This document shows positions 1-64,000 of a stretch of DNA of 64,000 nt, one piece after another. Position numbers and translations under genes: made by a program. Each line of letters starts with the position of its first letter. The first letter of the stretch is position 1. The notes beneath the pieces are model-generated. The model was not told where the DNA came from and made no database searches. It saw nothing but the letters and a program-made list of their open reading frames with translations. Source of the DNA: Kiloniellales bacterium (GTDB lineage Bacteria > Pseudomonadota > Alphaproteobacteria > Kiloniellales > JAKSBE01); assembly GCA_030066685.1 (NCBI GenBank), contig JASJBF010000010.1:62001-126000 (forward strand). Reading direction: 5' to 3'.

Positions 1-230
1 AGGGTCCCGCCGTAGCGGCCCGGCGTCATGCCCGGACGGTCGAGCGGATCGACGAAGGGCGTCTCCGGGATGCGCTCGGCCATCGGCGGCAGCTCGCCGG
101 CCGCGACCCGCTCGGCGAGCAGCGGCGGTTCCTCGGAGGCGCGGGCCGATCCCGGGGCTCCGAGGATCAGCGCGGCGAGCGCGAGGGCCGCCGTCGGCGA
201 GGCGAGCTTGCGTGGGTCCGGTCTGGTCAT
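1..230 (-). CDS. ABC transporter substrate-binding protein, peptide type (3' part missing)
   Basis: Only the first 76 codons are in the window; the gene runs off the left edge. The protein starts with a short basic stretch, a hydrophobic segment rich in Ala and Leu (about residues 13-24) and a likely signal-peptidase site near ARAS. A mature start follows with the run AERIPETPF and then GRYGGT. The GxYGGT motif close to the mature N-terminus is typical of family-5 peptide or nickel binding proteins. The start codon overlaps the stop of the upstream two-domain ATPase as ATGA, so the two are translationally coupled. The ATPase supports a peptide or oligopeptide ABC importer whose permease genes lie beyond the window. 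Ligand unknown. Confidence 0.8.
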   Translation of the reverse strand, partial: MTRPDPRKLASPTAALALAALILGAPGSARASEEPPLLAERVAAGELPPMAERIPETPFVDPLDRPGMTPGRYGGT

Positions 231-2137
231 GATGCTGTCATCTCCACGGTTCCGAGCGCCGGGTCGGCACGTACGAAATGCCCATCGCCCAGGTCGATCA
301 GGTGCGGATGCGTGGATCCGTCGATGGTGTAGGGGGCCGGCCAGTTGGCGGGCTGCGAGGCGCGGCCCTCCATCAGGGCGCTGAGGTCCAGTTGCTGGTC
401 AGGATCCGGCTCGGGCACCGCCGACAGCAGGGCCCGGGTGTAGGGATGCACCGGCCGCTTGAAAAGGGCCGCGCGCGGCGCGATCTCGACCAGCCGACCG
501 CGGCACATCACCGCGATGCGGTCGGCGATGTAGTCGACCACGGCCAGGTTGTGGCTGATGAAGAGATAGGTCAGACCCAGCGCCGCCTTGAGGTCCTTCA
601 GCAGGTTCAGGATCTGGGCCTGGATCGAGACGTCCAGCGCCGAGACCGGCTCGTCGCAGATCAAGACCTCCGGCTTCAGCGCCAGCGCCCGGGCGATGCA
701 GATGCGTTGGCGCTGACCGCCGGAAAAGCTGTGCGGATAGCGCCGGAGATGCCGGCGGTCGAGGCCGACCACATTCATAAGCTCGGCGACGAAGGCCGCC
801 TGCGAGGCCGGATCGCCGATCCCGTGGATGGCCAGCGGCTCACCGATGATCTCGGCCACGGTCATCCTGGGATTGAGCGAGCTGAAGGGATCCTGGAAGA
901 CGTACTGGATCCGCTTGCGGAATTCGGTGAGGGCCGCCCCTTCGAGGCCGAGCATATCGATGTCCCGGCCCCGGTCGTGCCAGGTCACCGCGCCCGAATC
1001 CGGGCTCAGGGCGCGCATGATGATCTTCGACAGGGTCGACTTGCCGCAGCCGCTCTCGCCGACCAGGCCGAGACACTCGCCGCGGCGCAGCTGGAAGGAG
1101 ACGTCGTCGACCGCCAGGATCTCGCTGCGCTCCGCAGACATCCAGCCGTTGCTCTTGCGGGTCTGAAAGCGCTTGGTCAGCGAATCGACGCTTAGAAGCG
1201 GCGCGCCCTCGACGACCGCGTTGGAGTCCGCGCGCCGCAGCTTCATCAGCGCGCTGTCCTCGGCGTGCTCGATCTCGCGGATCGGCACTAGGCGCTCCCC
1301 GACCTCCATGTGGAAGCGCGGCACCGCGCGCAGCAGCGCCTTGAGGTAGGGGTGCTCGGGCCGGCGGAAGATGTCGTCCAGGCTGCCGTGCTCCATGACC
1401 TCGCCGTGGTACATGACCACGACCTCCTCGGCGACGTTGGCGACCACGCCCAGGTCGTGGGTGATCATCAGCACCGCCATCTGCAGCTCCGACTGCAGGT
1501 CGTGCAGCAGCTTCAGGATCTGCGCCTGGATCGTGACGTCGAGCGCTGTGGTCGGCTCGTCGGCGATCAGCAGCGCCGGCCGGCAGATCAGCGCCATGGC
1601 GATCATCGCCCGCTGGCGCAGGCCGCCCGAGAGCTCGAAGGGATAGATGTCGAGAGTCGCCGCCGGGTCGGGAAAGCCGACCAGGCGCAGCATCTCGATC
1701 GCCAGCTCCCGCCCCTCGGGCGGGGTCACGTCGCGGTGCAGGTGCAGGGCCTCGAGGATCTGGCTGCCGACCGTGTGCACCGGCGACAGCGAGGTCATGG
1801 GCTCCTGGAAGATGATCGAGATGCGGCCGCCGCGGACCTGGCGCATTTCCGGCCCGCTGGGATCGAGCGCCGCCAGATCAATCGGCTTCGCGGGCCGGCC
1901 GCTCGCCATCGGGGTTGGGTCGCTGAACAGGATCTGGCCGCCGTCGATATAGGCGGTCCTCGGCAGGATGCCCATGATCGCCTGGCTGACCACCGACTTT
2001 CCGGAGCCGGACTCGCCAACCAGGGCGACGGTCGCGCCGGGCCGCACCCGGAAGGAGGCACCACGGACGGCCTCCAGCCGGCCCTCCGGCAGCCGGAAAG
2101 CGACCCGCAGGTCCTTGACCTGAAGCAGATCCGTCAC
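227..2137 (-). CDS. two-domain peptide ABC transporter ATPase (DppD-DppF / YejF-like fusion)
   Basis: A 636-residue protein with two complete ATP-binding domains that would energise a dipeptide or oligopeptide importer on the cytoplasmic face of the membrane. The first domain shows Walker [10 protein letters not shown], signature [12 protein letters not shown] and Walker B LLIADEPT. The second shows [21 protein letters not shown] and [12 protein letters not shown]. Each domain is followed by an oligopeptide-transporter C-terminal stretch ([12 protein letters not shown] and [12 protein letters not shown]). Fused two-domain ATPases of this type are common in alphaproteobacteria, for example YejF. 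It is followed with a 4-bp ATGA overlap by the substrate-binding gene. All catalytic motifs look intact; the substrate cannot be told from the ATPase. Confidence 0.93.
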
Positions 2138-2163
2138 ACGTCCTCCCGGTTCGGCGCTTCTCG

Positions 2164-2676
2164 TCAGCCAGGCGCCGTTTCTTCGAAGTCCGGATCGATG
2201 CCCATCGCCAGCAGGTTGCCGGCGGAGGTGGGATCGAGCGAAACCCCGTTCGTCCTGGCGGCCGCCGCCGCCAAGCGAGTGACATCTTCGAATCCTTCTA
2301 GGTCGGATTCAATCTTCATCCTTCGTCCCTGCCCTTTCAGCGAGAGCTGCATGAAGCCGCCGCCGCCGCTGCGGTGCTGCCGGTGGGTGCCGAAATAGCG
2401 CAGGCGAAGGTGTTGCAGGTCCTGCCAGCGTAGGCTTTGGCTGAAGAGATCGCTGCGGAGAATGCCGTCCTGATCCAGCGTGATCTGGGTCATGTGCCGC
2501 TGCAGGGTGCGCAGACCGAACAGCAGGAAGATGACGCAGAGTCCGCCGAACACGATCAGGATGACCGTGCTGATCGGCACCGTAGCCAGGACTCCGATGC
2601 CGACCGCGAGGCCGATTCCCGCCCGCAGATAGTCGCCGAGGATGGCACTAGGCGGATAGCGGTATGTCGTGCTCAT
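2164..2676 (-). CDS. small membrane protein with a PH-like cytoplasmic domain, unknown function
   Basis: 170 residues. Two hydrophobic segments (about residues 20-36 and 38-54) form a hairpin. They are followed by a soluble part with the rhythm of a bacterial PH-like domain (DQDGILRSD, then a LRWQDLQHLRLRYFG strand pair), and an acidic tail. No enzyme motif is visible. It is the last gene of the leftward glycosyltransferase set and its start overlaps the deacetylase gene by 29 bp, so it is probably co-expressed with that set. It lies only 26 bp before the peptide-transporter ATPase, which could be read through from it. Family assignment is tentative. Confidence 0.7.
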   Translation of the reverse strand: MSTTYRYPPSAILGDYLRAGIGLAVGIGVLATVPISTVILIVFGGLCVIFLLFGLRTLQRHMTQITLDQDGILRSDLFSQSLRWQDLQHLRLRYFGTHRQHRSGGGGFMQLSLKGQGRRMKIESDLEGFEDVTRLAAAAARTNGVSLDPTSAGNLLAMGIDPDFEETAPG

Positions 2677-3457
2677 GGCCCTGCTCGATGTCGAAGACGG
2701 CGGCCGCTGTCAAGAGCTCGGCGGCCGGATGGACCGAAAGCGCGCCGAGCAGGCGGTCGAGGAAACGCCAGAGCGCTTCGCCGTGGACCGCGTGGTGAGT
2801 CAGGATGCCGCTGGGCTCCTGCGGGTCGGCCCGGCTCTCGCGCCGCGCCGCGAGGTGGCCGCACAGCAGATCCAGGGCCGCGTCCTCGCCCAAGAAGCCG
2901 CGATCCGGCTTCCAGCGGATCGGATCCAGGTGGCAGTTGACTTGAAGCAGACCCGGCGCCGGCCGGGCCGCTGCCCGGGCCGTGTGGGTCGAGAGACCGC
3001 AAAAGCCCAGGTCCGGCAAGGCGGGCAGCAGCTCGGCGGCGATGCGGTTCCAGGGCGGGACCAGGACCGGCAGCGCGCGGCTCCCGAAGAGCGCGCGCAA
3101 GCGCTCGCGACCCTCGGCCAGCTCGGCCCGCAGCGCAGCGGCCGGCCGCGCCGGTCCCAGCTCGCACTTCTTGCGGTCCTTCGGCTCGTGGTTGCGGTGG
3201 GCGTAGCCGTGCTGCAGCACCGCGACCGTGAGCTCGTCGTGCTGGCGCCCGGCGAGGCTATGGGCCAGCGCCGGCTCGGCGGCGGCCGGAATGACCGCCA
3301 GGGACAGGGGGGCCCGGTGGCGTCCGCAGAGCGCGAGCAGGCGGTCGAGCGCGGGTCCGGGGCGGACCGCGTCGTCGTCGCGCCACCAGAGCGTGGCCCG
3401 GCGGCCCTCGGCCTGCCACAGCTCCAGCTCCCGCTGCAGGGCGTCCCAGCCGGTCAT
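2648..3457 (-). CDS. polysaccharide deacetylase-like protein (NodB-type fold)
   Basis: 269 residues from the ATG that overlaps the upstream glycosyltransferase stop as ATGA; a longer in-frame extension upstream is less likely. WWRDDDAV near the N-terminus supplies the paired Asp residues of carbohydrate esterase family 4, and HGYAHRNH supplies the two metal-binding His residues. VPPWNRI resembles the third motif and LTHHAVHG the C-terminal His motif. No signal peptide is seen, so it would act in the cytoplasm on a lipid-linked or nucleotide-linked sugar rather than on exported polymer (inference). Its position among glycosyltransferases supports a role in making a modified glycan. The substrate is unknown. 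Confidence 0.82.
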   Translation of the reverse strand: MTGWDALQRELELWQAEGRRATLWWRDDDAVRPGPALDRLLALCGRHRAPLSLAVIPAAAEPALAHSLAGRQHDELTVAVLQHGYAHRNHEPKDRKKCELGPARPAAALRAELAEGRERLRALFGSRALPVLVPPWNRIAAELLPALPDLGFCGLSTHTARAAARPAPGLLQVNCHLDPIRWKPDRGFLGEDAALDLLCGHLAARRESRADPQEPSGILTHHAVHGEALWRFLDRLLGALSVHPAAELLTAAAVFDIEQGHEHDIPLSA

Positions 3458-4638
3458 GGCCGCGGCCCCGCTTCGCGCCGGCGTTCGGCCAGGGCGCGGC
3501 CGACCCACGCTGCGCTGGCCTCCGCCCCGCCCAGGTCGACCTCGAAGTCCCGCGGGCCTCTTTCGGCGGCGAGGGCCCGGTCGACCGCCGCGGCCAAGGC
3601 CTGCGGGGTCAGGGCCCGCTCCTCGAGCAGGACCACCACCCCCGCCGCGTCCAGCAACCGGGCACGCATGGTCTGTTCCGCCTCTCCTTCGGCCGCGAAG
3701 GGCACGAGGACCGCGCGTGGCCCCGTGCGCAGCAGGTCCGCGACCGTGTTGTATCCGCCCTGGCTGATCGACAGCCGGGCTTCGGATAGTAGCTCAAGAA
3801 ATCGCGGATGAGCACGCGAAAGCGTTACATTTTCAGGGCATTGCCGTGCCAGCGCGGCCAGCCGCTCGGCCGGGAAGTTGGGGCCGGCGAGCAGGGTCCA
3901 GGGCGCTTCGCGCAGGGCCGAAAGCGGCCGCGCGGCCAGGGCGGCTTCGATGAGGTCCGCGCCCACCGCTCCGCCGCCAGCGGAGACCACGACGCCGCGT
4001 CGCTCGGCCGCCGCCCGAAGCGGCGCGGCGGCCTGCCCCTCGGCGACGTAGCCGGTGTAGACCAGCGCGTCGGCGAAGCCGGCGGCCGCGGGAAAGCTCG
4101 CCTCGAGGGTGACGAAGCGCGGGTCGGCGTGGACCAGCACGGCGTCGAAGAAGCCCTCGACCTGCGCCCTGATCCAGGCCGCGCGCTCGGGCGTCGGCGC
4201 CTTGGAAAGGATGTCGCGCAGTGAGCTCAGGACCAGCGGCCGCGGCCTGGCGGCGCGCGTCGCCTCGAGGAGCGGGATCAGCTCAAAGCGCATCTGGCGC
4301 CGCCCGAAGGGATACATCTCGACGACCAGGGCGTCGGGCCGCAGCGCGCGAAAGGCGGCCAGCAGACGATCCCGGCGCCTTTCGCGCCAGGCCTCGTCGA
4401 TCGGCCGGCCGGCCTCGTCGAGCAGGGCGGAGAAGCTGAGGTCGGCACTGCGCAGGGGCGGCAGCTGGTGCAGGCGGGCCGCCCCGATGTCGAGCCCGGG
4501 CACCGGCAGGCCGCCGGAGACCAGGGTCGTGTCGAGCCCGGCCTCGGCGAGGGCCCGGCAGACCAAGGCGGCCCGCTTGAGGTGGCCAATGCCAAGAAGG
4601 TGCTGGACGTAGAACAGGACCCGAGGGGCGGCGGGCAC
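3454..4638 (-). CDS. MurG-like (GT-B) glycosyltransferase, paralogue of the 7723-8946 gene
   Basis: 394 residues, with a GTG start 2 bp after the phosphatase stop. The N-terminal motif YVQHLLGIGHLKRA corresponds to the Gly-rich loop of MurG-like and GT28-like enzymes. VYTGYV precedes the second Rossmann domain. SQGGYNTVADLL matches the donor-binding loop, and VPFAAEGEAEQ the following conserved segment. The same three motifs occur in the gene at 7723-8946, so the two are paralogues within one cluster. It would transfer a sugar from a nucleotide donor on the cytoplasmic face of the membrane. The stop overlaps the deacetylase start. Donor and acceptor are not recognisable. Confidence 0.85.
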   Translation of the reverse strand: MPAAPRVLFYVQHLLGIGHLKRAALVCRALAEAGLDTTLVSGGLPVPGLDIGAARLHQLPPLRSADLSFSALLDEAGRPIDEAWRERRRDRLLAAFRALRPDALVVEMYPFGRRQMRFELIPLLEATRAARPRPLVLSSLRDILSKAPTPERAAWIRAQVEGFFDAVLVHADPRFVTLEASFPAAAGFADALVYTGYVAEGQAAAPLRAAAERRGVVVSAGGGAVGADLIEAALAARPLSALREAPWTLLAGPNFPAERLAALARQCPENVTLSRAHPRFLELLSEARLSISQGGYNTVADLLRTGPRAVLVPFAAEGEAEQTMRARLLDAAGVVVLLEERALTPQALAAAVDRALAAERGPRDFEVDLGGAEASAAWVGRALAERRREAGPRP

Positions 4639-4640
4639 GT

Positions 4641-5231
4641 TCAGGCCCCGATCAGCGGGATGTTGAGGCGGCCGGGGCTCGGCCGGCCGGCGGGATCGAG
4701 CAGGAACTCCTGGGCGACGCCGTTGCGCAGCTTGACCGGCGGCGGACCCTTCATGTCCCAGCCGGCCGCCAGGGCGTAGATCGCCCGGACCACGCCCTTG
4801 TGCGTGACCGCGACGGTCGGACGCGCGGCGGCGGCGCGTGCCTCCAGGAAGGGAAGCAGACGCCGCTGCAGCTCGCGCGGGCTTTCGCCGCCGGGCGGAC
4901 GGAAATCGAGGCCCCGGGCTTCCAGCTCGGTCATGGCTGGACCCAGCTCGGCGCGCAGGTCGCCCAGGCGCTGCCCCTCCCAGTCGCCCCAGAACATCTC
5001 GGCCAGGCGGGGCTCGATCGCCGCGGCCCCCCGGCCCAGAAGCCCGGCGGTCTCGCGCGCCCGGCCGAGGGGGCTGACGAACCAGAGGGCGTCCTCATAA
5101 CCCTTCGGCAGCCGCCAGGCCGCGACCTCGGCCCGCGCCTCGGGAGTCAGGGGGCTGTCCTTCTGGCCCTGGGTGCGGCCGGTCTGGTTCCAAAGCGTCC
5201 GGCCGTGGCGGATCAGCAGCAGCGGGGTCAT
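4641..5231 (-). CDS. histidine phosphatase family protein (phosphoglycerate mutase-like)
   Basis: 196 residues from the ATG that overlaps the stop of the upstream glycosyltransferase as ATGA. LLIRHGRTLWN carries the phospho-accepting His of the RHG motif, and AVTHKGVVRA carries the second catalytic His. LAEMFWGDWEG corresponds to the E-x-x-xGxWEG segment of the cobC/gpmB branch. The family removes phosphate from sugar phosphates or similar small molecules. Here the gene is embedded between glycosyltransferases with 2-4 bp spacing, so dephosphorylation of a glycan precursor is a reasonable inference. The substrate cannot be read from the sequence. Confidence 0.88.
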   Translation of the reverse strand: MTPLLLIRHGRTLWNQTGRTQGQKDSPLTPEARAEVAAWRLPKGYEDALWFVSPLGRARETAGLLGRGAAAIEPRLAEMFWGDWEGQRLGDLRAELGPAMTELEARGLDFRPPGGESPRELQRRLLPFLEARAAAARPTVAVTHKGVVRAIYALAAGWDMKGPPPVKLRNGVAQEFLLDPAGRPSPGRLNIPLIGA

Positions 5232-6376
5232 GACTCGGCCGCGACGAAGTCGATCCGTGCCTGCCGGAGGATCGCATCCAGGGCGCCGGCCGCGGCGTCG
5301 AGGTCGTGCCCGGCGGCCGTGGCCCCCGCCCCCGCGCGCAGCGCCGCCCGCCGCTCGGGATCGCCGATCAGAGCCCGCAGGGCCGCCGCGAAGGCCTCGA
5401 GGTCGCCCGGCGGGGTCAGCAGGCCGCCCCGGCCCTCGGCGACCACCGCGGCGACCCCGCCGTAGCGTCCGGCGACCACCGGCAGGCCGCTGCCCTGGGC
5501 CTCGAGCAGGGCCATGCCGAAGGCCTCGTTGACCGCCGGCCAGGCGTAGAGATCCGCGGCGGCGAAGATCGCCGGCAGCGCCGCGGCCGGGCGCTCGCCC
5601 AGATAGCGCAGCCGGTCCCGGGGGAGCGCGGCGAAGGCGGCCTCGACCTCGGCCCGGGCGGCGCCGTCGCCGACGATCACCAGCTGCCATTCCAGGTCGG
5701 TCAGGCCGCCCAGGGCCTCGGCCAGGCCGCGATAGGACGCCAGCTTGTCGCCCGGGCGCATCATCGCGACCGCCAGCAGCCACGGACGCCCCGGATCCAG
5801 CCCGCAGGCCGCGGCCAGGGCCGCGCGATGGCGCCCGCGCTCGGCGGCGGCGGCGCGGAAGGGCGCCAGGTCGGCGAAGGGCGCCAGGCTGTGCAGGCGC
5901 CTGACCTGCGGCAGGCCGGGCAGGTCCGCGGGGTTCAGCGCGATCACCGCGGCGGCCTGGTCCAGGGCCGCGAGCGTGGCCTCGTGCCCCGCGGCCCAGG
6001 TCCCGCCGGCGCGCTTGTTGGCGACCGAGGCCTCGGCGGCCACGTAGGGGATGCCGAGGCGGCGGGCCGCGGAAGGGCCGATCCAGTCCGGCGCCTTGTA
6101 GTAGAGGTGATAGGTGAACCACAGCGCGGGCCTCTGGGACGCCGGGCGCGCCAGGCAGCGCGCGGCGTAGCGCTCGGCCAGGCGGGCGCCTAGGGCCCGC
6201 AGGCGCGCCTGGCGCAGCGGGTCGCCCAGCGGATCCCGGCTGCGCAGCCGGCAGGCCAGCTCGACCTCGTGGCCGGCCCGCCTGAGCGCGCTCTGGAACA
6301 ACCCGGCCAGCAGCCGGTCGCCCGAGGGCACGGGATGGTCGGGCGGCTTCAGCGGGGCGTAGAAGGCGACGCGCAC
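5228..6376 (-). CDS. glycosyltransferase family 4-type protein
   Basis: 382 residues if started at the GTG (6376) that gives MRVAFYAPLKPPDHP, the usual opening of family-4 glycosyltransferases. Much longer in-frame extensions exist but run through the coding sequence of the gene upstream. The C-terminal domain has YLGERPAAALPAIFAAADL, then WPAVNEAFGMALLEAQ with the E-x7-E donor-site motif, then GLPVVAGRYGG. It overlaps the upstream glycosyltransferase gene by 28 bp and the phosphatase by 4 bp, so it is an integral part of the leftward operon. The specific sugar is unknown. Confidence 0.87.
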   Translation of the reverse strand: MRVAFYAPLKPPDHPVPSGDRLLAGLFQSALRRAGHEVELACRLRSRDPLGDPLRQARLRALGARLAERYAARCLARPASQRPALWFTYHLYYKAPDWIGPSAARRLGIPYVAAEASVANKRAGGTWAAGHEATLAALDQAAAVIALNPADLPGLPQVRRLHSLAPFADLAPFRAAAAERGRHRAALAAACGLDPGRPWLLAVAMMRPGDKLASYRGLAEALGGLTDLEWQLVIVGDGAARAEVEAAFAALPRDRLRYLGERPAAALPAIFAAADLYAWPAVNEAFGMALLEAQGSGLPVVAGRYGGVAAVVAEGRGGLLTPPGDLEAFAAALRALIGDPERRAALRAGAGATAAGHDLDAAAGALDAILRQARIDFVAAES

Positions 6377-7683
6377 AGCCGCTGCCCCTCCGTCTCTCCT
6401 TCGGGGGCGAGGCCGAAGCGCCGGGCCAGGTCGTCGACGCAGGTCTCCAGGTCGAAGGCCTGGCGCACCCGCCGGGCGCCGGCCTGGCCCAGCCTCCGGC
6501 GCAGGGCCGGGTCGCGGATCAGGCGGTCGAGGGCCGAGGCCAGCGCCGCCGGCGCCTCCGGCGGGACCAGCAGCCCGGTGACCTCCCGGGCGATCAGCTC
6601 GGGAATCGCCGCGACTTCGCTGGCAACGCAGGCCAGGGCCTGGCTCTGCGCCTCGACCAGGACGTTGGGCAGGCCGTCGCGGTCGCCGTTGCCGGCGACG
6701 CGGCTGGCCAGAACGAAGAGGTCCGCGGCGCGGTAGGCCGCCAGGACCTCGGCCTGGGCACGGGGGCCGCGCCACTCGATGCGCCCCTCAAGACCGAGGT
6801 CGCGGGCCAGCCGCCGCAGCTCTTGGCGCAGGGGTCCGCCGCCGATGTGGACCAGGCGCCAGGCGCGCTGGGTCGGCAGCGCGGCAAGGGCCCGCAGGAG
6901 CAGGTCGTAGCCCTTCTTCTCGACCGCCCGGCCCACCGAGAGCAGGATCACCGGCGCCGCGGGATCGCTGCCGTCGCGCCGGCTTGCCGTGGCTTCGGCC
7001 GGTGCCGGGAAGCGCGTGAGGTCGAGCCCGTGGTAGACCAGCGCGACCTCGCCGCCCGCGCCGCTCTCGGCCAGCGCCGTTAGGTGCGCGGCGCCGTAGG
7101 CAGTGCAGGTCACGGTCCAGTCCGCGGCCGCCAGCTTCTCCCGCTTCTCCCAATCGGGCGTGGTCCAGATGTCCTTGGCATGGGCCGAACAGGACCAGGG
7201 CCGGCCGCTCAGCAGGCCGGCGTAGCGGGTCACAGAGGCCGGGGTGTGGATGAAGTGGGCGTGCAGCCGGCCGACCCCGGGATCGAGCTCGGCGGCCAGG
7301 ACCAGCGCCTGGCCGAAGCGCCGGACCCGGTTGGGGGTCCGGTCACGGCGCAGGTCCCGCAGCCAAACCGCCCGGGCGGCGCGGTAGCCGGGCCGGCGCC
7401 GGACCCGCCACCAGGCGCGCAGCACGCGCAAGGGCTCCTGATAGAGGTATTCCGGCAGGTAGAGCAGCGGCGCTTCGATCTCGCGGTGCACCGGATGGAC
7501 CTCCGGGTCCGTCGGATGGCGCAGCGAGACGATGGTGACCTCGAGCCCGCGGCGCTCCAAGGCCCGGATCTCCTGGGCGATGAAGGTCTCGGACAGGCGC
7601 GGATAGCCCTTCAGCACGAAGCCGACCCGGGATCGGGCAACCACGGGCGCCTGCCGGGAGGGGTCTGCAGTCGTGGATGCCAT
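6349..7683 (-). CDS. glycosyltransferase family 4 (exopolysaccharide / colanic-acid type)
   Basis: 444 residues, preceded by AAGGGATTC as ribosome binding site. VGFVLKGYPRLSETFIAQEI is the classic opening of WcaL/ExoL-like family-4 enzymes. LHAHFIHTPASVTRY follows, then the donor domain with LLSVGRAVEKKGYDLLLRA, ASRVAGNGDRDGLPNVLVEA and the terminal GLLVPPEAPAALASAL. These families add sugars to lipid-linked exopolysaccharide repeats at the inner membrane. The gene is second in the leftward operon, 39 bp after the MurG-like gene. Family is certain; donor and acceptor are not. Confidence 0.9.
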   Translation of the reverse strand: MASTTADPSRQAPVVARSRVGFVLKGYPRLSETFIAQEIRALERRGLEVTIVSLRHPTDPEVHPVHREIEAPLLYLPEYLYQEPLRVLRAWWRVRRRPGYRAARAVWLRDLRRDRTPNRVRRFGQALVLAAELDPGVGRLHAHFIHTPASVTRYAGLLSGRPWSCSAHAKDIWTTPDWEKREKLAAADWTVTCTAYGAAHLTALAESGAGGEVALVYHGLDLTRFPAPAEATASRRDGSDPAAPVILLSVGRAVEKKGYDLLLRALAALPTQRAWRLVHIGGGPLRQELRRLARDLGLEGRIEWRGPRAQAEVLAAYRAADLFVLASRVAGNGDRDGLPNVLVEAQSQALACVASEVAAIPELIAREVTGLLVPPEAPAALASALDRLIRDPALRRRLGQAGARRVRQAFDLETCVDDLARRFGLAPEGETEGQRLCASPSTPR

Positions 7684-7722
7684 GAATCCCTTTGGAGACC
7701 TCGCTTCCCGGAACTCAGGCGA

Positions 7723-8946
7723 CTAGGAGAAAGCCCCTTGGCGCAACACCGGGAAGGTTTCGACCTCCTTCCGGAGCCAGGGGGCGAGCAGGCCGTTCAC
7801 GTTGTCGAGCCCGTCCAGGAGCCCGGGCACGATCACCTCGGAAGGCCGGTTCTGCTGCGGCAGATCGCGCAGCGCCTGGGCCATGACCGCCGGGTCGCGT
7901 GCGGGGTCCTCGCGCAGCATCCGGGCCAGGCCCAGGTCGTGGGCCCGCTGGGCGCGGATCGTCTGTTCCAGGCGCGGCCGCTCGCGCGGGACGATCAGGG
8001 CCCGCTTGTCGAGCGAGAGGATCTCGCAGAAGGTGTTGTAGCCGCCCATGGCGACCACGCCGGCCGCCTTGGCCATCAGGCTTTCCATATGCGGATCGAA
8101 GGTGATCGCCTCGACCTGATCCAGACGGCCGGCCCGTTCGATGAACTCGGCCTGCTGCTCCGGCGGCATGAAGGGACCGAGGACCAGCAGCGCCGGATGC
8201 GGCAGTTCGCGGTCCGTTTCGTAGGCGCGCAGAACCCAGTCGATCAGGGCCTCGCCGTCGCCGCCGCCGCCGGGCGTGACCAACACGTAGGGCCGGTTGG
8301 TGATGTCGGGCGCCTGGACGCTCTCGGCCTGGCCGACCCGGCGCGGCAGGTACCCGGTATAGACCAGCTTGCGCTCGACCACGCCCGGCAGGTTCATATC
8401 GGCCAGCGGGTTGCAGATCTCCTTCAGCCCGAAGACCCAGATCTCGTCGTAGATGTCGCGCAGCAGCGGCAGCACCTTCTTGCGGCGCCATTCGGGCACC
8501 AGGAGCCGCGGCTCGTCCATCACGTCGCGCAGGCCGAGGATCAGCCGGGTGCCCCGGGTCTTCATCTCGACCAGGGTCTCGGTCACCTCGCCGCGCAGGC
8601 CCTGGGGCTCCTTGTCGACGATGAAGACGTCGGGATCGAAGATCTCCGCCGTGTGACGGATGACCGAGGCCCGCAGCCGCAGGGTTTCCTCGATGTCCAG
8701 GTGAAGGTTCAGCGAGGTGTACTCGCCGTTGCGCAGCTTGATGACGCCGGGAACCCGGACGAAGTCGACGCGGGCGCGGAAGTCGAAGCTGCCGATGATC
8801 GGCGAGCCCGAGAGGATCAGGACCGAAAGGTTCCTGTTGTTGGCGACCAGCGAGTGGGCGATCGTCCGACAGCGCCGCAGGTGCCCGAGGCCAAAGCTGT
8901 CGTGGCTGTAGATCAGGACTCGCGTGTCACGGCGCGACCGTGCCAT
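7723..8946 (-). CDS. MurG-like (GT-B) glycosyltransferase, first gene of leftward operon
   Basis: 407 residues from the ATG at 8946, preceded on the minus strand by GGAGAGGGGGGC; an upstream start gives an unlikely extension. Motifs are YSHDSFGLGHLRRC at the N-terminus, KLVYTGYLPRR before the C-domain, VTPGGGGDG, MGGYNTFCEIL and IVPRERPRLEQ. They match the MurG-like paralogue at 3454-4638 motif for motif. The gene reads away from the aberrant ABC protein gene at 9162, with 215 bp between their starts, so both operons probably share that promoter region. Nucleotide-sugar-dependent glycosyl transfer on the cytoplasmic membrane face is inferred from the fold. Confidence 0.85.
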   Translation of the reverse strand: MARSRRDTRVLIYSHDSFGLGHLRRCRTIAHSLVANNRNLSVLILSGSPIIGSFDFRARVDFVRVPGVIKLRNGEYTSLNLHLDIEETLRLRASVIRHTAEIFDPDVFIVDKEPQGLRGEVTETLVEMKTRGTRLILGLRDVMDEPRLLVPEWRRKKVLPLLRDIYDEIWVFGLKEICNPLADMNLPGVVERKLVYTGYLPRRVGQAESVQAPDITNRPYVLVTPGGGGDGEALIDWVLRAYETDRELPHPALLVLGPFMPPEQQAEFIERAGRLDQVEAITFDPHMESLMAKAAGVVAMGGYNTFCEILSLDKRALIVPRERPRLEQTIRAQRAHDLGLARMLREDPARDPAVMAQALRDLPQQNRPSEVIVPGLLDGLDNVNGLLAPWLRKEVETFPVLRQGAFS

Positions 8947-9161
8947 GCCCCCCTCTCCTTCCCTACCCGGTTGCGACGCCAGACCAAAGACTTGGCCCGC
9001 GCCATCCCTCCATGGGCCAAAACGGAGCAAAGCCTACGCGAGGCGGCGCGGCGAGTCGATTGGGCATTTTTTCGCCTCCGGCGTGGCTGGTTTACCCCCC
9101 CAGGGTGCTCGGCTAAGCTTCGCGGTCGCGGCGGGCGGCCGCTCTCGAGACGGCAGGGCCT

Positions 9162-11882
9162 ATGGAACCCAACCTGTTCAAGTACATCTGGCAGCACAGC
9201 AAGCGGGACCAGCTCTTCATCCTGGTCCTGGTCCTGCTGTCGCTGCCCTTCTACTTCGTCTCGCTGCAGCTGCCGAAGCAGATCGTCAACGACGGCATCG
9301 AGGGCAAGGGCTTCGCCGGTCCCGGCTCGACCCAGAACTTCATGACCATAGACCTGCCTTTCGGCGAAACGCTCTTCGGGCGTCCGGTGACGCTGTTCGA
9401 GGGCTTCGAGTTGGAGCAGATGGCCCTGCTCTTCGCCCTCAGCTTCGCCTTTCTGGGCCTGGTGATCGTGAACGGCATCTTCAAGTTCGTGATCAACACC
9501 TTGAAGGGCCAGCTGGGCGAGCGGATGCTGCGCCGCCTGCGCTACGAGCTGACCGACCGGGTCCTGCGCTTCCGCCTCGCGCAGTTCAAGAAGGTACGGC
9601 AGGCCGAGGTCGCGACCATGGTCAAGGACGAGGTCGAGCCCCTCGGCGGCTTCATCGGCGATGCCTTCATGACCCCGGTGTTCCTCGGCGGCCAGGCCCT
9701 GACCGCCATGACCTTCATCCTGCTCCAGAACGTCTGGCTCGGCAGCGTGGCGGCGGTGATCGTGCTGGTCCAGGCGATCCTGATCCCCAAGCTGCGAGTC
9801 CGGATCCTGGAGCTGGGCCGGCAGCGGCAGCTGGTCAGCCGGCACCTCGCCGGGCGGATCGGCGAACTGGTCGCGGGCGCCACAGAGATCCATGCCCACG
9901 ACACCTCGAACTTCGAGCGGGCGGAGATCTCCCATCGGCTCGGCGTCATCTACCGGATCCGCTACGAGATCTTCAGGCGCAAGTTTTTTGTCAAGTTCCT
10001 CAACAACTTCCTCTCCCAGCTCACGCCCTTCATCTTCTACATGGTCGGCGGCTATCTGGTGATCGTCGAACAGCTCAACATCGGCGCCTTGGTCGCGGTC
10101 ATCGCCGCCTACAAGGACTTGCCGGCGCCCGTGAAGGAGCTGATCGACTGGGACCAGCAGCGCAACGACGTCCAGATCAAGTACGACCAGGTGATCGACC
10201 AGTTCCATCCGCCCGACATGATCGACCCCGAGACCCAGCAGCCCTACAGCGAGAACGTCGGGCCGCTGAGCGGCGAGATCGTGGTCGCCGGCCTCGGCCT
10301 GATCGACGAGAACGGCAACAAGCTGCTCAACGGGGTCAATTTCCGCGCCGGGCTGGAAGAGCACATCGCCGTGGTCGGACAGAGCAACAGCGGCAAGGAC
10401 CACCTGACCATGATGCTGGCCGGCCTGGTGCCGTCGAGCAGCGGGCGCGTGACCCTGGGCGACTACGACCTGCGCAGCCTCGGCCAGTGGATTACCGGGC
10501 GGCGCCTTTCCTACGTCGGCGACGATGCCTATCTCTTTTCCGTGAGCGTCGGTGAAAATCTGCTCTACGGCCTGAAGCACGTGCCCCAGCGCCTGTCCGA
10601 TGCCCTGGACGCGCAGGCGCGCAGCAGCGAGGAGGCGGAGCGCCGCCGGTCGGGCAACATCACCCTGGACATCGCGGACGACTGGATCGACTACGAGGCC
10701 GCCGGCGCCAGCGGCCCCGAGGACCTGCCGGAGCGGATGATCGAGGTCCTGCGCCTGGTCGACCTGGAAGAGGACATCTACGGCTTCGGCCTGCAGGGCA
10801 CCGTCGACCCCAAGGCGCGGCCCAAGCTGGCGGCCGGCCTGCTCCAGGCCCGCGCCGACCTGTCCCGGGTGCTGGCGGAGCGCGGCGCCGGCGACTTGGT
10901 CGTGCGCTTCGATCCGGAGAAGTTCAACGACAACGCCACCCTGGCGGAGAACCTGCTGTTCGGCACGCCGATCGACCCGGCCTACGACGCCGAGAACCTG
11001 CCGCAGAACCCGGTGATCGTCAGCATCCTGAAGAGCGAGGGGTTGCTCGACGACCTGGAGGTCATGGCGGTCAACATCGCCCAGACCATGGTCGAGATCT
11101 TCGCCGACCTGCCGCCGGGCCACCCTTTCTTCGACCAGTTCAGCTTCATCGCCTACGACGATCTGCCGGACTTCCGGGCCCTGATCACGCGCACCGAGAA
11201 GTCCGGCTTCAAGTCGCTGAACGAGGCCGAGAAGGCCCGCTTCCTGGCGCTGCCCTTCCGCTACATCAAGGGCCGGCACCGCCTCGACCTCAGCGAGGAG
11301 TCCTCCGAGAGCTTCGAGGCGCGGATCCTGAAGGCCCGGCACGCGATCTTCGACCGGCTGCTGACCGAGGACGGCAGCGGGCCGGTCGCCTTCTACGATC
11401 CGGCGACCTACAACGCCGCCGCCAGCCTGCAGGACAACATGCTTTTCGGCCGGCTCGCCTTCGGCCGGGCCCAGGCCGCCGAGATCGTCGGCGCCGCGAT
11501 GACCGAGGTGCTGGACACCCTCGGCCTGCGCCGCTCGGTGATCGAGGTCGGGCTCGACTACGACGTCGGCCTGGCCGGCAAGCGCCTGTTCCAGACCCAA
11601 CGTCAGAAGCTCGCCATGGCGCGGGCGATCATCAAGAACCCCGACCTCCTGATCGTCAATCAGGCCTTCGCCGGCATGGACGATGCGACGCGACAGCGGA
11701 TCCTCGACCGCGTGCTGGCGGCACGCAAGGGCCGTGGCGTCATCTGGGCCCTGCAGGACATCGAGAACGCCCGGGTCTTCGACCGGGTGCTGATGATGGA
11801 TGCCGGACGGTTGGTGCGCGAGGGGCGTTTCGAGGACGTGGCCGTGGGCAGGGCAGCCGATGCCCTCGCCGAGACGGGATAA
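9162..11882 (+). CDS. aberrant ABC transporter-like protein with degenerate, internally repeated ATPase domain
   Basis: 906 residues, far longer than a normal half-transporter (about 580-620). The N-terminal 320 residues carry about five or six membrane segments (for example 17-38, 88-113, 170-210 and 285-318) of exporter type. The ATPase domain starts near residue 355. Its Walker A is GQSNSGKD (406-413), with Asp where Ser/Thr is required. The signature is replaced by LFQTQ (809-813), Walker B ends in Asn-Gln (833-834) instead of Asp-Glu, and the switch His is absent (IWALQD). Between Walker A and the signature lie about 400 residues instead of about 100. They contain three copies of a segment ending ENLLYG, ENLLFG and DNMLFG (465, 596, 758). 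Cyclic-nucleotide-binding and methyltransferase genes follow. Active transport by ATP hydrolysis is doubtful. Confidence 0.88.
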   Translation: MEPNLFKYIWQHSKRDQLFILVLVLLSLPFYFVSLQLPKQIVNDGIEGKGFAGPGSTQNFMTIDLPFGETLFGRPVTLFEGFELEQMALLFALSFAFLGLVIVNGIFKFVINTLKGQLGERMLRRLRYELTDRVLRFRLAQFKKVRQAEVATMVKDEVEPLGGFIGDAFMTPVFLGGQALTAMTFILLQNVWLGSVAAVIVLVQAILIPKLRVRILELGRQRQLVSRHLAGRIGELVAGATEIHAHDTSNFERAEISHRLGVIYRIRYEIFRRKFFVKFLNNFLSQLTPFIFYMVGGYLVIVEQLNIGALVAVIAAYKDLPAPVKELIDWDQQRNDVQIKYDQVIDQFHPPDMIDPETQQPYSENVGPLSGEIVVAGLGLIDENGNKLLNGVNFRAGLEEHIAVVGQSNSGKDHLTMMLAGLVPSSSGRVTLGDYDLRSLGQWITGRRLSYVGDDAYLFSVSVGENLLYGLKHVPQRLSDALDAQARSSEEAERRRSGNITLDIADDWIDYEAAGASGPEDLPERMIEVLRLVDLEEDIYGFGLQGTVDPKARPKLAAGLLQARADLSRVLAERGAGDLVVRFDPEKFNDNATLAENLLFGTPIDPAYDAENLPQNPVIVSILKSEGLLDDLEVMAVNIAQTMVEIFADLPPGHPFFDQFSFIAYDDLPDFRALITRTEKSGFKSLNEAEKARFLALPFRYIKGRHRLDLSEESSESFEARILKARHAIFDRLLTEDGSGPVAFYDPATYNAAASLQDNMLFGRLAFGRAQAAEIVGAAMTEVLDTLGLRRSVIEVGLDYDVGLAGKRLFQTQRQKLAMARAIIKNPDLLIVNQAFAGMDDATRQRILDRVLAARKGRGVIWALQDIENARVFDRVLMMDAGRLVREGRFEDVAVGRAADALAETG

Positions 11883-11905
11883 AAAGAAGCTAAAGGAGAC
11901 AGGCC

Positions 11906-12355
11906 ATGGGCTTGGCACAAGAGGTCGAGATCCTCAGAAGGATCCCGCTCTTTGCGAACATCGATCCGGCGAAGCTGAAGCTCATGTGCTTTGCCAGCGA
12001 GCGGGTGACCTTCAAGGACGGCGAGGTGCTGTGCCGCCAGGGCGAGACGGGGGACTCGGCCTTCATCATCCTGGACGGCACGGCGGACGTCCAGGTGAAG
12101 CGCAAGGAAGGCACGATGAGCGTGGCGACCTTGACCAAGAACGACATCGTCGGCGAGATCGCGATCCTCTGCGACGTGCCCCGGACCGCCACCGTATTGG
12201 CCAAGGGCGAGCTGACCACCCTCAAGGTGACCAAGGAGCTCTTCTTCGGCCTGGTCAAGGACTTCCCGGAGATCGGCATCGAGATCATGCGCGTGCTGGC
12301 GCATCGCCTGGAGGCGACCACCGGAGAGCTGATCGCCGCCAAGGCCGGCGCCTGA
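11906..12355 (+). CDS. stand-alone cyclic nucleotide-binding domain protein (Crp-type, no DNA-binding part)
   Basis: 149 residues with a good ribosome site (AAAGGAGACAGGCC before ATG), starting 23 bp after the ABC-like gene. The fold is a single cNMP-binding beta-barrel: RIPLFANIDPAKLKL, FKDGEVLCRQGETGDSAFIIL, then the phosphate-binding cassette region VGEIAILCDVPRTATV. The cassette has the E and R seen in functional cNMP sites (GEIAILCD..RTA). A C-terminal helix follows (GIEIMRVLAHRLEATTGEL) but there is no helix-turn-helix. It therefore cannot act as a Crp-type transcription factor alone. It is more likely a regulatory subunit, probably for the upstream membrane protein (inference from adjacency). 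Confidence 0.87.
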   Translation: MGLAQEVEILRRIPLFANIDPAKLKLMCFASERVTFKDGEVLCRQGETGDSAFIILDGTADVQVKRKEGTMSVATLTKNDIVGEIAILCDVPRTATVLAKGELTTLKVTKELFFGLVKDFPEIGIEIMRVLAHRLEATTGELIAAKAGA

Positions 12356-12390
12356 ACCTGCGGGCGCGAAAGGCCGGGCCGGGTGCGCAG

Positions 12391-12885
12391 ATGAGCCGCC
12401 TGGACAGCGCGATCCGCCGGCTGCAGGCGCAGCGGGCCTGCATCGACCACGCCGCCGCAGCCATTGCCGATCTGTCGGGTCCGGTGCTGGAACTGGGGCT
12501 CGGCAACGGCCGGACCTACGACCACTTGCGCAGCCGCCTGCCGGATCGCGAGATCTTCGTCTTCGAGCGCGAGGTCGCCGCCCATCCGGACTGCGTGCCG
12601 CCGCCCTCCTGCCTGATCCTCGGCGACTTTGCCGAAACCCTGCCCAAGGCGGCAGAGCGCTTCGCCGCCGCGGTGTCCTTGGCGCATGCCGACGTCGGCT
12701 CCGGCGATCCGGCGGCCAGCCGGCGCTCGGCCGGCCTGGTCGCGCGCTTTCTCCCGTCCATGCTGCGGCCGGGTGGTCTGCTGCTCTGCGAACTGGCGCT
12801 CGAGGTGCCAACGCTGGAGCGCCTGCCCATGCCGGAGGGCATCGCGGCCGAGCGCTACTTCTACTACCGCAGGCCGTCAGCCTAG
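12391..12885 (+). CDS. small class I SAM-dependent methyltransferase
   Basis: 164 residues. VLELGLGNGRTYDHL is the SAM-binding motif I (E-x-G-x-G-x-G). IFVFEREVAAHP supplies the acidic residue at the end of strand 2, LILGDFAETLP resembles motif II and MLRPGGLLLCE the post-motif. The length of about 160 residues fits a short alphaproteobacterial methyltransferase family (Methyltransf_17-like; assigned from memory). The ATG at 12391 is 35 bp after the cyclic-nucleotide protein, so all three genes read as one operon. The stop lies inside the last codons of xthA on the other strand, a 9-bp tail-to-tail overlap. Substrate unknown. Confidence 0.8.
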   Translation: MSRLDSAIRRLQAQRACIDHAAAAIADLSGPVLELGLGNGRTYDHLRSRLPDREIFVFEREVAAHPDCVPPPSCLILGDFAETLPKAAERFAAAVSLAHADVGSGDPAASRRSAGLVARFLPSMLRPGGLLLCELALEVPTLERLPMPEGIAAERYFYYRRPSA

Positions 12886-13671
12886 GGTCAGGATCACCGG
12901 CACGTGGTCCGAGGGCTGCGGCCAGCCGCGCGCGTCGCGGAACACCGTCACCGAGCGCAGGGCGCTCGCCAGGGGCGGCGTGATCCAGACGTGGTCCAGG
13001 CGCCAGCCGTAGTCCCGCTCGAAGGACTGGGCGAAGCGGTAGCCCCACCAGGTGAAGAGGGGCTCTTCCGGCGGCACGAAATGGCGTTCGGCGTCGATGA
13101 AGCCGCCGGAATTCAAGAGGCGCGCCATGTGCTCGCTCTCGACCGGGGTGTGGCCGACGCTGCGCAGCAGGCGCTGGTGGTTCCAGACGTCGGTCTCCAG
13201 CGGCGCGACGTTGAGGTCGCCGAGCAGGACCAGCGGCCGGTCCGCGACCGCGTCCTCGCGCGCCCAATCCGCCATCTCGGTCAGGAAGGAGAGCTTGTGG
13301 TCGAACTTGGGATTGGCCTCGCGGTCGGGCTTGGGACCGCCCGAGGGGACGTAGAAGTTGTGCAGCTCGATCTCGCCCTCGAGCCGGACAGAGGCGTGGC
13401 GCCGGTCGTCCTTGTCGCACCAGGACCTGGCGTTCTTCTCCGCCAGGGGCCGGCGGGACAGGATGGCGACGCCGTTGTAGCCCTTCTCGCCGCGGACAAG
13501 CTGGTTTCCATAACCCAGGTCGCGCAGCGCCTCGGCCGGGAAATCTTCGTCGCGGACCTTGATCTCCTGCAGGCAGAGCACGTCTGGCGCCACGGCCTCG
13601 ACGAAACGGGCGATGTTGTCCAGGCGCTGGCGGACCGAGTTCACGTTCCAGGTGGCGATGGTCAGCGTCAT
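12877..13671 (-). CDS. xthA: exodeoxyribonuclease III
   Basis: 264 residues from the ATG at 13671 (MTLTIATWNVNSVRQR). Signature motifs of the XthA/AP-endonuclease family are all present: WNVNSVR, CLQEIKV (metal-binding Glu), the catalytic Tyr and Asn region around YVPSGG, LLGDLNVAP (Asp/Asn), LDHVWITP and the terminal SDHVPVI. It removes nucleotides 3'-5' and cleaves at abasic sites during base-excision repair. Length is normal for the family (about 260-268). It is convergent with, and overlaps by 9 bp, the small methyltransferase gene. Confidence 0.96.
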   Translation of the reverse strand: MTLTIATWNVNSVRQRLDNIARFVEAVAPDVLCLQEIKVRDEDFPAEALRDLGYGNQLVRGEKGYNGVAILSRRPLAEKNARSWCDKDDRRHASVRLEGEIELHNFYVPSGGPKPDREANPKFDHKLSFLTEMADWAREDAVADRPLVLLGDLNVAPLETDVWNHQRLLRSVGHTPVESEHMARLLNSGGFIDAERHFVPPEEPLFTWWGYRFAQSFERDYGWRLDHVWITPPLASALRSVTVFRDARGWPQPSDHVPVILTLG

Positions 13672-13738
13672 GGCGCGTTTCGGTCCCCGTCTCTCTTGAT
13701 CGCTGCCTGCTTTACCCGAGCCCGGCCGGAAAAGAAAG

Positions 13739-13767
13739 AACGCCCGGTCGGGGGGAGGCCGGGCGTT
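13739..13767 (-). terminator. rho-independent terminator after the class-C26 amidotransferase gene
   Basis: Perfect 9-bp stem (AACGCCCGG / CCGGGCGTT) with an 11-base loop. On the minus strand it is followed by CTTTCTTTTCC. It sits about 150 bp downstream of the leftward gene ending at 13915 and upstream of xthA, so it would isolate xthA from read-through. Confidence 0.7.
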
Positions 13768-13914
13768 CTCATCTCCGAAGAGATCCGAAAGGACGGCAGG
13801 GGAAGCGTCCCTTCGCGAGAGCCGCAGCCTTAGTAGCGTCGGCTCTTTCACTTCTATTTAGGTTACGCCGCGGCTTTTGCAATCGGGGCTACGAATTCGT
13901 GAAGCCGCCTCGAT

Positions 13915-14718
13915 TCAGGCCGGCACCCCGGTCAAATTCGCGGTCGTGGCGGCCTGCCGACGGGTCGTCGCGCGCCGCCGCGCGGCGGCCCCGAAGGCCT
14001 TGAACAGCCTGGTGGAGAAGTCGTTCTCCAGGGCCTTGTACTCGGGGTGCCACTGGACGCCCAGGGCGAAGGCCTTGGCGTCGGCGACTCTGACCGCCTC
14101 GATGGTGCCGTCGGGCGCGCTGCCTTCGATGACCAGGCCCTCGGCCGGCCGGTCGATCGCCTGCCAGTGCAGCGAATTGATCTCGATCTCGGCGCCGCCG
14201 GCGATCGCCTCGAAGGCGCCGCCGGCCAGGAAGCGCACGCTGTGGCGCGGCCCGTACTGGACGTCGAGGTCCTCGTGCTGCGGCCGGCGATGGTCCATCC
14301 GCCCCGGCAGCTCGTGGACCCGGGCGTGGAGGGTGCCGCCGAGCGCGACGTTCAGCTCCTGAAAGCCCCTGCAGATCGCCAGCAGCGGCAGGCCCTGGGC
14401 CAGCGCCGCACGGATCAGCGGCAGGGTGGTCGCGTCCCGGTCTTCGTCGTAGGGCTCGGCCTCGTGGCTCGGGGGCCGGCCGTAGCGGCCGGGGTGGACG
14501 TTGCTCGGGCTGCCGGTCAGGACGATGCCGTCCAGGCCGTCCAGGATCGCCGCCGTGTCGGACAGCCCGGCCAGGGCCGGGAAGACCAGGGGCACGGCCT
14601 CCGAGGCCTCGGCGACGGCACGGACGTATTTGTCGCCGATGGTGTGATAGGTCTGGTCGCCGATCTGCTTGCTGCAGGCCGGCAGGCCGATCAGCGGCTG
14701 AGGCGCGTGCTCCGACAT
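13915..14718 (-). CDS. class I glutamine amidotransferase-like hydrolase (peptidase C26, PuuD-like)
   Basis: 267 residues. LAICRGFQELNVALGG contains the nucleophilic Cys, and GVQWHPEY contains the catalytic His and Glu of the class-C26 triad. GIVLTGSPSNVHP and IGLPACSKQ near the N-terminus are typical of gamma-glutamyl-gamma-aminobutyrate hydrolases (PuuD), which release GABA from glutamylated putrescine. No other putrescine-pathway gene is near, so a related gamma-glutamyl hydrolase activity is also possible. Its C-terminus carries an extra Arg/Ala/Thr-rich tail. A strong terminator follows. Confidence 0.85.
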   Translation of the reverse strand: MSEHAPQPLIGLPACSKQIGDQTYHTIGDKYVRAVAEASEAVPLVFPALAGLSDTAAILDGLDGIVLTGSPSNVHPGRYGRPPSHEAEPYDEDRDATTLPLIRAALAQGLPLLAICRGFQELNVALGGTLHARVHELPGRMDHRRPQHEDLDVQYGPRHSVRFLAGGAFEAIAGGAEIEINSLHWQAIDRPAEGLVIEGSAPDGTIEAVRVADAKAFALGVQWHPEYKALENDFSTRLFKAFGAAARRRATTRRQAATTANLTGVPA

Positions 14719-14804
14719 CGCGCTCGAAGGCTAGTGATTTCCGCTGAACCGGGCAAGGGCGGGACGCTTGCCAGCGGCCGGCCGGCATCCCATAAGTCAG
14801 GACG

Positions 14805-15608
14805 ATGGCAGACCTCGTTCAGGAATTCGCGGCCTGGAAGGCCTATCTGGTCTTGGGCTGGTTGGCCCTGTTCTTCGCGCTGGAGCGCCTGCGCCCGGCG
14901 GCCCGGGAAGGCCGGCTGCAGGAGAGCCGCGCGCAGCCGGTCGCCGGCGGATGGGCCCGCCTCGGCCGCAACGGCGGGCTGTGGCTTTGCAACGCCGGGC
15001 TGTCGCTCGCCGTGGTGCTGCCGGTCTCGGCCTGGGCCGCGGCCCATCCGCTCTTCGCGCGCCCGGCCCTGCTGACCGGCTGGAGCGGCCTGGCCTTCGA
15101 CATCCTCCTGCTGGACTTCCTGATCTACTGGTGGCACCGCGCCAACCACCGGCTGGGCTTCCTCTGGCGCTTCCACGAGGTCCATCACCTCGACCGTTTC
15201 CTCGACTCGACCTCGGCCCTGCGCTTCCATTTCGGCGAGGTGCTGCTGTCGGCGCTGGCCCGGGCGCTGGTGATCGTGGTCTTCGCCGTGCCCTTTGCCA
15301 CGGTGGTGGTTTTCGAGGCCCTGATCCTGCTGGCCGCGATCTTCCACCACTCGAACCTGCGCCTGCCGCGGCGGCTCGAGGCCGGGCTCGGCCGGGTCTT
15401 CATCACCCCGGCGATCCACTGGGTCCACCACCACGCGCGGCGCCGCGACACCGATTCCAACTACGGCACGATCTTCAGCTTCTGGGACCCGCTCTTCGGC
15501 AGCCGCAGCCCGACGCCGCGCGACCTCGGGATGGAGATCGGCGTCGAAGGACGCAGCGAAGGACCGCTGCTCGGCCTGCTCGCGCGCCCCTTCACGCCGC
15601 GGCGCTGA
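14805..15608 (+). CDS. sterol desaturase / fatty acid hydroxylase family membrane protein
   Basis: 267 residues with several membrane segments (about 14-28, 60-78, 84-104 and 143-180). The eight-histidine diiron set is visible as WWHRANHR, HEVHHLD and HWVHHHARR, spaced as in the fatty-acid hydroxylase superfamily. These integral enzymes use O2 to hydroxylate or desaturate lipids. The substrate here could be a carotenoid, sterol-like lipid or fatty acid and cannot be told. It is followed 76 bp later by a serine hydrolase gene on the same strand. Neither belongs to the usual xthA-lolA neighbourhood, so they look like an accessory insertion. Confidence 0.86.
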   Translation: MADLVQEFAAWKAYLVLGWLALFFALERLRPAAREGRLQESRAQPVAGGWARLGRNGGLWLCNAGLSLAVVLPVSAWAAAHPLFARPALLTGWSGLAFDILLLDFLIYWWHRANHRLGFLWRFHEVHHLDRFLDSTSALRFHFGEVLLSALARALVIVVFAVPFATVVVFEALILLAAIFHHSNLRLPRRLEAGLGRVFITPAIHWVHHHARRRDTDSNYGTIFSFWDPLFGSRSPTPRDLGMEIGVEGRSEGPLLGLLARPFTPRR

Positions 15609-15684
15609 TCCGAATCCGCGATTGCCTTCGCCGGGGCGATCGCCGATAGATCGAGACCGATCCCAAACCTGGAGCCGGCGCGAC

Positions 15685-17103
15685 ATGCATCGACACGACG
15701 ATCTCGGGCCGGCCCTGGCCTATCTCGAGGGCTGGCTGGCCTTCCAGCAGCGGAACAACCCGGCCATGCCGGGGCTCGCCGTCGCGCTCGCGCAGGGCGG
15801 CGAGGTCGTCTTCGACCGCGCCTGGGGCTGGGCCGACCTGGCCGCGCGAGAGGCCCTGACGCCGCAGCACCTCTTCCGCATCGCCTCACACTCCAAGACC
15901 TTCACCGCGGCGTCGGTCCTGCAGCTCGCGGAGGCCGGCCGTCTCGGGCTCGACGATCCCGCGACCCGGCACCTGCCCTGGCTCGCCGAGAACCCCGACC
16001 CGCGGGTCGCGACGATCACCCTGCGGCAGCTCCTGTCCCATCGGGCGGGCGTGATGCGGGACGGGCTGTCGTCGGCGTTCTGGCTCTTGGAGAGTGATTT
16101 CCCGGACCGGAACACCCTGATCGACTTCTTCAGGCGCGAAGCGCTCGTCATCGATCCCGATACCCGCGTCAAGTACTCCAACTTCACCTACGGCCTGCTG
16201 GGCCTGGTCATCGAGGCGGTCTCGGGGCTGAGCTTCGCCGACTATGTCGGCCGGAACCTCCTCGATCCTCTGGGCCTGAGCGGGATCGGGCTGGACTACG
16301 ACGCGGGCGCCGGGCGCTTCGTCACCGGGTACATCCGCCCGACGCCGGCCTGGGAGCCGATCGCCGTCGCCTCCTCGAGCCTGGACACCAAGGCCTACGC
16401 GCCGGCCGGCGGCTTCCGCGCCACGGCCGCGATGCTCTGCGCCTTCTACGACGCCCTGATCTGCGGCGAGACCCTGCTCTCGGCCAAGGCCAGGGAGGAG
16501 ATGCAAAGCGTGCAGGGCCCGTTTCCCCGTGACGACTTCGCGCGCGACTACGCCCATGGCCTGGTCCTGCGCGACCTCGGCGGCCGCCGGATCGTCGGCC
16601 ACAGCGGCAGCTTCCCGGGCCAGGTCAGCGCGACCTTCGTGGATCCGGCGCGGCATCTCGTGGTCTCGCTCCTGACCAACGGCTACAACGTCTCGGTCGA
16701 CACTCTGCAAGCGGGGATCTGGAGCATACTCGAGGTCTTCGAGGCCCGGAATCCCGAGGCGGCGGAGGAGGAACCCGAAGCCCTCGCCGCCTACCGCGGC
16801 CGCTTCTACAGCCCGGCGGGCGCCCTCGACCTGGTACCCCTGGGCGACGTGATCTACCTCGCCAATCCGGGCAAGCCGGCGCCTTTCGACAACTGCGGCG
16901 AGATCAGGCGTGGCGCCGACGGCGTCTTCCGGCTGACCGAGGACAGCGGCATCGGCCGCTATGGCGAGGTGGTCGACTTCGTCTTCGCCGAGGACGGCAG
17001 CCTGGAGCGCGTCGATCTCGGCGGCTTCCCGCTGCTGCGCGAGGCCGCCTTCCGCGACCTGGCCGGACGCATCGACGCGTCCGCTCAGCCCCGCTCGTCG
17101 TAG
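15685..17103 (+). CDS. serine hydrolase, beta-lactamase class C / penicillin-binding protein fold
   Basis: 472 residues from the ATG at 15685; a TTG further upstream is less likely. IASHSKTFTAA holds the S-x-x-K catalytic pair, VKYSNFTYG holds Y-S-N, and VGHSGSFPG replaces K-T-G by H-S-G, as often seen in esterase-like members. There is no signal peptide, so it is probably cytoplasmic and acts as an esterase, amidase or D-amino-acid peptidase rather than a beta-lactamase. The extra C-terminal domain of about 110 residues resembles the small beta-barrel appended to many family S12 peptidases. Its end overlaps the lolA-like gene tail-to-tail by 19 bp. Confidence 0.85.
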   Translation: MHRHDDLGPALAYLEGWLAFQQRNNPAMPGLAVALAQGGEVVFDRAWGWADLAAREALTPQHLFRIASHSKTFTAASVLQLAEAGRLGLDDPATRHLPWLAENPDPRVATITLRQLLSHRAGVMRDGLSSAFWLLESDFPDRNTLIDFFRREALVIDPDTRVKYSNFTYGLLGLVIEAVSGLSFADYVGRNLLDPLGLSGIGLDYDAGAGRFVTGYIRPTPAWEPIAVASSSLDTKAYAPAGGFRATAAMLCAFYDALICGETLLSAKAREEMQSVQGPFPRDDFARDYAHGLVLRDLGGRRIVGHSGSFPGQVSATFVDPARHLVVSLLTNGYNVSVDTLQAGIWSILEVFEARNPEAAEEEPEALAAYRGRFYSPAGALDLVPLGDVIYLANPGKPAPFDNCGEIRRGADGVFRLTEDSGIGRYGEVVDFVFAEDGSLERVDLGGFPLLREAAFRDLAGRIDASAQPRSS

Positions 17104-17774
17104 CGGTCCTCGCGGAGCAGCTTCAGGCGGTCGAAGAGCTCGTCGTCGATCTCTACCCCCACGCGCGGCGCGATCAGCGCGACCTCGGTGGTGACGCCCT
17201 GGGCGTCGGTCACGACCCACTTCTTAAGGGTCAGGGGCTTGTCGGCGAAGACCAGGGTCACGCGGCCCTGGGGGGTCTCCTCGTTCTGCTCGACGGTCAC
17301 CCGCAGCACGCCCGGTCCGCGCTCGATCGCGACCACGCGCACGCTGTCGTCGAGCACCACCTCGTCACGAAGCAGGAACCAGAGAGGCGTCTCCCAGAGC
17401 GGCAGATAGGTCTCCTCCTTCAGCTCCTTGTCGTAGTAGAGCAGCACCAGGCCGTCGGCCATCAGCAGCGCCGGGTAGGGCGGGTCGTACTCGAAGCGCA
17501 TCTTGCCCGGACGGTTCAGGTAGAGGTCGCCCTCAACGGGCACGCCGACCGACGAGACCTGCAGGAAGCGAGAATGCAAGGTCCGGATCTCGGTCAGATA
17601 GCGTTCGATCCGCGCCAAGTCGACGCGATCCAGCTCGGACAGGGCGGCGGTCTGCGCGCCGGCTTCGGCCCGCGCCGTCGAGACGCCGCCCGGCGGGCCG
17701 AAAGGCGCCGAGAGGGTCAGGCCGACCACGCCGAGCCCGATCGAGATGTAGAACAAGGTCTGCCGCACCGCCAT
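17085..17774 (-). CDS. lolA: outer-membrane lipoprotein carrier protein LolA
   Basis: 229 residues with an N-terminal signal peptide (hydrophobic run about residues 7-24, then TARAEA). ARIERYLTEIRTLHSRFLQ, GDLYLNRPGKMRFEYDPP and LYYDKELKEETYLPL are characteristic of LolA, the periplasmic chaperone that moves lipoproteins from the LolCDE complex to the outer membrane. It sits directly downstream of ftsK in the same direction (39-bp gap), a frequent arrangement in alphaproteobacteria. Confidence 0.93.
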   Translation of the reverse strand: MAVRQTLFYISIGLGVVGLTLSAPFGPPGGVSTARAEAGAQTAALSELDRVDLARIERYLTEIRTLHSRFLQVSSVGVPVEGDLYLNRPGKMRFEYDPPYPALLMADGLVLLYYDKELKEETYLPLWETPLWFLLRDEVVLDDSVRVVAIERGPGVLRVTVEQNEETPQGRVTLVFADKPLTLKKWVVTDAQGVTTEVALIAPRVGVEIDDELFDRLKLLREDRYDERG

Positions 17775-17813
17775 GCTCCTTCTTCACGCCCCCTTTAGGT
17801 TATGGGAAGCCGT

Positions 17814-20279
17814 TCAGGCCTCGTCCAGGTTGCGGCCCAGGACCTCGCGCTTGCCGACGTGGTTGGCCGGGCCGATCACGCCCTCGGACTCCATGCGCTC
17901 GATCAGCCGGGCGGCGCGGTTGTAGCCGATCTGCAGGTGCCGCTGCACGAAGCTGGTCGAGGCCTTGCGCTCGCTGCAGACCAGGGCCACCGCCCGGTCG
18001 TAGAGGTCGTCGCCGCTGCCGTTGGCCTCGCCGCCGAAGCCGTTGAGCTCCGGCTCCTCGTCCTCGGTGATCGCCTCGATGTAATCGGGCAGGCCCTGGG
18101 CCTTGAGGTGGGCCACGACGTCCTCGACCTCCTGGTCGGTCACCAAGGGGCCGTGGACGCGGGTGATCCGGCCGCCTTGGGCCATGTAGAGCATGTCGCC
18201 CTGGCCCAGAAGCTGCTCGGCGCCCATCTCGCCAAGGATGGTCCGGCTGTCGATCTTCGAGGTGACGTGGAAGGAGATCCGAGTCGGGAAGTTCGCCTTG
18301 ATGGTGCCGGTGATGACGTCGACCGAGGGCCGCTGGGTGGCCATCATCAGGTGGATGCCGGCGGCCCGGGCCATCTGCGACAGGCGCTGGACCGCGGCCT
18401 CGACGTCCTTGCCGGCGACCAGCATCAGGTCGGCCATCTCGTCGATCACCACCACGATGTAGGGCAGGGGCTGCAGGTCGATCGGCTGGTCCTCGTGCAG
18501 CGGGTTGCCGGTATCGGGGTCGAAGCCGACCTGGATCTTGCGGGTCAGGACCTCGCCCCGGCGCCGCGCTTCCTCGACCCGGGCGTTGTAGCCGTCGATG
18601 TTGCGCACCCCGAGCTGCGACATGGCCCGGTAGCGGTTCTCCATCTCGCGCACCGTCCACTTCAGCGCGACGATCGCCTTCTTCGGCTCGGTGACCACCG
18701 GTGACAGCAGGTGCGGGATGTCGTCGTAGACCGACAGCTCCAGCATCTTGGGATCGACCATGATGAAGCGGCACTTCTCCGGCGGCAGCCGGTAGAGCAG
18801 GGAGAGGATCATCGCGTTGAGCGAGACCGACTTGCCCGAGCCGGTGGTCCCGGCGATCAGCAGGTGCGGCATGCGCGCCAGGTCGACAATCTGGGCCATG
18901 CCGCTGATATCCTTGCCCAGGATCAGCGGCAGCTTGCCGCCGGCCCGCTCGAAGCCCTGGGAGCCGAGCAGTTCGCGCAGGTAGACCGTCTCGCGCTTGC
19001 TGTTGGGCAGCTCGATGCCGATGACGTTGGAACCCGGGACCACGGCGACGCGCACCGAGATCGCGCTCATCGAGCGGGCGATGTCGTCGGCCAGGCCGAC
19101 CACCCGGCTGGTCTTGGTGCCCGGCGCCGGCGCCAGCTCGTAGCGGGTCACCACGGGGCCGGGCCGGACCTTGACGATCTCGCCGCGCACGCCGAAGTCC
19201 TGCAGCACGGTCTCCAGAAGGCGGGCGTTCTTCTCCAACGCGTCGCGGTTCACAGCGCCGTGGGCCGCGTCGGCGGGCGGATTGGCCAGCAGGCTTAGCG
19301 GCGGCGACTCGTAGTCGCCGGCGCTGGCGAACTCGAAGCGCCTCTGGTTGGCCTTCTCGGCCTGCTTGCTCGGCTTGGTCCGGGGCGCCGGCGCGGCGAC
19401 CAGGTCGGCGCCCTCGGTCAGGGCCTTGGGCAGCGGCGGCAGCTCGTTCTCGAGCAGGACCGTGTCCTCCTCCTCAAGGTCGGCGCCGTTGCCCTGGGCG
19501 ACCAGCTGCGGCTCCTGGCGCGCGCCGTTCGCCTTCTGGCGCTTCTTCTTTTTCGGCGCCTTGGCGGCCGGCGCGGCCTTGGGTTCGGCGCGTGGCTCGC
19601 TCCGGGCGGCGCGGCGGCGCATCGGGCCGCCCGAACGCGCGGGCTCGCCGGCCCGCGGTCGCAGCAGCGGCCCGAAGAGGCGCAGCGGCCCGAGCAGAAG
19701 CCCCTGCCATTCCCCGGCGGAGAGGCCCAGGGTGTAGAGCAGCAGCAACCCGGCCAGCCCGGCGCTGCCGGTCGCCGCCATCCAGGGCTCGACCGAGGGA
19801 AAAGCGGCCAGCCGCTCCAGCAGCATTTGGCCCAGGGCGCCGCCAAGGCTGCTTTCCAGCGGCCAGGAGCCGGGCTTGGGCAGGGCCGCCAGAGCCGCCC
19901 CGGCAAAGACGACCACGGCCGGCACCAGGATGATCCGCAGCCACCAGCGCGGCCAGGCCCGGTCGCGCAGCGCCCGCCAGGCCCAGGCCCCGAAGGCCAG
20001 CGGCAGGACCATGGACGCGACCCCGGAATACTGCAGCAGGCCGTCGGCAATGGCGGCGCCGTCCCGCCCCAAGAGGTTGCGCGGCAGGCCGTCGCTGGCG
20101 CGGTTGAGGGAGGGATCGTTGGGATCGTAGCTGGACAGGGCCAGGACCAGGCCCAAGGCGACGAGCGCCAGGACTAGGCCCAGTAGCTCCATCACGCGGC
20201 GCTGCAGAAACTGGTTGCCGGGCGCCGGGCCACCGGCCTGCCGTCGCGAGGCTGCGGCCGCGCTTTGCCGAGCCGCCAT
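17814..20279 (-). CDS. ftsK: DNA translocase FtsK
   Basis: 821 residues from the ATG at 20279, chosen because GGAG lies 6 bases before it; an ATG at 20291 would put GGAG directly against the start. Four membrane segments lie within residues 25-195, then a short basic and Ala/Pro/Lys-rich linker, then the motor. TTGSGKS (Lys at 483) is Walker A and [12 protein letters not shown] is Walker B. The C-terminus has the winged-helix gamma domain ([20 protein letters not shown]) that reads KOPS sites. FtsK pumps DNA at the division septum and activates XerCD. The linker is short compared with that of enteric FtsK, which is usual outside enterics. Confidence 0.96.
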
Positions 20280-20307
20280 GGCTATCTCCATCTCCAGTCC
20301 GTCGCCC

Positions 20308-21498
20308 TCATTGCAGCACCTCGACCAAGCGGCCGAGAGCGGCTTCCGTAAGTGCGGGATCGTCGACGAGAGCTATACGGATATAGGGAGCCCCGGGCGC
20401 GGAGTCATCGCCTTCCTGACCGCACATGTAGGCGCCCGGCAGGACCCGGATCCCGGCTTCGCGCCAGAGCTTGAGCGCCGCCGCCTCGCCATCGCCCACG
20501 TCCAGCCAGAGAAAGAAGCCGCCGGCCGGCCGGCGGGCGCCGAAGCGGTTGCCCAGGACCCGCTCGGCGACGGCGAAGTTTTCCCGATAGCGTTGCCGAT
20601 TGGCCACAACATGGGCCTCGTCCTGCCAGAGCCGCGTGCCCGCCGCAAGGACCGGCAGCGGCACGCCGGCGCCGCCGAAGCGGAAGGCCTGGTCCAGGCG
20701 ATCGATCAGCGCCGGATCGCCGGCCACGAAGCCGCAGCGCAGCCCGGCCGCGCTGGAGCGCTTGGACAGGGAATGGAAGGCCAGGACGCCCTCCAGGTTG
20801 CCGCTGGCGGCGGCGAGCTGCAAGGCGCCCGGCGGCGGGTCGTCGAAGTAGATTTCGGAATAGCACTCGTCGAAGGCCGCGACGAAGCCGTGTGTCCGGG
20901 CGCTCTCGATCAGCGCGGCCTGCTTGGCGGCCTCGGCGACCGCGCCCTGCGGGTTGGCCGGAGAGCAGAGATAGGCCAGGGCGGCGCGCGCCAGGATCGC
21001 CGGGTCCAGGGCGGTGTAGTCCGGCTGGAAGCCGGTCTCGGCGGTGGCCGGCACCATGACCGCTTGGGCCCCGACCGCGGCCGCCGCGCCGGAATAGACG
21101 TGATAGGCCGGGTTGGGCATCAGGATGGCGCCCCTCCCCTCCCCTCCCCCGGCCAGAACGACCGCGGCGAAGAACAGGCCCTCGCGCGAGCCGGGCAGGG
21201 GCAGGACGTGGCGCTCCGGATCGAGGAAATCCTCCGGCAGGCCGTAGCGGCGGTTGAGCCAGGCGACCGCGGCCGCGCGGTAGGCGACGTCGCCGCGCGG
21301 CGGCGGGTAGCGCGACCAGCCCGCCGCCGCCTCGGCGATCGCATCGGCGACGAAGTCCGGCGGCGCGTTGCGCGGCTCGCCCACCTGCAGGAGGACCGGC
21401 TTGCCCTTCGGACCGACCGAGGGCCCCGGCGGGATGCCGTCGAGCAAGGCGGCAAGTCGCAGGAAGGGATGAAAGGCCTGAAGCTGCGCTTCGCTCAA
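20308..21498 (-). CDS. class I/II PLP-dependent aminotransferase (DapC/succinyldiaminopimelate type)
   Basis: 396 residues. The start is a TTG at 21498 with GGAG 10 bases upstream; no in-frame ATG lies close, so the start is moderately sure. [12 protein letters not shown] opens the fold, [10 protein letters not shown] is the cofactor-contacting Asn motif, [13 protein letters not shown] holds the cofactor Asp and Tyr, [15 protein letters not shown] the Schiff-base Lys, and YIRIALV the substrate-carboxylate Arg. The N-terminus resembles alphaproteobacterial N-succinyldiaminopimelate aminotransferases found beside ftsK/amt, suggesting a role in lysine and peptidoglycan precursor synthesis. Other amino-acid substrates cannot be excluded. 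Confidence 0.85.
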
Positions 21499-21706
21499 AT
21501 CGGCTCGGCTCCGCTCATGGCTGTGACGAGGAGGCCTGGTGCCCCGGTTCGCCGCCGCGGGGGGACAAAAGCCTGGGAAATCTAGTGGTTGCCCTGCCGC
21601 GGGACAAGGCGGAAGCCCGGATCGGCCCCGCAGCGGCAGCTTTAGCCCCGGAATGCGGCCAGATTTCGACCGCGGTGCGGGCGCTTTTGTGTTTCAGAGA
21701 CAAAAA

Positions 21707-21736
21707 GGGCCCGGGCGGAGTGCGCCGCCCGGGCCC
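21707..21736 (-). terminator. strong rho-independent terminator of amt
   Basis: Perfect 12-bp GC stem (GGGCCCGGGCGG / CCGCCCGGGCCC) with a 6-base loop. On the minus strand it is followed by TTTTTG. It lies 19 bp past the amt stop, so amt is terminated before the aminotransferase gene. Confidence 0.9.
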
Positions 21737-21755
21737 GGAGGGGAAGGGGTTCAGG

Positions 21756-23111
21756 TCAGATGGCCTGCGACCCCCTGCCGAATTCCGGATAGGCCTCCTG
21801 GCCCAGCTCCATGGTGTCCAGCCCGGCGTGCTCCTCCTCTTCGCTGACCCGGATGCCGAGGGTGAACTTGAGCGCCAGCCAGAGGACGGCGCTGGTCACC
21901 GCCACGAAGGCGCCGACCGCGACGATGCCGATCACCTGGACGCCCAGGCTGCCGGCGCCGAAGATGCCGACCGCCAGGGTGCCCCAGATGCCGGCCACCA
22001 GGTGCGCCGGGATGGCCCCGACCACGTCGTCGATCCGCAGCTTGTCGAGCAGCGGCACGCTGGCCACCACCAGGACACCGCCGATGCCGCCGATCAGGAT
22101 CGACAAGAGGTGGTTCTGCAGGTCGGGCCCGGCGGTGATCGAGACCAGGCCGGCGATGGCGCCGTTCAGGGCCATGGTCAGGTCGATCTTCTTGAAAACG
22201 ATCTGGCTCGCCGCCATGGCCGCGATCACGCCGCCGGCCGCGGCCAGGTTGGTGTTGACGAAGACGATGGCCATGGCCGAGGCGTCGAGGGCCGAGCCCA
22301 GGGCCAGCTGCGAGCCGCCGTTGAAGCCGAACCAGCCGAGCCAGAGCACGAAGGTGCCCAGGGTCGCCAGCGGCAGGTTGGCGCCGGGCATGGGGTGGAC
22401 CTTGCCGTCGGGGCCGTACTTGCCTTTGCGGGCGCCGAGGATGATCGCGCCGGTCAGGGCCGCCCAGCCGCCCACGGAGTGGACGATGGTCGAGCCGGCG
22501 AAGTCCGAGAAGCCCATCTCGGAGAGCCAGCCGCCGCCCCAGGTCCAGGCGCCCTGGATCGGATAGATGAAGCCGGTGAGCACGACCACGAAGAGCAGGA
22601 AGGGCCAGACCTTGATCCGCTCCGCCAGAGTTCCCGAGACGATCGAGGCCGCGGTCGCCACGAAGACCATCTGGAAGAACCAGTCGGACATGACCGAATA
22701 GCCGTTCTCGGTCACCGCGGCGACCAGTTCGGGGGTCGCCTCATCGGCCCCGAGCAACGCGATTTCGGCCTCCGAGGTATTGTAGAGGAGCGAAAAGCTG
22801 CCGATCCAGCCGCTGACGTCGGTGTACATCAGGCTGTAGCCGATGAGGTAGTAGAGGATGCCCGCGATCGAATAGAGCGCGATGTTCTTGAGGCAGATGG
22901 TCGCCGTGTTCTTGGAGCGGACCAGGCCCGATTCCAGCATCGCGAAGCCCGCCGCCATCCACATGACCAGCGCGCCGCAAACCAGGAATGAAAAGGTGTT
23001 GAAGACGTAGGCGGTCTCGGCCGAGACCTCCGCCCAAGCCGGTGACGCGACCAGTAGGCCGCCGAGGCCGGCCAGAACGGCCAGGCCTGTCTTGTGGTTC
23101 ATGCGGATCAT
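21756..23111 (-). CDS. amt: ammonium transporter
   Basis: 451 residues from the ATG at 23111, with AGGAGG 5 bases before it. A cleavable signal peptide (ASPAWAEV) is followed by about eleven membrane segments. AGFAMLESGLVRSKN, DFAGSTIVHSVGGWAAL (first pore His) and HLVAGIWGTLAVG (second pore His) are classic Amt/Rh motifs. It moves ammonium or ammonia across the inner membrane. The gene stands alone: a perfect terminator follows it and no P-II gene is adjacent. A sigma-54-type promoter lies about 110 bp upstream, which fits control by nitrogen limitation. Confidence 0.95.
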   Translation of the reverse strand: MIRMNHKTGLAVLAGLGGLLVASPAWAEVSAETAYVFNTFSFLVCGALVMWMAAGFAMLESGLVRSKNTATICLKNIALYSIAGILYYLIGYSLMYTDVSGWIGSFSLLYNTSEAEIALLGADEATPELVAAVTENGYSVMSDWFFQMVFVATAASIVSGTLAERIKVWPFLLFVVVLTGFIYPIQGAWTWGGGWLSEMGFSDFAGSTIVHSVGGWAALTGAIILGARKGKYGPDGKVHPMPGANLPLATLGTFVLWLGWFGFNGGSQLALGSALDASAMAIVFVNTNLAAAGGVIAAMAASQIVFKKIDLTMALNGAIAGLVSITAGPDLQNHLLSILIGGIGGVLVVASVPLLDKLRIDDVVGAIPAHLVAGIWGTLAVGIFGAGSLGVQVIGIVAVGAFVAVTSAVLWLALKFTLGIRVSEEEEHAGLDTMELGQEAYPEFGRGSQAI

Positions 23112-23221
23112 CGCTCCCTCCTGCAAGTCCAGGTGATCGGGCCGGATCGAAACGCCGAAAGCGCACGGCTTCCCGCCGCCCGGTGATCTCGGCCCTGCCC
23201 CCGTCGTTCTCCGCGCCGCTT

Positions 23222-23239
23222 GTTCAAGCCCCGTGCCAA
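23222..23239 (-). promoter_or_regulatory. candidate sigma-54 promoter for amt
   Basis: On the minus strand the sequence reads TGGCACGGGGCTTGAA. It matches the -24 element (TGGCACG) exactly and the -12 element as TTGA instead of TTGC, with correct 4-base spacing after the G. Transcription would begin near 23211, about 100 bases before the amt start. Confidence 0.6.
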
Positions 23240-23327
23240 ACCCGGTAGCGGCCTTCGAATGCCATTGGATTCAAACGCCTAGCCCTGGGGCTTAAAACCG
23301 CCGAGCGCGCGCGCTCCGGGCGTAGAC

Positions 23328-23373
23328 TGCCTATGAATTAGGCAAAATCGCTCAGACGATCAAAAATTAGGCA
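23328..23373. promoter_or_regulatory. inverted repeat TGCCTA-N5-TAGGCA plus a third half-site
   Basis: A perfect 6-bp inverted repeat (23328-23344) is followed 29 bp on by a direct copy of its right half (AATTAGGCA at 23336 and 23365). It lies upstream of the probable amt promoter and before the divergent monooxygenase gene, a usual place for a repressor or activator site. The binding protein is unknown. Confidence 0.4.
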
Positions 23374-23478
23374 GGCAACCCGGCTTTTTCTGCTTCACGA
23401 CGGCCGCTGCGGGGCAAGTTGCCAGAGCGGCGCGAAGCGGCGATGCTGGCCGCGGTGGCGAGTTCGGAGCGCGAGGGC

Positions 23479-24744
23479 ATGGCGATAGCGGAGATCGAAA
23501 CCGAGGTCCTGGTCGTCGGCGGCGGCATGGTCGGGCTGACCCTGGCCTGCACCCTGGCCGGCGCCGGGGTGCCGACGGTTCTGCTCGAGCGCCGGGCCCT
23601 GGACGACATGGTCGAGGACGCCTTCGACGGCCGGGCCTCGGCCATCGCCCAGGGCTCGCGCCAGGCGCTGGACACCGCCGGCCTCTGGGCCGGGATGGCG
23701 CCGCAGGCCCAGCCGATCCTCGACATCCGGGTCTCGGACGGGCAGCTCGGGAGTGCTGGGCTCTGGGAGGGCGCCGCGCCGCTTTTTCTCCACTACGACC
23801 ACCGCGAGGTCGGCGAACTGCCGCTGGGCTACATCGTCGAGAACCGTGCCATCCGCCTGGCCCTGAACGCGGCCGCGGCCGCGGCGCCGGCGTTGACGGT
23901 CCTGGCCCCGGCCGCGCTGGAACAGCTCGACCGCGGCCCCGCCGGGGTCGAGGCGCGGCTGGCGGGCGGCGGGCGGATCCGCGCCCAGGTCGCCGTCGCC
24001 GCCGAGGGCCGGCGCTCGCGCCTGCGCGCCGAGGCCGGGATCCGCTGCGCCGAATGGAGCTATCCCCAGACCGGCATCGTCTGCACCATCGCCCACGCAG
24101 AGCCGCACCACGGCGTCGCCCACGAGCACTTCCTGCCGGCCGGGCCCTTCGCGGTGCTTCCCATGGTCGACGATGCCGAGGGCCGGCACCGCTCCTCCAT
24201 CGTCTGGACCGAGCGGTGCGAGCTGGCCGAGGCCATGCTGGCCCTGGACGACGCCGCCTTCTCGGCGGAGATGCAGCGGCGCTTCGGCGACAGCCTGGGC
24301 CGGATCCGCCTGCTCGGGCAGCGTTGGTCTTATCCGCTGTCGCTGCTGCACGCCGAGCGCTATATCGACCGGCGCCTGGCCCTGGTCGGCGACGCGGCCC
24401 ACGGCATCCACCCGATCGCCGGACAGGGCCTAAACCTCGGCCTGCGCGACGTCGCGGTCCTGGCCGAGACCCTGGTCGACGCCCGGCGCCTGGGCCTGGA
24501 CCTCGGCGGCGGCCCGGCCCTGGCCCGCTACCAGCGCTGGCGCCGCTTCGACAACGTTATGCTGACCGTGGTCACCGACGGCCTGAACCGGCTCTTTTCC
24601 AACGACTTCGGCCCCCTGCGCCTGGCCCGCGGCCTCGGCCTGGCCGCGGTCGGCCGCATCGCGCCGCTGAAGCGCCTCCTGATGCGCCACGCCATGGGCC
24701 TTGAGGGCGACCTCCCCCGCCTGATCCGCGGCCAGCCGCTGTAG
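23479..24744 (+). CDS. UbiH/UbiF/COQ6-family FAD-dependent monooxygenase
   Basis: 421 residues from the ATG at 23479 (MAIAEIETEVLVVGGGMVG); longer in-frame starts at 23443 and 23419 are possible. VLVVGGGMVGLTLA is the dinucleotide-binding GxGxxG motif, and LVGDAAHGIHPIAGQGLNLG contains the GDAAH FAD motif and the UbiH/COQ6 family signature. These enzymes hydroxylate the ubiquinone ring during its synthesis; which ring position is modified cannot be told from sequence. It is divergent from amt. The last gene of the next operon converges on it with 35 bp between stops. Confidence 0.92.
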   Translation: MAIAEIETEVLVVGGGMVGLTLACTLAGAGVPTVLLERRALDDMVEDAFDGRASAIAQGSRQALDTAGLWAGMAPQAQPILDIRVSDGQLGSAGLWEGAAPLFLHYDHREVGELPLGYIVENRAIRLALNAAAAAAPALTVLAPAALEQLDRGPAGVEARLAGGGRIRAQVAVAAEGRRSRLRAEAGIRCAEWSYPQTGIVCTIAHAEPHHGVAHEHFLPAGPFAVLPMVDDAEGRHRSSIVWTERCELAEAMLALDDAAFSAEMQRRFGDSLGRIRLLGQRWSYPLSLLHAERYIDRRLALVGDAAHGIHPIAGQGLNLGLRDVAVLAETLVDARRLGLDLGGGPALARYQRWRRFDNVMLTVVTDGLNRLFSNDFGPLRLARGLGLAAVGRIAPLKRLLMRHAMGLEGDLPRLIRGQPL

Positions 24745-24779
24745 TCGCAGGCGGCCGCCGGCGGACTGCAGGTCGATCC

Positions 24780-26054
24780 TTACACGTCCCGCGGCAGCAG
24801 GTCGTCCTCGAAGGGGAAGGTCGAGAGGCGCTCGACGCCGGTCTCGGTGACCAGGACCTGCTCCTCCAGCTTGACGCCTTCCTGGCCGCCGACCTCGCCG
24901 ATGTAGCTCTCGACGCAGAGGGTCATGCCGGCCTCGACCACGCCGTCGTAGCCGCCGCGCACGCCCTCCAGGTCCTGGGCGTAGGCGATGTGCGGGTACT
25001 CGTCGCAGAGCCCGACCCCGTGGTAGACCGCGGAATAGCGGTTGGGCGCGAACTTCGGCGGCAGGACGTAGGACAGCTCGGCCAGCTCGCGGAAGCTCAT
25101 CCCGGCCTTGAGGATGCCGATGTTGTGCTCGATCTGCTCCACCGCCATGGTGTAGAGGCGGCGTTGTTCCTCGCTCGGCCGCCCGGGGCCGCAGAAGTGC
25201 GCGCGCGAGATGTCGGCGCAGTAGCTGAAGGGCCCGATCAGGTCGGTGTCGTAGCAGACCAGCTCGCCCGGCCGAATGATCCGGTCGCTGCATTCCTGGA
25301 ACCAGGGGTTGGTCCGGGTGCCCGAGGACAGCAGGCGGGTCTCGATCCATTCGCCGCCCCTCGCGATGTTGACCTGGTGCAGGATCGACCAGAGCTCGTT
25401 CTCGGTCATCCCGGCCTCCAGGGTCTCGCGCATCTGCGCCATGCCGGCCTCGCAGACCGCGATGGCCTGGACCATGCAGGCCAGCTCGTCCGGCGACTTG
25501 ATCAGCCGGGCCAGCTCCATGACCTCCTGGCCTTCGCAGATCTCGATGCCCAGCTCGGCCAAGGCCGCCGCCCCCGCTGGGTCGCAGTGGTCGAGCGCCA
25601 GGCGCCGGTTGCCGCCGCCGTGCCGCTGCACCAGGTCCGCGGTCTCGTCGGCCCAGGCCTTGGCCCGCGCCGCAACCTTGGGTCCGGCGCCGAAGTAGAA
25701 CCAGGAGCAGGTCGGGCGCACCTCGTCGACGGTCTCGATGCCCTGGGACAGGTGCTCGCAGTTGTGGAAGTCGAAGAGCACCACCGGCCCTTCGGTCGGG
25801 ATGAAGCAGTAGCGCGCCCGGTTGTGCAGGATCCAGACCGTCATGTTCCGCGTGCCCGTGGCGTAGCGGATGTTGATCGGGTCGAAGAGCAGGATGCCGG
25901 CGTAGTCGCGGGCCCTCAGCTGCGCGCGCACCCGGCCTAGGCGGTAGGCCCGCAGCCTGCGCAGGTCGACGGCGTCCTCGCTGTCGCTCAGCGACGGCAG
26001 GAGCGGCTTGACGACCGGGGTTTGGGCGGGGCCGGGCTGGGTGTCGGGCGCCAT
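24780..26054 (-). CDS. DddP-like M24-family enzyme (candidate DMSP lyase)
   Basis: 424 residues from the ATG at 26054 (AGGAG 6 bases upstream). The fold is creatinase/aminopeptidase (M24). The sequence resembles the dimethylsulfoniopropionate lyase DddP: GGEWIETRLLSSG, NPWFQEC, CYDTDLIG, ADISR and YHGVGLCDE. Compared from memory with Ruegeria DddP, the six metal ligands (D295, D297, D307, H371, E406, E421) align with D269, D271, D281, H345, E382 and E397 here. The catalytic Asp377 and Tyr366 align with D351 and Y340. DddP releases dimethyl sulfide and acrylate. No acrylate-degradation or DMSP-transporter gene is adjacent, so a related non-lyase M24 activity remains possible. Confidence 0.75.
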   Translation of the reverse strand: MAPDTQPGPAQTPVVKPLLPSLSDSEDAVDLRRLRAYRLGRVRAQLRARDYAGILLFDPINIRYATGTRNMTVWILHNRARYCFIPTEGPVVLFDFHNCEHLSQGIETVDEVRPTCSWFYFGAGPKVAARAKAWADETADLVQRHGGGNRRLALDHCDPAGAAALAELGIEICEGQEVMELARLIKSPDELACMVQAIAVCEAGMAQMRETLEAGMTENELWSILHQVNIARGGEWIETRLLSSGTRTNPWFQECSDRIIRPGELVCYDTDLIGPFSYCADISRAHFCGPGRPSEEQRRLYTMAVEQIEHNIGILKAGMSFRELAELSYVLPPKFAPNRYSAVYHGVGLCDEYPHIAYAQDLEGVRGGYDGVVEAGMTLCVESYIGEVGGQEGVKLEEQVLVTETGVERLSTFPFEDDLLPRDV

Positions 26055-26253
26055 GCTGGTCTCCTGTCGCAAGGGACGACTTTCCTTGCAAGCAGAAACC
26101 CAGGCAACTCAGAGGTCTAACGCAGGTGCGACACAAGCGCGGCTTTGCGACTCCTCGGGGCGCGGGCTTCGGAGACACTGGTCCGAAGGGCGGGGCCTTG
26201 TTGCCCTGCCATCAAGGGGGAGGAGGCCGTCGGACCGGATCTGTACGAGACGG

Positions 26254-26649
26254 TCAGCCCCGGTCGGGCGGGTCGCGGGACAGGCCCTGGGCCGCCAGGG
26301 CGTCGAGGTAGGCCTGCCACTTCTCCTCCCGGGCCTCGCCCAGCTCGTAGAGGTACTTCCAGGAGAAAATGCCGGTGTCGTGCAGGTCGTCGAAGCGGAT
26401 CTTGACCGCGTAGTTGCCGACCGGCTCGATCTCCAGGATGCCGACGTGGCGCCGGCCGGACACGGTCTGCTTCTGGCCCGGCCCGTGGCCCTGGACCTCG
26501 GCCGAGGGGCTCTCGACCCGCAGGTACTCCGCCGGATAGGAGAAGGTCACCCCGTTGTCGAAGTCGATCTCCAGGCGCTTCTCCGCGCTGACGTAGCGGA
26601 TTTCGCTCGGCCAGTGCGTGGTTTCCAGCGCGGCATCCCGCTCGCTCAT
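26254..26649 (-). CDS. DUF971 protein (gamma-butyrobetaine hydroxylase-like N-terminal domain)
   Basis: 131 residues. WPSEIRYVSAEKRLEIDFDNG, FSYPAEYLRVESPSAEVQGHG and NYAVKIRFDDLHDTGIFSWKYL are the conserved blocks of DUF971. This domain also forms the N-terminal part of gamma-butyrobetaine hydroxylase and occurs alone in many proteobacteria. The exact role is unknown; an iron-sulfur or metal-related function has been suggested for relatives. It is followed by no further gene in its operon and lies 19 bp after the Trm112-like gene. Confidence 0.87.
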   Translation of the reverse strand: MSERDAALETTHWPSEIRYVSAEKRLEIDFDNGVTFSYPAEYLRVESPSAEVQGHGPGQKQTVSGRRHVGILEIEPVGNYAVKIRFDDLHDTGIFSWKYLYELGEAREEKWQAYLDALAAQGLSRDPPDRG

Positions 26650-26668
26650 GGCCGCCGGCTCCCGGGCC

Positions 26669-26872
26669 TCAGGACTCGAGCGGCCGGGCTTCGTCGCGCA
26701 GCATGATCGGGATGCCGTCGCGGATCGGATAGGCCAGGCCGGCCTGGCGGCTGATCAGCTCCTGGTGCTCGGCGTCGTACTCGAGCGGCCCCTTGGTCAC
26801 CGGACAGACCAGGATCTCCAGGAGCTTGCGGTCCACGCCCGCGCCCTTGCCTTGCTTCGCTTCCTCGGACAT
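26669..26872 (-). CDS. Trm112-family small protein (UPF0434)
   Basis: 67 residues from the ATG at 26872, with GGGAG 9 bases upstream; a GTG immediately before it is an alternative. [35 protein letters not shown] is the Trm112/YcaR pattern. Only one Cys of the zinc-type CPxC is kept (CPVTKG), as in most bacterial members. In eukaryotes Trm112 activates several methyltransferases; the bacterial role is not settled. It is third in a Trx / Lon-like / Trm112 / DUF971 set that is a conserved alphaproteobacterial arrangement. Confidence 0.9.
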
Positions 26873-26913
26873 CACCGTGATCTCCCGTCCAAGCGCCCCG
26901 GCGGGGGCCGCGC

Positions 26914-27570
26914 TCAGTGCCTGACCAGGTCTTCGCCGCTCTCGACCTTCGACATCTCCAGCACCGCGAAGAGCGTGTCGGCCCTGGCCGCCAGGGTCTG
27001 GGCCTCGAGGAGCGCCTGCTTCTCCGGCGGCTCGAAGGGGCAGAGCATGGCCATGGTGTTGACCAGGGTCTCGCCGTTCAGGCGGGCCACCGCCTGCCAG
27101 TCCACGGAAAGCTCGCGCTCGGCGAAGAACTGCCGCAGCGCCGTCATTAGGCGCTCGCGGTCGAGCTCGATCGCCTCCTCCTCGAGATCGCCGCGAAAGG
27201 CGTCGAAGGTCGGCGCGACCCGGCGGTAGCCGTTGTACGGCTCGAGCTCCCGCGCCACGGAAAAGCGCAGCAGGCCACGCAGGGTGATCAGGTAGCGGCC
27301 GTCGTCGGTCTCGTTGAAGGCGGCGATCTGGCCGGCGCAGCCGACGTCGTAGATCGCGGCACCGCCCGGATCGTCCTCGCCGTCGCGCGGCTGGACCATC
27401 CCGATCAGGCGCGAGCCGGCCAGGGCGTCCTGGACCATGCAGAGGTAGCGCGGCTCGAAGATGTTGAGCGGCAGGTGGCCGCGCGGCAAAAGCAGCGCAC
27501 CCGGCAGGGGAAAGACCGGCAGGTCCGGGGGCAGATCCTCGAAGTCGGGATCGAAGGGATGCGGGCTCAT
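26914..27570 (-). CDS. Lon N-terminal (substrate-binding) domain protein, no protease part
   Basis: 218 residues; the start overlaps the thioredoxin stop as [29 protein letters not shown] is represented by [13 protein letters not shown] and [10 protein letters not shown], the signature of the Lon N-terminal PUA-like domain. [19 protein letters not shown] and a helical C-terminus ([13 protein letters not shown]) follow. It lacks the AAA and Ser-Lys protease parts of Lon, so it is thought to bind substrates or peptides only. It is co-transcribed with a thioredoxin-TPR gene. Confidence 0.92.
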
Positions 27571-28496
27571 GAAAACAGCAGCGAGGACAGCTTGCGCCGG
27601 GTCGCCAGGGTCAGCGGGTCGGTCGGCCCCCAGGCCTCGAAGAACTTGACCAGCTGCTTGCGGGCCGCCTCCTCGTTCCAGTTGCGGTCGCGGCGCAGGA
27701 TCTCCATCAGCTCGTCGGCCGCGCCTTCTTTCTGGCCGGCGGCGTAGAGCGCCATGGCCAGGTCGAAGCGCGCCTGATGGTCGCCGGGATTGGCGCCGAC
27801 CTGGCTGTGCAGCGCCGCCAGGTCGCCGGCGTCGCCGCCGGCCAGCTCCAGCTCGATCGCCGCGGCCACGGCGGAGACCTCCGGCTTGGCCTGCATCTCG
27901 GCGGTCAGGGCGTCGTACATTTCTTTCGCGCCCTGGGCGTCGCCGGACAGCAGGTGGCAGCGGATGCTGCCGGCGATGGCGGTGACGTTCTCGGGCTCGA
28001 CGGCAAGGATCTGGCCGTAGAGCGCGGAGGCGGCACCGACCTGGTTCTGGTCCAGGGCGGCCTGGGCCTGCTCCAGCGCCTGGTCCACCGGGTTCGGGCC
28101 GACCTCGCCGCCGGTTGCCTCGGCCAGGCGTTTGACGAAGCTCTGGATCTGGCTGTCGGGCAGGGCGCCGACGAAGCCGTCGACCGGGCGGCCCTGGAAG
28201 AAGGCGAAGACCGCCGGGATCGACTGGACCCGCAGCTGGGCGGCCAGGGCCTGGTTCTGGTCGATGTCGATCTTGACCAAGCGAACGGCGCCGCGCGCGG
28301 CCTTGACCGCCTTCTCCAGCGCCGGGCCCAGCTGCTTGCAGGGGCCGCACCAGGGCGCCCAGAAGTCGACGATCACCGGCACGTCGCGCGAGGCGTCCAG
28401 GACGTCGGCGGTGAAGCTCTCGGTGTTGGCGTCCTTGATCAGGTCGGCGGGCAGCTCCGCGCCGGATCCGCCCGACAATCCGATGATGGGTTCCAT
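27567..28496 (-). CDS. thioredoxin with C-terminal TPR domain (YbbN/CnoX-like)
   Basis: 309 residues from the ATG at 28496. An N-terminal thioredoxin domain has [16 protein letters not shown] with an intact CGPC pair and cis-Pro in QSIPAVFAF. From about residue 130 the rest is helical and TPR-like ([36 protein letters not shown]). E. coli CnoX (YbbN) has this architecture and protects proteins from chlorine stress, but lacks one active-site Cys. Here both are present, so redox activity is expected. Coupled by ATGA overlap to the Lon-like gene. Confidence 0.93.
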
Positions 28497-28725
28497 GCTC
28501 TTGTTCCGTTCTGCGGTGGGCCCGCTCTGCGGTCTGCGCGCCTCGGCGCGGCGCCACCGGTGAAGCCATCCGGCGGGGCCGACAGGCCCCCTGTCCCAAT
28601 ACATCTGTTCCAATACATGGCCGCTTTGGTCCCCGCTGGCAAGCCTGCGGCCCTGGCCGCGCGGTCCTCTAGAAGACTGGCGAACACCGCCGCCTGCGAC
28701 CGATTTCGCGTCCGTCCGGCAGGCT

Positions 28726-29274
28726 CTAGAGGCCATCCAGGTCGAGGATCAGCGGCGGGTGCCCGACGGCCTCCAGGAAGCGCAGCAGGTCGCCCGGGGC
28801 GATGGCCGTGGTCCGGGCGTTGTCCAGCGGGTGGAAGTTCAGCGGGTCGTGGTCCAGGAGGGCTTTGTCCAGCACCATCTGGACCGCCTTGCCGGCATCG
28901 TTGATCACGGCGAAGGGCGTGACCGCGCCGGGGATCACGCCCAGGTTGGCCATCAGGCGCTCTGCCGAGCCGAAGGAGAAGCGCCCGCCTTCCAGGGCCG
29001 CGGCCAGGGCCTTGAGGTCGACCTCCCGGTCCTCCAGGCAGGTGACCAGCCACATCCGGCCCTTCTTGTTGCGCAGGAAGAGGTTCTTGGTATGGCCGCC
29101 GGGCAGCTGGCCGCGTAGGGCCTTGGACTGCTCGACGGTGAACAGCGGCTCGTGCTCGACGGTCCGGGTCTCGATGCCCAGGGCCGCCAGCCGCGCGAGC
29201 AGCGCCTCCGGCGTGGCCGGCACGCTGCCGTCGGCCAGCCGGGCTTCGGGTTCGCTCTGCGCGGTCTGGGACAT
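28726..29274 (-). CDS. prolyl-tRNA editing protein (YbaK/ProX-like deacylase)
   Basis: 182 residues. GGHTKNLFLRNKKGRMWLV contains the Lys essential for editing in the INS/YbaK superfamily, and NLGVIPGAVTPFAVIND is the second conserved block. The pattern matches free-standing ProXp-ala/PrdX, which removes Ala mischarged on tRNA-Pro in trans. It lies 229 bp upstream of the thioredoxin gene on the same strand, and its own promoter probably lies between 29275 and 29444. Confidence 0.9.
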   Translation of the reverse strand: MSQTAQSEPEARLADGSVPATPEALLARLAALGIETRTVEHEPLFTVEQSKALRGQLPGGHTKNLFLRNKKGRMWLVTCLEDREVDLKALAAALEGGRFSFGSAERLMANLGVIPGAVTPFAVINDAGKAVQMVLDKALLDHDPLNFHPLDNARTTAIAPGDLLRFLEAVGHPPLILDLDGL

Positions 29275-29444
29275 GGACGGCTCCCCCTCTCAAGACGCCA
29301 ATCTTCCCTAGATAGCGCTCAGGCGCCCCGCCGCTCAAGTCCGCAGCGCGCCGCGGGCCGGCCCCGGTGCTAAAAGCCGGGCCCGCAAAAGGGCCTTGCC
29401 AAGGGCCGGGAAAAGGACTACCTCACTGGCCTTCACGCAAGGGT

Positions 29445-29519
29445 GCGGGCGTAGCTCAGGGGTAGAGCGCAACCTTGCCAAGGTTGAAGTCGTGAGTTCG
29501 AATCTCATCGCCCGCTCCA
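29445..29519 (+). tRNA. tRNA-Gly (anticodon GCC)
   Basis: 75 nt including an encoded CCA. The acceptor stem GCGGGCG/CGCCCGC pairs perfectly with discriminator T. The D arm is AGCTCAGGGGTAGAGC, and the T arm is GTGAGTTCGAATCTCAT. The seven-base anticodon loop TTGCCAA gives anticodon GCC (29477-29479), read for GGC and GGU. Confidence 0.97.
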
Positions 29520-29559
29520 TTCTTTCCATCGACATCCTCGGATCTGACCGACGGCACAG

Positions 29560-30639
29560 CTAGCGTTCCTGCGCGAGCGGCCAGGATTCCGGCGGCTCCG
29601 CCTTGAGGGCCTCGAAGTGGCGGCGGAGGTCGTTTCGCATGCGCTTCTGGCCGAACCAGTGGGCCAGGCCGCTGAAAAAGCCGGTCGCTTTGTCGGCGAA
29701 GGTGCTGGCGACCAGGACGACCAGGCTGCCGCCCTCGACCGGCAGGGCCAGCAGGACGAACTGCAGCGCCTCGTAGGTGTGACCGACGTAGTACTCGCGC
29801 ATCGCGAAGACCGTGTAGCCCTCGCCGCCGGCGACGACCTGGTGGGCCAGGATGTAGTTGGGCCGATCGCCGATCTCCCGCTTGGTCCAGTAGTGGCCGT
29901 GGACGACGCCGGGGCGCCGGGCTCGGGGATAGTCGGCGAGCGCCGCCGCGAAGTCCGGAAAGAACCGCAGCAGGGGCAGGTTCGCCGGCGTCGATACGGC
30001 GGCGAGGCCGGTCTCCGGGTGCAGGACCGTGCCGTTCCGCCGGTAGGGCGCGATGGCCGCCAGGCCCGCCGCGCGGTAGGCGGCATGGCGGGCCAGGAGC
30101 AGCTCGCGATAGTACACCGAGGTGGCGCTCTCCGGTCCGGCGGCCGCGTCACCCCAGCTGCCGAGGTTGGCCGCGACGCGCGCGGCCTCGGCCGCCGAGA
30201 GGTTGAAGTCGCCGCCGCCCCGGTCGTCGCGGAAGCGCCGGGCTTCGTCCGGCTCGGCGGCGCCGAACTCGAAGCCGTCCCAGCGCGCCGGCCCGTCCTC
30301 CAGGGCGCCGGCCGCGACGATGTTGGGATCGCGCACCAGGTTGCGGCCGGTCAGGGCATCCAGGTGGACGGCCGCGACCGGAACGGCCAGGCGCACGGCA
30401 ACCGCTGCGCTGATGTGGTCCGCGCGCAAGGTCTTCTGGTCCCGGGCCACGACCTCCCCGCGCCGAATCGCGTCGCGCTCGGCCGCCGTGAAGCCCAGCA
30501 GGTCGAAGACCTCGTCAATCGAGGGCGGCGCGGTCGCCCGGGCCGGAGCCGGCGCGCCGCAGACTAGGCCCAGCAGGGCCAGGGCCGCCACGAGGCACGA
30601 GAGCCGAGGCCTCGCTCCGTCCCGCTTCGGCTCGCGCAA
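29560..30639 (-). CDS. secreted protein of unknown function
   Basis: 359 residues using the TTG at 30639, which has GGGAGG six bases upstream and gives a clean signal peptide: basic N-terminus, hydrophobic run about 14-30, cleavage near ARATAP. An ATG further up (30738) would add 33 residues with no sensible signal. The mature protein has an early region DEVFDLLGFTAAERDAIRRGEVVAR, then LEDGPARWDGFEF, and near the end a hydrophobic LVVLVASTFADKATGFFSGLAHWFG segment that could be membrane-associated. I do not recognise the family. It lies next to the tRNA-Gly gene and reads towards it. Confidence 0.7.
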   Translation of the reverse strand: MREPKRDGARPRLSCLVAALALLGLVCGAPAPARATAPPSIDEVFDLLGFTAAERDAIRRGEVVARDQKTLRADHISAAVAVRLAVPVAAVHLDALTGRNLVRDPNIVAAGALEDGPARWDGFEFGAAEPDEARRFRDDRGGGDFNLSAAEAARVAANLGSWGDAAAGPESATSVYYRELLLARHAAYRAAGLAAIAPYRRNGTVLHPETGLAAVSTPANLPLLRFFPDFAAALADYPRARRPGVVHGHYWTKREIGDRPNYILAHQVVAGGEGYTVFAMREYYVGHTYEALQFVLLALPVEGGSLVVLVASTFADKATGFFSGLAHWFGQKRMRNDLRRHFEALKAEPPESWPLAQER

Positions 30640-30832
30640 AGCTGACCTCCCGCGCCCTTCGGCTCCTGCTGCACTCCCGCAGCCTGGTCGGCTGCCGGCA
30701 TTTCTTAGTAGGGTGGGGGCGAAGCCTTCAAAGCTCAAGGCGCCGAGGGTCGAGTCGGCCGCTTGCTGCCGATCCCGGACCGTCGCCGGCGGTCGATCGA
30801 ACGGCGCCGCCGCCCCGGGCCGGCGTGGTCTG

Positions 30833-31456
30833 CTAGAGCGTGGCGCGCATCTGCGACATCAGGGACGGCGTCAGCCGGCCGGTCTGTGCACGGCCCTGCT
30901 TCGCCTCGAAGCGGCGCACCGCCTCCTCGGTGGCAGGCCCGAGGATGCCGTCCACCGGCCCCTGATAGAGCCCGTGGGCCTTGAGCAGGCGCTGCGCCGA
31001 GGCGATGTCCACCGTCTCGGCGTTCGCGCCGTCCCGGCCGGAGCGGATGCGCTCGCGCTTCCACTCCTCGTAGAGCCGCTGTTCCTCGATCTGCTGGCGG
31101 ACTTCCTCCCTCTGGAGCTCAGACTGGCGCTCGTACTCAAGGCGCCGCCGTTGCTCGGCCCGTTGCTCCGCGCGACGGTCGACGGCGGCCTGCTTTCGCT
31201 TCTTCTCGGCGCGCGGCTTGTCGATCAACTCGTTGCCGGCGATGCCGCCGGCGACGGCCAGGCCGCCGATCACCAGGGGATTCTTCGAGACCAGGGCGCC
31301 GGCGATGCCGCCGGCCGCGGCGCCGCCGATGGTCCCGGTGTCGATCGTCGATCCCTCGCCGGAGGCCGAGGTGCAGGCCGGCAGCGCGAGGGCCAGGAGG
31401 GCCGCGGCGGCCAGGCTCGCGCCGCGCCGGGTGCGGTACTTGGTGCGCGCACTCAT
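30833..31456 (-). CDS. glycine-zipper lipoprotein with peptidoglycan-binding-like C-terminus
   Basis: 207 residues. The signal has a lipobox LPACTS, so the mature protein is lipidated at Cys28. Next comes a glycine zipper (GGAAAGGIAGALVSKN, then GGLAVAGGIAGN), a long charged coiled coil rich in Arg/Glu/Gln (about 80-150), and a C-terminal PG_binding_1-type motif (QRLLKAHGLYQGPVDGILGPATEEAVRRFEA). It probably sits in the outer membrane and contacts the cell wall. GGGGGCTGAG precedes the start. It is 9 bp after the EF-hand gene and the two form an operon. Confidence 0.83.
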   Translation of the reverse strand: MSARTKYRTRRGASLAAAALLALALPACTSASGEGSTIDTGTIGGAAAGGIAGALVSKNPLVIGGLAVAGGIAGNELIDKPRAEKKRKQAAVDRRAEQRAEQRRRLEYERQSELQREEVRQQIEEQRLYEEWKRERIRSGRDGANAETVDIASAQRLLKAHGLYQGPVDGILGPATEEAVRRFEAKQGRAQTGRLTPSLMSQMRATL

Positions 31457-31465
31457 CTCAGCCCC

Positions 31466-31867
31466 CTATTGCGACTCTTCGTAGTTCCGGACCTCATCGA
31501 GCGAAAGCGCGCCGTCCTTGTCCTGATCGGCTTCCGCGATGTCGTCCAGCTTGTCGTCCATGACTTCGGAGAAGCTCAGGGCGCCGTCTCCGTTGTCGTC
31601 GATCGCTTTGAAGCGCTCGGCACCGAGGACCTCGACCTCGCTCGCTTCGAGACGATAGTCGCCGTCGGAATCCAGGGCCGAGAAGGCCGCGGCCGTATCG
31701 GCCGCGATTTCCGCCTCGTCCAGAAGGCCGTCGCCGTCCGTGTCGGCCGCCTCGAAGCCGATTCGCCGGGTCTGTTCCTCGATGTCCTGGGCGAGGACTC
31801 CCGCGCCCGGGAGCCATAGGACGAGCGCCGCAAGCAGGCCGCCGAGGACTCGAGAATGGCCTCCCAT
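31466..31867 (-). CDS. secreted EF-hand calcium-binding protein
   Basis: 133 residues with a signal peptide (hydrophobic 8-25, cleavage after VLAQ). The mature protein is four EF-hand-like loops in a row: DTDGDGLLDEAE, DSDGDYRLEASE, DDNGDGALSFSE and DQDKDGALSLDE. The first, third and fourth keep the usual D-x-D/N-x-D-G-x12-E pattern; the second has Tyr where Gly is common. It is a calmodulin-like periplasmic or extracellular calcium binder. AGGGG seven bases before the ATG is the ribosome site. The glycine-zipper lipoprotein gene follows in the same operon. Confidence 0.87.
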   Translation of the reverse strand: MGGHSRVLGGLLAALVLWLPGAGVLAQDIEEQTRRIGFEAADTDGDGLLDEAEIAADTAAAFSALDSDGDYRLEASEVEVLGAERFKAIDDNGDGALSFSEVMDDKLDDIAEADQDKDGALSLDEVRNYEESQ

Positions 31868-31924
31868 GATCTACCCCTAGGGTTGCTCGGTCCCGGGAAA
31901 GCTAGGGGAAGCCCCTTGCGACTG

Positions 31925-32497
31925 TCAACGGCGGCAGCCCTCGGCGCCGCCGTCGATGGCGAACTCAAGCCGCGGCGCGCTGTCGCGGATGATCTCGATG
32001 ACGCGGTGAGACCTTTGGTTGGCACCGAAGGCGCGGCCGGACCAGCCCAGCCTGGCCAGGGTCCCCGACACGAAGCGCGGCACGCCCTTCTCGTCCGACC
32101 AGGGAGTCCTAAGGATCTCGACTTCGACGTAGGCCTTGCCGGAATAGAACAGCCGTTCCTTTGAGAGGATCGCCAGGCGATCTCTCAGACAGCGCCGCAG
32201 AAGATCCGCGACGTGCGCATGGTCTTCGCTCTCCAGAACGTCGTGAAGGTAATCACCCGTATGGTCTTCGCCGATGACCTCGGCGATCCGCGTGCCGAAG
32301 AGGCGAAACCGATAGCCCTCGGGCTGGGCTTCCACGATGAAGACGTTGCCCAGGCACCTGACAAAGGCCTCGGCTCTCAAGTCGGATTTGCGGGCGAGCC
32401 GGTCCGGCGCGGGCTGCAGCCGCCTGTAGGCTTCCAGAAAGAGTCCCGCTTCGCGCGTCTGAGGCGAGATCATCGCGTCGCCAGACCTCCGCTCCAT
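31925..32497 (-). CDS. PAS_5-type sensor-like protein
   Basis: 190 residues if started at 32497; the ATG at 32473 is equally possible since neither has an ideal ribosome site. LFLEAYRRLQPAPDRLARKSD is followed by FIVEAQPEGYRFRLFGTRIAEVIGEDHTG, the PAS_5 (PF07310-like) core common in alphaproteobacteria, then SKERLFYSGKAYVEVEILRTPW. There is no output domain. Such proteins are widespread in Rhodospirillales, but their ligand and partner are unknown. A strong terminator for the kinase gene at 32729-32754 isolates the two genes. Confidence 0.8.
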   Translation of the reverse strand: MERRSGDAMISPQTREAGLFLEAYRRLQPAPDRLARKSDLRAEAFVRCLGNVFIVEAQPEGYRFRLFGTRIAEVIGEDHTGDYLHDVLESEDHAHVADLLRRCLRDRLAILSKERLFYSGKAYVEVEILRTPWSDEKGVPRFVSGTLARLGWSGRAFGANQRSHRVIEIIRDSAPRLEFAIDGGAEGCRR

Positions 32498-32728
32498 GCA
32501 CCCCCGTTGCAAGTCGCCGCGACCGTCGTCCCGGACCGCAGCATCGAGGCCAAGGAAGACCACGGCCGAGCCCCGACCTCTTCGCAACGACGCCCGCCGG
32601 GGCCTTCGGCGAAGGCAGGCAAGGTCGCACCCATACGTCGGATGGCCAAACCACTCTACGGAATTATAGATTACATCTTAAGACATATAAACGCCCTCGG
32701 CGCCCGGCGCCGCCCCAAGACGCGAAAA

Positions 32729-32754
32729 GGCCCCCCGGCGCCGGCCGGGGGGCC
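32729..32754 (-). terminator. terminator of the sensor kinase gene
   Basis: A 10-bp GC stem (GGCCCCCCGG / CCGGGGGGCC) lies within a longer interrupted stem (CCAAGACG / CGTCTTGG outside). On the minus strand TTTTCGCG follows the stem. It lies 28 bp beyond the kinase stop. Confidence 0.8.
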
Positions 32755-32782
32755 CTTCCGTCTTGGGCTTGTCTTGCGCCGT

Positions 32783-34531
32783 TTAGGCGGCCTGCTCCTG
32801 CACCTGGCGCACCGGCAGCCAGAAGCGGACCTGGGTCCCGGTGCCGATGACGCTGCTGATCTCGATGCCGCCGCCGTGCTGATCCATGATCTGTTTCACG
32901 GTCGGCAGGCCGAGGCCGACGCCGAAGCTCTTGGTGCTGAACAGCGGCTCGAAGATCTTGGCCAGGGTCTCCTCCGGAATGCCGGGGCCGTTGTCGGCGA
33001 AGACCACCTCGACCATCTGGCCGTTGCTGCGGCTGGTGACGTTGAGGACCGGCGGGCGGTCCATCTCGCCACTTTCGGTCGCTTCCACCATGGCCTCGCA
33101 GGCGTTGTTGAAGACGTTGACGATGACCCGGCGCAGACGCTCGTGGTCGAAGGCCGTGGTCAGGTCGCCGAGGCTCAGGTTCTTCTGCAGGGTCACGCTC
33201 TCCGGCAGGTTCTGCTCGCCGACGGTGAAGTCCAGCCAGTCGTCGAAGCGGGCGTTCTCCAGCGCCAGTGGCGTCGAGCGGGTGAAGTCGAGCAGCTCGT
33301 TGATGATGTTGTCGCAGCGCGTAATGGAGCGGTCGGCGCGCTCCAGCGCCGGCTCGACGCCCAGCTCGTGGCCCATGACCTTGCCGCGGACCAGGTAGAT
33401 CGCGGTGCGGATGGCGCCCAGCGGGTTGCGCAACTCGTGGCTCACCGTCGCGGTCAGCTGACCCAGGGCGGCCAGGCGCTCCTGACGGACCAGGTCGTGC
33501 TGGGCCTGCTGCAGCTCGTTGGTGCGCTCCTCGACGCGACGCTCGAGGTCGGTGTTCAGCTGCTTGACCTCTTCGTTGGCCCGCTGCAGCTCGGCAGTAC
33601 GCTCCTGGACGCGCTGTTCCAGGCTTTCGTTCAGCTTGGTCATGCGCTCGTTCAGGCGGTAGAGCTGGTCGTTGGCCTTGGTCATCTGCATGGTGCGCTC
33701 TTCGACGCGGCGCTCCAGCTCCTCGTTGAGGCGCTTCATGCCGTCCGCCGCCTCGCGAGCGATCTCGTTGGCGTGCTCCAGCTCGGAGGTACGCTCCTGG
33801 ACACGGCCTTCCAGCTCCTCGTTCAGGCGCAGGACCTCCTTCTCGGCCCGCGACATCGATTCGTGGGCGCGCTTCATGGTCTGCAGCTGGCGGTTACGAT
33901 CGCGAACGTTGCTGTAGAGGATGAAGGCGACCATCACGGCGATCAGGAAAATCATGCCGAGCGCGGTGGGAACCGCTTCCTCTGTGAATTCTTCGCTGAG
34001 GTAATCGGCGGTCGCGGTCGAGTCGACGTAGACTTCGATGGCGCCGGCAAAGCGGCCGTCCTTCATGACCGGCACGTAGGCCTCGACGACGTAGGGCACC
34101 TCCGAGCCGTAGCGATCCTTGAGCTCGCGGAACCCCTCCCTCTCCACCTTGGCGAAGGTGCGGCCCTGCTGGACCTCTGCGGCGAAGTAGGGCTTGGTGT
34201 TCTTGGTGCCCAGATCTTCGAAGCGGGAGGCGACGACGATGATGCCGTCCTGGTTGAAGAACTTGTAGCGGAACACGCCACCGGCCGTCGCGATGGCCGC
34301 GATCAGTGCCTGGTCTTCCTCGGAAATCGTCCCGTACTGGAAGGTGGCGTCGGCGTCGCTGAGGTTCTCGTTGACCACCTGGCCCCAGCGAACCGCCTGC
34401 TGGGTGGCCAGCTCCCGCAGCATCTGGTTGGAGAAGAACTGCAAGCCATACCAGACCGTCGCCACCGCGCCGACCAGGATGACAAAGAGCGCAAAGCCTA
34501 GACCGAAGTCCCTTCTATTCATGCCGAACAT
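32783..34531 (-). CDS. membrane sensor histidine kinase with repeated signalling coiled coil
   Basis: 582 residues. A membrane segment lies at about 10-31, a periplasmic sensing domain at about 32-178 (CHASE-like), a second membrane segment at about 186-203, then about 150 residues of coiled coil. The coil carries four copies of LNxxLExRVxERT, spaced 32, 32 and 25 residues. HisKA follows with VSHELRNP (phospho-accepting His365), then HATPase motifs NVFNNACEAM, DNGPGIPEETL and GVGLGLPTVKQIM. Autophosphorylation should be intact. No response regulator gene is near, so it is an orphan. AGGGG 10 bases before the ATG is the ribosome site. Confidence 0.92.
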   Translation of the reverse strand: MFGMNRRDFGLGFALFVILVGAVATVWYGLQFFSNQMLRELATQQAVRWGQVVNENLSDADATFQYGTISEEDQALIAAIATAGGVFRYKFFNQDGIIVVASRFEDLGTKNTKPYFAAEVQQGRTFAKVEREGFRELKDRYGSEVPYVVEAYVPVMKDGRFAGAIEVYVDSTATADYLSEEFTEEAVPTALGMIFLIAVMVAFILYSNVRDRNRQLQTMKRAHESMSRAEKEVLRLNEELEGRVQERTSELEHANEIAREAADGMKRLNEELERRVEERTMQMTKANDQLYRLNERMTKLNESLEQRVQERTAELQRANEEVKQLNTDLERRVEERTNELQQAQHDLVRQERLAALGQLTATVSHELRNPLGAIRTAIYLVRGKVMGHELGVEPALERADRSITRCDNIINELLDFTRSTPLALENARFDDWLDFTVGEQNLPESVTLQKNLSLGDLTTAFDHERLRRVIVNVFNNACEAMVEATESGEMDRPPVLNVTSRSNGQMVEVVFADNGPGIPEETLAKIFEPLFSTKSFGVGLGLPTVKQIMDQHGGGIEISSVIGTGTQVRFWLPVRQVQEQAA

Positions 34532-34836
34532 CGAGGCATTTCCCCTATCAAATCGCGACCGGCGTACACGGCCGCCATCCAGGCGACACCGCCAGGCCGC
34601 GCCGCTTCCTGCAGACTTTCCGCCAGCCTATTGCAGCCAGCGTTGCCCGGGAGGTATACACGTGAACTAGTAAAGCGAGAGTTAAGTTAAACGAATGTTC
34701 GCAATTGAAATACAATCGAAGTGGCGCGCTTTTATTTGCGTTTGCCGCCGGATAAGGCAAATAACCTAAATTTTAGCTGGCTTTGTGAGATATCACGGGA
34801 TCTGGCCCCGCTGGATCGGACCGCTGGACCCCGGCC
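34532..34836. other. gene-free AT-rich spacer between kinase and Cys-rich protein
   Basis: About 305 bp with no credible gene. The stretch 34670-34790 is much richer in A+T than the flanking DNA and probably holds the kinase promoter. I see no clear repeat. Confidence 0.6.
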
Positions 34837-35037
34837 TCAGCAGTCCTCCTTGCAGGCGGCCGAGCATTCCGGCGCCTTGCCGGACGTGGTCTCCAGGTCG
34901 TCCTTGAGCACGCGCAGGCAGCCGGACGCCTTGAAATGAACGCAGACGCTGATGCCGTTGTCCTTGCAGACGCGGCCAAGCTCGCCCTTCGAGCCTTCGC
35001 TCTTGAACCTTACGACGTCGCCGACGTTGACCGACAT
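34837..35037 (-). CDS. small Cys-rich protein, unknown function
   Basis: 66 residues from an ATG with AGAGG nine bases upstream. The first half looks like a small SH3/KOW-like barrel (VNVGDVVRFKSEGSKGELGRV). Six Cys are spread through the rest, ending CSAACKEDC. No signal peptide is present, so the cysteines may bind a metal or act in redox chemistry in the cytoplasm (inference). It is alone, between two long gene-free stretches. Confidence 0.65.
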   Translation of the reverse strand: MSVNVGDVVRFKSEGSKGELGRVCKDNGISVCVHFKASGCLRVLKDDLETTSGKAPECSAACKEDC

Positions 35038-35370
35038 TCGCTCGAACCTCTTCGCGCGTTATTCTGGAGAGGGATCCGCTCTGGATGGACGCCCTGTAAC
35101 GAAGCCGCAACCTACCGCTCAGAACCCTAACGAGATGCAAATCTGCATGCAGTTTGTCGCTTTTTTTGGGAGATATTCAGCGTTTCACCAGACTAGAAAA
35201 AAGCGCGACACCTCCGTCGGGTCAAGTAAAAGTCCGTACCGCGCGCAGGAGCCCCGGCCAGGCAAGGCTTTGGCGGACTGCTTCACGGGCCCGGCCGGCG
35301 GGATTGAGCGCCGGCACCGCCCGACGGAGCGCGATGACGTGCCGGGCGCAACGCCCCGTTGCCGGCGGCC

Positions 35371-35425
35371 GGTCCTCTCGAGCCGGTCCTCTCGAGCCGG
35401 TCCTCTCGAGCCGATCCTCTCGAGG
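35371..35425. repeat. 14-bp tandem repeat, about 3.9 units
   Basis: Three identical copies of GGTCCTCTCGAGCC (35371, 35385, 35399) and a fourth variant GATCCTCTCGAGG. Each unit holds the palindrome CTCGAG. A related TCTCGAAGG follows. Confidence 0.95.
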
Positions 35426-35539
35426 TTGTCTCGAAGGCCGGGACCGAGTCCCGCCACACAGCCGGCGAGGCCGCTTGGCGGCGGGTCCGCGCCCGTTCGC
35501 TTGACACAAGAAACGATTTAATGAACGTCGGAGCATCAT

Positions 35540-35558
35540 GTAAAGCCTAGGCTTTTAC
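35540..35558. promoter_or_regulatory. palindrome around AAAGCCTAGGCTTT
   Basis: A perfect 14-bp palindrome (35542-35555) extended by GTA/TAC arms. It lies about 195 bp upstream of the binding-protein gene and could be an operator. The binding protein is unknown. Confidence 0.35.
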
Positions 35559-35750
35559 TTGGAGAATGCGCCGCAGCCGCCGTTTCCACAGCCGTCGCCC
35601 GCGCTTCCAGGAACCAAAATCCTCGGGGACTTAATGTCCAGTTAAGTACAGTTGGCTAGTCTCGGCCCGCTCGCCAGGGAAAGGTCTGTTTACTAAGGAC
35701 TTCGACGAAACGACGCCCTGGTATTCGAACTTCAATCCGGAGACGGAAAC

Positions 35751-36728
35751 ATGAAAGGCAAATCAATCGCCATCGTGCTGGGCGTCCTCGCGATCGGCGC
35801 GGTTGCCGTTGGCGGCGGTTACAACTACATGATGGGCGGCGGCGGCAAGCGCGTGCTGTTCATCGACTCCTATCATGCGGGCTATGCCTGGAGCGACGGC
35901 ATCACGGCCGGGATCCAGCAGGTCATGGCCGACAGCGGCGTCGAGCTCAGAATCCACCGCATGGACACCAAGCGGAACACCTCGGAAGAGTTCAAGAAGC
36001 AGGCGGCCCTCGAGGCCAAGGCCCTGATCGAGGAGTTCAAGCCCGACGTCGTCATCGCGACCGACGACAACGCGCAGAAGTACTTGGTCGTGCCCTACTA
36101 CCGCGGCAGCGACCTGCCCTTCGTCTTCGCCGGCGTCAACTGGGATGCCAGCCCCTACGGCTATCCGGCCAGCAACGTCACCGGCATGGTCGAGGTCTCG
36201 CGGCCCGACGAGCTGGTCAACATCCTGCGCACCCTCTCGGGCGGCGTCAGCTTGGGCTCGCTCACCGGCGACACCGCGACCTCGCGCAAGGAGCACGCCT
36301 ACTACGCCGACCAGATGAACTTCAACTTCGACAAGGCTTCCTACGTGAAGACCTTCGAGCAGTGGAAGCAGGAGTTCGTGCGGCTCCAGGACGAAGTCGA
36401 CATGCTGTTCATGTATAACAACGCCGGCATCGAAGGCTGGAATGACGACGAGGCGATCCGTTTCGTCCGCGAGAACGCGCGCATTCCCAGCGGCTCGGTG
36501 CAGCCGTGGATGGCGCCCTACGTGCTGGTCGCCTACACCAAGAACGCCCAGGAGCAGGGCGAGTGGGCGGCCAAGTCCGCTCTGAAGATCCTGAACGGCA
36601 CCTCGCCGTCCGCGATTCCGATGACCAAGAACAAGCGGGGCAACATGATCATCAACTCGCAGCTCGCGCAGCGGCTGCAGCTTGAGATCCCCGCCAGCTT
36701 GCTGAACTCGGCGGACGACATCCTCTAG
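35751..36728 (+). CDS. ABC-type substrate-binding protein, PF04392-like, membrane-anchored
   Basis: 325 residues. The N-terminus is a hydrophobic helix (about 6-27) with no clear cleavage site before GGGGKRVLFIDSYHAGY, so the protein may stay anchored. The body has the periplasmic-binding fold of the ABC_sub_bind family: LFIDSYHAGYAWSDGI, KPDVVIATDDNAQKYLVVPYY, FVFAGVNWDA, ASNVTGMVEV, and later VLVAYTKNAQEQGEWAA. Relatives bind amino acids such as tryptophan or tyrosine, or act with sensor kinases. No permease or ATPase gene is near. A hairpin terminator follows at 36759. Confidence 0.82.
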   Translation: MKGKSIAIVLGVLAIGAVAVGGGYNYMMGGGGKRVLFIDSYHAGYAWSDGITAGIQQVMADSGVELRIHRMDTKRNTSEEFKKQAALEAKALIEEFKPDVVIATDDNAQKYLVVPYYRGSDLPFVFAGVNWDASPYGYPASNVTGMVEVSRPDELVNILRTLSGGVSLGSLTGDTATSRKEHAYYADQMNFNFDKASYVKTFEQWKQEFVRLQDEVDMLFMYNNAGIEGWNDDEAIRFVRENARIPSGSVQPWMAPYVLVAYTKNAQEQGEWAAKSALKILNGTSPSAIPMTKNKRGNMIINSQLAQRLQLEIPASLLNSADDIL

Positions 36729-36758
36729 AACGCCGGCAAGCGGTCGCTATCGCAGAGA

Positions 36759-36785
36759 CCCCGCCCCGGATGTCCCGGGGCGGGG
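36759..36785 (+). terminator. hairpin terminator after the binding-protein gene
   Basis: Perfect 11-bp stem (CCCCGCCCCGG / CCGGGGCGGGG) with a 5-base loop, then CTTTG. It starts 31 bp after the stop. The T run is short. Confidence 0.65.
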
Positions 36786-36871
36786 CTTTGCCGTTTCGGA
36801 CCTTGCCGTCCGAAGCCGGCGAGGGGTTTGGGCGCGGTTTCTTCATCCCGCCGAGGTCCTTGGGCCAATTC

Positions 36872-36916
36872 GATTAACGGTGGCGCAAGAAATGCAGACT
36901 AAAATCGCCGTTAATC
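36872..36916. promoter_or_regulatory. inverted repeat GATTAACGG ... CCGTTAATC
   Basis: Nine-bp perfect arms at 36872-36880 and 36908-36916, 27 bp apart, about 90 bp upstream of the PstS-like gene. Possible operator with two half-sites. Confidence 0.3.
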
Positions 36917-37004
36917 TTCAAGTCGGCTTCTGCTCCAGGCCGAGCGAAATTGGCGGACTTGCCAAACGGACTCGTCCAAAGACCTTGCTCCGAACGGTTC
37001 AGCA

Positions 37005-37886
37005 ATGAATGCGATGAAACATCATGCCCGAGCGGTTGCCGCGACCGTCCTCCTCGTGTTCGCGGCGCCGGCCGCCCAGGCGGCCGACCTCACCTGGGCC
37101 GGCTGCGCCGGCTGGACGCCCGGCCTTGTGGAAGACCTGGCCGCCGCCTACACGGCTCAGAGCGGATTCTCGGTCACGGTGCAGGGCGGCGGTTCGACGC
37201 AGGGCATTCGAGATGTCGCTGCAGGTCGCGCCGAAGTGGGCTGCAGCACGCGGCACAAGGTCTCCAACCCGGACGAGAGGGGCGCTAAGCTGGTCACCGT
37301 CGGCTGGGATTCCCTCGTGGCCATCGTGCACCCCTCGAACCCGGTCACCCGGATCTCGAAGAGCGACCTGCAGGCCGTGCTCGAAGGCAAGATTACCCGC
37401 TGGAACGCGCTGGGCGGTCCCGATCTGCCCATAGAGGTCGTGGTCCGCGGCGATCCGGAGTCCGGGGTCGGCCTGCTTCTGCGCTCGATCCTCTTTGGCG
37501 ATCCGAGACACGCCTTCGCCGACGGCGTTACCTCGAAGCCGGACTCCGCGGCGGTCGAGGCCGAAGTGGAACGCAATCCCGGCGCGCTTGCAGTGACGCT
37601 GGGCGGCCGGGTCGCGGCGCGACAAGTCAAGGCGCTCGGCTTGGGCAATGCAGTCTCCGGCTACGACACGATCGCCTCGGGCGGCTATCCGCTGGTCATC
37701 CCGATGTACCTCGTCGTGCCGAAGCGCGCGAGCGATGACGTCATGAACCTGCTCAAGCTGGTCAAGGGCAACGCCGGACAGCAGATCATCAAGTCCAAGG
37801 GCCTGGTCACCATGAAGGACGGCAAGGATCTCTTCGCCCGCTACCAGAAGAGCATCGCCGAGGCACGCAAGAACGCCGCCGAATGA
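37005..37886 (+). CDS. PstS-like substrate-binding protein
   Basis: 293 residues with a signal peptide (hydrophobic 9-24, AAQAAD cleavage). The fold is that of phosphate-type binding proteins: VQGGGSTQGIRDVAAGRAEVG near the ligand loop, VAIVHPSNPVTRISKSDLQAVLEGKITRWN and NAVSGYDTIASGGYPLVIPMY. The block LEGKITRWNALGG is the classic PstS motif. It is periplasmic and may bind phosphate or another oxyanion. No pstCAB genes are near. It could serve as a sensor partner rather than a transporter subunit (inference). Confidence 0.82.
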   Translation: MNAMKHHARAVAATVLLVFAAPAAQAADLTWAGCAGWTPGLVEDLAAAYTAQSGFSVTVQGGGSTQGIRDVAAGRAEVGCSTRHKVSNPDERGAKLVTVGWDSLVAIVHPSNPVTRISKSDLQAVLEGKITRWNALGGPDLPIEVVVRGDPESGVGLLLRSILFGDPRHAFADGVTSKPDSAAVEAEVERNPGALAVTLGGRVAARQVKALGLGNAVSGYDTIASGGYPLVIPMYLVVPKRASDDVMNLLKLVKGNAGQQIIKSKGLVTMKDGKDLFARYQKSIAEARKNAAE

Positions 37887-38350
37887 CCGCCGCGCGGTGA
37901 AGGTCCGTCGCCGGCTCCGCCGACGGGACCGCCCCTCCCCCCGTCTTTGCCGTCGCCTCTCCCGGGGCCGGCCTGACCCGCCCCCGCCGACGGGCCGCCT
38001 TCAGCCGGCTGCCGCGCATCGCGCCGGCGATCCGCGGGCCTCTGGCTGCGTTCCGGACCGGGCGCCACCGCCCCAACCGCGCGACCGCGTCCCATCCGCA
38101 TGATCCGTGGAGAAATCATCTTGAGGTCTAGACGGCCCCTCATGCTGACCATTAGTCACAGAATTCATACAAGCTGAAGCAAATTATAGAAATAAACTAT
38201 GCCGAATTACTTGAATATTGCGCCGGACTTTTTCTTGTCCGAAGATCCCAAGAACTTGCGGCGCCGAAGGGGGCGGGGGCCGAAACCTCCGCCATGACAT
38301 CCTGACCTGGGGCGCCGCGAGGGTTCGGCGTCACTGGGAGGACATCGCCA
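37887..38350. other. gene-free stretch between PstS-like and OmpA-type genes
   Basis: 464 bp without a supportable gene. An imperfect hairpin (GGTCCGTCG / CGACGGGACC) lies just after the PstS-like stop, at about 37899, without a T run. The part 38140-38220 is A+T-rich and probably holds the OmpA-type gene promoter. Confidence 0.5.
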
Positions 38351-39286
38351 ATGCGGAATCTGGGAAAGCTTTCCCTCGTCTGCCTGGGCACCCTTGCCCT
38401 TGGTGGCTGTGGGACACGCCTTCAGACGGCCGAGCAGGTTCAGCCGGTCGGCAGCGATTTCCAGGCCGGGCTCTACGAGGGCTACGTCGAGCTCGCCCGC
38501 AGCGAGTTCGCCGAGGGCGACTACTTCGATTCCGATTCCTTCGCCGAGCGGGCCATCGCCTCCGCCAGGGGCGAGGCGGTCCTTCCCGAGGCCCTCGAGG
38601 CTCGGCGGCTGCCGACGCAGGAGGCCGGCCGTCTGGCCGAGGCCCGCGCCCGTCTGGTCGCAGCACTCGACGGCGGGGCCCGCGAAGGCGATCCGGCCGC
38701 GGCGGCGGAAGGCCAGGTCCTGTTCGACTGCTGGATGCAGGAGCAGGAGGAATCGCTGGAATCCGAGGATGCCGCGGCTTGCCGGGAGGGATTCTACCAG
38801 GTTCTCGCGACCCTCGAGGCCGGCGTCGCCGCCGCTCAGGCGGCAGCGGTCGAGACCGATCCGACGGTCATGGTGAAGGAGCTGGACGAGCCCGTCGCTT
38901 CCGCGGCCGCACCGCAGGGCGGCGAGGCGCCCGGCAGTCCCGGGACCTTCATCGTCTTCTTCGACATCGACACCGCTGCGCTCTCCCCAGAGGCGGAGGA
39001 GATCTTGGCCGAGGTGGTACGGGCGGCCAACGAGTCGAGTTCCGCCAAGATCCGGGCCGCCGGCCACGCCGACCTGGCCGGTCCGTCTGACTACAACGAG
39101 AGCCTCGCCAAGCGCCGCGCAGATGCGGTCGTGCAGTACCTGGTGCAGAGCGGCGTCGACAAGCTGCGGCTTGAGAGCGAGGGCTTCGGCGAGCGCAAAC
39201 CGCTGATTCCGACTGACGAGGACGAGTTCCAGCTGCAGAACCGCCGGGTTGAAATCCAGTTCCTGACCGGGCCCGGCGCCGACTAG
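38351..39286 (+). CDS. OmpA-family lipoprotein
   Basis: 311 residues. The signal ends in LALGGCGT, a lipobox with Cys20. A helical middle part (about 40-180) is followed by an OmpA/MotB domain: FIVFFDIDTAALSPEAEEIL, IRAAGHADLAGPSDYNESLAKRRADAV and ESEGFGERKP with NRRVEIQFL. The domain binds peptidoglycan and the lipid anchors in the outer membrane, so the protein ties the two together. It is like Pal but has a longer middle part, and no tol genes are near. A small hairpin follows at 39293. Confidence 0.9.
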   Translation: MRNLGKLSLVCLGTLALGGCGTRLQTAEQVQPVGSDFQAGLYEGYVELARSEFAEGDYFDSDSFAERAIASARGEAVLPEALEARRLPTQEAGRLAEARARLVAALDGGAREGDPAAAAEGQVLFDCWMQEQEESLESEDAAACREGFYQVLATLEAGVAAAQAAAVETDPTVMVKELDEPVASAAAPQGGEAPGSPGTFIVFFDIDTAALSPEAEEILAEVVRAANESSSAKIRAAGHADLAGPSDYNESLAKRRADAVVQYLVQSGVDKLRLESEGFGERKPLIPTDEDEFQLQNRRVEIQFLTGPGAD

Positions 39287-39292
39287 AGCCGC

Positions 39293-39312
39293 CTGCGTTC
39301 TTTCGAACGCAG
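39293..39312 (+). terminator. hairpin after the OmpA-type gene
   Basis: Perfect 8-bp stem CTGCGTTC / GAACGCAG with a TTTC loop, 6 bp after the stop. No T run follows, so terminator activity is uncertain. Confidence 0.45.
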
Positions 39313-39403
39313 ATAAGCTGCTCCATCTATATGGAAAAGATCAAACTGCACTCAACCGAAGCCAATCGAGCGCCGTTAGATCCGGCCCCGCCGGCCGAGC
39401 GGT

Positions 39404-40654
39404 TCAGCCCCGGGCCACCTTCAGGTCGCCACCCAGCAGCCCCGCACCCGCGTGAGCCCGCTCCCAACGTTCTATGTAGTCGCGGGTCAACGGCACGCGG
39501 TCGACGGACTTGGCGACCTGGATCTGCACGACCATGTGGCCCTGGTGGCGGAAGGCGAGCTCGCTGCCGGACAGGTAGAACTCCCACATGCGGCAGAAGC
39601 GTTCGTCATAGAGCTGCGCCGCCCGGTCCCAGTTGGCCAGAAAGCGCTGCCGCCAGCGGCGCAGCGTCTCGGCGTAGTGCAGACGCAGAACCTCGAGGTC
39701 GGTGACCCAAAGCCCAGCCGCTTCGATCGGCGGCAGGATCTCGGACAGCGACGGCGTGTAGCCGCCCGGGAAGATGTAGCGGGCCAGCCAGGGATTCGTT
39801 GGGCAGGGCGGATCTCGCTGGGCGATGCTGTGGATCAGGGCGACTCCGTCGTCGGACAGCAGCTCGGCGACCTTGCGGAAGAAGCCCGGATAGTTCGGCA
39901 GGCCGACGTGCTCGAACATGCCCACCGAGACGATCCGGTCGAAGCGGCCGCTCTGCTGACGGTAGTCGCGCAGCGCGAAGTGGACCTGACGATCCAGACC
40001 CGCGCGCGCCGCCCGGGCCCGCGCATGGGCGAGCTGCTCCTCGGAGAGGGTGATGCCGGTCACCCGTGCCTGTGCGGTTTCCGCGAGATAGAGGGCGAGA
40101 CCGCCCCAGCCCGAGCCGATGTCCAGGACCTCCTGGCCCGGCTCCAGCAGCAGCTTGGCGGCGATATGCCGCTTCTTGGCGAGCTGCGCCTGCTCCAGGT
40201 CGCATCCCGGCTCGGGAAAATAGGCGCAGGAATACTGGCGGTCGCGGTCGAGGAAAAGGTCGTAGAGCGACCCGGAGAGGTCGTAGTGGTGGGCGACGTT
40301 GCGCCGGGCCTGCGCCACCCCATTGATCTGCATAAGGCGTCGCCAAAGCAGCCTGAGCCGCTCCTGCGCCCGGTCGAGCCAGCCGGCGCTTCGATTGCCC
40401 AGGTTGCGGAGCAGCAGGTCGAGCAGGTCGTAGATACGGCCACCCTCGACGGTCAGCGTCCCGTCCATATAGGCCTCGCCCAGGCGAAGCCGCGGATTGA
40501 GAAGCAGGCGCCAGGGCAGAATCCTGTCGTGGAAGCGGATCGTGACCCTTGGCCCCCGGCCCGGATCACCAAGGCGATGCGTCGTGCCGAGGGCGTCGTG
40601 GATCGTCAGCTCGCCCTCTGTCACGAATCGCCGCAAGAGTCGTGCGAAGAGCAT
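39404..40654 (-). CDS. cyclopropane-fatty-acyl-phospholipid synthase family methyltransferase
   Basis: 416 residues from the ATG at 40654 (AAGGGAG upstream). NVAHHYDLSGSLYDLFLD, QYSCAYF and KKRHIAAKL precede the SAM-binding motif VLDIGSGWGGLALYLAE. FDRIVSVGMFEHVG and YIFPGGYTPSLSEI complete the Cfa signature. It would add a methylene bridge or methyl group to membrane phospholipid acyl chains, a common stationary-phase or stress adaptation. The related genes in alphaproteobacteria often come as several paralogues with different lipid products, so the exact product is not certain. Confidence 0.92.
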   Translation of the reverse strand: MLFARLLRRFVTEGELTIHDALGTTHRLGDPGRGPRVTIRFHDRILPWRLLLNPRLRLGEAYMDGTLTVEGGRIYDLLDLLLRNLGNRSAGWLDRAQERLRLLWRRLMQINGVAQARRNVAHHYDLSGSLYDLFLDRDRQYSCAYFPEPGCDLEQAQLAKKRHIAAKLLLEPGQEVLDIGSGWGGLALYLAETAQARVTGITLSEEQLAHARARAARAGLDRQVHFALRDYRQQSGRFDRIVSVGMFEHVGLPNYPGFFRKVAELLSDDGVALIHSIAQRDPPCPTNPWLARYIFPGGYTPSLSEILPPIEAAGLWVTDLEVLRLHYAETLRRWRQRFLANWDRAAQLYDERFCRMWEFYLSGSELAFRHQGHMVVQIQVAKSVDRVPLTRDYIERWERAHAGAGLLGGDLKVARG

Positions 40655-40867
40655 GGGCCGTCTCCCTTTCTTCCCTTTGCTCCGGCCCCACGGCCCTGCC
40701 GGCCGTGTGGATGGCATTTTACCTCGAAGGTCCCTGTCTTGGCAGCTAGACCTTTGGTACAAAGAGGCGTTTCCGCCAAGCGGACTACCAATTGATCCGT
40801 CTCAAGGCGGCGCGACCCTGATCTGCGTCAAAATTGTTTCAGGCGATTTTTCAGCGGAGGAGACGAG

Positions 40868-41437
40868 GTGTCGGCCATCATCGATCTGCTGCGGGAGGAG
40901 CACAGGAGCCTGGCCCGCCTGCTCAAGGCCCTGGAGCATCAACTCGAGGTCTTCGACCGCGGCGAGGTCCCGGACTACGAGGTGTTCAGCGGGGTCCTCG
41001 ACTATTGCCAGACCTACTCCGACCGTTACCACCATCCAAAGGAAGACCTGGTGTTCGAGCGCTTGCGGCAGCGGAACCCGGCGGCGGTCGAGGCCTTCGG
41101 GGATCTGGAGGCTGAGCACGTCGCCCTGACCGAATCGACCCGCCGCCTGGCCGCCGCGGTGACGGCCGTGCTGGCCGAGGCGGAGATCCCGCGTGCCAAC
41201 TTCGATTCCCTGGCGCGGAACTTCCTCGCCGACTACTGGGCGCACATGAGCAAGGAGGAGGAGGTCTTCTTCCCGGCGGCTCTGGACGCCCTGTCGGATG
41301 ACGACTGGAAGGAGCTGGATGCCCGGGTCACCAGCCCCGAGGACCCGCTGTTCGGCGGCGCGGCGGAGGAGCGCTTCGGCCCGCTGCGGGCCCATCTCCT
41401 GGCCTGGGATGCGGAAACCAAGGCCGCCGAGGACTAG
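40868..41437 (+). CDS. hemerythrin-domain protein
   Basis: 189 residues, GTG start with GGAGG a few bases upstream. The four-helix metal site is visible as REEHRSLARLLKALEHQ, YSDRYHHPKEDLVFERL, EAEHVALTE and DYWAHMSKEEEVFFPAA, giving the His and Glu ligands for a di-iron centre. Such proteins bind O2 or NO or protect iron-sulfur clusters. It is divergent from the cfa-like gene, with a 213-bp gap holding both promoters. The C-terminal 40 residues have no clear fold. Confidence 0.9.
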   Translation: MSAIIDLLREEHRSLARLLKALEHQLEVFDRGEVPDYEVFSGVLDYCQTYSDRYHHPKEDLVFERLRQRNPAAVEAFGDLEAEHVALTESTRRLAAAVTAVLAEAEIPRANFDSLARNFLADYWAHMSKEEEVFFPAALDALSDDDWKELDARVTSPEDPLFGGAAEERFGPLRAHLLAWDAETKAAED

Positions 41438-41441
41438 CCCG

Positions 41442-41495
41442 CAGCAGCCGGCTCCGGCAGGGCCGCCGCTGACGGCGCCCCTGCCGGAGGCTGCT
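41442..41495. terminator. long hairpin between convergent genes
   Basis: An 11-bp stem CTCCGGCAGGG / CCCTGCCGGAG encloses an inner CGCCG-ctga-CGGCG hairpin. It lies between the hemerythrin gene and the convergent DUF2914 gene, so it could stop transcription from both sides. There is no T run on the plus strand. Confidence 0.55.
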
Positions 41496-41533
41496 TGCGA
41501 GGGCGCGACGCCCGGGGCGCCGCGCCCCTGACG

Positions 41534-42079
41534 TCACTGGCTGCCGAGGCTGGAATCGACGCCGGTGTCCGGCGCCGAGGGCTTGCGCTGCGGCAGCTGG
41601 CTGATGGCGCTGTTGGTCCTGTCCATCACGCGGAAGGACTTCTGACCGAGCACCTGGCCGGCTTCGCTGACGACCTGCACGTTCCAGAGGCCCGGCTGCA
41701 GGTTCACGCTGCTCCAGGTGCGCCAGGACGGCGAAGTGCCGATGTTCGTGTGGATCGTGGCGTGATGATGGTCGTCCCGGGTCCACACGAAAGCCACGCT
41801 GGTGGGCGCACCCTGGTTCTTGATCCGGGCGAAGGCGAAACCGCGGCGGTCGGCGCTGGAGAAGCCGTCCACCGGGTCGGCCGGCTCGCGTTCGCTGATC
41901 CCCCGGGTCAGGACGAAGTCGCTGATCTCGGGCATCTCGGCCGCCTGGCCGGGCTGCCAGGCCGCGGTGGCCGCAACCAGTGCCGCGGCCAGGGTCAGGA
42001 TCCATGTTCCCTTGCGGGGCTCGGCCCCGGGGGCCTTGCGGGACCCCGGGCCCCGCAGACTGCAAAGAATCGATCTCAT
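41534..42079 (-). CDS. DUF2914-domain secreted or membrane protein
   Basis: 181 residues. A hydrophobic signal segment (about 25-42) precedes QAAEMPEI. The body contains LTRGISEREPADPVDGF, then FAFARIKNQG, SWRTWSSVNLQPGLWNVQVV and GQVLGQKSFRV, the DUF2914 pattern. The domain is an Ig-like beta fold of unknown function, common in proteobacteria, sometimes fused to membrane or chaperone parts. The long polar N-terminus suggests the start could lie further inside. Confidence 0.83.
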   Translation of the reverse strand: MRSILCSLRGPGSRKAPGAEPRKGTWILTLAAALVAATAAWQPGQAAEMPEISDFVLTRGISEREPADPVDGFSSADRRGFAFARIKNQGAPTSVAFVWTRDDHHHATIHTNIGTSPSWRTWSSVNLQPGLWNVQVVSEAGQVLGQKSFRVMDRTNSAISQLPQRKPSAPDTGVDSSLGSQ

Positions 42080-42162
42080 GCTCGCAATTCCGTTTCAGTT
42101 GATTTCGATCTTGGACGTATAGGTGCCGCCCCTGGACGTCGGGGCGTAGGAAAGGCGTTCGG

Positions 42163-42483
42163 TCAGCTGCCGAGAAGCAGCCAGCCGATCAGCCCAAAGA
42201 GGATGGTCAAGACGACGAGGTTGCCGAGCGAGAAAGTGGGGAAGCGATGGCGGTCCATCGCTCGGCGCGCGGCGCTGCGTCGTTCGCGTCCGCCGATTAT
42301 GGCCAGGTAGAAGCGGCCGAAAGGCGTCGGCAGGCTGAAGCGAAAGTCGACCGGGTGGTTGTCCCAGGGGTTCTTCTCCGCGGCGGCGCGGATCGCACGC
42401 TCCTGCTCGGCGGATAGCGAGTCCCGCACGTCGGGCGCCAGCACGCGCATGAACTGTTCGGCTCTGACTTCACCCATCAGCAT
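42163..42483 (-). CDS. small membrane-anchored protein of unknown function
   Basis: 106 residues; the start is the first of two ATGs 6 bp apart. A charged N-terminal part with NPWDNHPVDFRFSLPTPFGRFYLAIIGG is followed by a basic stretch and one C-terminal membrane segment (about 86-104), so it would be tail-anchored. I do not recognise the family. It shares its direction with the DUF2914 gene 83 bp away. Confidence 0.6.
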   Translation of the reverse strand: MLMGEVRAEQFMRVLAPDVRDSLSAEQERAIRAAAEKNPWDNHPVDFRFSLPTPFGRFYLAIIGGRERRSAARRAMDRHRFPTFSLGNLVVLTILFGLIGWLLLGS

Positions 42484-42725
42484 GAGGGTCTTGTCCCTGA
42501 TCTCACCCCGGTTTCGCCCCTAGGGTCTCGATGGGCCCTGGCGGGTCTCCACTTTTCGGGGTATGACCGAACGTCTAGCCGAGTCCCAGTTAAGAACGGG
42601 TTTAATGCCGCCCAGGACCCGCCCCAAGACGCGGCTTTGTCACAGCGCGGCGCCGTCTTCATCTTGTCCGCAACACTGGTTAATGTGCTTTAAAATTGGG
42701 CAGGTGCCTGCGGGGGAGCGAAACC

Positions 42726-45700
42726 ATGGCTGCACGGGCAGAAGAGCTTAAAGCCAACCTTCTGGAGCGCGTTCTCAAGCGGGTCCACGACCGCATGGAT
42801 CCGGACCGGCAGGCCGCGGTGGAGGCCTTCGTCCGGGGGTTCTACGCCCATGTCCCGCCGGTCGACCTAGTCGACGTCAGCGCCGACAACCTCTACGGCG
42901 CAGCGCTCGCCATCTGGAGCTTCGCCCAGAAGCGTCCGGCCAAGGGCCCCAAGATCCGTACCTATAGTCCACGGCTCGAGGAGCACGGCTGGCGCTCCTC
43001 TCACACGATCGTCGAGATCGTGAACGACGACATGCCCTTCCTCGTCGACTCGGTGTCGGCCGAGCTGAACCGGCTCGACGTGGAGGTCTACCTGGTCATC
43101 CATCCGATCATGGCTGCCGAGCGCGACGCCAAGGGCCGGCTCCTGGGCCTCCACGAGGTCGGCCAGGCGCCGGAGGGCGCGGCCCGCGAATCCCTGATGC
43201 ACATCCAGATTTCCGAGCAGCCGCCCGAGCGCCACGAGGAGATCGAGAAAGGCCTCAGCCGAGTGCTGGCCGACGTCCGGGCGGCGGTCGAAGACTGGCA
43301 GGAGATGCGCGGGCTCTGCCAGGACATCATCGACGAGCTCGAGAAGAGCCCGCCGCCGCTGCCGAAGGCGGAGATCGAGGAAGGCCTGGCCTTCCTCAAA
43401 TGGCTGAACGACGATCACTTCACCTACCTCGGCTACCGCGAGTACGTCTTCGAGGGACGGGGTGGCGACAAGCCGATCGCGGCGGTCACGCCGGACAGTG
43501 GCCGCGGTGTCCTGCGCAACGAGGAGGTCCACGTCTTCGACGGGCTGCGCACCAAGGGCGCGGTGCCCCAGGACGTTCTGCACTTCCTCAAGGAACCCTC
43601 GCTGTTCCGGATCACCAAGGCGAACCGGATGTCGACGGTGCACAGGCGGGTCCATCTGGACACCATCGCGGTCAAGTGCTTCGACGAGAAGGGCAAGGTG
43701 ACCGGCGAGCGGCTCTTCGTCGGGCTGCTGACCTCGGTCGCCTATTCGCGCAGCCCCATGGCGATCCCAATCCTGCGCCAGAAGGTCTCCAACGTGATCG
43801 GCCTGGCCGGCTTCGATCCGCGCAGCCACGACGGCAAGGCCCTGCTCCACATCCTGGAAAACTACCCGCGCGACGAGCTGTTCCAGATCGGGGCCGCCGA
43901 GCTGCACGACATCGCGATGGGAATCCTGCACCTGCAAGAGCGCCAGCGCATCTCGCTCTTCCTGCGCCGAGATCCCTTCGAACGCTTCGTCTCCTGCCTG
44001 GTCTATGTGCCGCGCGACCGCTTCGACACCAATCTGCGGCTGCGCTTCCAGCACCTGGTCGCCGCCGCCTTCGAGGGCGAGATCACCGCCTTTTATACCC
44101 ACCTGACCGACGCCGTCCTGGCCCGCCTGCATCTCATCGTGAAGACCGTGCCGGGCCGGATCCCGGAGGTCGACCTGGCGGCGCTGGAGCAGAGCCTGAA
44201 CGAGGCCGCGCGCTCCTGGGAGGACCACCTGGAGGAGGCGCTGATCGAGGACCGCGGCGAGGAGCAGGGGATCCGCTGCGTCCGCCGCTTCGGCAGCGCC
44301 TTCTCGGCCGGCTACCAGGAGCACTTCACCGCCCAGACCGCGGTCGTCGACATCCGCCAGGTCGAAGCGACCCTGGCCAGCGGCGATATGGCGATGAACC
44401 TCTACCGGCCGATCGAGGCCGAGGAGCACCAGGTCCACTTCAAGACCTTCATGGCCGGCCCGAAGGTCGCCCTGTCGGACATCCTGCCGATGCTGGAGAA
44501 CATGGGGCTCAGGGTGGTCGGCGAGGTGCCCTTCGACGTGCGGCCGCGCGACCGGGTGCACCCGGTTTGGATCCACGACTTCGAAATCGAGACCGAGGAC
44601 GGCGCGCCGATCAACCTGTCGAAGGTGAAGGGGTCCTTCCACGACGTCTTCGGCCGCGTCTGGCGCGGCGAGATGGAGAACGACGGCTTCAACAAGCTGG
44701 TTCTGCGGGCCGGCCTGACCGCGCGCGAGGTCCAGGTCCTGCGCGCCTGCTGCAAGTACCTGCGCCAAGCGCAGATCCCCTTCAGCCAGACCTACATGGA
44801 AGAGACCCTGAAGAACAATCCCCAGGTCGCCCGCTGCCTGGTCGATCTCTTCGTGGCGCGTTTCGACCCGAGCCGCGCCCAGGATGGCCGGGACCAGCGG
44901 ATCCAGAAGATCGTCGCCGAGATCGAAGCCCTGCTCGAAGAGGTGAGCAACCTGGACGAGGACCGGATCATCCGGCGCTTCCTCAACGTGATCCAGTCGA
45001 CCCTCAGGACCAACTTCTTCCAGCCGGACGCCGAAGGCGGCCACAAGTCCTACATTTCCTTCAAGCTCGACTCTCGCAACCTCGAGGAGCTGCCACTGCC
45101 CCGCCCCTTCCGGGAAATCTTCGTCTATTCGCCGCGCATCGAGGGCGTCCACCTGCGCTTCGGCATGGTTGCGCGCGGCGGCCTCAGGTGGTCCGACCGG
45201 CGCGAGGACTTCCGCACCGAGATCCTGGGCCTGGTCAAGGCCCAGCAGGTCAAGAACGCGGTCATCGTGCCGGTCGGCTCCAAGGGCGGCTTCGTGGTCA
45301 AGCGGCCGCCGGCGCCCGAGGCCGGGCGCGAGGCTTTCCTGGAGGAAGGCATCGCGTGCTACAAGACCTTCATCCGCGGCTTGCTCGACATCACCGACAA
45401 CCTCAAAGCCGGCAAGCTGGTGCCGCCGGACGCGGTGGTCCGGCACGACCGGGACGATCCCTACCTGGTGGTCGCCGCCGACAAGGGCACCGCGACCTTT
45501 TCGGACATCGCCAACGGCGTCTCGGTCGACTACGGCCACTGGCTGGACGACGCCTTCGCCTCGGGCGGCTCGGCCGGCTACGACCACAAGAAGATGGGCA
45601 TCACCGCCCGCGGCGCCTGGGAATCGGTGAAGCGCCACTTCCGCGAGCTGGGCAAGGACATCCAGAACGAGGACTTCACCTGCGTCGGCGTCGGCGACAT

Positions 45701-47573
45701 GTCGGGCGACGTCTTCGGCAACGGCATGCTGCTGTCCAAGCACATCAAGCTGCTCGGCGCCTTCAACCACCTGCACGTCTTCGTCGACCCGGACCCCGAT
45801 CCGGCCAAGAGCTGGGCCGAGCGCAAGCGGCTTTTCGACACGCCGGGCACGGCCTGGACCGACTACGACGCCAAGCTGATCTCCAAGGGCGGCGGGGTCT
45901 TCGACCGCAAGGCCAAGTCGATCAAGCTCTCCCCTGAGATCAAGGCCTGCTTCGGGATCGAGGCCGACCAGCTGCCGCCCAACGACCTGATCCGCGCGAT
46001 CCTGACCGCCGAGGCCGAGCTGCTGTGGTTCGGCGGAATCGGCACCTACATCAAGGCACGCCAGGAGACCCACGCCGAAGCCGGCGACCGGGCCAACGAT
46101 GCGCTCAGGATCGACGCCGCCGAGGTCCGCGCCAAGGTCATCGGCGAGGGCGCCAATCTCGGCATGACCCAGAAGGGCCGCATCGCCTTCGGCATGGCCG
46201 GCGGGCGCTGCAACACCGATTCCATCGACAACTCGGCCGGCGTCGACTGCTCGGACCACGAGGTCAACATCAAGATCCTGCTCGGCGAGATCGAGGAGGC
46301 CGGCGACCTGACCCGCAAGCAGCGCGACCAGCTGCTGGAGAAGATGACCGACGAGGTCGCCGAGCTGGTGCTGCGCGACAACTACCTGCAGTCCCAGGCG
46401 ATCACCGTGACCCACCTGCTGGGCGCGCACTTGCTGGACCGCCTGGCCCGCTTCATGCGCAGCCTGGAACGCGCCGGCCAGCTCGACCGGACGATCGAGG
46501 CGCTGCCCGACGACGAGACCATCGAGGAGCGCATGAAGGCGGGGATCGGCCTGACCCGGCCGGAGATCTCGGTCCTGCTGTCCTACGCCAAGATCGTGCT
46601 CTACGACGAGATCCTGGCGTCCGACCTCCCGGACGACCCCTACCTGCAGCGCGACCTGATCGACTACTTCCCGCAGCCCCTGCGCAAGAAGTACGCCAAA
46701 CCGATCAAGGCGCACCGCCTGCACCGCGAGATCAAGGCGACGGTCGGGACCAACGCCATGATCAACCGGGTCGGGGTGACCTTCATCTACGAGGTCAAGG
46801 AGAAGACCGGCATGCCCGCCGCTGACATCGCGCGGGCTTACTTGATCAGTCGCGAGATCTTCGGCATGGAGGAGACCTGGGACGCCATCGAGGCCCTGGA
46901 CAACAAGGTCCCGGCGCAGCTTCAGGCCAACATGCTGATGGAATGCGGCCGCCTGATCGAGCGCGGCACGGTCTGGTTCCTGCGCGAGGCCGGCTACCCG
47001 CTGGACATCTCCAGCCAGATCGAGCGCTACGGCGCCGGCGTGCACGAACTCTCGGAGAACCTCGACCAGGTGATCAGCGAGGCCGACGAGAGGGTGCTCG
47101 CCGAGCGCGCCGCAGGCTACCAGCGTCAGGGCGCGCCCGAGGACCTCTCCCGCCGCATCGCCAGCCTGGGGCTGCTGGTGCCGGCCTGCGACATCGTCCG
47201 GATCGCGCTGGCCGCCGAGCTGCCGGTCGAGCGGGCCGCCCGGACCTATTTCTCGATCGGCGCCCGCTTCGGCTTCGACTGGCTGCGCCGGGCCTCGGGC
47301 CAGCTGCCCACCGACACCGCCTGGGACAAGCTGGCGGTCACGGCCATCGTCGACGACCTCTACGGCCACCAGGGCGAGCTGACCGGCCGGGTGCTGGAGG
47401 CCGCGACGGGCAACGGCAAGACCGACGGCCTGATCGAGGCCTGGGCCGAGGCGCGCCGGCCCCTGGTCGCCCGCACCGACCAGCTGGTCACCGAGCTCCA
47501 GGCCACCGGCACCCCGGACTTCGCCATGCTGGCCGTCGCCAACCGCCAGCTGAAGTCCCTGGTCGGGAGCTAG
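42726..47573 (+). CDS. gdhB: NAD-specific glutamate dehydrogenase (large type)
   Basis: 1,615 residues, matching the about 180-kDa NAD-GDH class. The start at 42726 has GGGGGAG upstream. The long N-terminal part has ACT-like blocks ([33 protein letters not shown]). The catalytic part shows [72 protein letters not shown] and [10 protein letters not shown]. It converts L-glutamate to 2-oxoglutarate and ammonium with NAD+, mainly in catabolism. Codon use leaves a very long open frame on the other strand, which is an artefact. Confidence 0.95.
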   Translation: [1615 protein letters not shown]

Positions 47574-47621
47574 CGGCGCCTCTCGCGGACGGCTTGCAAT
47601 CGAGTGCCTGGAGACCACACC

Positions 47622-47873
47622 ATGGACTACGAGGCGATCGCGGTCGCGATGATGGCCGAAGGACACTGTAACTTCACGGTTGACGGGGCCCTGTTCGAGG
47701 AACTCCTTGCCGGCCGCGAACTTGCCGAGCTGCTTCACAGCGAGGAGGTCGTCCAGGAGCTTGATGGCCTTGCGCGCAAGTTCGAGGCCCTCGGCAAGGC
47801 CGGGTTCTGCGAGCACATCAGGGCGCTTTACGGGCCGGGAGGCTCGAAGCTGGCCAACCTGGTCTCCGGCTAG
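47622..47873 (+). CDS. small acidic protein, unknown function
   Basis: 83 residues from the ATG with GGAG eight bases upstream. It is predicted helical with LFEELLAGRELAELLHSEEVVQELDGL. It has no signal peptide or membrane segment. It is 48 bp after the glutamate dehydrogenase stop and may be co-transcribed. Its TAG stop overlaps the first G of a dispersed repeat. No family recognised. Confidence 0.65.
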   Translation: MDYEAIAVAMMAEGHCNFTVDGALFEELLAGRELAELLHSEEVVQELDGLARKFEALGKAGFCEHIRALYGPGGSKLANLVSG

Positions 47874-47996
47874 GGCATTACATCCGATCAGATGGAGTCG
47901 CTTTGCGATCCATCTGGCCGGATGTAATGCCCGACTCTAGAGTGTTAGCGCACTACTCCCGGCCAGACGCAACTGCGTCTGATCGGGAAGTGCGCT
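47873..47996. repeat. dispersed two-hairpin repeat, copy 1
   Basis: Hairpin A (47873-47932) has a perfect 13-bp outer stem GGGCATTACATCC / GGATGTAATGCCC, an inner CAGATGG / CCATCTG stem and TCGC-ttt-GCGA at the tip. Hairpin B (47947-47996) has AGCGCACT / AGTGCGCT outer arms, CCCG / CGGG and CAGACGCA / TGCGTCTG. A second copy lies at 60572-60694 with the same order and spacing. Confidence 0.93.
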
Positions 47997-48162
47997 AGCT
48001 CGGACCGCCCGCGACCCTCTGCTCCGCCTCCGGCAGGTCTGTCGGGCCGTGGTTGATCCGAGGGCCGAGGCCAGCGCTCGCCCTTCACGATATTCAAAGG
48101 ATTTCTTTGGAAGCTGGCCGGCGCTCGACGTTTGGGTCGAGCGGCTTCCAGGAGACGGCCTC

Positions 48163-48753
48163 ATGTTCGGCATTTCTCTCGGCAAGGACCCGAAGGCCGA
48201 TGGCGCGCTCGTCGTCGCCCGGCTCAACGCCCGCGCACAGCCTATGGACCGCTACGAGGTTTACGAGGAGGGCCTGACCGAGATGCTGGAAAGCCGCGAC
48301 TTGGGCGAAGTTTCAGGCGGCGGGACCCAGATGACCGAGGACGGCGAGATCGCCTACTGCGAGATCGAGATCGTCCTCCCGGCCCTGTCCGACACGGCGC
48401 TCGACGAGCTGCGGCACTGCCTCGAGGCCTTGGGTGCGCCCAAGGGCTCGGCCTTCATCCTGGAGCCGGACGGCCGGGAGGTCGCCTTCGGCCTGAACGA
48501 GGGGCTGGCGGTCTATCTCAACGGCACCGATCTGCCGGACGAGGTCTACGAGACCTGCGATCTCGATACGATCTACGACGAGTTCGGCAAGCTGCTCGAC
48601 ACCCGGGGCCGGGTGCAGAGCTGCTGGCAGGGCCCCACCGAGACCGCACTCTATCTCTACGGTCCCTCCTGCGATGGGATGCGCGCCGCGATCCGGCCCT
48701 TTCTCGACAGCTATCCGCTCTGCCAGAAGGCACGGCTGGTGCAGATCGCCTGA
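48163..48753 (+). CDS. conserved acidic protein, unknown function
   Basis: 196 residues from the ATG at 48163 (GGAG eight bases before); an upstream in-frame start would add 38 doubtful residues. The C-terminal part reads DEVYETCDLDTIYDEFGKLLDTRGRVQSCWQGP and LYLYGPSCDGMRAAIRPFL. It shows the pattern of a small soluble alpha/beta protein with no signal peptide. I do not recognise a family. It has no clear partner gene. Confidence 0.65.
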   Translation: MFGISLGKDPKADGALVVARLNARAQPMDRYEVYEEGLTEMLESRDLGEVSGGGTQMTEDGEIAYCEIEIVLPALSDTALDELRHCLEALGAPKGSAFILEPDGREVAFGLNEGLAVYLNGTDLPDEVYETCDLDTIYDEFGKLLDTRGRVQSCWQGPTETALYLYGPSCDGMRAAIRPFLDSYPLCQKARLVQIA

Positions 48754-48812
48754 GCGCCAAGGCTCGCGTCACGGCTGGAAGCCGACGCGACGCCCGCGCC
48801 CGCCGTCTTCGA

Positions 48813-49127
48813 TTAGGCCAGCCGCACCGCGGTGCCGTTGGCGCTGACCATGAGCATGGAATCGCCGATGGTCTCGTAGTCCAGGTCGACGGCGAGGATC
48901 GCGTTGGCGCCCAGCGTCTCGGCGGCTTCGACCATGTCGGCCATGGCCGCGTCCTTGGCGCCCTGCAGCGCCTTCTCGTAGCCGCCGGCCCGGCCGCCGA
49001 CCACGTCGCGGACCCGGGCGAAGAAGTCCCGGAACATGTTGGCGCCGACGATGGCGTCGCCGCTGACCACGCCCAGGTATGCGCCGACCCGGCGGCCTTC
49101 GATGGAATCCGTCGTCACCACGATCAT
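48813..49127 (-). CDS. YbjQ/UPF0145-family protein
   Basis: 104 residues from the ATG at 49127. [32 protein letters not shown], then [19 protein letters not shown], and [17 protein letters not shown] is the UPF0145/YbjQ pattern, a small pentameric alpha/beta protein of unknown function found in all bacterial groups. It faces the transporter gene at 49243 with a short spacer holding both promoters. Confidence 0.92.
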
Positions 49128-49242
49128 CGCGTCATCTTTCCGCTGTTGTATGCCTTCGGTCGCAGGCCGAAGATACACAGCTTGTGGGGCTCCAACAAAG
49201 CTGCTAGCCGGAAGCCAGCGAAGTGGCAGGGGGCGAGGGCGC

Positions 49243-50523
49243 ATGACGGCAGTGGCGGGCGCGGACCTTAAGACCAGCAAGGGCGCCATCGCGGCCTGGT
49301 GCCTCTTCGACTGGGCCAACTCGGCCTTCCCGACCGTGATCATCACCTTCGTCTTCGCCCAGTACGTGACCAAGGCGGTTGCGCCCGACGAGATCGCCGG
49401 CACTGCAGCCTGGGGCCAGATGATCAGCCTCTCGGCGCTGGGCATCGCAATCCTGGCGCCGATCCTGGGCGCAATCGCCGACCACAGCGGCCGCCGCAAG
49501 CCCTGGATCCTCTTCTTTTCCCTGGCCTGCCTGGCGGTCGGCAGCGGCCTCTGGTGGATCCTGCCCGAGCCCGGCTATCTGCTCCCGGCCCTGGTCCTGG
49601 TCGCGATCGCCAACGCCGCCTTCGAGTTCGGCCAGGTCTTCTACAACGCCATGCTGCCGGACCTGGCGCCGCGGCGGCTGCTGGGCCGGATCTCGGGCTG
49701 GGCCTGGGCCTGCGGCTACGCCGGCGGCATCGCCTGCCTGGTCATCTGCCTGCTGGCCTTCGCGCTGCCGGAGGAGCCGATCCTGGGTCTCGACACCGAG
49801 ACCTACGAGCAGGTGCGGATCACCGGTCCCTTCGTCGCCCTCTGGTACCTGATCTTCGCCCTGCCCATGTTCCTTCTGACCCCGGACCGCCCGGCAGAGC
49901 GGATCTCCGCCGTAAAGGCGGTCCGGCAGGGCCTCGGCACCTTGCTGGGCACCTTCCGGCAGCTGCGGCGCTACGGCAACATCGCGCGCTTCCTGCTGGC
50001 GCGCCTGTTCTACATCGACGGGCTGAACACGCTCTTCGCCTTCGGCGGGATCTATGCCGCCGGCACCTTCGGCATGGACTTCAAGGAGATCCTGTTTTTC
50101 GGGGTCCTGCTCAACGTCACCGCGGGCCTGGGCGCGGTCGCATTCGCCTGGTTCGACGACTGGTTCGGCTCGAAGCTCACGATCCTGGTCGCGGTCGCCG
50201 CCCTGACGGTCTTCGGCGGCGCGATCTTGCTCGTCGAGGGCAAGCTCTGGTTCTACGTCCTGGGCTGCGTGATCGGGATCTTCATCGGGCCCGCCCAGGC
50301 CGCCAGCCGGACCATGATGGCGCGGCTGGCGCCGCCCCACATGACCACCGAGATGTTCGGGCTCTTCGCCTTCTCCGGCAAGGCGACCGCCTTCATGGGG
50401 CCGGCACTGGTCGCAGCGGTGACCGATCTCACCGACAGCCAGCGGATCGGTATGTCGACGATCCTGGTCTTCTTTCTGGTCGGTTGGCTCTTGATGCTGC
50501 CGGTCAAGGAACCGCGCGAATGA
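49243..50523 (+). CDS. UMF1-type major-facilitator transporter
   Basis: 426 residues with twelve predicted membrane segments. [42 protein letters not shown] (loop 2-3 motif with the MFS D-x-x-GRR/K) and [16 protein letters not shown] are typical of UMF1/Atg22-like permeases. The yeast relative exports amino acids from the vacuole; bacterial substrates are unknown. GAGG is a few bases before the ATG. The gene has no partner in its direction before the small protein gene at 50551 on the other strand. Confidence 0.88.
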
Positions 50524-50550
50524 GCCCGGCGCCGGCTTCCGGCGCCCGCC

Positions 50551-50769
50551 TCAGGTGAGCGAGCCCTGAGGCTTGGATGCCAGGGCCTCGGCGGTTTCCC
50601 GCGAGCGGTCCCGGCCGGTCGCGATCAGGCCGCGCAGGGCCCGGACGAGGCGCTTTCCGCTTTCCGCAAAGGCCTGGGCGCGGAGGCGCCGGCCGCGCTG
50701 CAGCATGGTCTGGATCTCGGCGTGGCTCGGGACCTCAACGGCCCGGTTTGGCTTGATATAGGGATTCAT
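50551..50769 (-). CDS. small basic RSP_7527-like helical protein (copy 1)
   Basis: 72 residues with GGAGG seven bases before the ATG. The core GRRLRAQAFAESGKRLVRALRG matches the helical R-x-LR-x-(E/Q)-A pattern of alphaproteobacterial RSP_7527/DUF-type proteins. It is related to the protein at 51834-52049, and the two flank the LysR gene. It has no signal peptide or enzyme motif; the function is unknown. Confidence 0.75.
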   Translation of the reverse strand: MNPYIKPNRAVEVPSHAEIQTMLQRGRRLRAQAFAESGKRLVRALRGLIATGRDRSRETAEALASKPQGSLT

Positions 50770-50870
50770 CTTGCGTCCTCCGGAACGGGATGGGGGCCTG
50801 CCTCGCCTGCCGCCTTCGCTGATGCAGCATATATGACTATTGATCTCTGATAAGTTAATTGGCGAAATGG

Positions 50871-50885
50871 GCATAGCACTTATGC
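50871..50885. promoter_or_regulatory. possible LysR self-operator
   Basis: Palindrome GCATA-5-TATGC lies 27-41 bases upstream of the LysR start, in an A+T-rich spacer between two divergent genes, as expected for a LysR-type site (T-N11-A). Confidence 0.4.
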
Positions 50886-50911
50886 TGAAATGGAATGAAT
50901 GAGAGGGCACC

Positions 50912-51823
50912 TTGGACCGCCTTCTGGAGCTCGAGGTCTACGTCCGGGTGGTCCACGCCGGCAGCTTCACCGCCGCCGGGCGCGACCTCGGCCTCAGCCC
51001 CTCCGCGGTCAGCAAGCAGATCGGCCGGCTGGAGGACCGCCTCGGCGTGCGGCTCCTCAACCGCACCACCCGCAGGGTCGCCATGACCGGCGAGGGCGCC
51101 GCCTTCTTCGAGCACGCCAAGCGGATCGTCGCCGACCTCGACGAGGCCGAGCAGGCCCTGTCGCATCTCAGCGCCGCGCCGCGTGGCCTGCTCCGGGTCA
51201 ACATGCCGGTAACCTTCGGGCAGTTGATCCTGGCCCCCCTGATCCCCGAGTTCCTGCGCCGCTACCCCGACGTCGAGGTCGAGATCACCGTCAACGACCG
51301 CCTGGTCGACCTGGTCGAGGAGGGCATGGACCTCGGGATCCGCATCGGTGCGCTCAAGGACTCCAGCCTGATCGCCCGCAAGCTGGCGTCCAGCCGCCGG
51401 GCGGTCTGCGCCGCGCCACGCTACCTCAAGGGCGCCGGGACGCCGCGCCGGCCGGCGGACCTCGCCGGCCACAACTGCCTGGTCTACACCTATCGGACTT
51501 GGCGCAACGACTGGCCCTTCCGCAGCGCGGAGGGCAGCGAGACGGTGCACGTCACGGGCAGCTTTTCGGCCAACAACGCCGAGATGCTGCGCCAGGTCGC
51601 CCTGGGCGGCGGCGGGATCATCATGTTGCCGATCTGGCAGGTCCGCGACGACCTGCTGTCGGGGCGCCTGGTCGAGCTGCTGCCAGACTACAGCTCGCCC
51701 GACGCCGACATCCACGCGGTCTACCCGCAGACCCGCTACCTGGCGCCGCGGGTGCGGGCCTTCGTCGACTACCTGGCGCTCGAGTTCGCCGCCATGGCGC
51801 GGACCTGGGGGGCCGGCGCCTGA
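50912..51823 (+). CDS. LysR-family transcriptional regulator
   Basis: 303 residues from a TTG with GAGAGG upstream; the next in-frame start would cut the DNA-binding helix. The N-terminal winged helix reads LELEVYVRVVHAGSFTAAGRDLGLSPSAVSKQIGRLEDRLGVRLLNRTTR, and the effector domain has LRVNMPVTFGQLILAPLIPEFLRRYP and GGIIMLP. It belongs to the large DgdR/aminoethylphosphonate-like subgroup with no fixed target. It is transcribed away from the small protein gene at 50551. The target is unknown; the divergent neighbour is a candidate. Confidence 0.95.
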   Translation: MDRLLELEVYVRVVHAGSFTAAGRDLGLSPSAVSKQIGRLEDRLGVRLLNRTTRRVAMTGEGAAFFEHAKRIVADLDEAEQALSHLSAAPRGLLRVNMPVTFGQLILAPLIPEFLRRYPDVEVEITVNDRLVDLVEEGMDLGIRIGALKDSSLIARKLASSRRAVCAAPRYLKGAGTPRRPADLAGHNCLVYTYRTWRNDWPFRSAEGSETVHVTGSFSANNAEMLRQVALGGGGIIMLPIWQVRDDLLSGRLVELLPDYSSPDADIHAVYPQTRYLAPRVRAFVDYLALEFAAMARTWGAGA

Positions 51824-51833
51824 GCCGGCCCGG

Positions 51834-52049
51834 TCAGGCCACGGTGGGCGGGAAGTCCGGCTGCCAGGTCTCCTGACCGTCTTCGGGCTGGGTCTCGCGC
51901 TTGGCTTGGGAGCGGATATAGCCGACGAAGACCGAGGCGCCGCGTCCCAGGGCCTCGGAGCGCAGCTGCCGGCTGCGGTCCATCTTGCGCCGAAGCGCGG
52001 CGTCGCCGGGGTGCCGGAAGGCGTCGTCCTGCTGCCTGTCTGCCGTCAT
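51834..52049 (-). CDS. small basic RSP_7527-like helical protein (copy 2)
   Basis: 71 residues with GGAGG seven bases before the ATG. DRSRQLRSEALGRGASVFVGYIRSQ aligns with RRLRAQAFAESGKRLVRALRG in the copy at 50551. It converges on the LysR gene (10 bp between stops). Function unknown. Confidence 0.72.
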   Translation of the reverse strand: MTADRQQDDAFRHPGDAALRRKMDRSRQLRSEALGRGASVFVGYIRSQAKRETQPEDGQETWQPDFPPTVA

Positions 52050-52110
52050 CGCCTGCCCTCCCGAGGTTTCGAGGTATCAGGCGTCTGTCTTTAGGCCTAA
52101 TTCATGAAGG

Positions 52111-52152
52111 ATTACATAATAAAGCGAATAAAACCTTCGCTAAGCATGTAAT
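52111..52152. repeat. intergenic hairpin downstream of purH
   Basis: Outer arms ATTACAT / ATGTAAT and inner perfect AGCGAA / TTCGCT with a 7-base loop. It lies 51 bp beyond the purH stop in A+T-rich DNA. There is no T run on either strand. It faintly resembles hairpin A of the dispersed repeat. Confidence 0.55.
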
Positions 52153-52202
52153 GCTTGGAAGAAAAACAGTATTCCCGAACAGAGACCTGCTCAAATCTGC
52201 CC

Positions 52203-53804
52203 TCAGTGCCGGAAATGCCGCATGCCGGTGAAGACCATGGCCAGGCTGGCCGCGTCGGCGGCGGCGATGACCTCGTCGTCGCGGATCGAGCCGCCCGGCT
52301 GGATCACCGCGGTGGCGCCGGCCTCGACCGCCACCAGCAGGCCGTCGGCGAAGGGGAAGAAGGCGTCGGACGCGACCGCCGCGCCCTCGGTGCGCGAGGC
52401 CGTCTCGCCCGCCGCCTCGGCGGCGTCGCGGGATTTCTGGGCGGCGATATGCGCGGCGTCGACCCGGCTCATCTGCCCGGCGCCGATGCCGACCGTGGCG
52501 CCGTCCTTGGCGTAGACGATGGTGTTTGACTTGACGTGCTTGGCCACCCGGAAGGCGAAGATCAGATCGGCCAGCTCCTCTTGGCTCGGCTGCCGCTTTG
52601 TCACGACCTTCAGGTCGCCCGGCAGGATCCGGCCGGCATCCCGGCCCTGCACCAGATAGCCGCCCGACAGGGCCTTGATCGTCAGGCCCGCCGCCGCCGG
52701 GTCCGGCAGGCCCTCGGTCAGCAGCAGGCGCAGGTTCTTCTTGCGCGCGAAGGCTGCCTTCGCGGCCTCGTCCGCGCCGGGCGCGATCACCACCTCGACG
52801 AAGAGCTCGGCGATCTCCGCCGCCGTGTCCTGGTCCAGCGGCCGGTTGGCGGCGACGATCCCGCCGTAGGCGCTGACCGGATCGCAGGCCAGGGCGCGGC
52901 GGTAGGCCTCGTGCAGGCTCGCCGCCTCGGCCACGCCGCAGGGGTTGGCGTGCTTGATGATGGCGATGGCGGGCTGCTCGAACTCGGCGGCCAGCTCGAA
53001 GGCGGCGTCGGTGTCGTTGAGGTTGTTGTAGCTCAGCGCCTTGCCCTGGACCTGGGTCGCCGCCGCGACGCCGGGGCGCGGCGCCACCGGGCCCGAGAGC
53101 GCGGCGTAGAAGGCCGCCTGCTGGTGCGGATTCTCGCCGTAGCGCAGGCTCTGCAGCCGCCGGCCCGAGATCAGCAGGCTCTCCGGCAGGCTCTCGCCCT
53201 CCTGCTCGGCCAACCAGTTGGCGATGGCGCTGTCGTAGGCCGCGGTGTGGGCGTAGACCTTGCCGGCCAGGCGCCGGCGCAGCTCAAGCGAGGTGGCGCC
53301 CTGGTTCCGGTCCTGTTCCTTTAGCAGGGCCGCATAGTCGCCGGGGTCGACGACCACGGTCACCCAGTCGTGGTTCTTGGCCGCGGCGCGCAGCATCGCC
53401 GGGCCGCCGATGTCGATGTTCTCGATGCAGGTCGGGAAGTCGGCGCCCGCGGCCACGGTCCGGGTGAAGGGATAGAGGTTGACCACCACCAGGTCGATCG
53501 GCGCGATCTCTTGTTCCGCCATGGCCGCGCGGTGGCCCTCCAGATCCCGCCGGGCGAGGATGCCGCCGTGGATCTTGGGATGCAGGGTCTTGACCCGCCC
53601 GTCCATGATCTCGGGGAAGCCGGTGTGGGCCGAGACCTCGGTCACCTCGACCCCGGCCTCCGTCAGCGCCTTGGCCGAGCCCCCGGTCGAGAGGATCTCG
53701 ACGCCGCGGGCGGCCAGTTGCTTGCCCAGCCCGGCCAGCCCAGTCTTGTCCGAGACGGAGATCAAAGCGCGGCGGATTGGAAGGTCTTCGGGTGTCTCTG
53801 ACAT
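52203..53804 (-). CDS. purH: bifunctional AICAR transformylase / IMP cyclohydrolase
   Basis: 533 residues from the ATG at 53804; an upstream start would add a low-quality extension. The N-terminal MGS-like domain has [33 protein letters not shown] and [13 protein letters not shown]. The C-terminal transformylase shows [43 protein letters not shown] and [11 protein letters not shown]. It carries out the last two steps of IMP synthesis. In many alphaproteobacteria the heparinase-like gene and rpe lie directly beside purH; here about 2.6 kb of unrelated DNA separates them. Confidence 0.97.
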
Positions 53805-54069
53805 CTCTGGCTCGCGGCTGTCCGGTGGGGAAAGCGGTCGCGCGGCGACCGACGCCAGTGCTTTACGGAGGCGCGCGGACGCGGTCAAGCGATCAGCGAC
53901 CCTGGATGCGAAGGCTTGCCGAAAACGCCGATCTGACGGCTCCGTGGTCAGGCCTCGGAGCTTACATCGAGCTCGGTGAGCGCCGTGAGCTTCCGGATTT
54001 CAGGAGGCAGTGATGGCAGCCGATCGCCCGCAAACAGAATGAGCTAAGGCCTTGAACGGCTCCGGTTCG

Positions 54070-54408
54070 TCACATCACATGAAGATCGTACATCCGGACG
54101 GAGAGACCGCCGTCGACCTCCGTGATCCAGACCTGCAGGGTCAGGTCGCTTTGCCCCTCCTGTGCGGTCCAGACTGGGATGTAGGCGATCTTCGTGTCCG
54201 GCACGAGATCGTGGTCGACGACCTCGGCCAAGGCGGCCGCCTCGTCCGGCAGCTCCACGATCCGGTCAGGATAGGACTCCACCGCTTCCCGGACTTCGGA
54301 AGCCGTCAAGCTCACAACACGGCCCGCCCTGACCAGGCCGTCGAAATTCCGACTCGCCAGTTCACGGACGAGATCCTGGATTGCTTCGAACTGCCGCCGC
54401 TCGATCAT
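54070..54408 (-). CDS. DUF7668-like small protein
   Basis: 112 residues. The pattern RELASRNFDGLVRAGRVVSLTASEVREAV then VWTAQEGQSDLTLQVWITE and YDLHVM at the C-terminus matches the DUF7668 family as I recall it, small proteins often seen in polymorphic-toxin or immunity neighbourhoods. No toxin gene is visible here. The start has only a weak ribosome site. It belongs to the insertion between purH and the heparinase-like gene. Confidence 0.65.
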   Translation of the reverse strand: MIERRQFEAIQDLVRELASRNFDGLVRAGRVVSLTASEVREAVESYPDRIVELPDEAAALAEVVDHDLVPDTKIAYIPVWTAQEGQSDLTLQVWITEVDGGLSVRMYDLHVM

Positions 54409-54562
54409 TCTGTGTGCGCCCTGCCTTCACCCTCTGCTCTCACCAGAGGGCTCTCTCCGACGTCGGAAAACTGCCCGCTGGGCAGCGGTCCTTCGCGCCC
54501 TGCCGAGTTGGCTTGGGCGCCGCCGATGGCATCCCTCCGCGGAAGCGCCGTTGCGGGGCCGG

Positions 54563-55249
54563 CTAGGCTTTCGCCAGCAACGCCTTGGCCCTGGCGGGAG
54601 GCTGCCAGCCGCCCGCCTGCATCTTCTTCATCAAAGGTCTGGCGTACCGCTTGAAGTTTTCGACGTCTTCTTGGGATGCGTTGGTCTTCAGCCATCGAAT
54701 TTCACGCTCGATGACGCCGAATGCTCGCGGGTTCTCGCCCAAGAGATATAGACCTGCCGCCGCCAAGTGGGAACTGATCAGATCTTCGTTCTCGAGGTTG
54801 TGCGTGACGATCGACTCGAGCGTGCTGTGCTTCTCCAGGAAGCGGATCCCGCGCTTCTCGATGATGTCGGCAACCAAGGGTGTGAGCTCGCGCATGTCCT
54901 TTTGCGTCCGAAACGACCAGAAGCCACGGGGGAAGGACCTGTATCGCCGGCTCTTGGGCAGCAGCGAGGTGAGATATTGTCTGACTGCTTGGGGTTTGAA
55001 GGGTTCCGGCTTCTGTTTCATGAGCTCGTCGAACAACGCCCCAAGGTCCTTGTGAAGATTGTAGACCAGGGGGTGAATCTGGACCTTTGTCTTCTCTCGG
55101 CGTGGTCGGACTGCCGCGAGCGAGATCACGCCAGTAACGCCCTCCGCGATCTCCCGCGTGAAGCGCCCGTCCCTGCGCTTTTTGAAGCCCAGCGCGTCGA
55201 ACGGCTTGGCAAAGGCCGCGACGACTTGATTGACGGTTAGGGAACTCAT
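54563..55249 (-). CDS. unknown protein, weakly DUF4304-like
   Basis: 228 residues. NQVVAAFAKPFDALGFKKRRDGRFTREI at the start is the rhythm of DUF4304-type proteins (a GFKK/R-RDGxFTR block). The rest is helical and charged, with FRTQKDMRELTPLVADIIEKRG and IEREIRWLKTNASQEDVENF. There is no signal peptide. Codon use is less GC-rich than in neighbouring genes and the ribosome site is weak, which fits acquisition from elsewhere. No function can be named. Confidence 0.65.
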   Translation of the reverse strand: MSSLTVNQVVAAFAKPFDALGFKKRRDGRFTREIAEGVTGVISLAAVRPRREKTKVQIHPLVYNLHKDLGALFDELMKQKPEPFKPQAVRQYLTSLLPKSRRYRSFPRGFWSFRTQKDMRELTPLVADIIEKRGIRFLEKHSTLESIVTHNLENEDLISSHLAAAGLYLLGENPRAFGVIEREIRWLKTNASQEDVENFKRYARPLMKKMQAGGWQPPARAKALLAKA

Positions 55250-55366
55250 GGCCGCTCATCCATTCGAGACGGACAGCATAGAGTTCAATCGATTAACGAA
55301 GCATGGAGCCGGATCCGGCGCCGGACCTGCGGTCGCCTCACCCGCCGCGGCACACTGACCTTCGTC

Positions 55367-56428
55367 TCACTCCTGCATCCAGTCGAGCGCCTGGCGGAAG
55401 ACGGAGCTCAGGTTTGCGCCTGGACCGGGCTCGTCCGGCGTCTCCAGAGCGTGGCCGCCGCCGACGATTCGGACGACGCGCAGTGGCTTGCTGGCGATCA
55501 GCCGGCGCGCCGTGATCTCTTCGATGCCGTCGGCGCTGATCTCCTCGTCCGCGGTCCCATAGGCGACGAAGACCTCGGCGTCGCTCGCCGCGAGGTCCTC
55601 CGCGGGGCAGGCGACGCCGAAGGTGGACCAGAACTTCGGGGTCTGCCCCGCGATGAGGCCGTCGGCCGGGGCCCCGCCGGAGAAGACGGCGCGGAAGCGG
55701 TTCTCCAATTCGGACACTGCCGCGGCGACGCCTCGCTGCCGGGCTTCGCCGCGCGCCTCGGCGTTCTCGCGCAGCCACTCGCGCCGCACGACAACCAACA
55801 TGTCGTCGATCAAGTTACAGCCAAAGCCGGAGATGAATGCGATGTGACTCACGTCGTCGCGCCGGCGCGCGAGATAGGCGGCGGTGACCGCGCCCTCCGA
55901 GATGCCGAGCAGGCGGATCGGTGCGCCGCTGACGGCGGGGTGGGCGCGCGCCGCATCGATCGTCGCGGTGAGGGCAGCCGCCCAGCTCTGGAGCCCGTGT
56001 CGCCTGAGGAAGGTCTCGGGGCAGCCGGCCATGCCGCCGCCGGTGCGCTCGCTTTCCGGGGCCACGCCTGGCTTCTCGGCGACCATCACGGCGTAGCGGC
56101 CCGCGGACAGCCGGTAGAGCTCTTTTTGTCCTATCCAGCCGCTCGGTTCACCGTTCTCGTTTCTCCGGAAGACGGGCGCGCAACCCGACCCCTGAACCAT
56201 GACCAGCAGCGGCTTCGGCGGTCCGGCGGCCGGCGCGAGGTAGTATCGGCGCGCCGCGCCGTCGGAAAGCGAGGCCGTGAAGGGCTGAAACGGCGCGACC
56301 TCCGCGGCCGTTTCCTCGGCCGCGGCGGCCTGTGCCGAGAGTGTGAGAAACAGGAGGCAGCACACTGAAGCACGCCAGAACGCGCGGTGCCGTGAGGCTG
56401 GCCTCCGAGGCGGGCGTGACACCGTCAC
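55367..56428 (-). CDS. secreted alpha/beta hydrolase
   Basis: 353 residues from the GTG that overlaps the heparinase-like stop as GTGA; a second GTG six bases on is an alternative. The signal peptide has a hydrophobic run with SVCCLLFLTLSAQAAA. The nucleophile elbow is LLGISEGAVTAAY (G-x-S-x-G) and the catalytic His probably lies in VGGGHALETP. The mature protein acts in the periplasm on an unknown ester or amide. Tight overlap with the heparinase-like gene suggests a shared transcript. Confidence 0.8.
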   Translation of the reverse strand: MTVSRPPRRPASRHRAFWRASVCCLLFLTLSAQAAAAEETAAEVAPFQPFTASLSDGAARRYYLAPAAGPPKPLLVMVQGSGCAPVFRRNENGEPSGWIGQKELYRLSAGRYAVMVAEKPGVAPESERTGGGMAGCPETFLRRHGLQSWAAALTATIDAARAHPAVSGAPIRLLGISEGAVTAAYLARRRDDVSHIAFISGFGCNLIDDMLVVVRREWLRENAEARGEARQRGVAAAVSELENRFRAVFSGGAPADGLIAGQTPKFWSTFGVACPAEDLAASDAEVFVAYGTADEEISADGIEEITARRLIASKPLRVVRIVGGGHALETPDEPGPGANLSSVFRQALDWMQE

Positions 56429-58155
56429 CCGCCGCGCGGAACCTCGCGGCGCAGGGCCCATTTCACCAGCGCGCCCTCGGCCTCGGTGGTGCCGCGGGCG
56501 ACGATCTGCTGGCAGCGCCGGGGCTGGCCCCGCTCGCCCAGGTAGACGCCGTCCTCCAGGGCCAGGGTCGCGCCGCGCAGGCGCAGGCGCCAGCCGCCGC
56601 CCTTGGGCAGGCGCAGCAGGACCGCGTCGCCGGTCTGCAAAAGGCTGGCCTGGACCCCGGGGTGCAGGTGGAAGCGCAGGGCGAAGTCCAGCCCGCCGGA
56701 GGCGCCGCCCTCCAGGCGGTCCTCGCCGCGCAGGTCCTCGCCGCTCTCGGCCAGGAAGAGCCGGCGGTGGTGGAGCAGGCCGTGGGGCGCGGCGTAGCCG
56801 TCGTGGCTGAGTTCCAGCCAGATCCCGCCCTCGCCCTCCTGGCGCCGGCAGATCACCGTGCCCGGCCGCCGCCCCAGGCCGCCGCTGGTCAGGACCGCCG
56901 AGGAGTTGGTCTCGGCGACGATCAGGGTCGAATGGGCCGAGGTGCCCCGGGCTGCCGTCGCCAGGGCGTCGTCGGCCTCGAAGGTGCCGCAGTTCACGAT
57001 CAGGCGCTCGCGCCCGACGCTCATCTCGAAGGACAGGGTGCCGGCGTGGGCGCGCCGGTCGTAGGCCGGCTCCGGCGGCGCGCCGGCGTCGACCAGGACC
57101 AGGCTGCGCCCGGCCTGCAGGCGTTGGAAGCCGCTCTGCGGTGCCGACATCAGGGGCTTGCTGCGCCGGCTGGCGCGCTGCAGCAGGCTGTCGATCAGCC
57201 AGGACGCCTCCTCGTTGCCGCCGTTGAAAAGGGCCAGCCCGCCGTCGCCGTGGCGCAGCAGGCGCAGCACGGCGGCCATGCGCTCGACGGCGAGCTGCAA
57301 GTCCGGGGGCACCGGCACCTCGGCGACCAACAGCAGGGCGCGGATGTCGACCAGGTCGCGCAGCACCTGCAGCTGGATGCTGGGGCAGCGCTCGGCCTGG
57401 CCGCCGTCGACCTGGACCTGGCGGTGGATCTCCTGCAGCAGCAGTGCCTGGCCGCGGTCCAGCCAGGCCCGGCCGTCGGGCAGGCTGACGCCGGCGAAGA
57501 TCAGGCCCTTGACCGCCGAGATCAGCTCGGCGCCGCAGAGCCCGGCCGGCAGCACCCGAGCCAGGTGCTGGGCCTGGCGCCCGGCCGACTGCAGCAGGGT
57601 CTGGCGGAACAGGATGTCGGCGCTGGCGGCGAAGAACTCGAAGAGCCCGAACCAGGACGACAGGCGCTGGCCGATGGCCTCGGGATGCCAGGCCAGGGGA
57701 TGCCAGTCGCGGTGCTGCTCGATCCAGGACGCGGTCAGGTCCCGGGCCCGGCGCCGCGCGGCGTCGCCGCCGGCGGTGCGCAGGTCGCGCAGCCAGTCGA
57801 AGCCGTGCAGGGCGAGCAGGACCGGCAGGCCGAGCTTTGGCGGGTGCCAGGGCGGGGCGATCTCGGGATAGGGCCGGCCCTTGAGCACCAGGCCGCCCTC
57901 CAAGATCTGGCGTCCGGCCTCGGCGCTGCCCGGCCAAGGATCGCTGAACACGATCCGCGGCGCCACGACGGCGCGCCCGTTCAGAGTCCAACGATAGAGC
58001 GGCAGGGCGAAGAAGGGTGTCTTGGCGGCGTAGAGCAGGGCGCCGATCTTGAGCTCGCCGGACAGGCGGCGGAAGCCGCGGCGCTGCTGCGTCCGGCCCG
58101 GCGCTTGGCTCGGGGGCTGGGGGGAGGCCTGGGCGCTCTTGACGGCGTCGGCCAT
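56425..58155 (-). CDS. heparinase II/III-like protein
   Basis: 576 residues from the ATG at 58155, which overlaps the rpe stop as TGATG; a GTG 3 bp before is also possible. WLRDLRTAGGDAARRRARDLTASWIEQHRDWH and ERLIVNCGTFEADDALATAARGTSAHSTLIV are typical of the heparinase II/III family of polysaccharide lyases, with the catalytic beta-sandwich in the second half. There is no signal peptide, which suggests a role inside the cell, often linked to glycan turnover. In alphaproteobacteria it usually sits between rpe and purH; here the purH side is displaced. Confidence 0.88.
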   Translation of the reverse strand: MADAVKSAQASPQPPSQAPGRTQQRRGFRRLSGELKIGALLYAAKTPFFALPLYRWTLNGRAVVAPRIVFSDPWPGSAEAGRQILEGGLVLKGRPYPEIAPPWHPPKLGLPVLLALHGFDWLRDLRTAGGDAARRRARDLTASWIEQHRDWHPLAWHPEAIGQRLSSWFGLFEFFAASADILFRQTLLQSAGRQAQHLARVLPAGLCGAELISAVKGLIFAGVSLPDGRAWLDRGQALLLQEIHRQVQVDGGQAERCPSIQLQVLRDLVDIRALLLVAEVPVPPDLQLAVERMAAVLRLLRHGDGGLALFNGGNEEASWLIDSLLQRASRRSKPLMSAPQSGFQRLQAGRSLVLVDAGAPPEPAYDRRAHAGTLSFEMSVGRERLIVNCGTFEADDALATAARGTSAHSTLIVAETNSSAVLTSGGLGRRPGTVICRRQEGEGGIWLELSHDGYAAPHGLLHHRRLFLAESGEDLRGEDRLEGGASGGLDFALRFHLHPGVQASLLQTGDAVLLRLPKGGGWRLRLRGATLALEDGVYLGERGQPRRCQQIVARGTTEAEGALVKWALRREVPRGG

Positions 58156-58817
58156 CACGGGCCGCGCAGGCGGCGGATGCTCTCGGCGTAGGCCGAGGCT
58201 CCGCCCTTGAAGGTCGCGGTGCCGGCGACCAAGACGTCGGCGCCGGCGGCGATGGCCCGGGGTGCGGTCTCGAAGTTGATGCCGCCGTCGACCTCCAGGT
58301 CGATGCTCAGGCCCAGGGCGTCGATCCGCGCGCGCAGCGCCTTCAGCTTTTCGAGCGCGCCGGGGATGAAGGACTGGCCGCCGAAGCCCGGGTTGACGCT
58401 CATCACCAGAATCAGGTCGACGTCCTCAAGCACGTGCTCGATGGCCGAGAGCGGGGTCGCCGGGTTCAGCGACACGCCTGCCTTCTTGCCCAGGGCGCGG
58501 ATCGCCTGCAGGCTGCGGTGCAGATGCGGCCCGGCCTCCGGATGGATCGTGATCACGTCGGACCCTGCCTCGGCGAAGGCTTCGAGATAGGGGTCGGCCG
58601 GCGCGATCATCAGGTGGGTGTCGAAGGTCAGGGCCGAGTGCGGCCGTAGGGCGCGCACCATGTCCGGCCCGAAGGTCAGGTTGGGGACGAAGTGACCGTC
58701 CATCACGTCGAGGTGGATCCAGTCCGCCCCGGCCTCGGTGACCGCCTTCACCTCCTCGCCCAGCCGCGCGAAGTCGGCGGCAAGGATGGACGGCGCGATT
58801 CGCACCTTCCCCGACAT
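58155..58817 (-). CDS. rpe: ribulose-phosphate 3-epimerase
   Basis: 220 residues. IAPSILAADFARLGEEV, WIHLDVMDGHFVPNLTFGP, MSVNPGFGGQSFI and LEVDGGIN are complete epimerase motifs with the two metal His/Asp sites. It interconverts ribulose 5-phosphate and xylulose 5-phosphate in the pentose-phosphate pathway. Tightly coupled to the heparinase-like gene. Confidence 0.97.
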   Translation of the reverse strand: MSGKVRIAPSILAADFARLGEEVKAVTEAGADWIHLDVMDGHFVPNLTFGPDMVRALRPHSALTFDTHLMIAPADPYLEAFAEAGSDVITIHPEAGPHLHRSLQAIRALGKKAGVSLNPATPLSAIEHVLEDVDLILVMSVNPGFGGQSFIPGALEKLKALRARIDALGLSIDLEVDGGINFETAPRAIAAGADVLVAGTATFKGGASAYAESIRRLRGP

Positions 58818-58952
58818 GTCAAGCTAGGTATCAGCAAGGCCGGAATCGCGCAAGCGGCGCCGTGGCCCCGCGAGTCACTGTGTGTGCTCGAGGATGAATT
58901 GCCTCATAATGCCTGTCCTTCCGCCGCCCGCGCCGCAACCGCAAGGATCACC

Positions 58953-59780
58953 ATGACCGACACCGACCTGGACTACAGCCTGGCGCTGTTCTGCGACTTC
59001 GAGAACGTCGCCCTGGGCGTGCGCGACGCCAAGATCCCGAAGTTCGACATGCGGCTGGTGCTGGAGCGCCTGCTGCTGAAGGGCAGCATCGTGGTCAAGA
59101 AGGCCTACTGCGACTGGGAGCGCTACAAGGAGTTCAAGCCGACCATGCACGAGGCCGCCTTCGAGTTGATCGACATTCCGCACACCCGGCAGTCCGGCAA
59201 GAACTCAGCCGACATCCGCATGGTCGTCGACGCCCTCGACCTCTGCTACACCAAGGAGCACATCGACACCTTCGTGATCATCAGCGGCGACTCGGATTTC
59301 TCGCCCCTGGTCAGCAAGCTGCGGGAGAACGCCAAGACGGTGATCGGCGTCGGCGTGAAGAACAGCACCTCCGACCTACTGATGAACAACTGCGACGAGT
59401 TTATTTTCTACGAAGACCTGGTCCGGGCCAGCGCTTCGACCAAGTCGCGCCGCCGCCGCCCGGCAAAGAAGAAGGCCACGACGGAGAAGAAGCCTGCGAA
59501 GAAGGCGGCGGCCGGCAAGGACGGCGACCGGCAGGACGAGGCCATCGACCTGGTCCTGGAAACCGTGGAGGCGCTCTTCGCGGAGCGGGGCGATCCGGTC
59601 TGGGGCTCGATGGTCAAGCAGACCCTGAAGCGCCGCCGCCCGGGCTTCAACGAGAGCTACTACGGCTTCCAGTCCTTCAGCGACCTCCTTGAGGAGGCCG
59701 AGGACCGCGATTTACTCGACCTCGAGCACGACGAGCGCTCCGGCGGCTACGTCGTCCGCGCGCGGCGCCGCGAGGACTGA
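58953..59780 (+). CDS. NYN-domain protein with C-terminal LOTUS (OST-HTH) domain
   Basis: 275 residues. The N-terminal NYN/LabA-like PIN domain (about 1-150) has LALFCDFENVALGV, the acidic stretch SADIRMVVDALDL and FVIISGDSDFSPLVSKLREN, so the catalytic acids appear intact. A Lys/Ala-rich linker (about 155-185) leads to a LOTUS domain (LVLETVEALFAERG, MVKQTLKRRRPGFNESYYGFQSFSDLL). Such proteins are candidate RNA-cleaving enzymes. AAGGA upstream of the ATG. The next gene is a trypsin-like protease, 31 bp on. Confidence 0.92.
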   Translation: MTDTDLDYSLALFCDFENVALGVRDAKIPKFDMRLVLERLLLKGSIVVKKAYCDWERYKEFKPTMHEAAFELIDIPHTRQSGKNSADIRMVVDALDLCYTKEHIDTFVIISGDSDFSPLVSKLRENAKTVIGVGVKNSTSDLLMNNCDEFIFYEDLVRASASTKSRRRRPAKKKATTEKKPAKKAAAGKDGDRQDEAIDLVLETVEALFAERGDPVWGSMVKQTLKRRRPGFNESYYGFQSFSDLLEEAEDRDLLDLEHDERSGGYVVRARRRED

Positions 59781-59811
59781 TGACCGGGGCCTGCGGCACG
59801 ACGGCAGGGCG

Positions 59812-60543
59812 ATGATCGAAGCGCTCCTCCTGGCCTCGACCCGCGTCCTCACCTTCCAGGGCGCGCGCCAGCTGACCAACGCCAGCGGCTTCTTCTTCGC
59901 CCGGGAGGGCCGCCTGTTCCTGGTAACCAGCCGGCACGTGCTCTTCGACGAGCCGAGCGGGCACGCCCCGGACCGAATCGAGATCGAGCTGCACGTCGAT
60001 CCCGACAACCTCGCCGTCTCGACCGGTTTCTCGATCCCGCTCTTCCGCGACGGCGCGCAGGTCTGGCGCCAGGGCCTCGACCGGGCCGGCGAGGTCGACG
60101 TCGCGGTGATCGAGGTCGACAAGCAGGCGCTGCCGGCCACGACGCTCTACCGCGCCTTCGCGCCGAAGAACCTGCTCGGCGCCGAGGCGCAGCCCGAGGT
60201 CGGCAGCGCCTTGCTCATGGTGGGCTTTCCGCTCGGCTTCCACGACACCCTGCACCACATGCCGGTCGCGCGCCATGCGGTGATCGCTTCGTCCTTTGGC
60301 CTGCGCTTCCAGGGCGAGGGCTATTTCCTGACCGATGCGCGGACCCACCGGGGCACCAGCGGCGCGCCGGTCGTGATGCGCGCGCCCGCGGGCGCCTCGC
60401 CGCCCGCGGATCTCCCGTGGTGGCTTCTGGGCATCCACTCGGCGCGGCTCGACGTGGGGACGCGGGACATGGAGCTGGACGAGGCGCTCGGCCTGAACTG
60501 CGCCTGGTACGCCGACATCCTGCTGACTCTGACCGAAATCTGA
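59812..60543 (+). CDS. trypsin-like serine protease, no signal peptide
   Basis: 243 residues. SRHVLFDE (His), EVDVAVIEVD (Asp) and HRGTSGAPVV (Ser in G-T-S-G-A-P) complete the trypsin triad. There is no signal peptide, PDZ domain or membrane segment, so it should act in the cytoplasm, unlike DegP/HtrA proteins. Its target is unknown; the partner could be the NYN-LOTUS protein encoded just before it. A dispersed repeat begins 28 bp after its stop. Confidence 0.85.
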   Translation: MIEALLLASTRVLTFQGARQLTNASGFFFAREGRLFLVTSRHVLFDEPSGHAPDRIEIELHVDPDNLAVSTGFSIPLFRDGAQVWRQGLDRAGEVDVAVIEVDKQALPATTLYRAFAPKNLLGAEAQPEVGSALLMVGFPLGFHDTLHHMPVARHAVIASSFGLRFQGEGYFLTDARTHRGTSGAPVVMRAPAGASPPADLPWWLLGIHSARLDVGTRDMELDEALGLNCAWYADILLTLTEI

Positions 60544-60877
60544 AGCCGAGGGCCACCGCGGCGGGCGGCTAGGGCATTATCCAATCAGATAGAATCGCTT
60601 CGCGATCCATCTGGCCGGATGCAATGCCCTCGTTCCAACGTATCAGCGCACGACTCCCGGCCAGACGCGAAGGCGTCTGATCGGGAAGTGCGCTGAGTGC
60701 CGCAGGAGGCAGATCAGCCTTAGGAATGAGCCCGACTCGGGCGCCAAAGCGCCGCCAAAACCTCTCGCAATAGTAGCTAATACTATAGCAAAAATTCATA
60801 AATTCTTATGGTCTTTTTAAGTCACAAATTGGTAATTCTACACAAATTCCTTAGCGCGCTGAAATTGGAGCCAAGAG
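60544..60877. other. spacer with repeat copy 2 and an AT-rich promoter zone
   Basis: 334 bp without a gene. The two-hairpin repeat fills 60572-60694. The part 60755-60877 is A+T-rich and holds a 6-bp inverted repeat ATAGTA-5-TACTAT (60770-60786) upstream of the membrane-protein gene at 60878. Confidence 0.7.
60572..60694. repeat. dispersed two-hairpin repeat, copy 2
   Basis: Same order as copy 1. Hairpin A (60572-60629) is less perfect: GGGCATTATCC faces GGATGCAATGCCC, with two bases missing in the left arm. Hairpin B (60645-60694) has AGCGCA / TGCGCT and CAGACGC / GCGTCTG. Confidence 0.93.
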
Positions 60878-61696
60878 ATGATCGATATTGTACTTGAGAT
60901 CCTGCGGGCCGTTGTGATGGCTCTAATCATGGGATTCCTGTTCTGGGCCGGTAGCAGGTTCGAGTTGTACCGACAGAAGGGCTGGTCGCAGATCCTGATC
61001 GGATTTGGTCTGGTCTTTTTCGGCACGGTCCTCGACATCACCGACAACTTCGAGGCACTCAATCCGCTGGTCGTGGTCGGCGATACCGAGGTCGAGGCCT
61101 TCCTGGAGAAGGTGGTCGGTTATCTTTTCGGCTTCGTCGTGCTTTTCATCGGGTTCTGGAGTTGGATTCCGCTGGCCGGCGCATACCTGGAAGCTCAGAC
61201 CAAGCTGGAAAGCTACAACGCCGAGCTGACGGAGCTGGAAGCGACGATAGCGTCGCAGACCAAGGAGCTGGAGGCTTCCAACGCCGCCAAGAGCCAGGCC
61301 GTGAAAGAGGGCCTCATGTCGGAACTGGAGTACGACGCGCAGTTGGTGAAGCTCCGGAACGCCCAGAAGGAATTGAATCAGCGGCGCCAGGAGATCGCCG
61401 CGAAAGCCCAGGAACTCGCTCTCAACCGCTACAACACCATGCTGGCCAACCAGACCAGGACGGTTGTGCTCGATCGACTGGGCCTGGAAGTTCGGCCTCG
61501 GCTCGATGACATCCTGAACGCAACCACGGCACTCAGCCGGGGCAATGCCTCCGAGCCGCAAAGCCAGGGCGACGTGCAAAAGATTCGCGAGTCCGGAGAG
61601 GCGATTCTCGTGGTTCTGAAGGAGCTGAGCGACCTTGCCGGCTCGACGAACGAAGAACTCGACCAAAGCCTGACGGCCGGACGGCGCGTCGCCTGA
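60878..61696 (+). CDS. membrane protein with His-less kinase dimerisation domain
   Basis: 272 residues. Three membrane segments (about 5-25, 38-53, 79-99) and a coiled coil (about 103-180) precede a helical pair at 187-256. That pair resembles a histidine-kinase DHp domain: ...EVRPRLDDILNATTALS... and IRESGEAILVVLKELSDLAG, echoing the ELRTPLNAIL...I-x-x-SGE-x-L pattern. The phospho-accepting His is replaced (Leu203) and no ATP-binding domain follows. It may act as a dimerising partner or decoy for a real kinase (inference). The start region is A+T-rich. No function can be assigned. Confidence 0.75.
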   Translation: MIDIVLEILRAVVMALIMGFLFWAGSRFELYRQKGWSQILIGFGLVFFGTVLDITDNFEALNPLVVVGDTEVEAFLEKVVGYLFGFVVLFIGFWSWIPLAGAYLEAQTKLESYNAELTELEATIASQTKELEASNAAKSQAVKEGLMSELEYDAQLVKLRNAQKELNQRRQEIAAKAQELALNRYNTMLANQTRTVVLDRLGLEVRPRLDDILNATTALSRGNASEPQSQGDVQKIRESGEAILVVLKELSDLAGSTNEELDQSLTAGRRVA

Positions 61697-61736
61697 CGGT
61701 GATATCGAGGCCGCGGGGTCGTCCGGCCCCGCGGCT

Positions 61737-62711
61737 TCACATCATGCCGGTCTCCCGGAAGTATCTCAGGGCCCCGGGGTGCCAGGGCGCGGCGTGGTGA
61801 GGCGCCAGCATGAACCCCTTGTTCAGATCGGCGAAGACCGGGAGCAGCGTCTTGAACTTCTCCAGGTTCTCGAAGACGGACTTGACCACCTGATAGACCG
61901 TCTCGCTTGAGATCGCGCTGGTCGTGACGACGGTTGCAATGACGCCGAAGCTGGGCACCGCCTCGGAGTTGGAGGGGTAGAGGCCACCGCGGACCGACAA
62001 GGGGACGAACTGCGGGTTCTCGGCGACAAATGAGTCGATCTTGGGCCCTGCCACCGGCACCAGGTACGCCTCGCAAGACGCGACTGCTTCCTGCAGCGAC
62101 AGGTTCGGGTGCGCGACCACGTAAACGGCGGCATCGATACGGCCGGCGCAGATCTCTTCGGCCTGGAGCGAGGTCCTAATCTCGGTGGCGGCCCGGAAAC
62201 TTTCGAGCGTCCAACCCATGTGTTGCATCAGAGCGTCGAAGACGACGCGTCCGCCGGATCCGGGAAGGCCCACATTGACCCTTTTCTCGTCGATCAGGGC
62301 CTCCAAGCCGGTGATGTTGGAGTTCTTGGCGGCGACGACGGTGAAGGTCTCCGGCACGACCGAGAACAAGGCACGCAACCCGGTATTGGGCCCTTCGCCG
62401 GAAAACTCCGCGGTCCCTTTAAAGGCATGAAACTGCACGTCCGATTGGACGACCGCCAGCTCCAATTCGCCCGCGCGCAGGGCCCTTACATTGTAGACGG
62501 ATCCTTCGGTGGCCTTGGTTTGGCAGCGCAGCCCGTGCTCTTCCGGGTTCTTCTTGAGGAAGCGACAGATCGAGGCCCCGATTTGATTGTAGATCCCGGC
62601 GACGCTGCCGGCGCCGATCCTGAGCTGGGTCTCGGCCGTCGCGCCGAAGCTCGCGATCGAGACGCCGAGGACGATGACGGCCCGAAGCGCTCCTCGTAAC
62701 CTCACGTGCAT
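61737..62711 (-). CDS. TAXI-family TRAP transporter solute-binding protein
   Basis: 324 residues with a signal peptide (hydrophobic 8-25, then ATAETQ). RIGAGSVAGIYNQIGASICRFL, then TEGSVYNVRALRAGELELAVVQSD, VNVGLPGSGGRVVFDAL and TSLQAEEICAGRIDAAVYVV are the TAXI pattern (TRAP-associated extracytoplasmic immunogenic). TAXI proteins bind small organic acids such as glutamate or 2-oxoglutarate and normally work with a fused 4TM-12TM permease. None is within the window, so it is an orphan here. GGGAG seven bases before the ATG. It is convergent with the gene at 60878. Confidence 0.92.
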   Translation of the reverse strand: MHVRLRGALRAVIVLGVSIASFGATAETQLRIGAGSVAGIYNQIGASICRFLKKNPEEHGLRCQTKATEGSVYNVRALRAGELELAVVQSDVQFHAFKGTAEFSGEGPNTGLRALFSVVPETFTVVAAKNSNITGLEALIDEKRVNVGLPGSGGRVVFDALMQHMGWTLESFRAATEIRTSLQAEEICAGRIDAAVYVVAHPNLSLQEAVASCEAYLVPVAGPKIDSFVAENPQFVPLSVRGGLYPSNSEAVPSFGVIATVVTTSAISSETVYQVVKSVFENLEKFKTLLPVFADLNKGFMLAPHHAAPWHPGALRYFRETGMM

Positions 62712-62840
62712 GGTGTTGCTCCCTCGTGTCCCTGATTCTGCAAGACCGAGACCATATTAGCCTGTCTTTTCCGGCTTCGCGATTGCGGGCTGTCGTCTTG
62801 TCCTGGCGTGCGCGGCCTTGATCGCGGGTGCTCTGCCACC

Positions 62841-64000
62841 TCAGTCCCGGCGCAGGCGGCAGGCGTAGAAGCCGTCCATGCCGCCCAGCTCCGACAGGTG
62901 GCAGGGCAGGCTGCGCAGGTCGCCTTCGGGGGTGACCAGCTCGGAAAGGCCGTGAAGCTCCTCGGCCCGCAGCGGCTGGCGCGCCAGCCCGGGCGTCTCG
63001 TCGAGCAGGCGGGCGATGCGCTCCGGGCCCTCCTCGGGCTGCAGGGAGCAGACTGCGTAGACCAGGGTGCCGCCGGGCGCCAGCATGGCCGCGGCACCAC
63101 GCAGCAGCTCGTCCTGCACCTCGGTCAGCGCCGCCACATCCTGGGGTCGGCGCAAGCGGGCGATGTCGGGATGCCGGCGCAGGGTGCCGGTCGCCGTGCA
63201 GGGCGCGTCCAGGAGGACCGCTCCCGCCGGGTGCGGCGGGCGCCAGGTCGCGGCGTCGGCGACCACCGTCGCGGCGTCGAGGCCGAGCCGCTTGAGGTTG
63301 CCGCGCAGCCGCTCCAGGCGGCTCTCGCTCAGGTCGAGGGCGATGACCTCGGCCCCGGCGGCGGCCAGCTGCGCGGTCTTGCCGCCGGGTGCGGCGCAAA
63401 GGTCGAGCACAGTCTTGCCCGCCAGGGCGCCGAAGAGCCGCACCGGCAGGCCGGCGGCGAAGTCCTGGACCCACCAGGCACCGGCGCCGTAGCCGGGCAG
63501 GCGGCCGACCTCGCCGGCCCCGGGCGCCAGCCGCAGGGCGCCCCCGGGCAGCACCTTGGCGTCGAACCGTAGGGCCCACAACTCCGGGTCCTCGCCCTGC
63601 CGCAGGGTCAGGTCGAGCGGCGGGTCCAGGAGCTGGACCTCGGCGCTGCGGCGCGCCGCCGCCTCCCCGTAGGCCGCACTCCAACTGCGCCAGAGCCAAT
63701 CCGGGGTGTTGAGCCGGGCGGCGTCCTGCTCGGCGACCAGGGTCTGGCCGGTCTCGGCCAGGCGGCGCAGGACGGCGTTGATCAGGCCGCGGAAGGGCCG
63801 TTCCCCCTGCCCCAGCGCCAGGGCCACCGTCGTGCTGACCGCGGCATGGGCCGGCACCGCCAGGAAGCAGACCTGGGCCACGCCCAGGCGCAGGATCGCG
63901 CGGACCCGGGCCTTGGAGGGCTTGAGCGGCCGCTCCATCCGGGCGTCGATCAGCGCGTCGATCTGGCCCTGGCGGCGCAGGCAGGTGCCGACCAGGGCGC
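62841..64000 (-). CDS. rsmB: 16S rRNA m5C967 methyltransferase (5' end outside the window)
   Basis: At least 386 residues are visible. The protein begins inside an NusB-like helical domain (IDARMERPLKPSKARVRAIL, RPFRGLINAVLRRLA) and continues into the catalytic domain. DLCAAPGGKTAQLAA is SAM motif I, DAPCTATGTLRRHPD is motif IV, and VYAVCSLQPEEGPERI is motif VI with the catalytic Cys. It methylates C967 of 16S rRNA. The start lies to the right of the window because the frame is open at 64000 and the NusB part is incomplete. Confidence 0.95.
   Translation of the reverse strand, partial: ALVGTCLRRQGQIDALIDARMERPLKPSKARVRAILRLGVAQVCFLAVPAHAAVSTTVALALGQGERPFRGLINAVLRRLAETGQTLVAEQDAARLNTPDWLWRSWSAAYGEAAARRSAEVQLLDPPLDLTLRQGEDPELWALRFDAKVLPGGALRLAPGAGEVGRLPGYGAGAWWVQDFAAGLPVRLFGALAGKTVLDLCAAPGGKTAQLAAAGAEVIALDLSESRLERLRGNLKRLGLDAATVVADAATWRPPHPAGAVLLDAPCTATGTLRRHPDIARLRRPQDVAALTEVQDELLRGAAAMLAPGGTLVYAVCSLQPEEGPERIARLLDETPGLARQPLRAEELHGLSELVTPEGDLRSLPCHLSELGGMDGFYACRLRRD

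Follow-up and report, generated by a model that had tools for sequence, protein, structure and literature searches.

In a 64,000-nucleotide stretch of a Kiloniellales genome (the window), our analysis identified an ABC-exporter-like protein, here called pseudo-ABC, that retains the exporter fold, has lost the catalytic motifs of its ATPase domain, carries a triplicated and conserved repeat within that domain, shows constraint on its membrane domain and has a near-obligatory partner with an intact ligand cassette. We interpret it as an exporter or gate for envelope glycan that is independent of ATP hydrolysis and controlled by a cyclic nucleotide, a reading in which control and substrate are both inferred and which we give about an even chance of being correct. 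Positions of the features are collected in Table 1.

Table 1 Features of the pseudo-ABC locus, in window positions (aa, residues of the encoded protein)
Feature	Positions	Strand	Evidence
Pseudo-ABC exporter, whole ORF, 906 aa	9162..11882	+	ORF from ATG; PF00664 1.8e-12, PF00005 1e-10
Membrane domain, aa 5-347, type IV ABC-exporter fold	9174..10202	+	AlphaFold2 model, VIA-align to exporters, conservation
Degenerate Walker A GQSNSGKD, aa 406-413 (G406, K412, D413)	10377..10400	+	Alignment of 145
Repeat 1, helical subdomain, aa 446-579, ENLLYG at 10554-10571	10497..10898	+	hhalign, shuffle control
Repeat 2, aa 580-741, ENLLFG at 10947-10964	10899..11384	+	hhalign against repeat 3, separate model
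Repeat 3 and remaining NBD core, aa 742-850, DNMLFG at 11433-11450	11385..11711	+	Profile comparison, full NBD fold
Degenerate signature LFQTQ, aa 809-813	11586..11600	+	Alignment of 145
Degenerate Walker B LLIVNQ, aa 829-834 (N833, Q834)	11646..11663	+	Alignment of 145
Switch position, Gln865 replacing His	11754..11756	+	Alignment of 145
Cyclic-nucleotide-binding partner, 149 aa, just downstream of pseudo-ABC gene	11906..12355	+	PF00027 5e-18
Phosphate-binding cassette of partner, GEIAILCDVPRTATV	12152..12196	+	Gly/Glu/Arg conservation
SAM methyltransferase (Methyltransf_17), after partner gene, start approximate	12361..12885	+	PF12692 5.9e-55; 40/113 loci
Divergent glycosyltransferase, GT28-like C-terminal domain	7723..9030	-	PF04101 8.8e-10; 80/113 loci
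Glycosyltransferase group 1	6349..7683	-	PF00534 5.8e-33; 78/113 loci
Glycosyltransferase group 1, start approximate	5231..6310	-	PF13692 1.7e-24; 73/113 loci
Histidine phosphatase family protein	4641..5228	-	PF00300 6.5e-38; 37/113 loci
Glycosyltransferase, GT28-like C-terminal domain	3454..4638	-	PF04101 9.6e-13; 68/113 loci
Polysaccharide-deacetylase-like protein, tentative	2648..3508	-	DUF2334 PF10096 0.0089, below cutoff; 51/113 loci
Opp-type importer ATPase	227..2137	-	59-60% identity to OppDF beside R. johnstonii 3841 relative

Both halves of an exporter were recognized by Pfam, with PF00664 matching residues 93–314 and PF00005 split by a long insert, its best stretch lying at residues 389–487. 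Solved exporter structures matched residues 86–471 and 799–893 in phmmer searches, and an AlphaFold2 model of the whole protein (mean pLDDT 84, pTM 0.79) retained the ABC ATPase fold, with 237 residues between model positions 367 and 903 aligning to the nucleotide-binding domain (NBD) of ComA at an rmsd of 1.9 Å (VIA-align). The criterion for a type IV ABC exporter fold, a six-helix membrane domain followed by an ATPase-fold domain, was met by the two Pfam matches above cutoff and by VIA-align matches to exporters and to the ComA NBD. The linker from TM6 to the ATPase domain (window 10107–10205, residues 316–348), AYKDLPAPVKELIDWDQQRNDVQIKYDQVIDQF, was among the best-conserved stretches, and its residues 323–332 were modelled with very low confidence despite their conserved surroundings. 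An open frame of 1001 codons runs antisense to the pseudo-ABC gene (window 8913–11918, minus strand) and, rather than being a gene, most probably arises from the G+C-rich codon usage.

An earlier note, made from the sequence alone, had described an ATPase site that looked dead, and its observations held on re-examination: Asp413 occupies the place of the Walker A Ser/Thr, the signature at residues 809–813 reads LFQTQ, Walker B ends in N833 and Q834, Q865 stands in place of the switch His, and 397 residues separate the Walker A Lys from the signature, where about 400 had been estimated. Canonical motifs at the same places in homologues, which would have refuted that description, were not seen. 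We assessed five catalytic residues (Walker A Lys, Walker A Ser/Thr, Walker B Asp, Walker B Glu and switch His) in an alignment of 145 distinct family members, and no member kept all five (none were kept in 48 members, one in 33, two in 51, three in 7 and four in 6). The Walker A Ser/Thr position was Glu in 75 members and Asp in 45, and hence acidic in 120/145; the Walker A Lys was kept in 76 and replaced by Ala or Arg in 57; position 833, that of the Walker B Asp, held Asn in 108 and Asp in 18; and the catalytic Glu and the switch His were kept in 59 and 19 members, respectively. LSGGQ was absent from the 15 commonest signature forms of the family, the most frequent being LPATQ and LTGGQ. The criterion for an active ABC ATPase (GK[ST], Walker B Asp and Glu, LSGGQ and switch His) was not met by the pseudo-ABC protein and was complete in none of the 145 members. 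Since canonical Walker A and Walker B motifs were present in seven further exporter genes of this genome, with signature and switch patterns also matched in most, the losses are specific to pseudo-ABC. Leftover catalytic residues were scattered on the membrane-domain tree at close to shuffled-label values (Ser/Thr413, 6 changes over 7 rows; Asp833, 11 over 13), as expected without catalytic selection. These motif data make a dead ATPase well supported, with the loss of ATP binding and hydrolysis being inferred in the absence of biochemistry; four of the five residues survive in six members, so weak ATP binding may persist in some.

Three segments marked by ENLLYG (residue 465), ENLLFG (596) and DNMLFG (758), with spacings of 131 and 162 residues, had led to the suggestion that a post-Q-loop piece of the ATPase was duplicated twice. 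Positions and spacings were reproduced and the repetition proved real, the repeated unit being larger than suggested: it spans the Q-loop strand, helices and a signature-like helix, which together make up the helical (ABC-alpha) subdomain. Family-wide profile–profile comparison with hhalign gave E values of 4.7e-7 (repeats 1 and 2), 4.7e-6 (1 and 3) and 1.4e-14 (2 and 3), with scores of 42, 37 and 83 compared to no more than 22 in 30 column shuffles per pair and no more than 16 with reversed profiles. In the AlphaFold2 model, each unit consists of a strand, a short helix at N-[LIM]-L-[FY]-G, more helices and a long helix that matches the signature helix. Repeats 1 and 2 modelled alone reached a pLDDT of 82. 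No Pfam family covered the insert and its model had no significant match by Foldseek alone; by VIA-align the top 15 rows were all ABC ATPases at the equivalent region. Repeat 2 in the separate model aligned to the segment from post-Q-loop to signature helix of ABC NBDs with Z up to 5.7 and rmsd 2.4–2.6 (MsbA 426–498, Z 4.6; CFTR 494–566, Z 5.7). We conclude that the helical subdomain of the pseudo-ABC ATPase is triplicated, because the profile comparison and the fold match of repeat 2 both indicate it, the structural part having modest Z scores and agreeing with independent sequence evidence. The insert is not confined to this protein, all three repeats being present across the family.

Purifying selection was apparent in every region (dN/dS 0.08–0.17), consistent with the previous inference that the long open frame does not reflect pseudogene decay. 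Compared with two relatives at 92–93% identity, dN/dS was 0.08–0.09 in the membrane domain, 0.12–0.14 in the insert and 0.14–0.17 in the ATPase core. At equal divergence (mean identity 0.46 in the pseudo-ABC family and 0.45 in MsbA-type exporters), conservation in the family was 0.724 for the membrane domain and 0.599 for the NBD core, while in 28 MsbA-type exporters of the class it was 0.585 for the membrane domain and 0.702 for the ATPase. Conservation is inverted relative to MsbA-type exporters, and the membrane domain is held tightest by selection; many charged and polar residues between positions 104 and 348 are invariant.

Relatives were found at E <= 1e-60 in 130 of 385 sampled alphaproteobacterial genomes, representing 86 of 277 genera. 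Whole-genome searches covered Pseudomonadota only, and among the 398 genomes sampled, matches at E <= 1e-80 occurred only in Alphaproteobacteria. Plasmid records added family members from Rhizobium, Sinorhizobium, Azospirillum, Ruegeria, Sulfitobacter and others. Three relatives with 50–52% identity (L056, L057 and L058) were on contigs labelled as Betaproteobacteria MAGs, and horizontal transfer and misbinning could not be resolved. The annotation given to family members in public databases is ‘ABC transporter ATP-binding protein’ or ‘ABC transporter transmembrane domain-containing protein’, and the open-access literature, to which the search was confined without subscription journals, yielded no description of the family. 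The sole mention found that possibly concerns a relative is SMb20813, named as the S. meliloti msbA homologue (PMC10945364); from the numbering of locus tags, we guess that this is the S. meliloti relative at pSymB 841684–844435.

A structural or regulatory role for the ATPase fold, as the earlier note proposed, fits these results. The strongest hint of the type of regulation had been missed, namely that the next gene encodes a cyclic-nucleotide-binding domain, which is fused to pseudo-ABC in some lineages. Among 113 loci having at least 8 kb, this partner gene was next to pseudo-ABC in 99 and the domain was fused at the pseudo-ABC C terminus in 12 more, so that 111/113 carried it, a finding that is new here. 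The gap between the two genes had a median of 34 bp and was 300 bp or shorter in 98 of the 99, and L128 and L144 were the only two of the 113 loci in which no cyclic-nucleotide-binding domain was detected close to the pseudo-ABC gene. The partner gene met the criterion for such a domain (PF00027 and a Gly-Glu ... Arg-Thr-Ala cassette), and the cassette was intact across loci (Gly 111/111, Glu 106/111, Arg 111/111), in contrast to the lost ATP site of the neighbouring pseudo-ABC; no DNA-binding domain was matched in the partner by Pfam. A cyclic-nucleotide-binding partner is thus well supported, the binding itself being predicted without binding data. On the membrane-domain tree the fused form required 1–2 changes, such that one origin is not excluded and gain cannot be distinguished from loss. 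Apparent fusions in L126 and L133 were rejected as overlapping reading frames. Two genomes each held two diverged fused copies (L117 and L118 in one, L119 and L120 in the other), in which the ATPase motifs were almost wholly lost.

The neighbourhood of the pair included a class III cyclase gene in R. johnstonii 3841, R. leguminosarum, S. meliloti, Mesorhizobium and several other lineages (L058, L133, L135, L140). The window’s own genome is a weaker case, with a cyclase-domain gene (PF00211, 1.5e-8) ~15 kb off, beyond an Opp-type importer. Adjacency could be due to chance for some cyclases, because certain neighbours were only weakly similar (~25–30% identity) and as many as 28 putative cyclase genes are present in S. 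meliloti alone (PMC10127613). By analogy, the ligand of the partner need not be cAMP or cGMP, since in HetC the corresponding similar domain was found to bind ppGpp in vitro (PMC10986499).

The strand opposite to pseudo-ABC carries four glycosyltransferase genes in a row with those for a histidine phosphatase and a deacetylase-like protein, and genes of this glycosyltransferase cluster recurred in about two-thirds of loci with rearranged order. Fused members (e.g. Ruegeria, L127, L134) sit outside the cluster, which weakens the glycan reading, and the glycan link of pseudo-ABC is therefore common but not universal. An Opp-type peptide importer operon was conserved beside the cluster in Rhizobium, Sinorhizobium, Azospirillum and the window’s genome for reasons that remain unexplained; here OppA, OppB and OppC (binding protein and permeases) are just outside the window at C10:58073-62230 (L184).

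The best NCBIfam match was to MsbA-type lipid A exporters (TIGR02203), which likewise have a type IV membrane domain and a C-terminal ABC ATPase. Pseudo-ABC differs from MsbA in its lost catalytic motifs, triplicated helical subdomain, cyclic-nucleotide partner and inverted domain conservation, and with 147 bits compared to a cutoff of 602 it did not meet the MsbA equivalog criterion. MsbA2 of S. meliloti (SMb21191) resembles pseudo-ABC in being exporter-like and located beside glycosyltransferases, on pSymB (PMC3687685); it was rejected as the same gene, the relative lying at pSymB 841684–844435 and the msbA2 operon at ~938 kb. HetC of Nostoc is an ABC exporter fused to a cyclic-nucleotide-binding domain that is required in vivo, and has this domain at its N terminus together with a C39 peptidase and an ATPase with an essential catalytic residue (PMC10986499), whereas in pseudo-ABC the domain is C-terminal or separate and the ATPase motifs are lost. 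No peptidase was matched in pseudo-ABC by Pfam, and the criterion for a HetC-like peptidase exporter was not met. SbmA/BacA (SLiPT) has an ABC-exporter-like membrane domain that works without ATP, by a proton gradient (PMC13316013), and lacks an ATPase domain and coupling helices, whereas pseudo-ABC has an ATPase-fold domain, and an elaborated one; the SLiPT criterion (membrane domain that lacks both ATPase domain and coupling helices) was not met. As analogies, SbmA offers a precedent for an exporter-like membrane domain working without ATP and HetC one for control of an exporter by a cyclic-nucleotide-binding domain, but neither combines its feature with a retained dead ATPase domain. SUR and CFTR are ABC proteins that act as regulators or gates and not as pumps, and they still bind ATP at sites that are at least partly canonical, whereas pseudo-ABC has lost the catalytic set.

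In the mechanism that we propose, the ATPase domain has kept its fold while its chemistry was lost and its helical subdomain triplicated, and the partner would dock on this enlarged ATPase-like platform, an inference for which the interface was not modelled. Cyclic nucleotide binding at the partner, rather than ATP hydrolysis, would shift the dimer and hence the membrane domain. The divergent glycosyltransferase cluster may produce the cargo, which would be a glycan or glycolipid, and the cargo may move through gating or be driven by a different source of energy, for example the proton gradient; cargo and energy source have less support and are the least certain part of the mechanism. We put forward only tentatively the broader idea of a widespread class of transporters or gates that evolved when an ABC exporter exchanged ATP for a cyclic nucleotide as its effector, with the ATPase domain as an enlarged, triplicated docking platform, the cyclic-nucleotide-binding partner as the switch and a cyclase nearby.

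The dead ATPase, the cyclic-nucleotide partner and the co-location with glycosyltransferases would also suit a membrane scaffold or sensor that transports nothing, a frozen exporter fold through which cyclic-nucleotide signals reach the glycosyltransferases or some other membrane complex. However, the membrane domain is the best-conserved part, and its invariant charged and polar residues suggest a working path or moving gate; a binding surface could be conserved as well, and we regard the scaffold as unlikely without dismissing it. Degenerate-site heterodimeric exporters were among the best structural matches of the model, as would be expected if pseudo-ABC supplied the degenerate half to an ATP-driven heterodimer, comparable to TM287/288, TmrAB or TAP, whose canonical half is encoded elsewhere. 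Known degenerate halves nevertheless keep the Walker A Ser/Thr and Walker B Asp, which the pseudo-ABC family has lost, and the signature motif is also broken, so that pseudo-ABC could hardly complete the ATP site of a partner. It did not meet the criterion for such heterodimers, an intact signature given to a co-encoded canonical partner, and no exporter half-transporter gene was found among the recurrent neighbours of pseudo-ABC loci, making this explanation improbable.

We see a similarly slim chance that the protein still binds ATP, does not hydrolyse it and is gated by it in the manner of CFTR or SUR. The NBD fold is intact and about half of the members keep the Walker A Lys, but the substitutions at that Lys (57/145) and the acidic residue in place of the Mg-coordinating Ser/Thr (120/145) count against it. 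Motif loss on its own could resemble a decaying gene or a sequencing artefact, an explanation already refuted and for practical purposes ruled out by intact frames across the class, dN/dS of ~0.14 and losses that recur identically in all relatives.

Textbooks present ABC exporters as machines driven by ATP. A conserved family found in symbionts including Sinorhizobium, Rhizobium and Mesorhizobium appears to drop ATP hydrolysis yet keep and enlarge the ATPase fold, and the family is tied to a cyclic-nucleotide sensor. The family thereby poses a testable question about the rewiring of an ABC exporter scaffold from a fuel-driven pump to a ligand-controlled device, and may offer a membrane target for the many cyclases of rhizobia.
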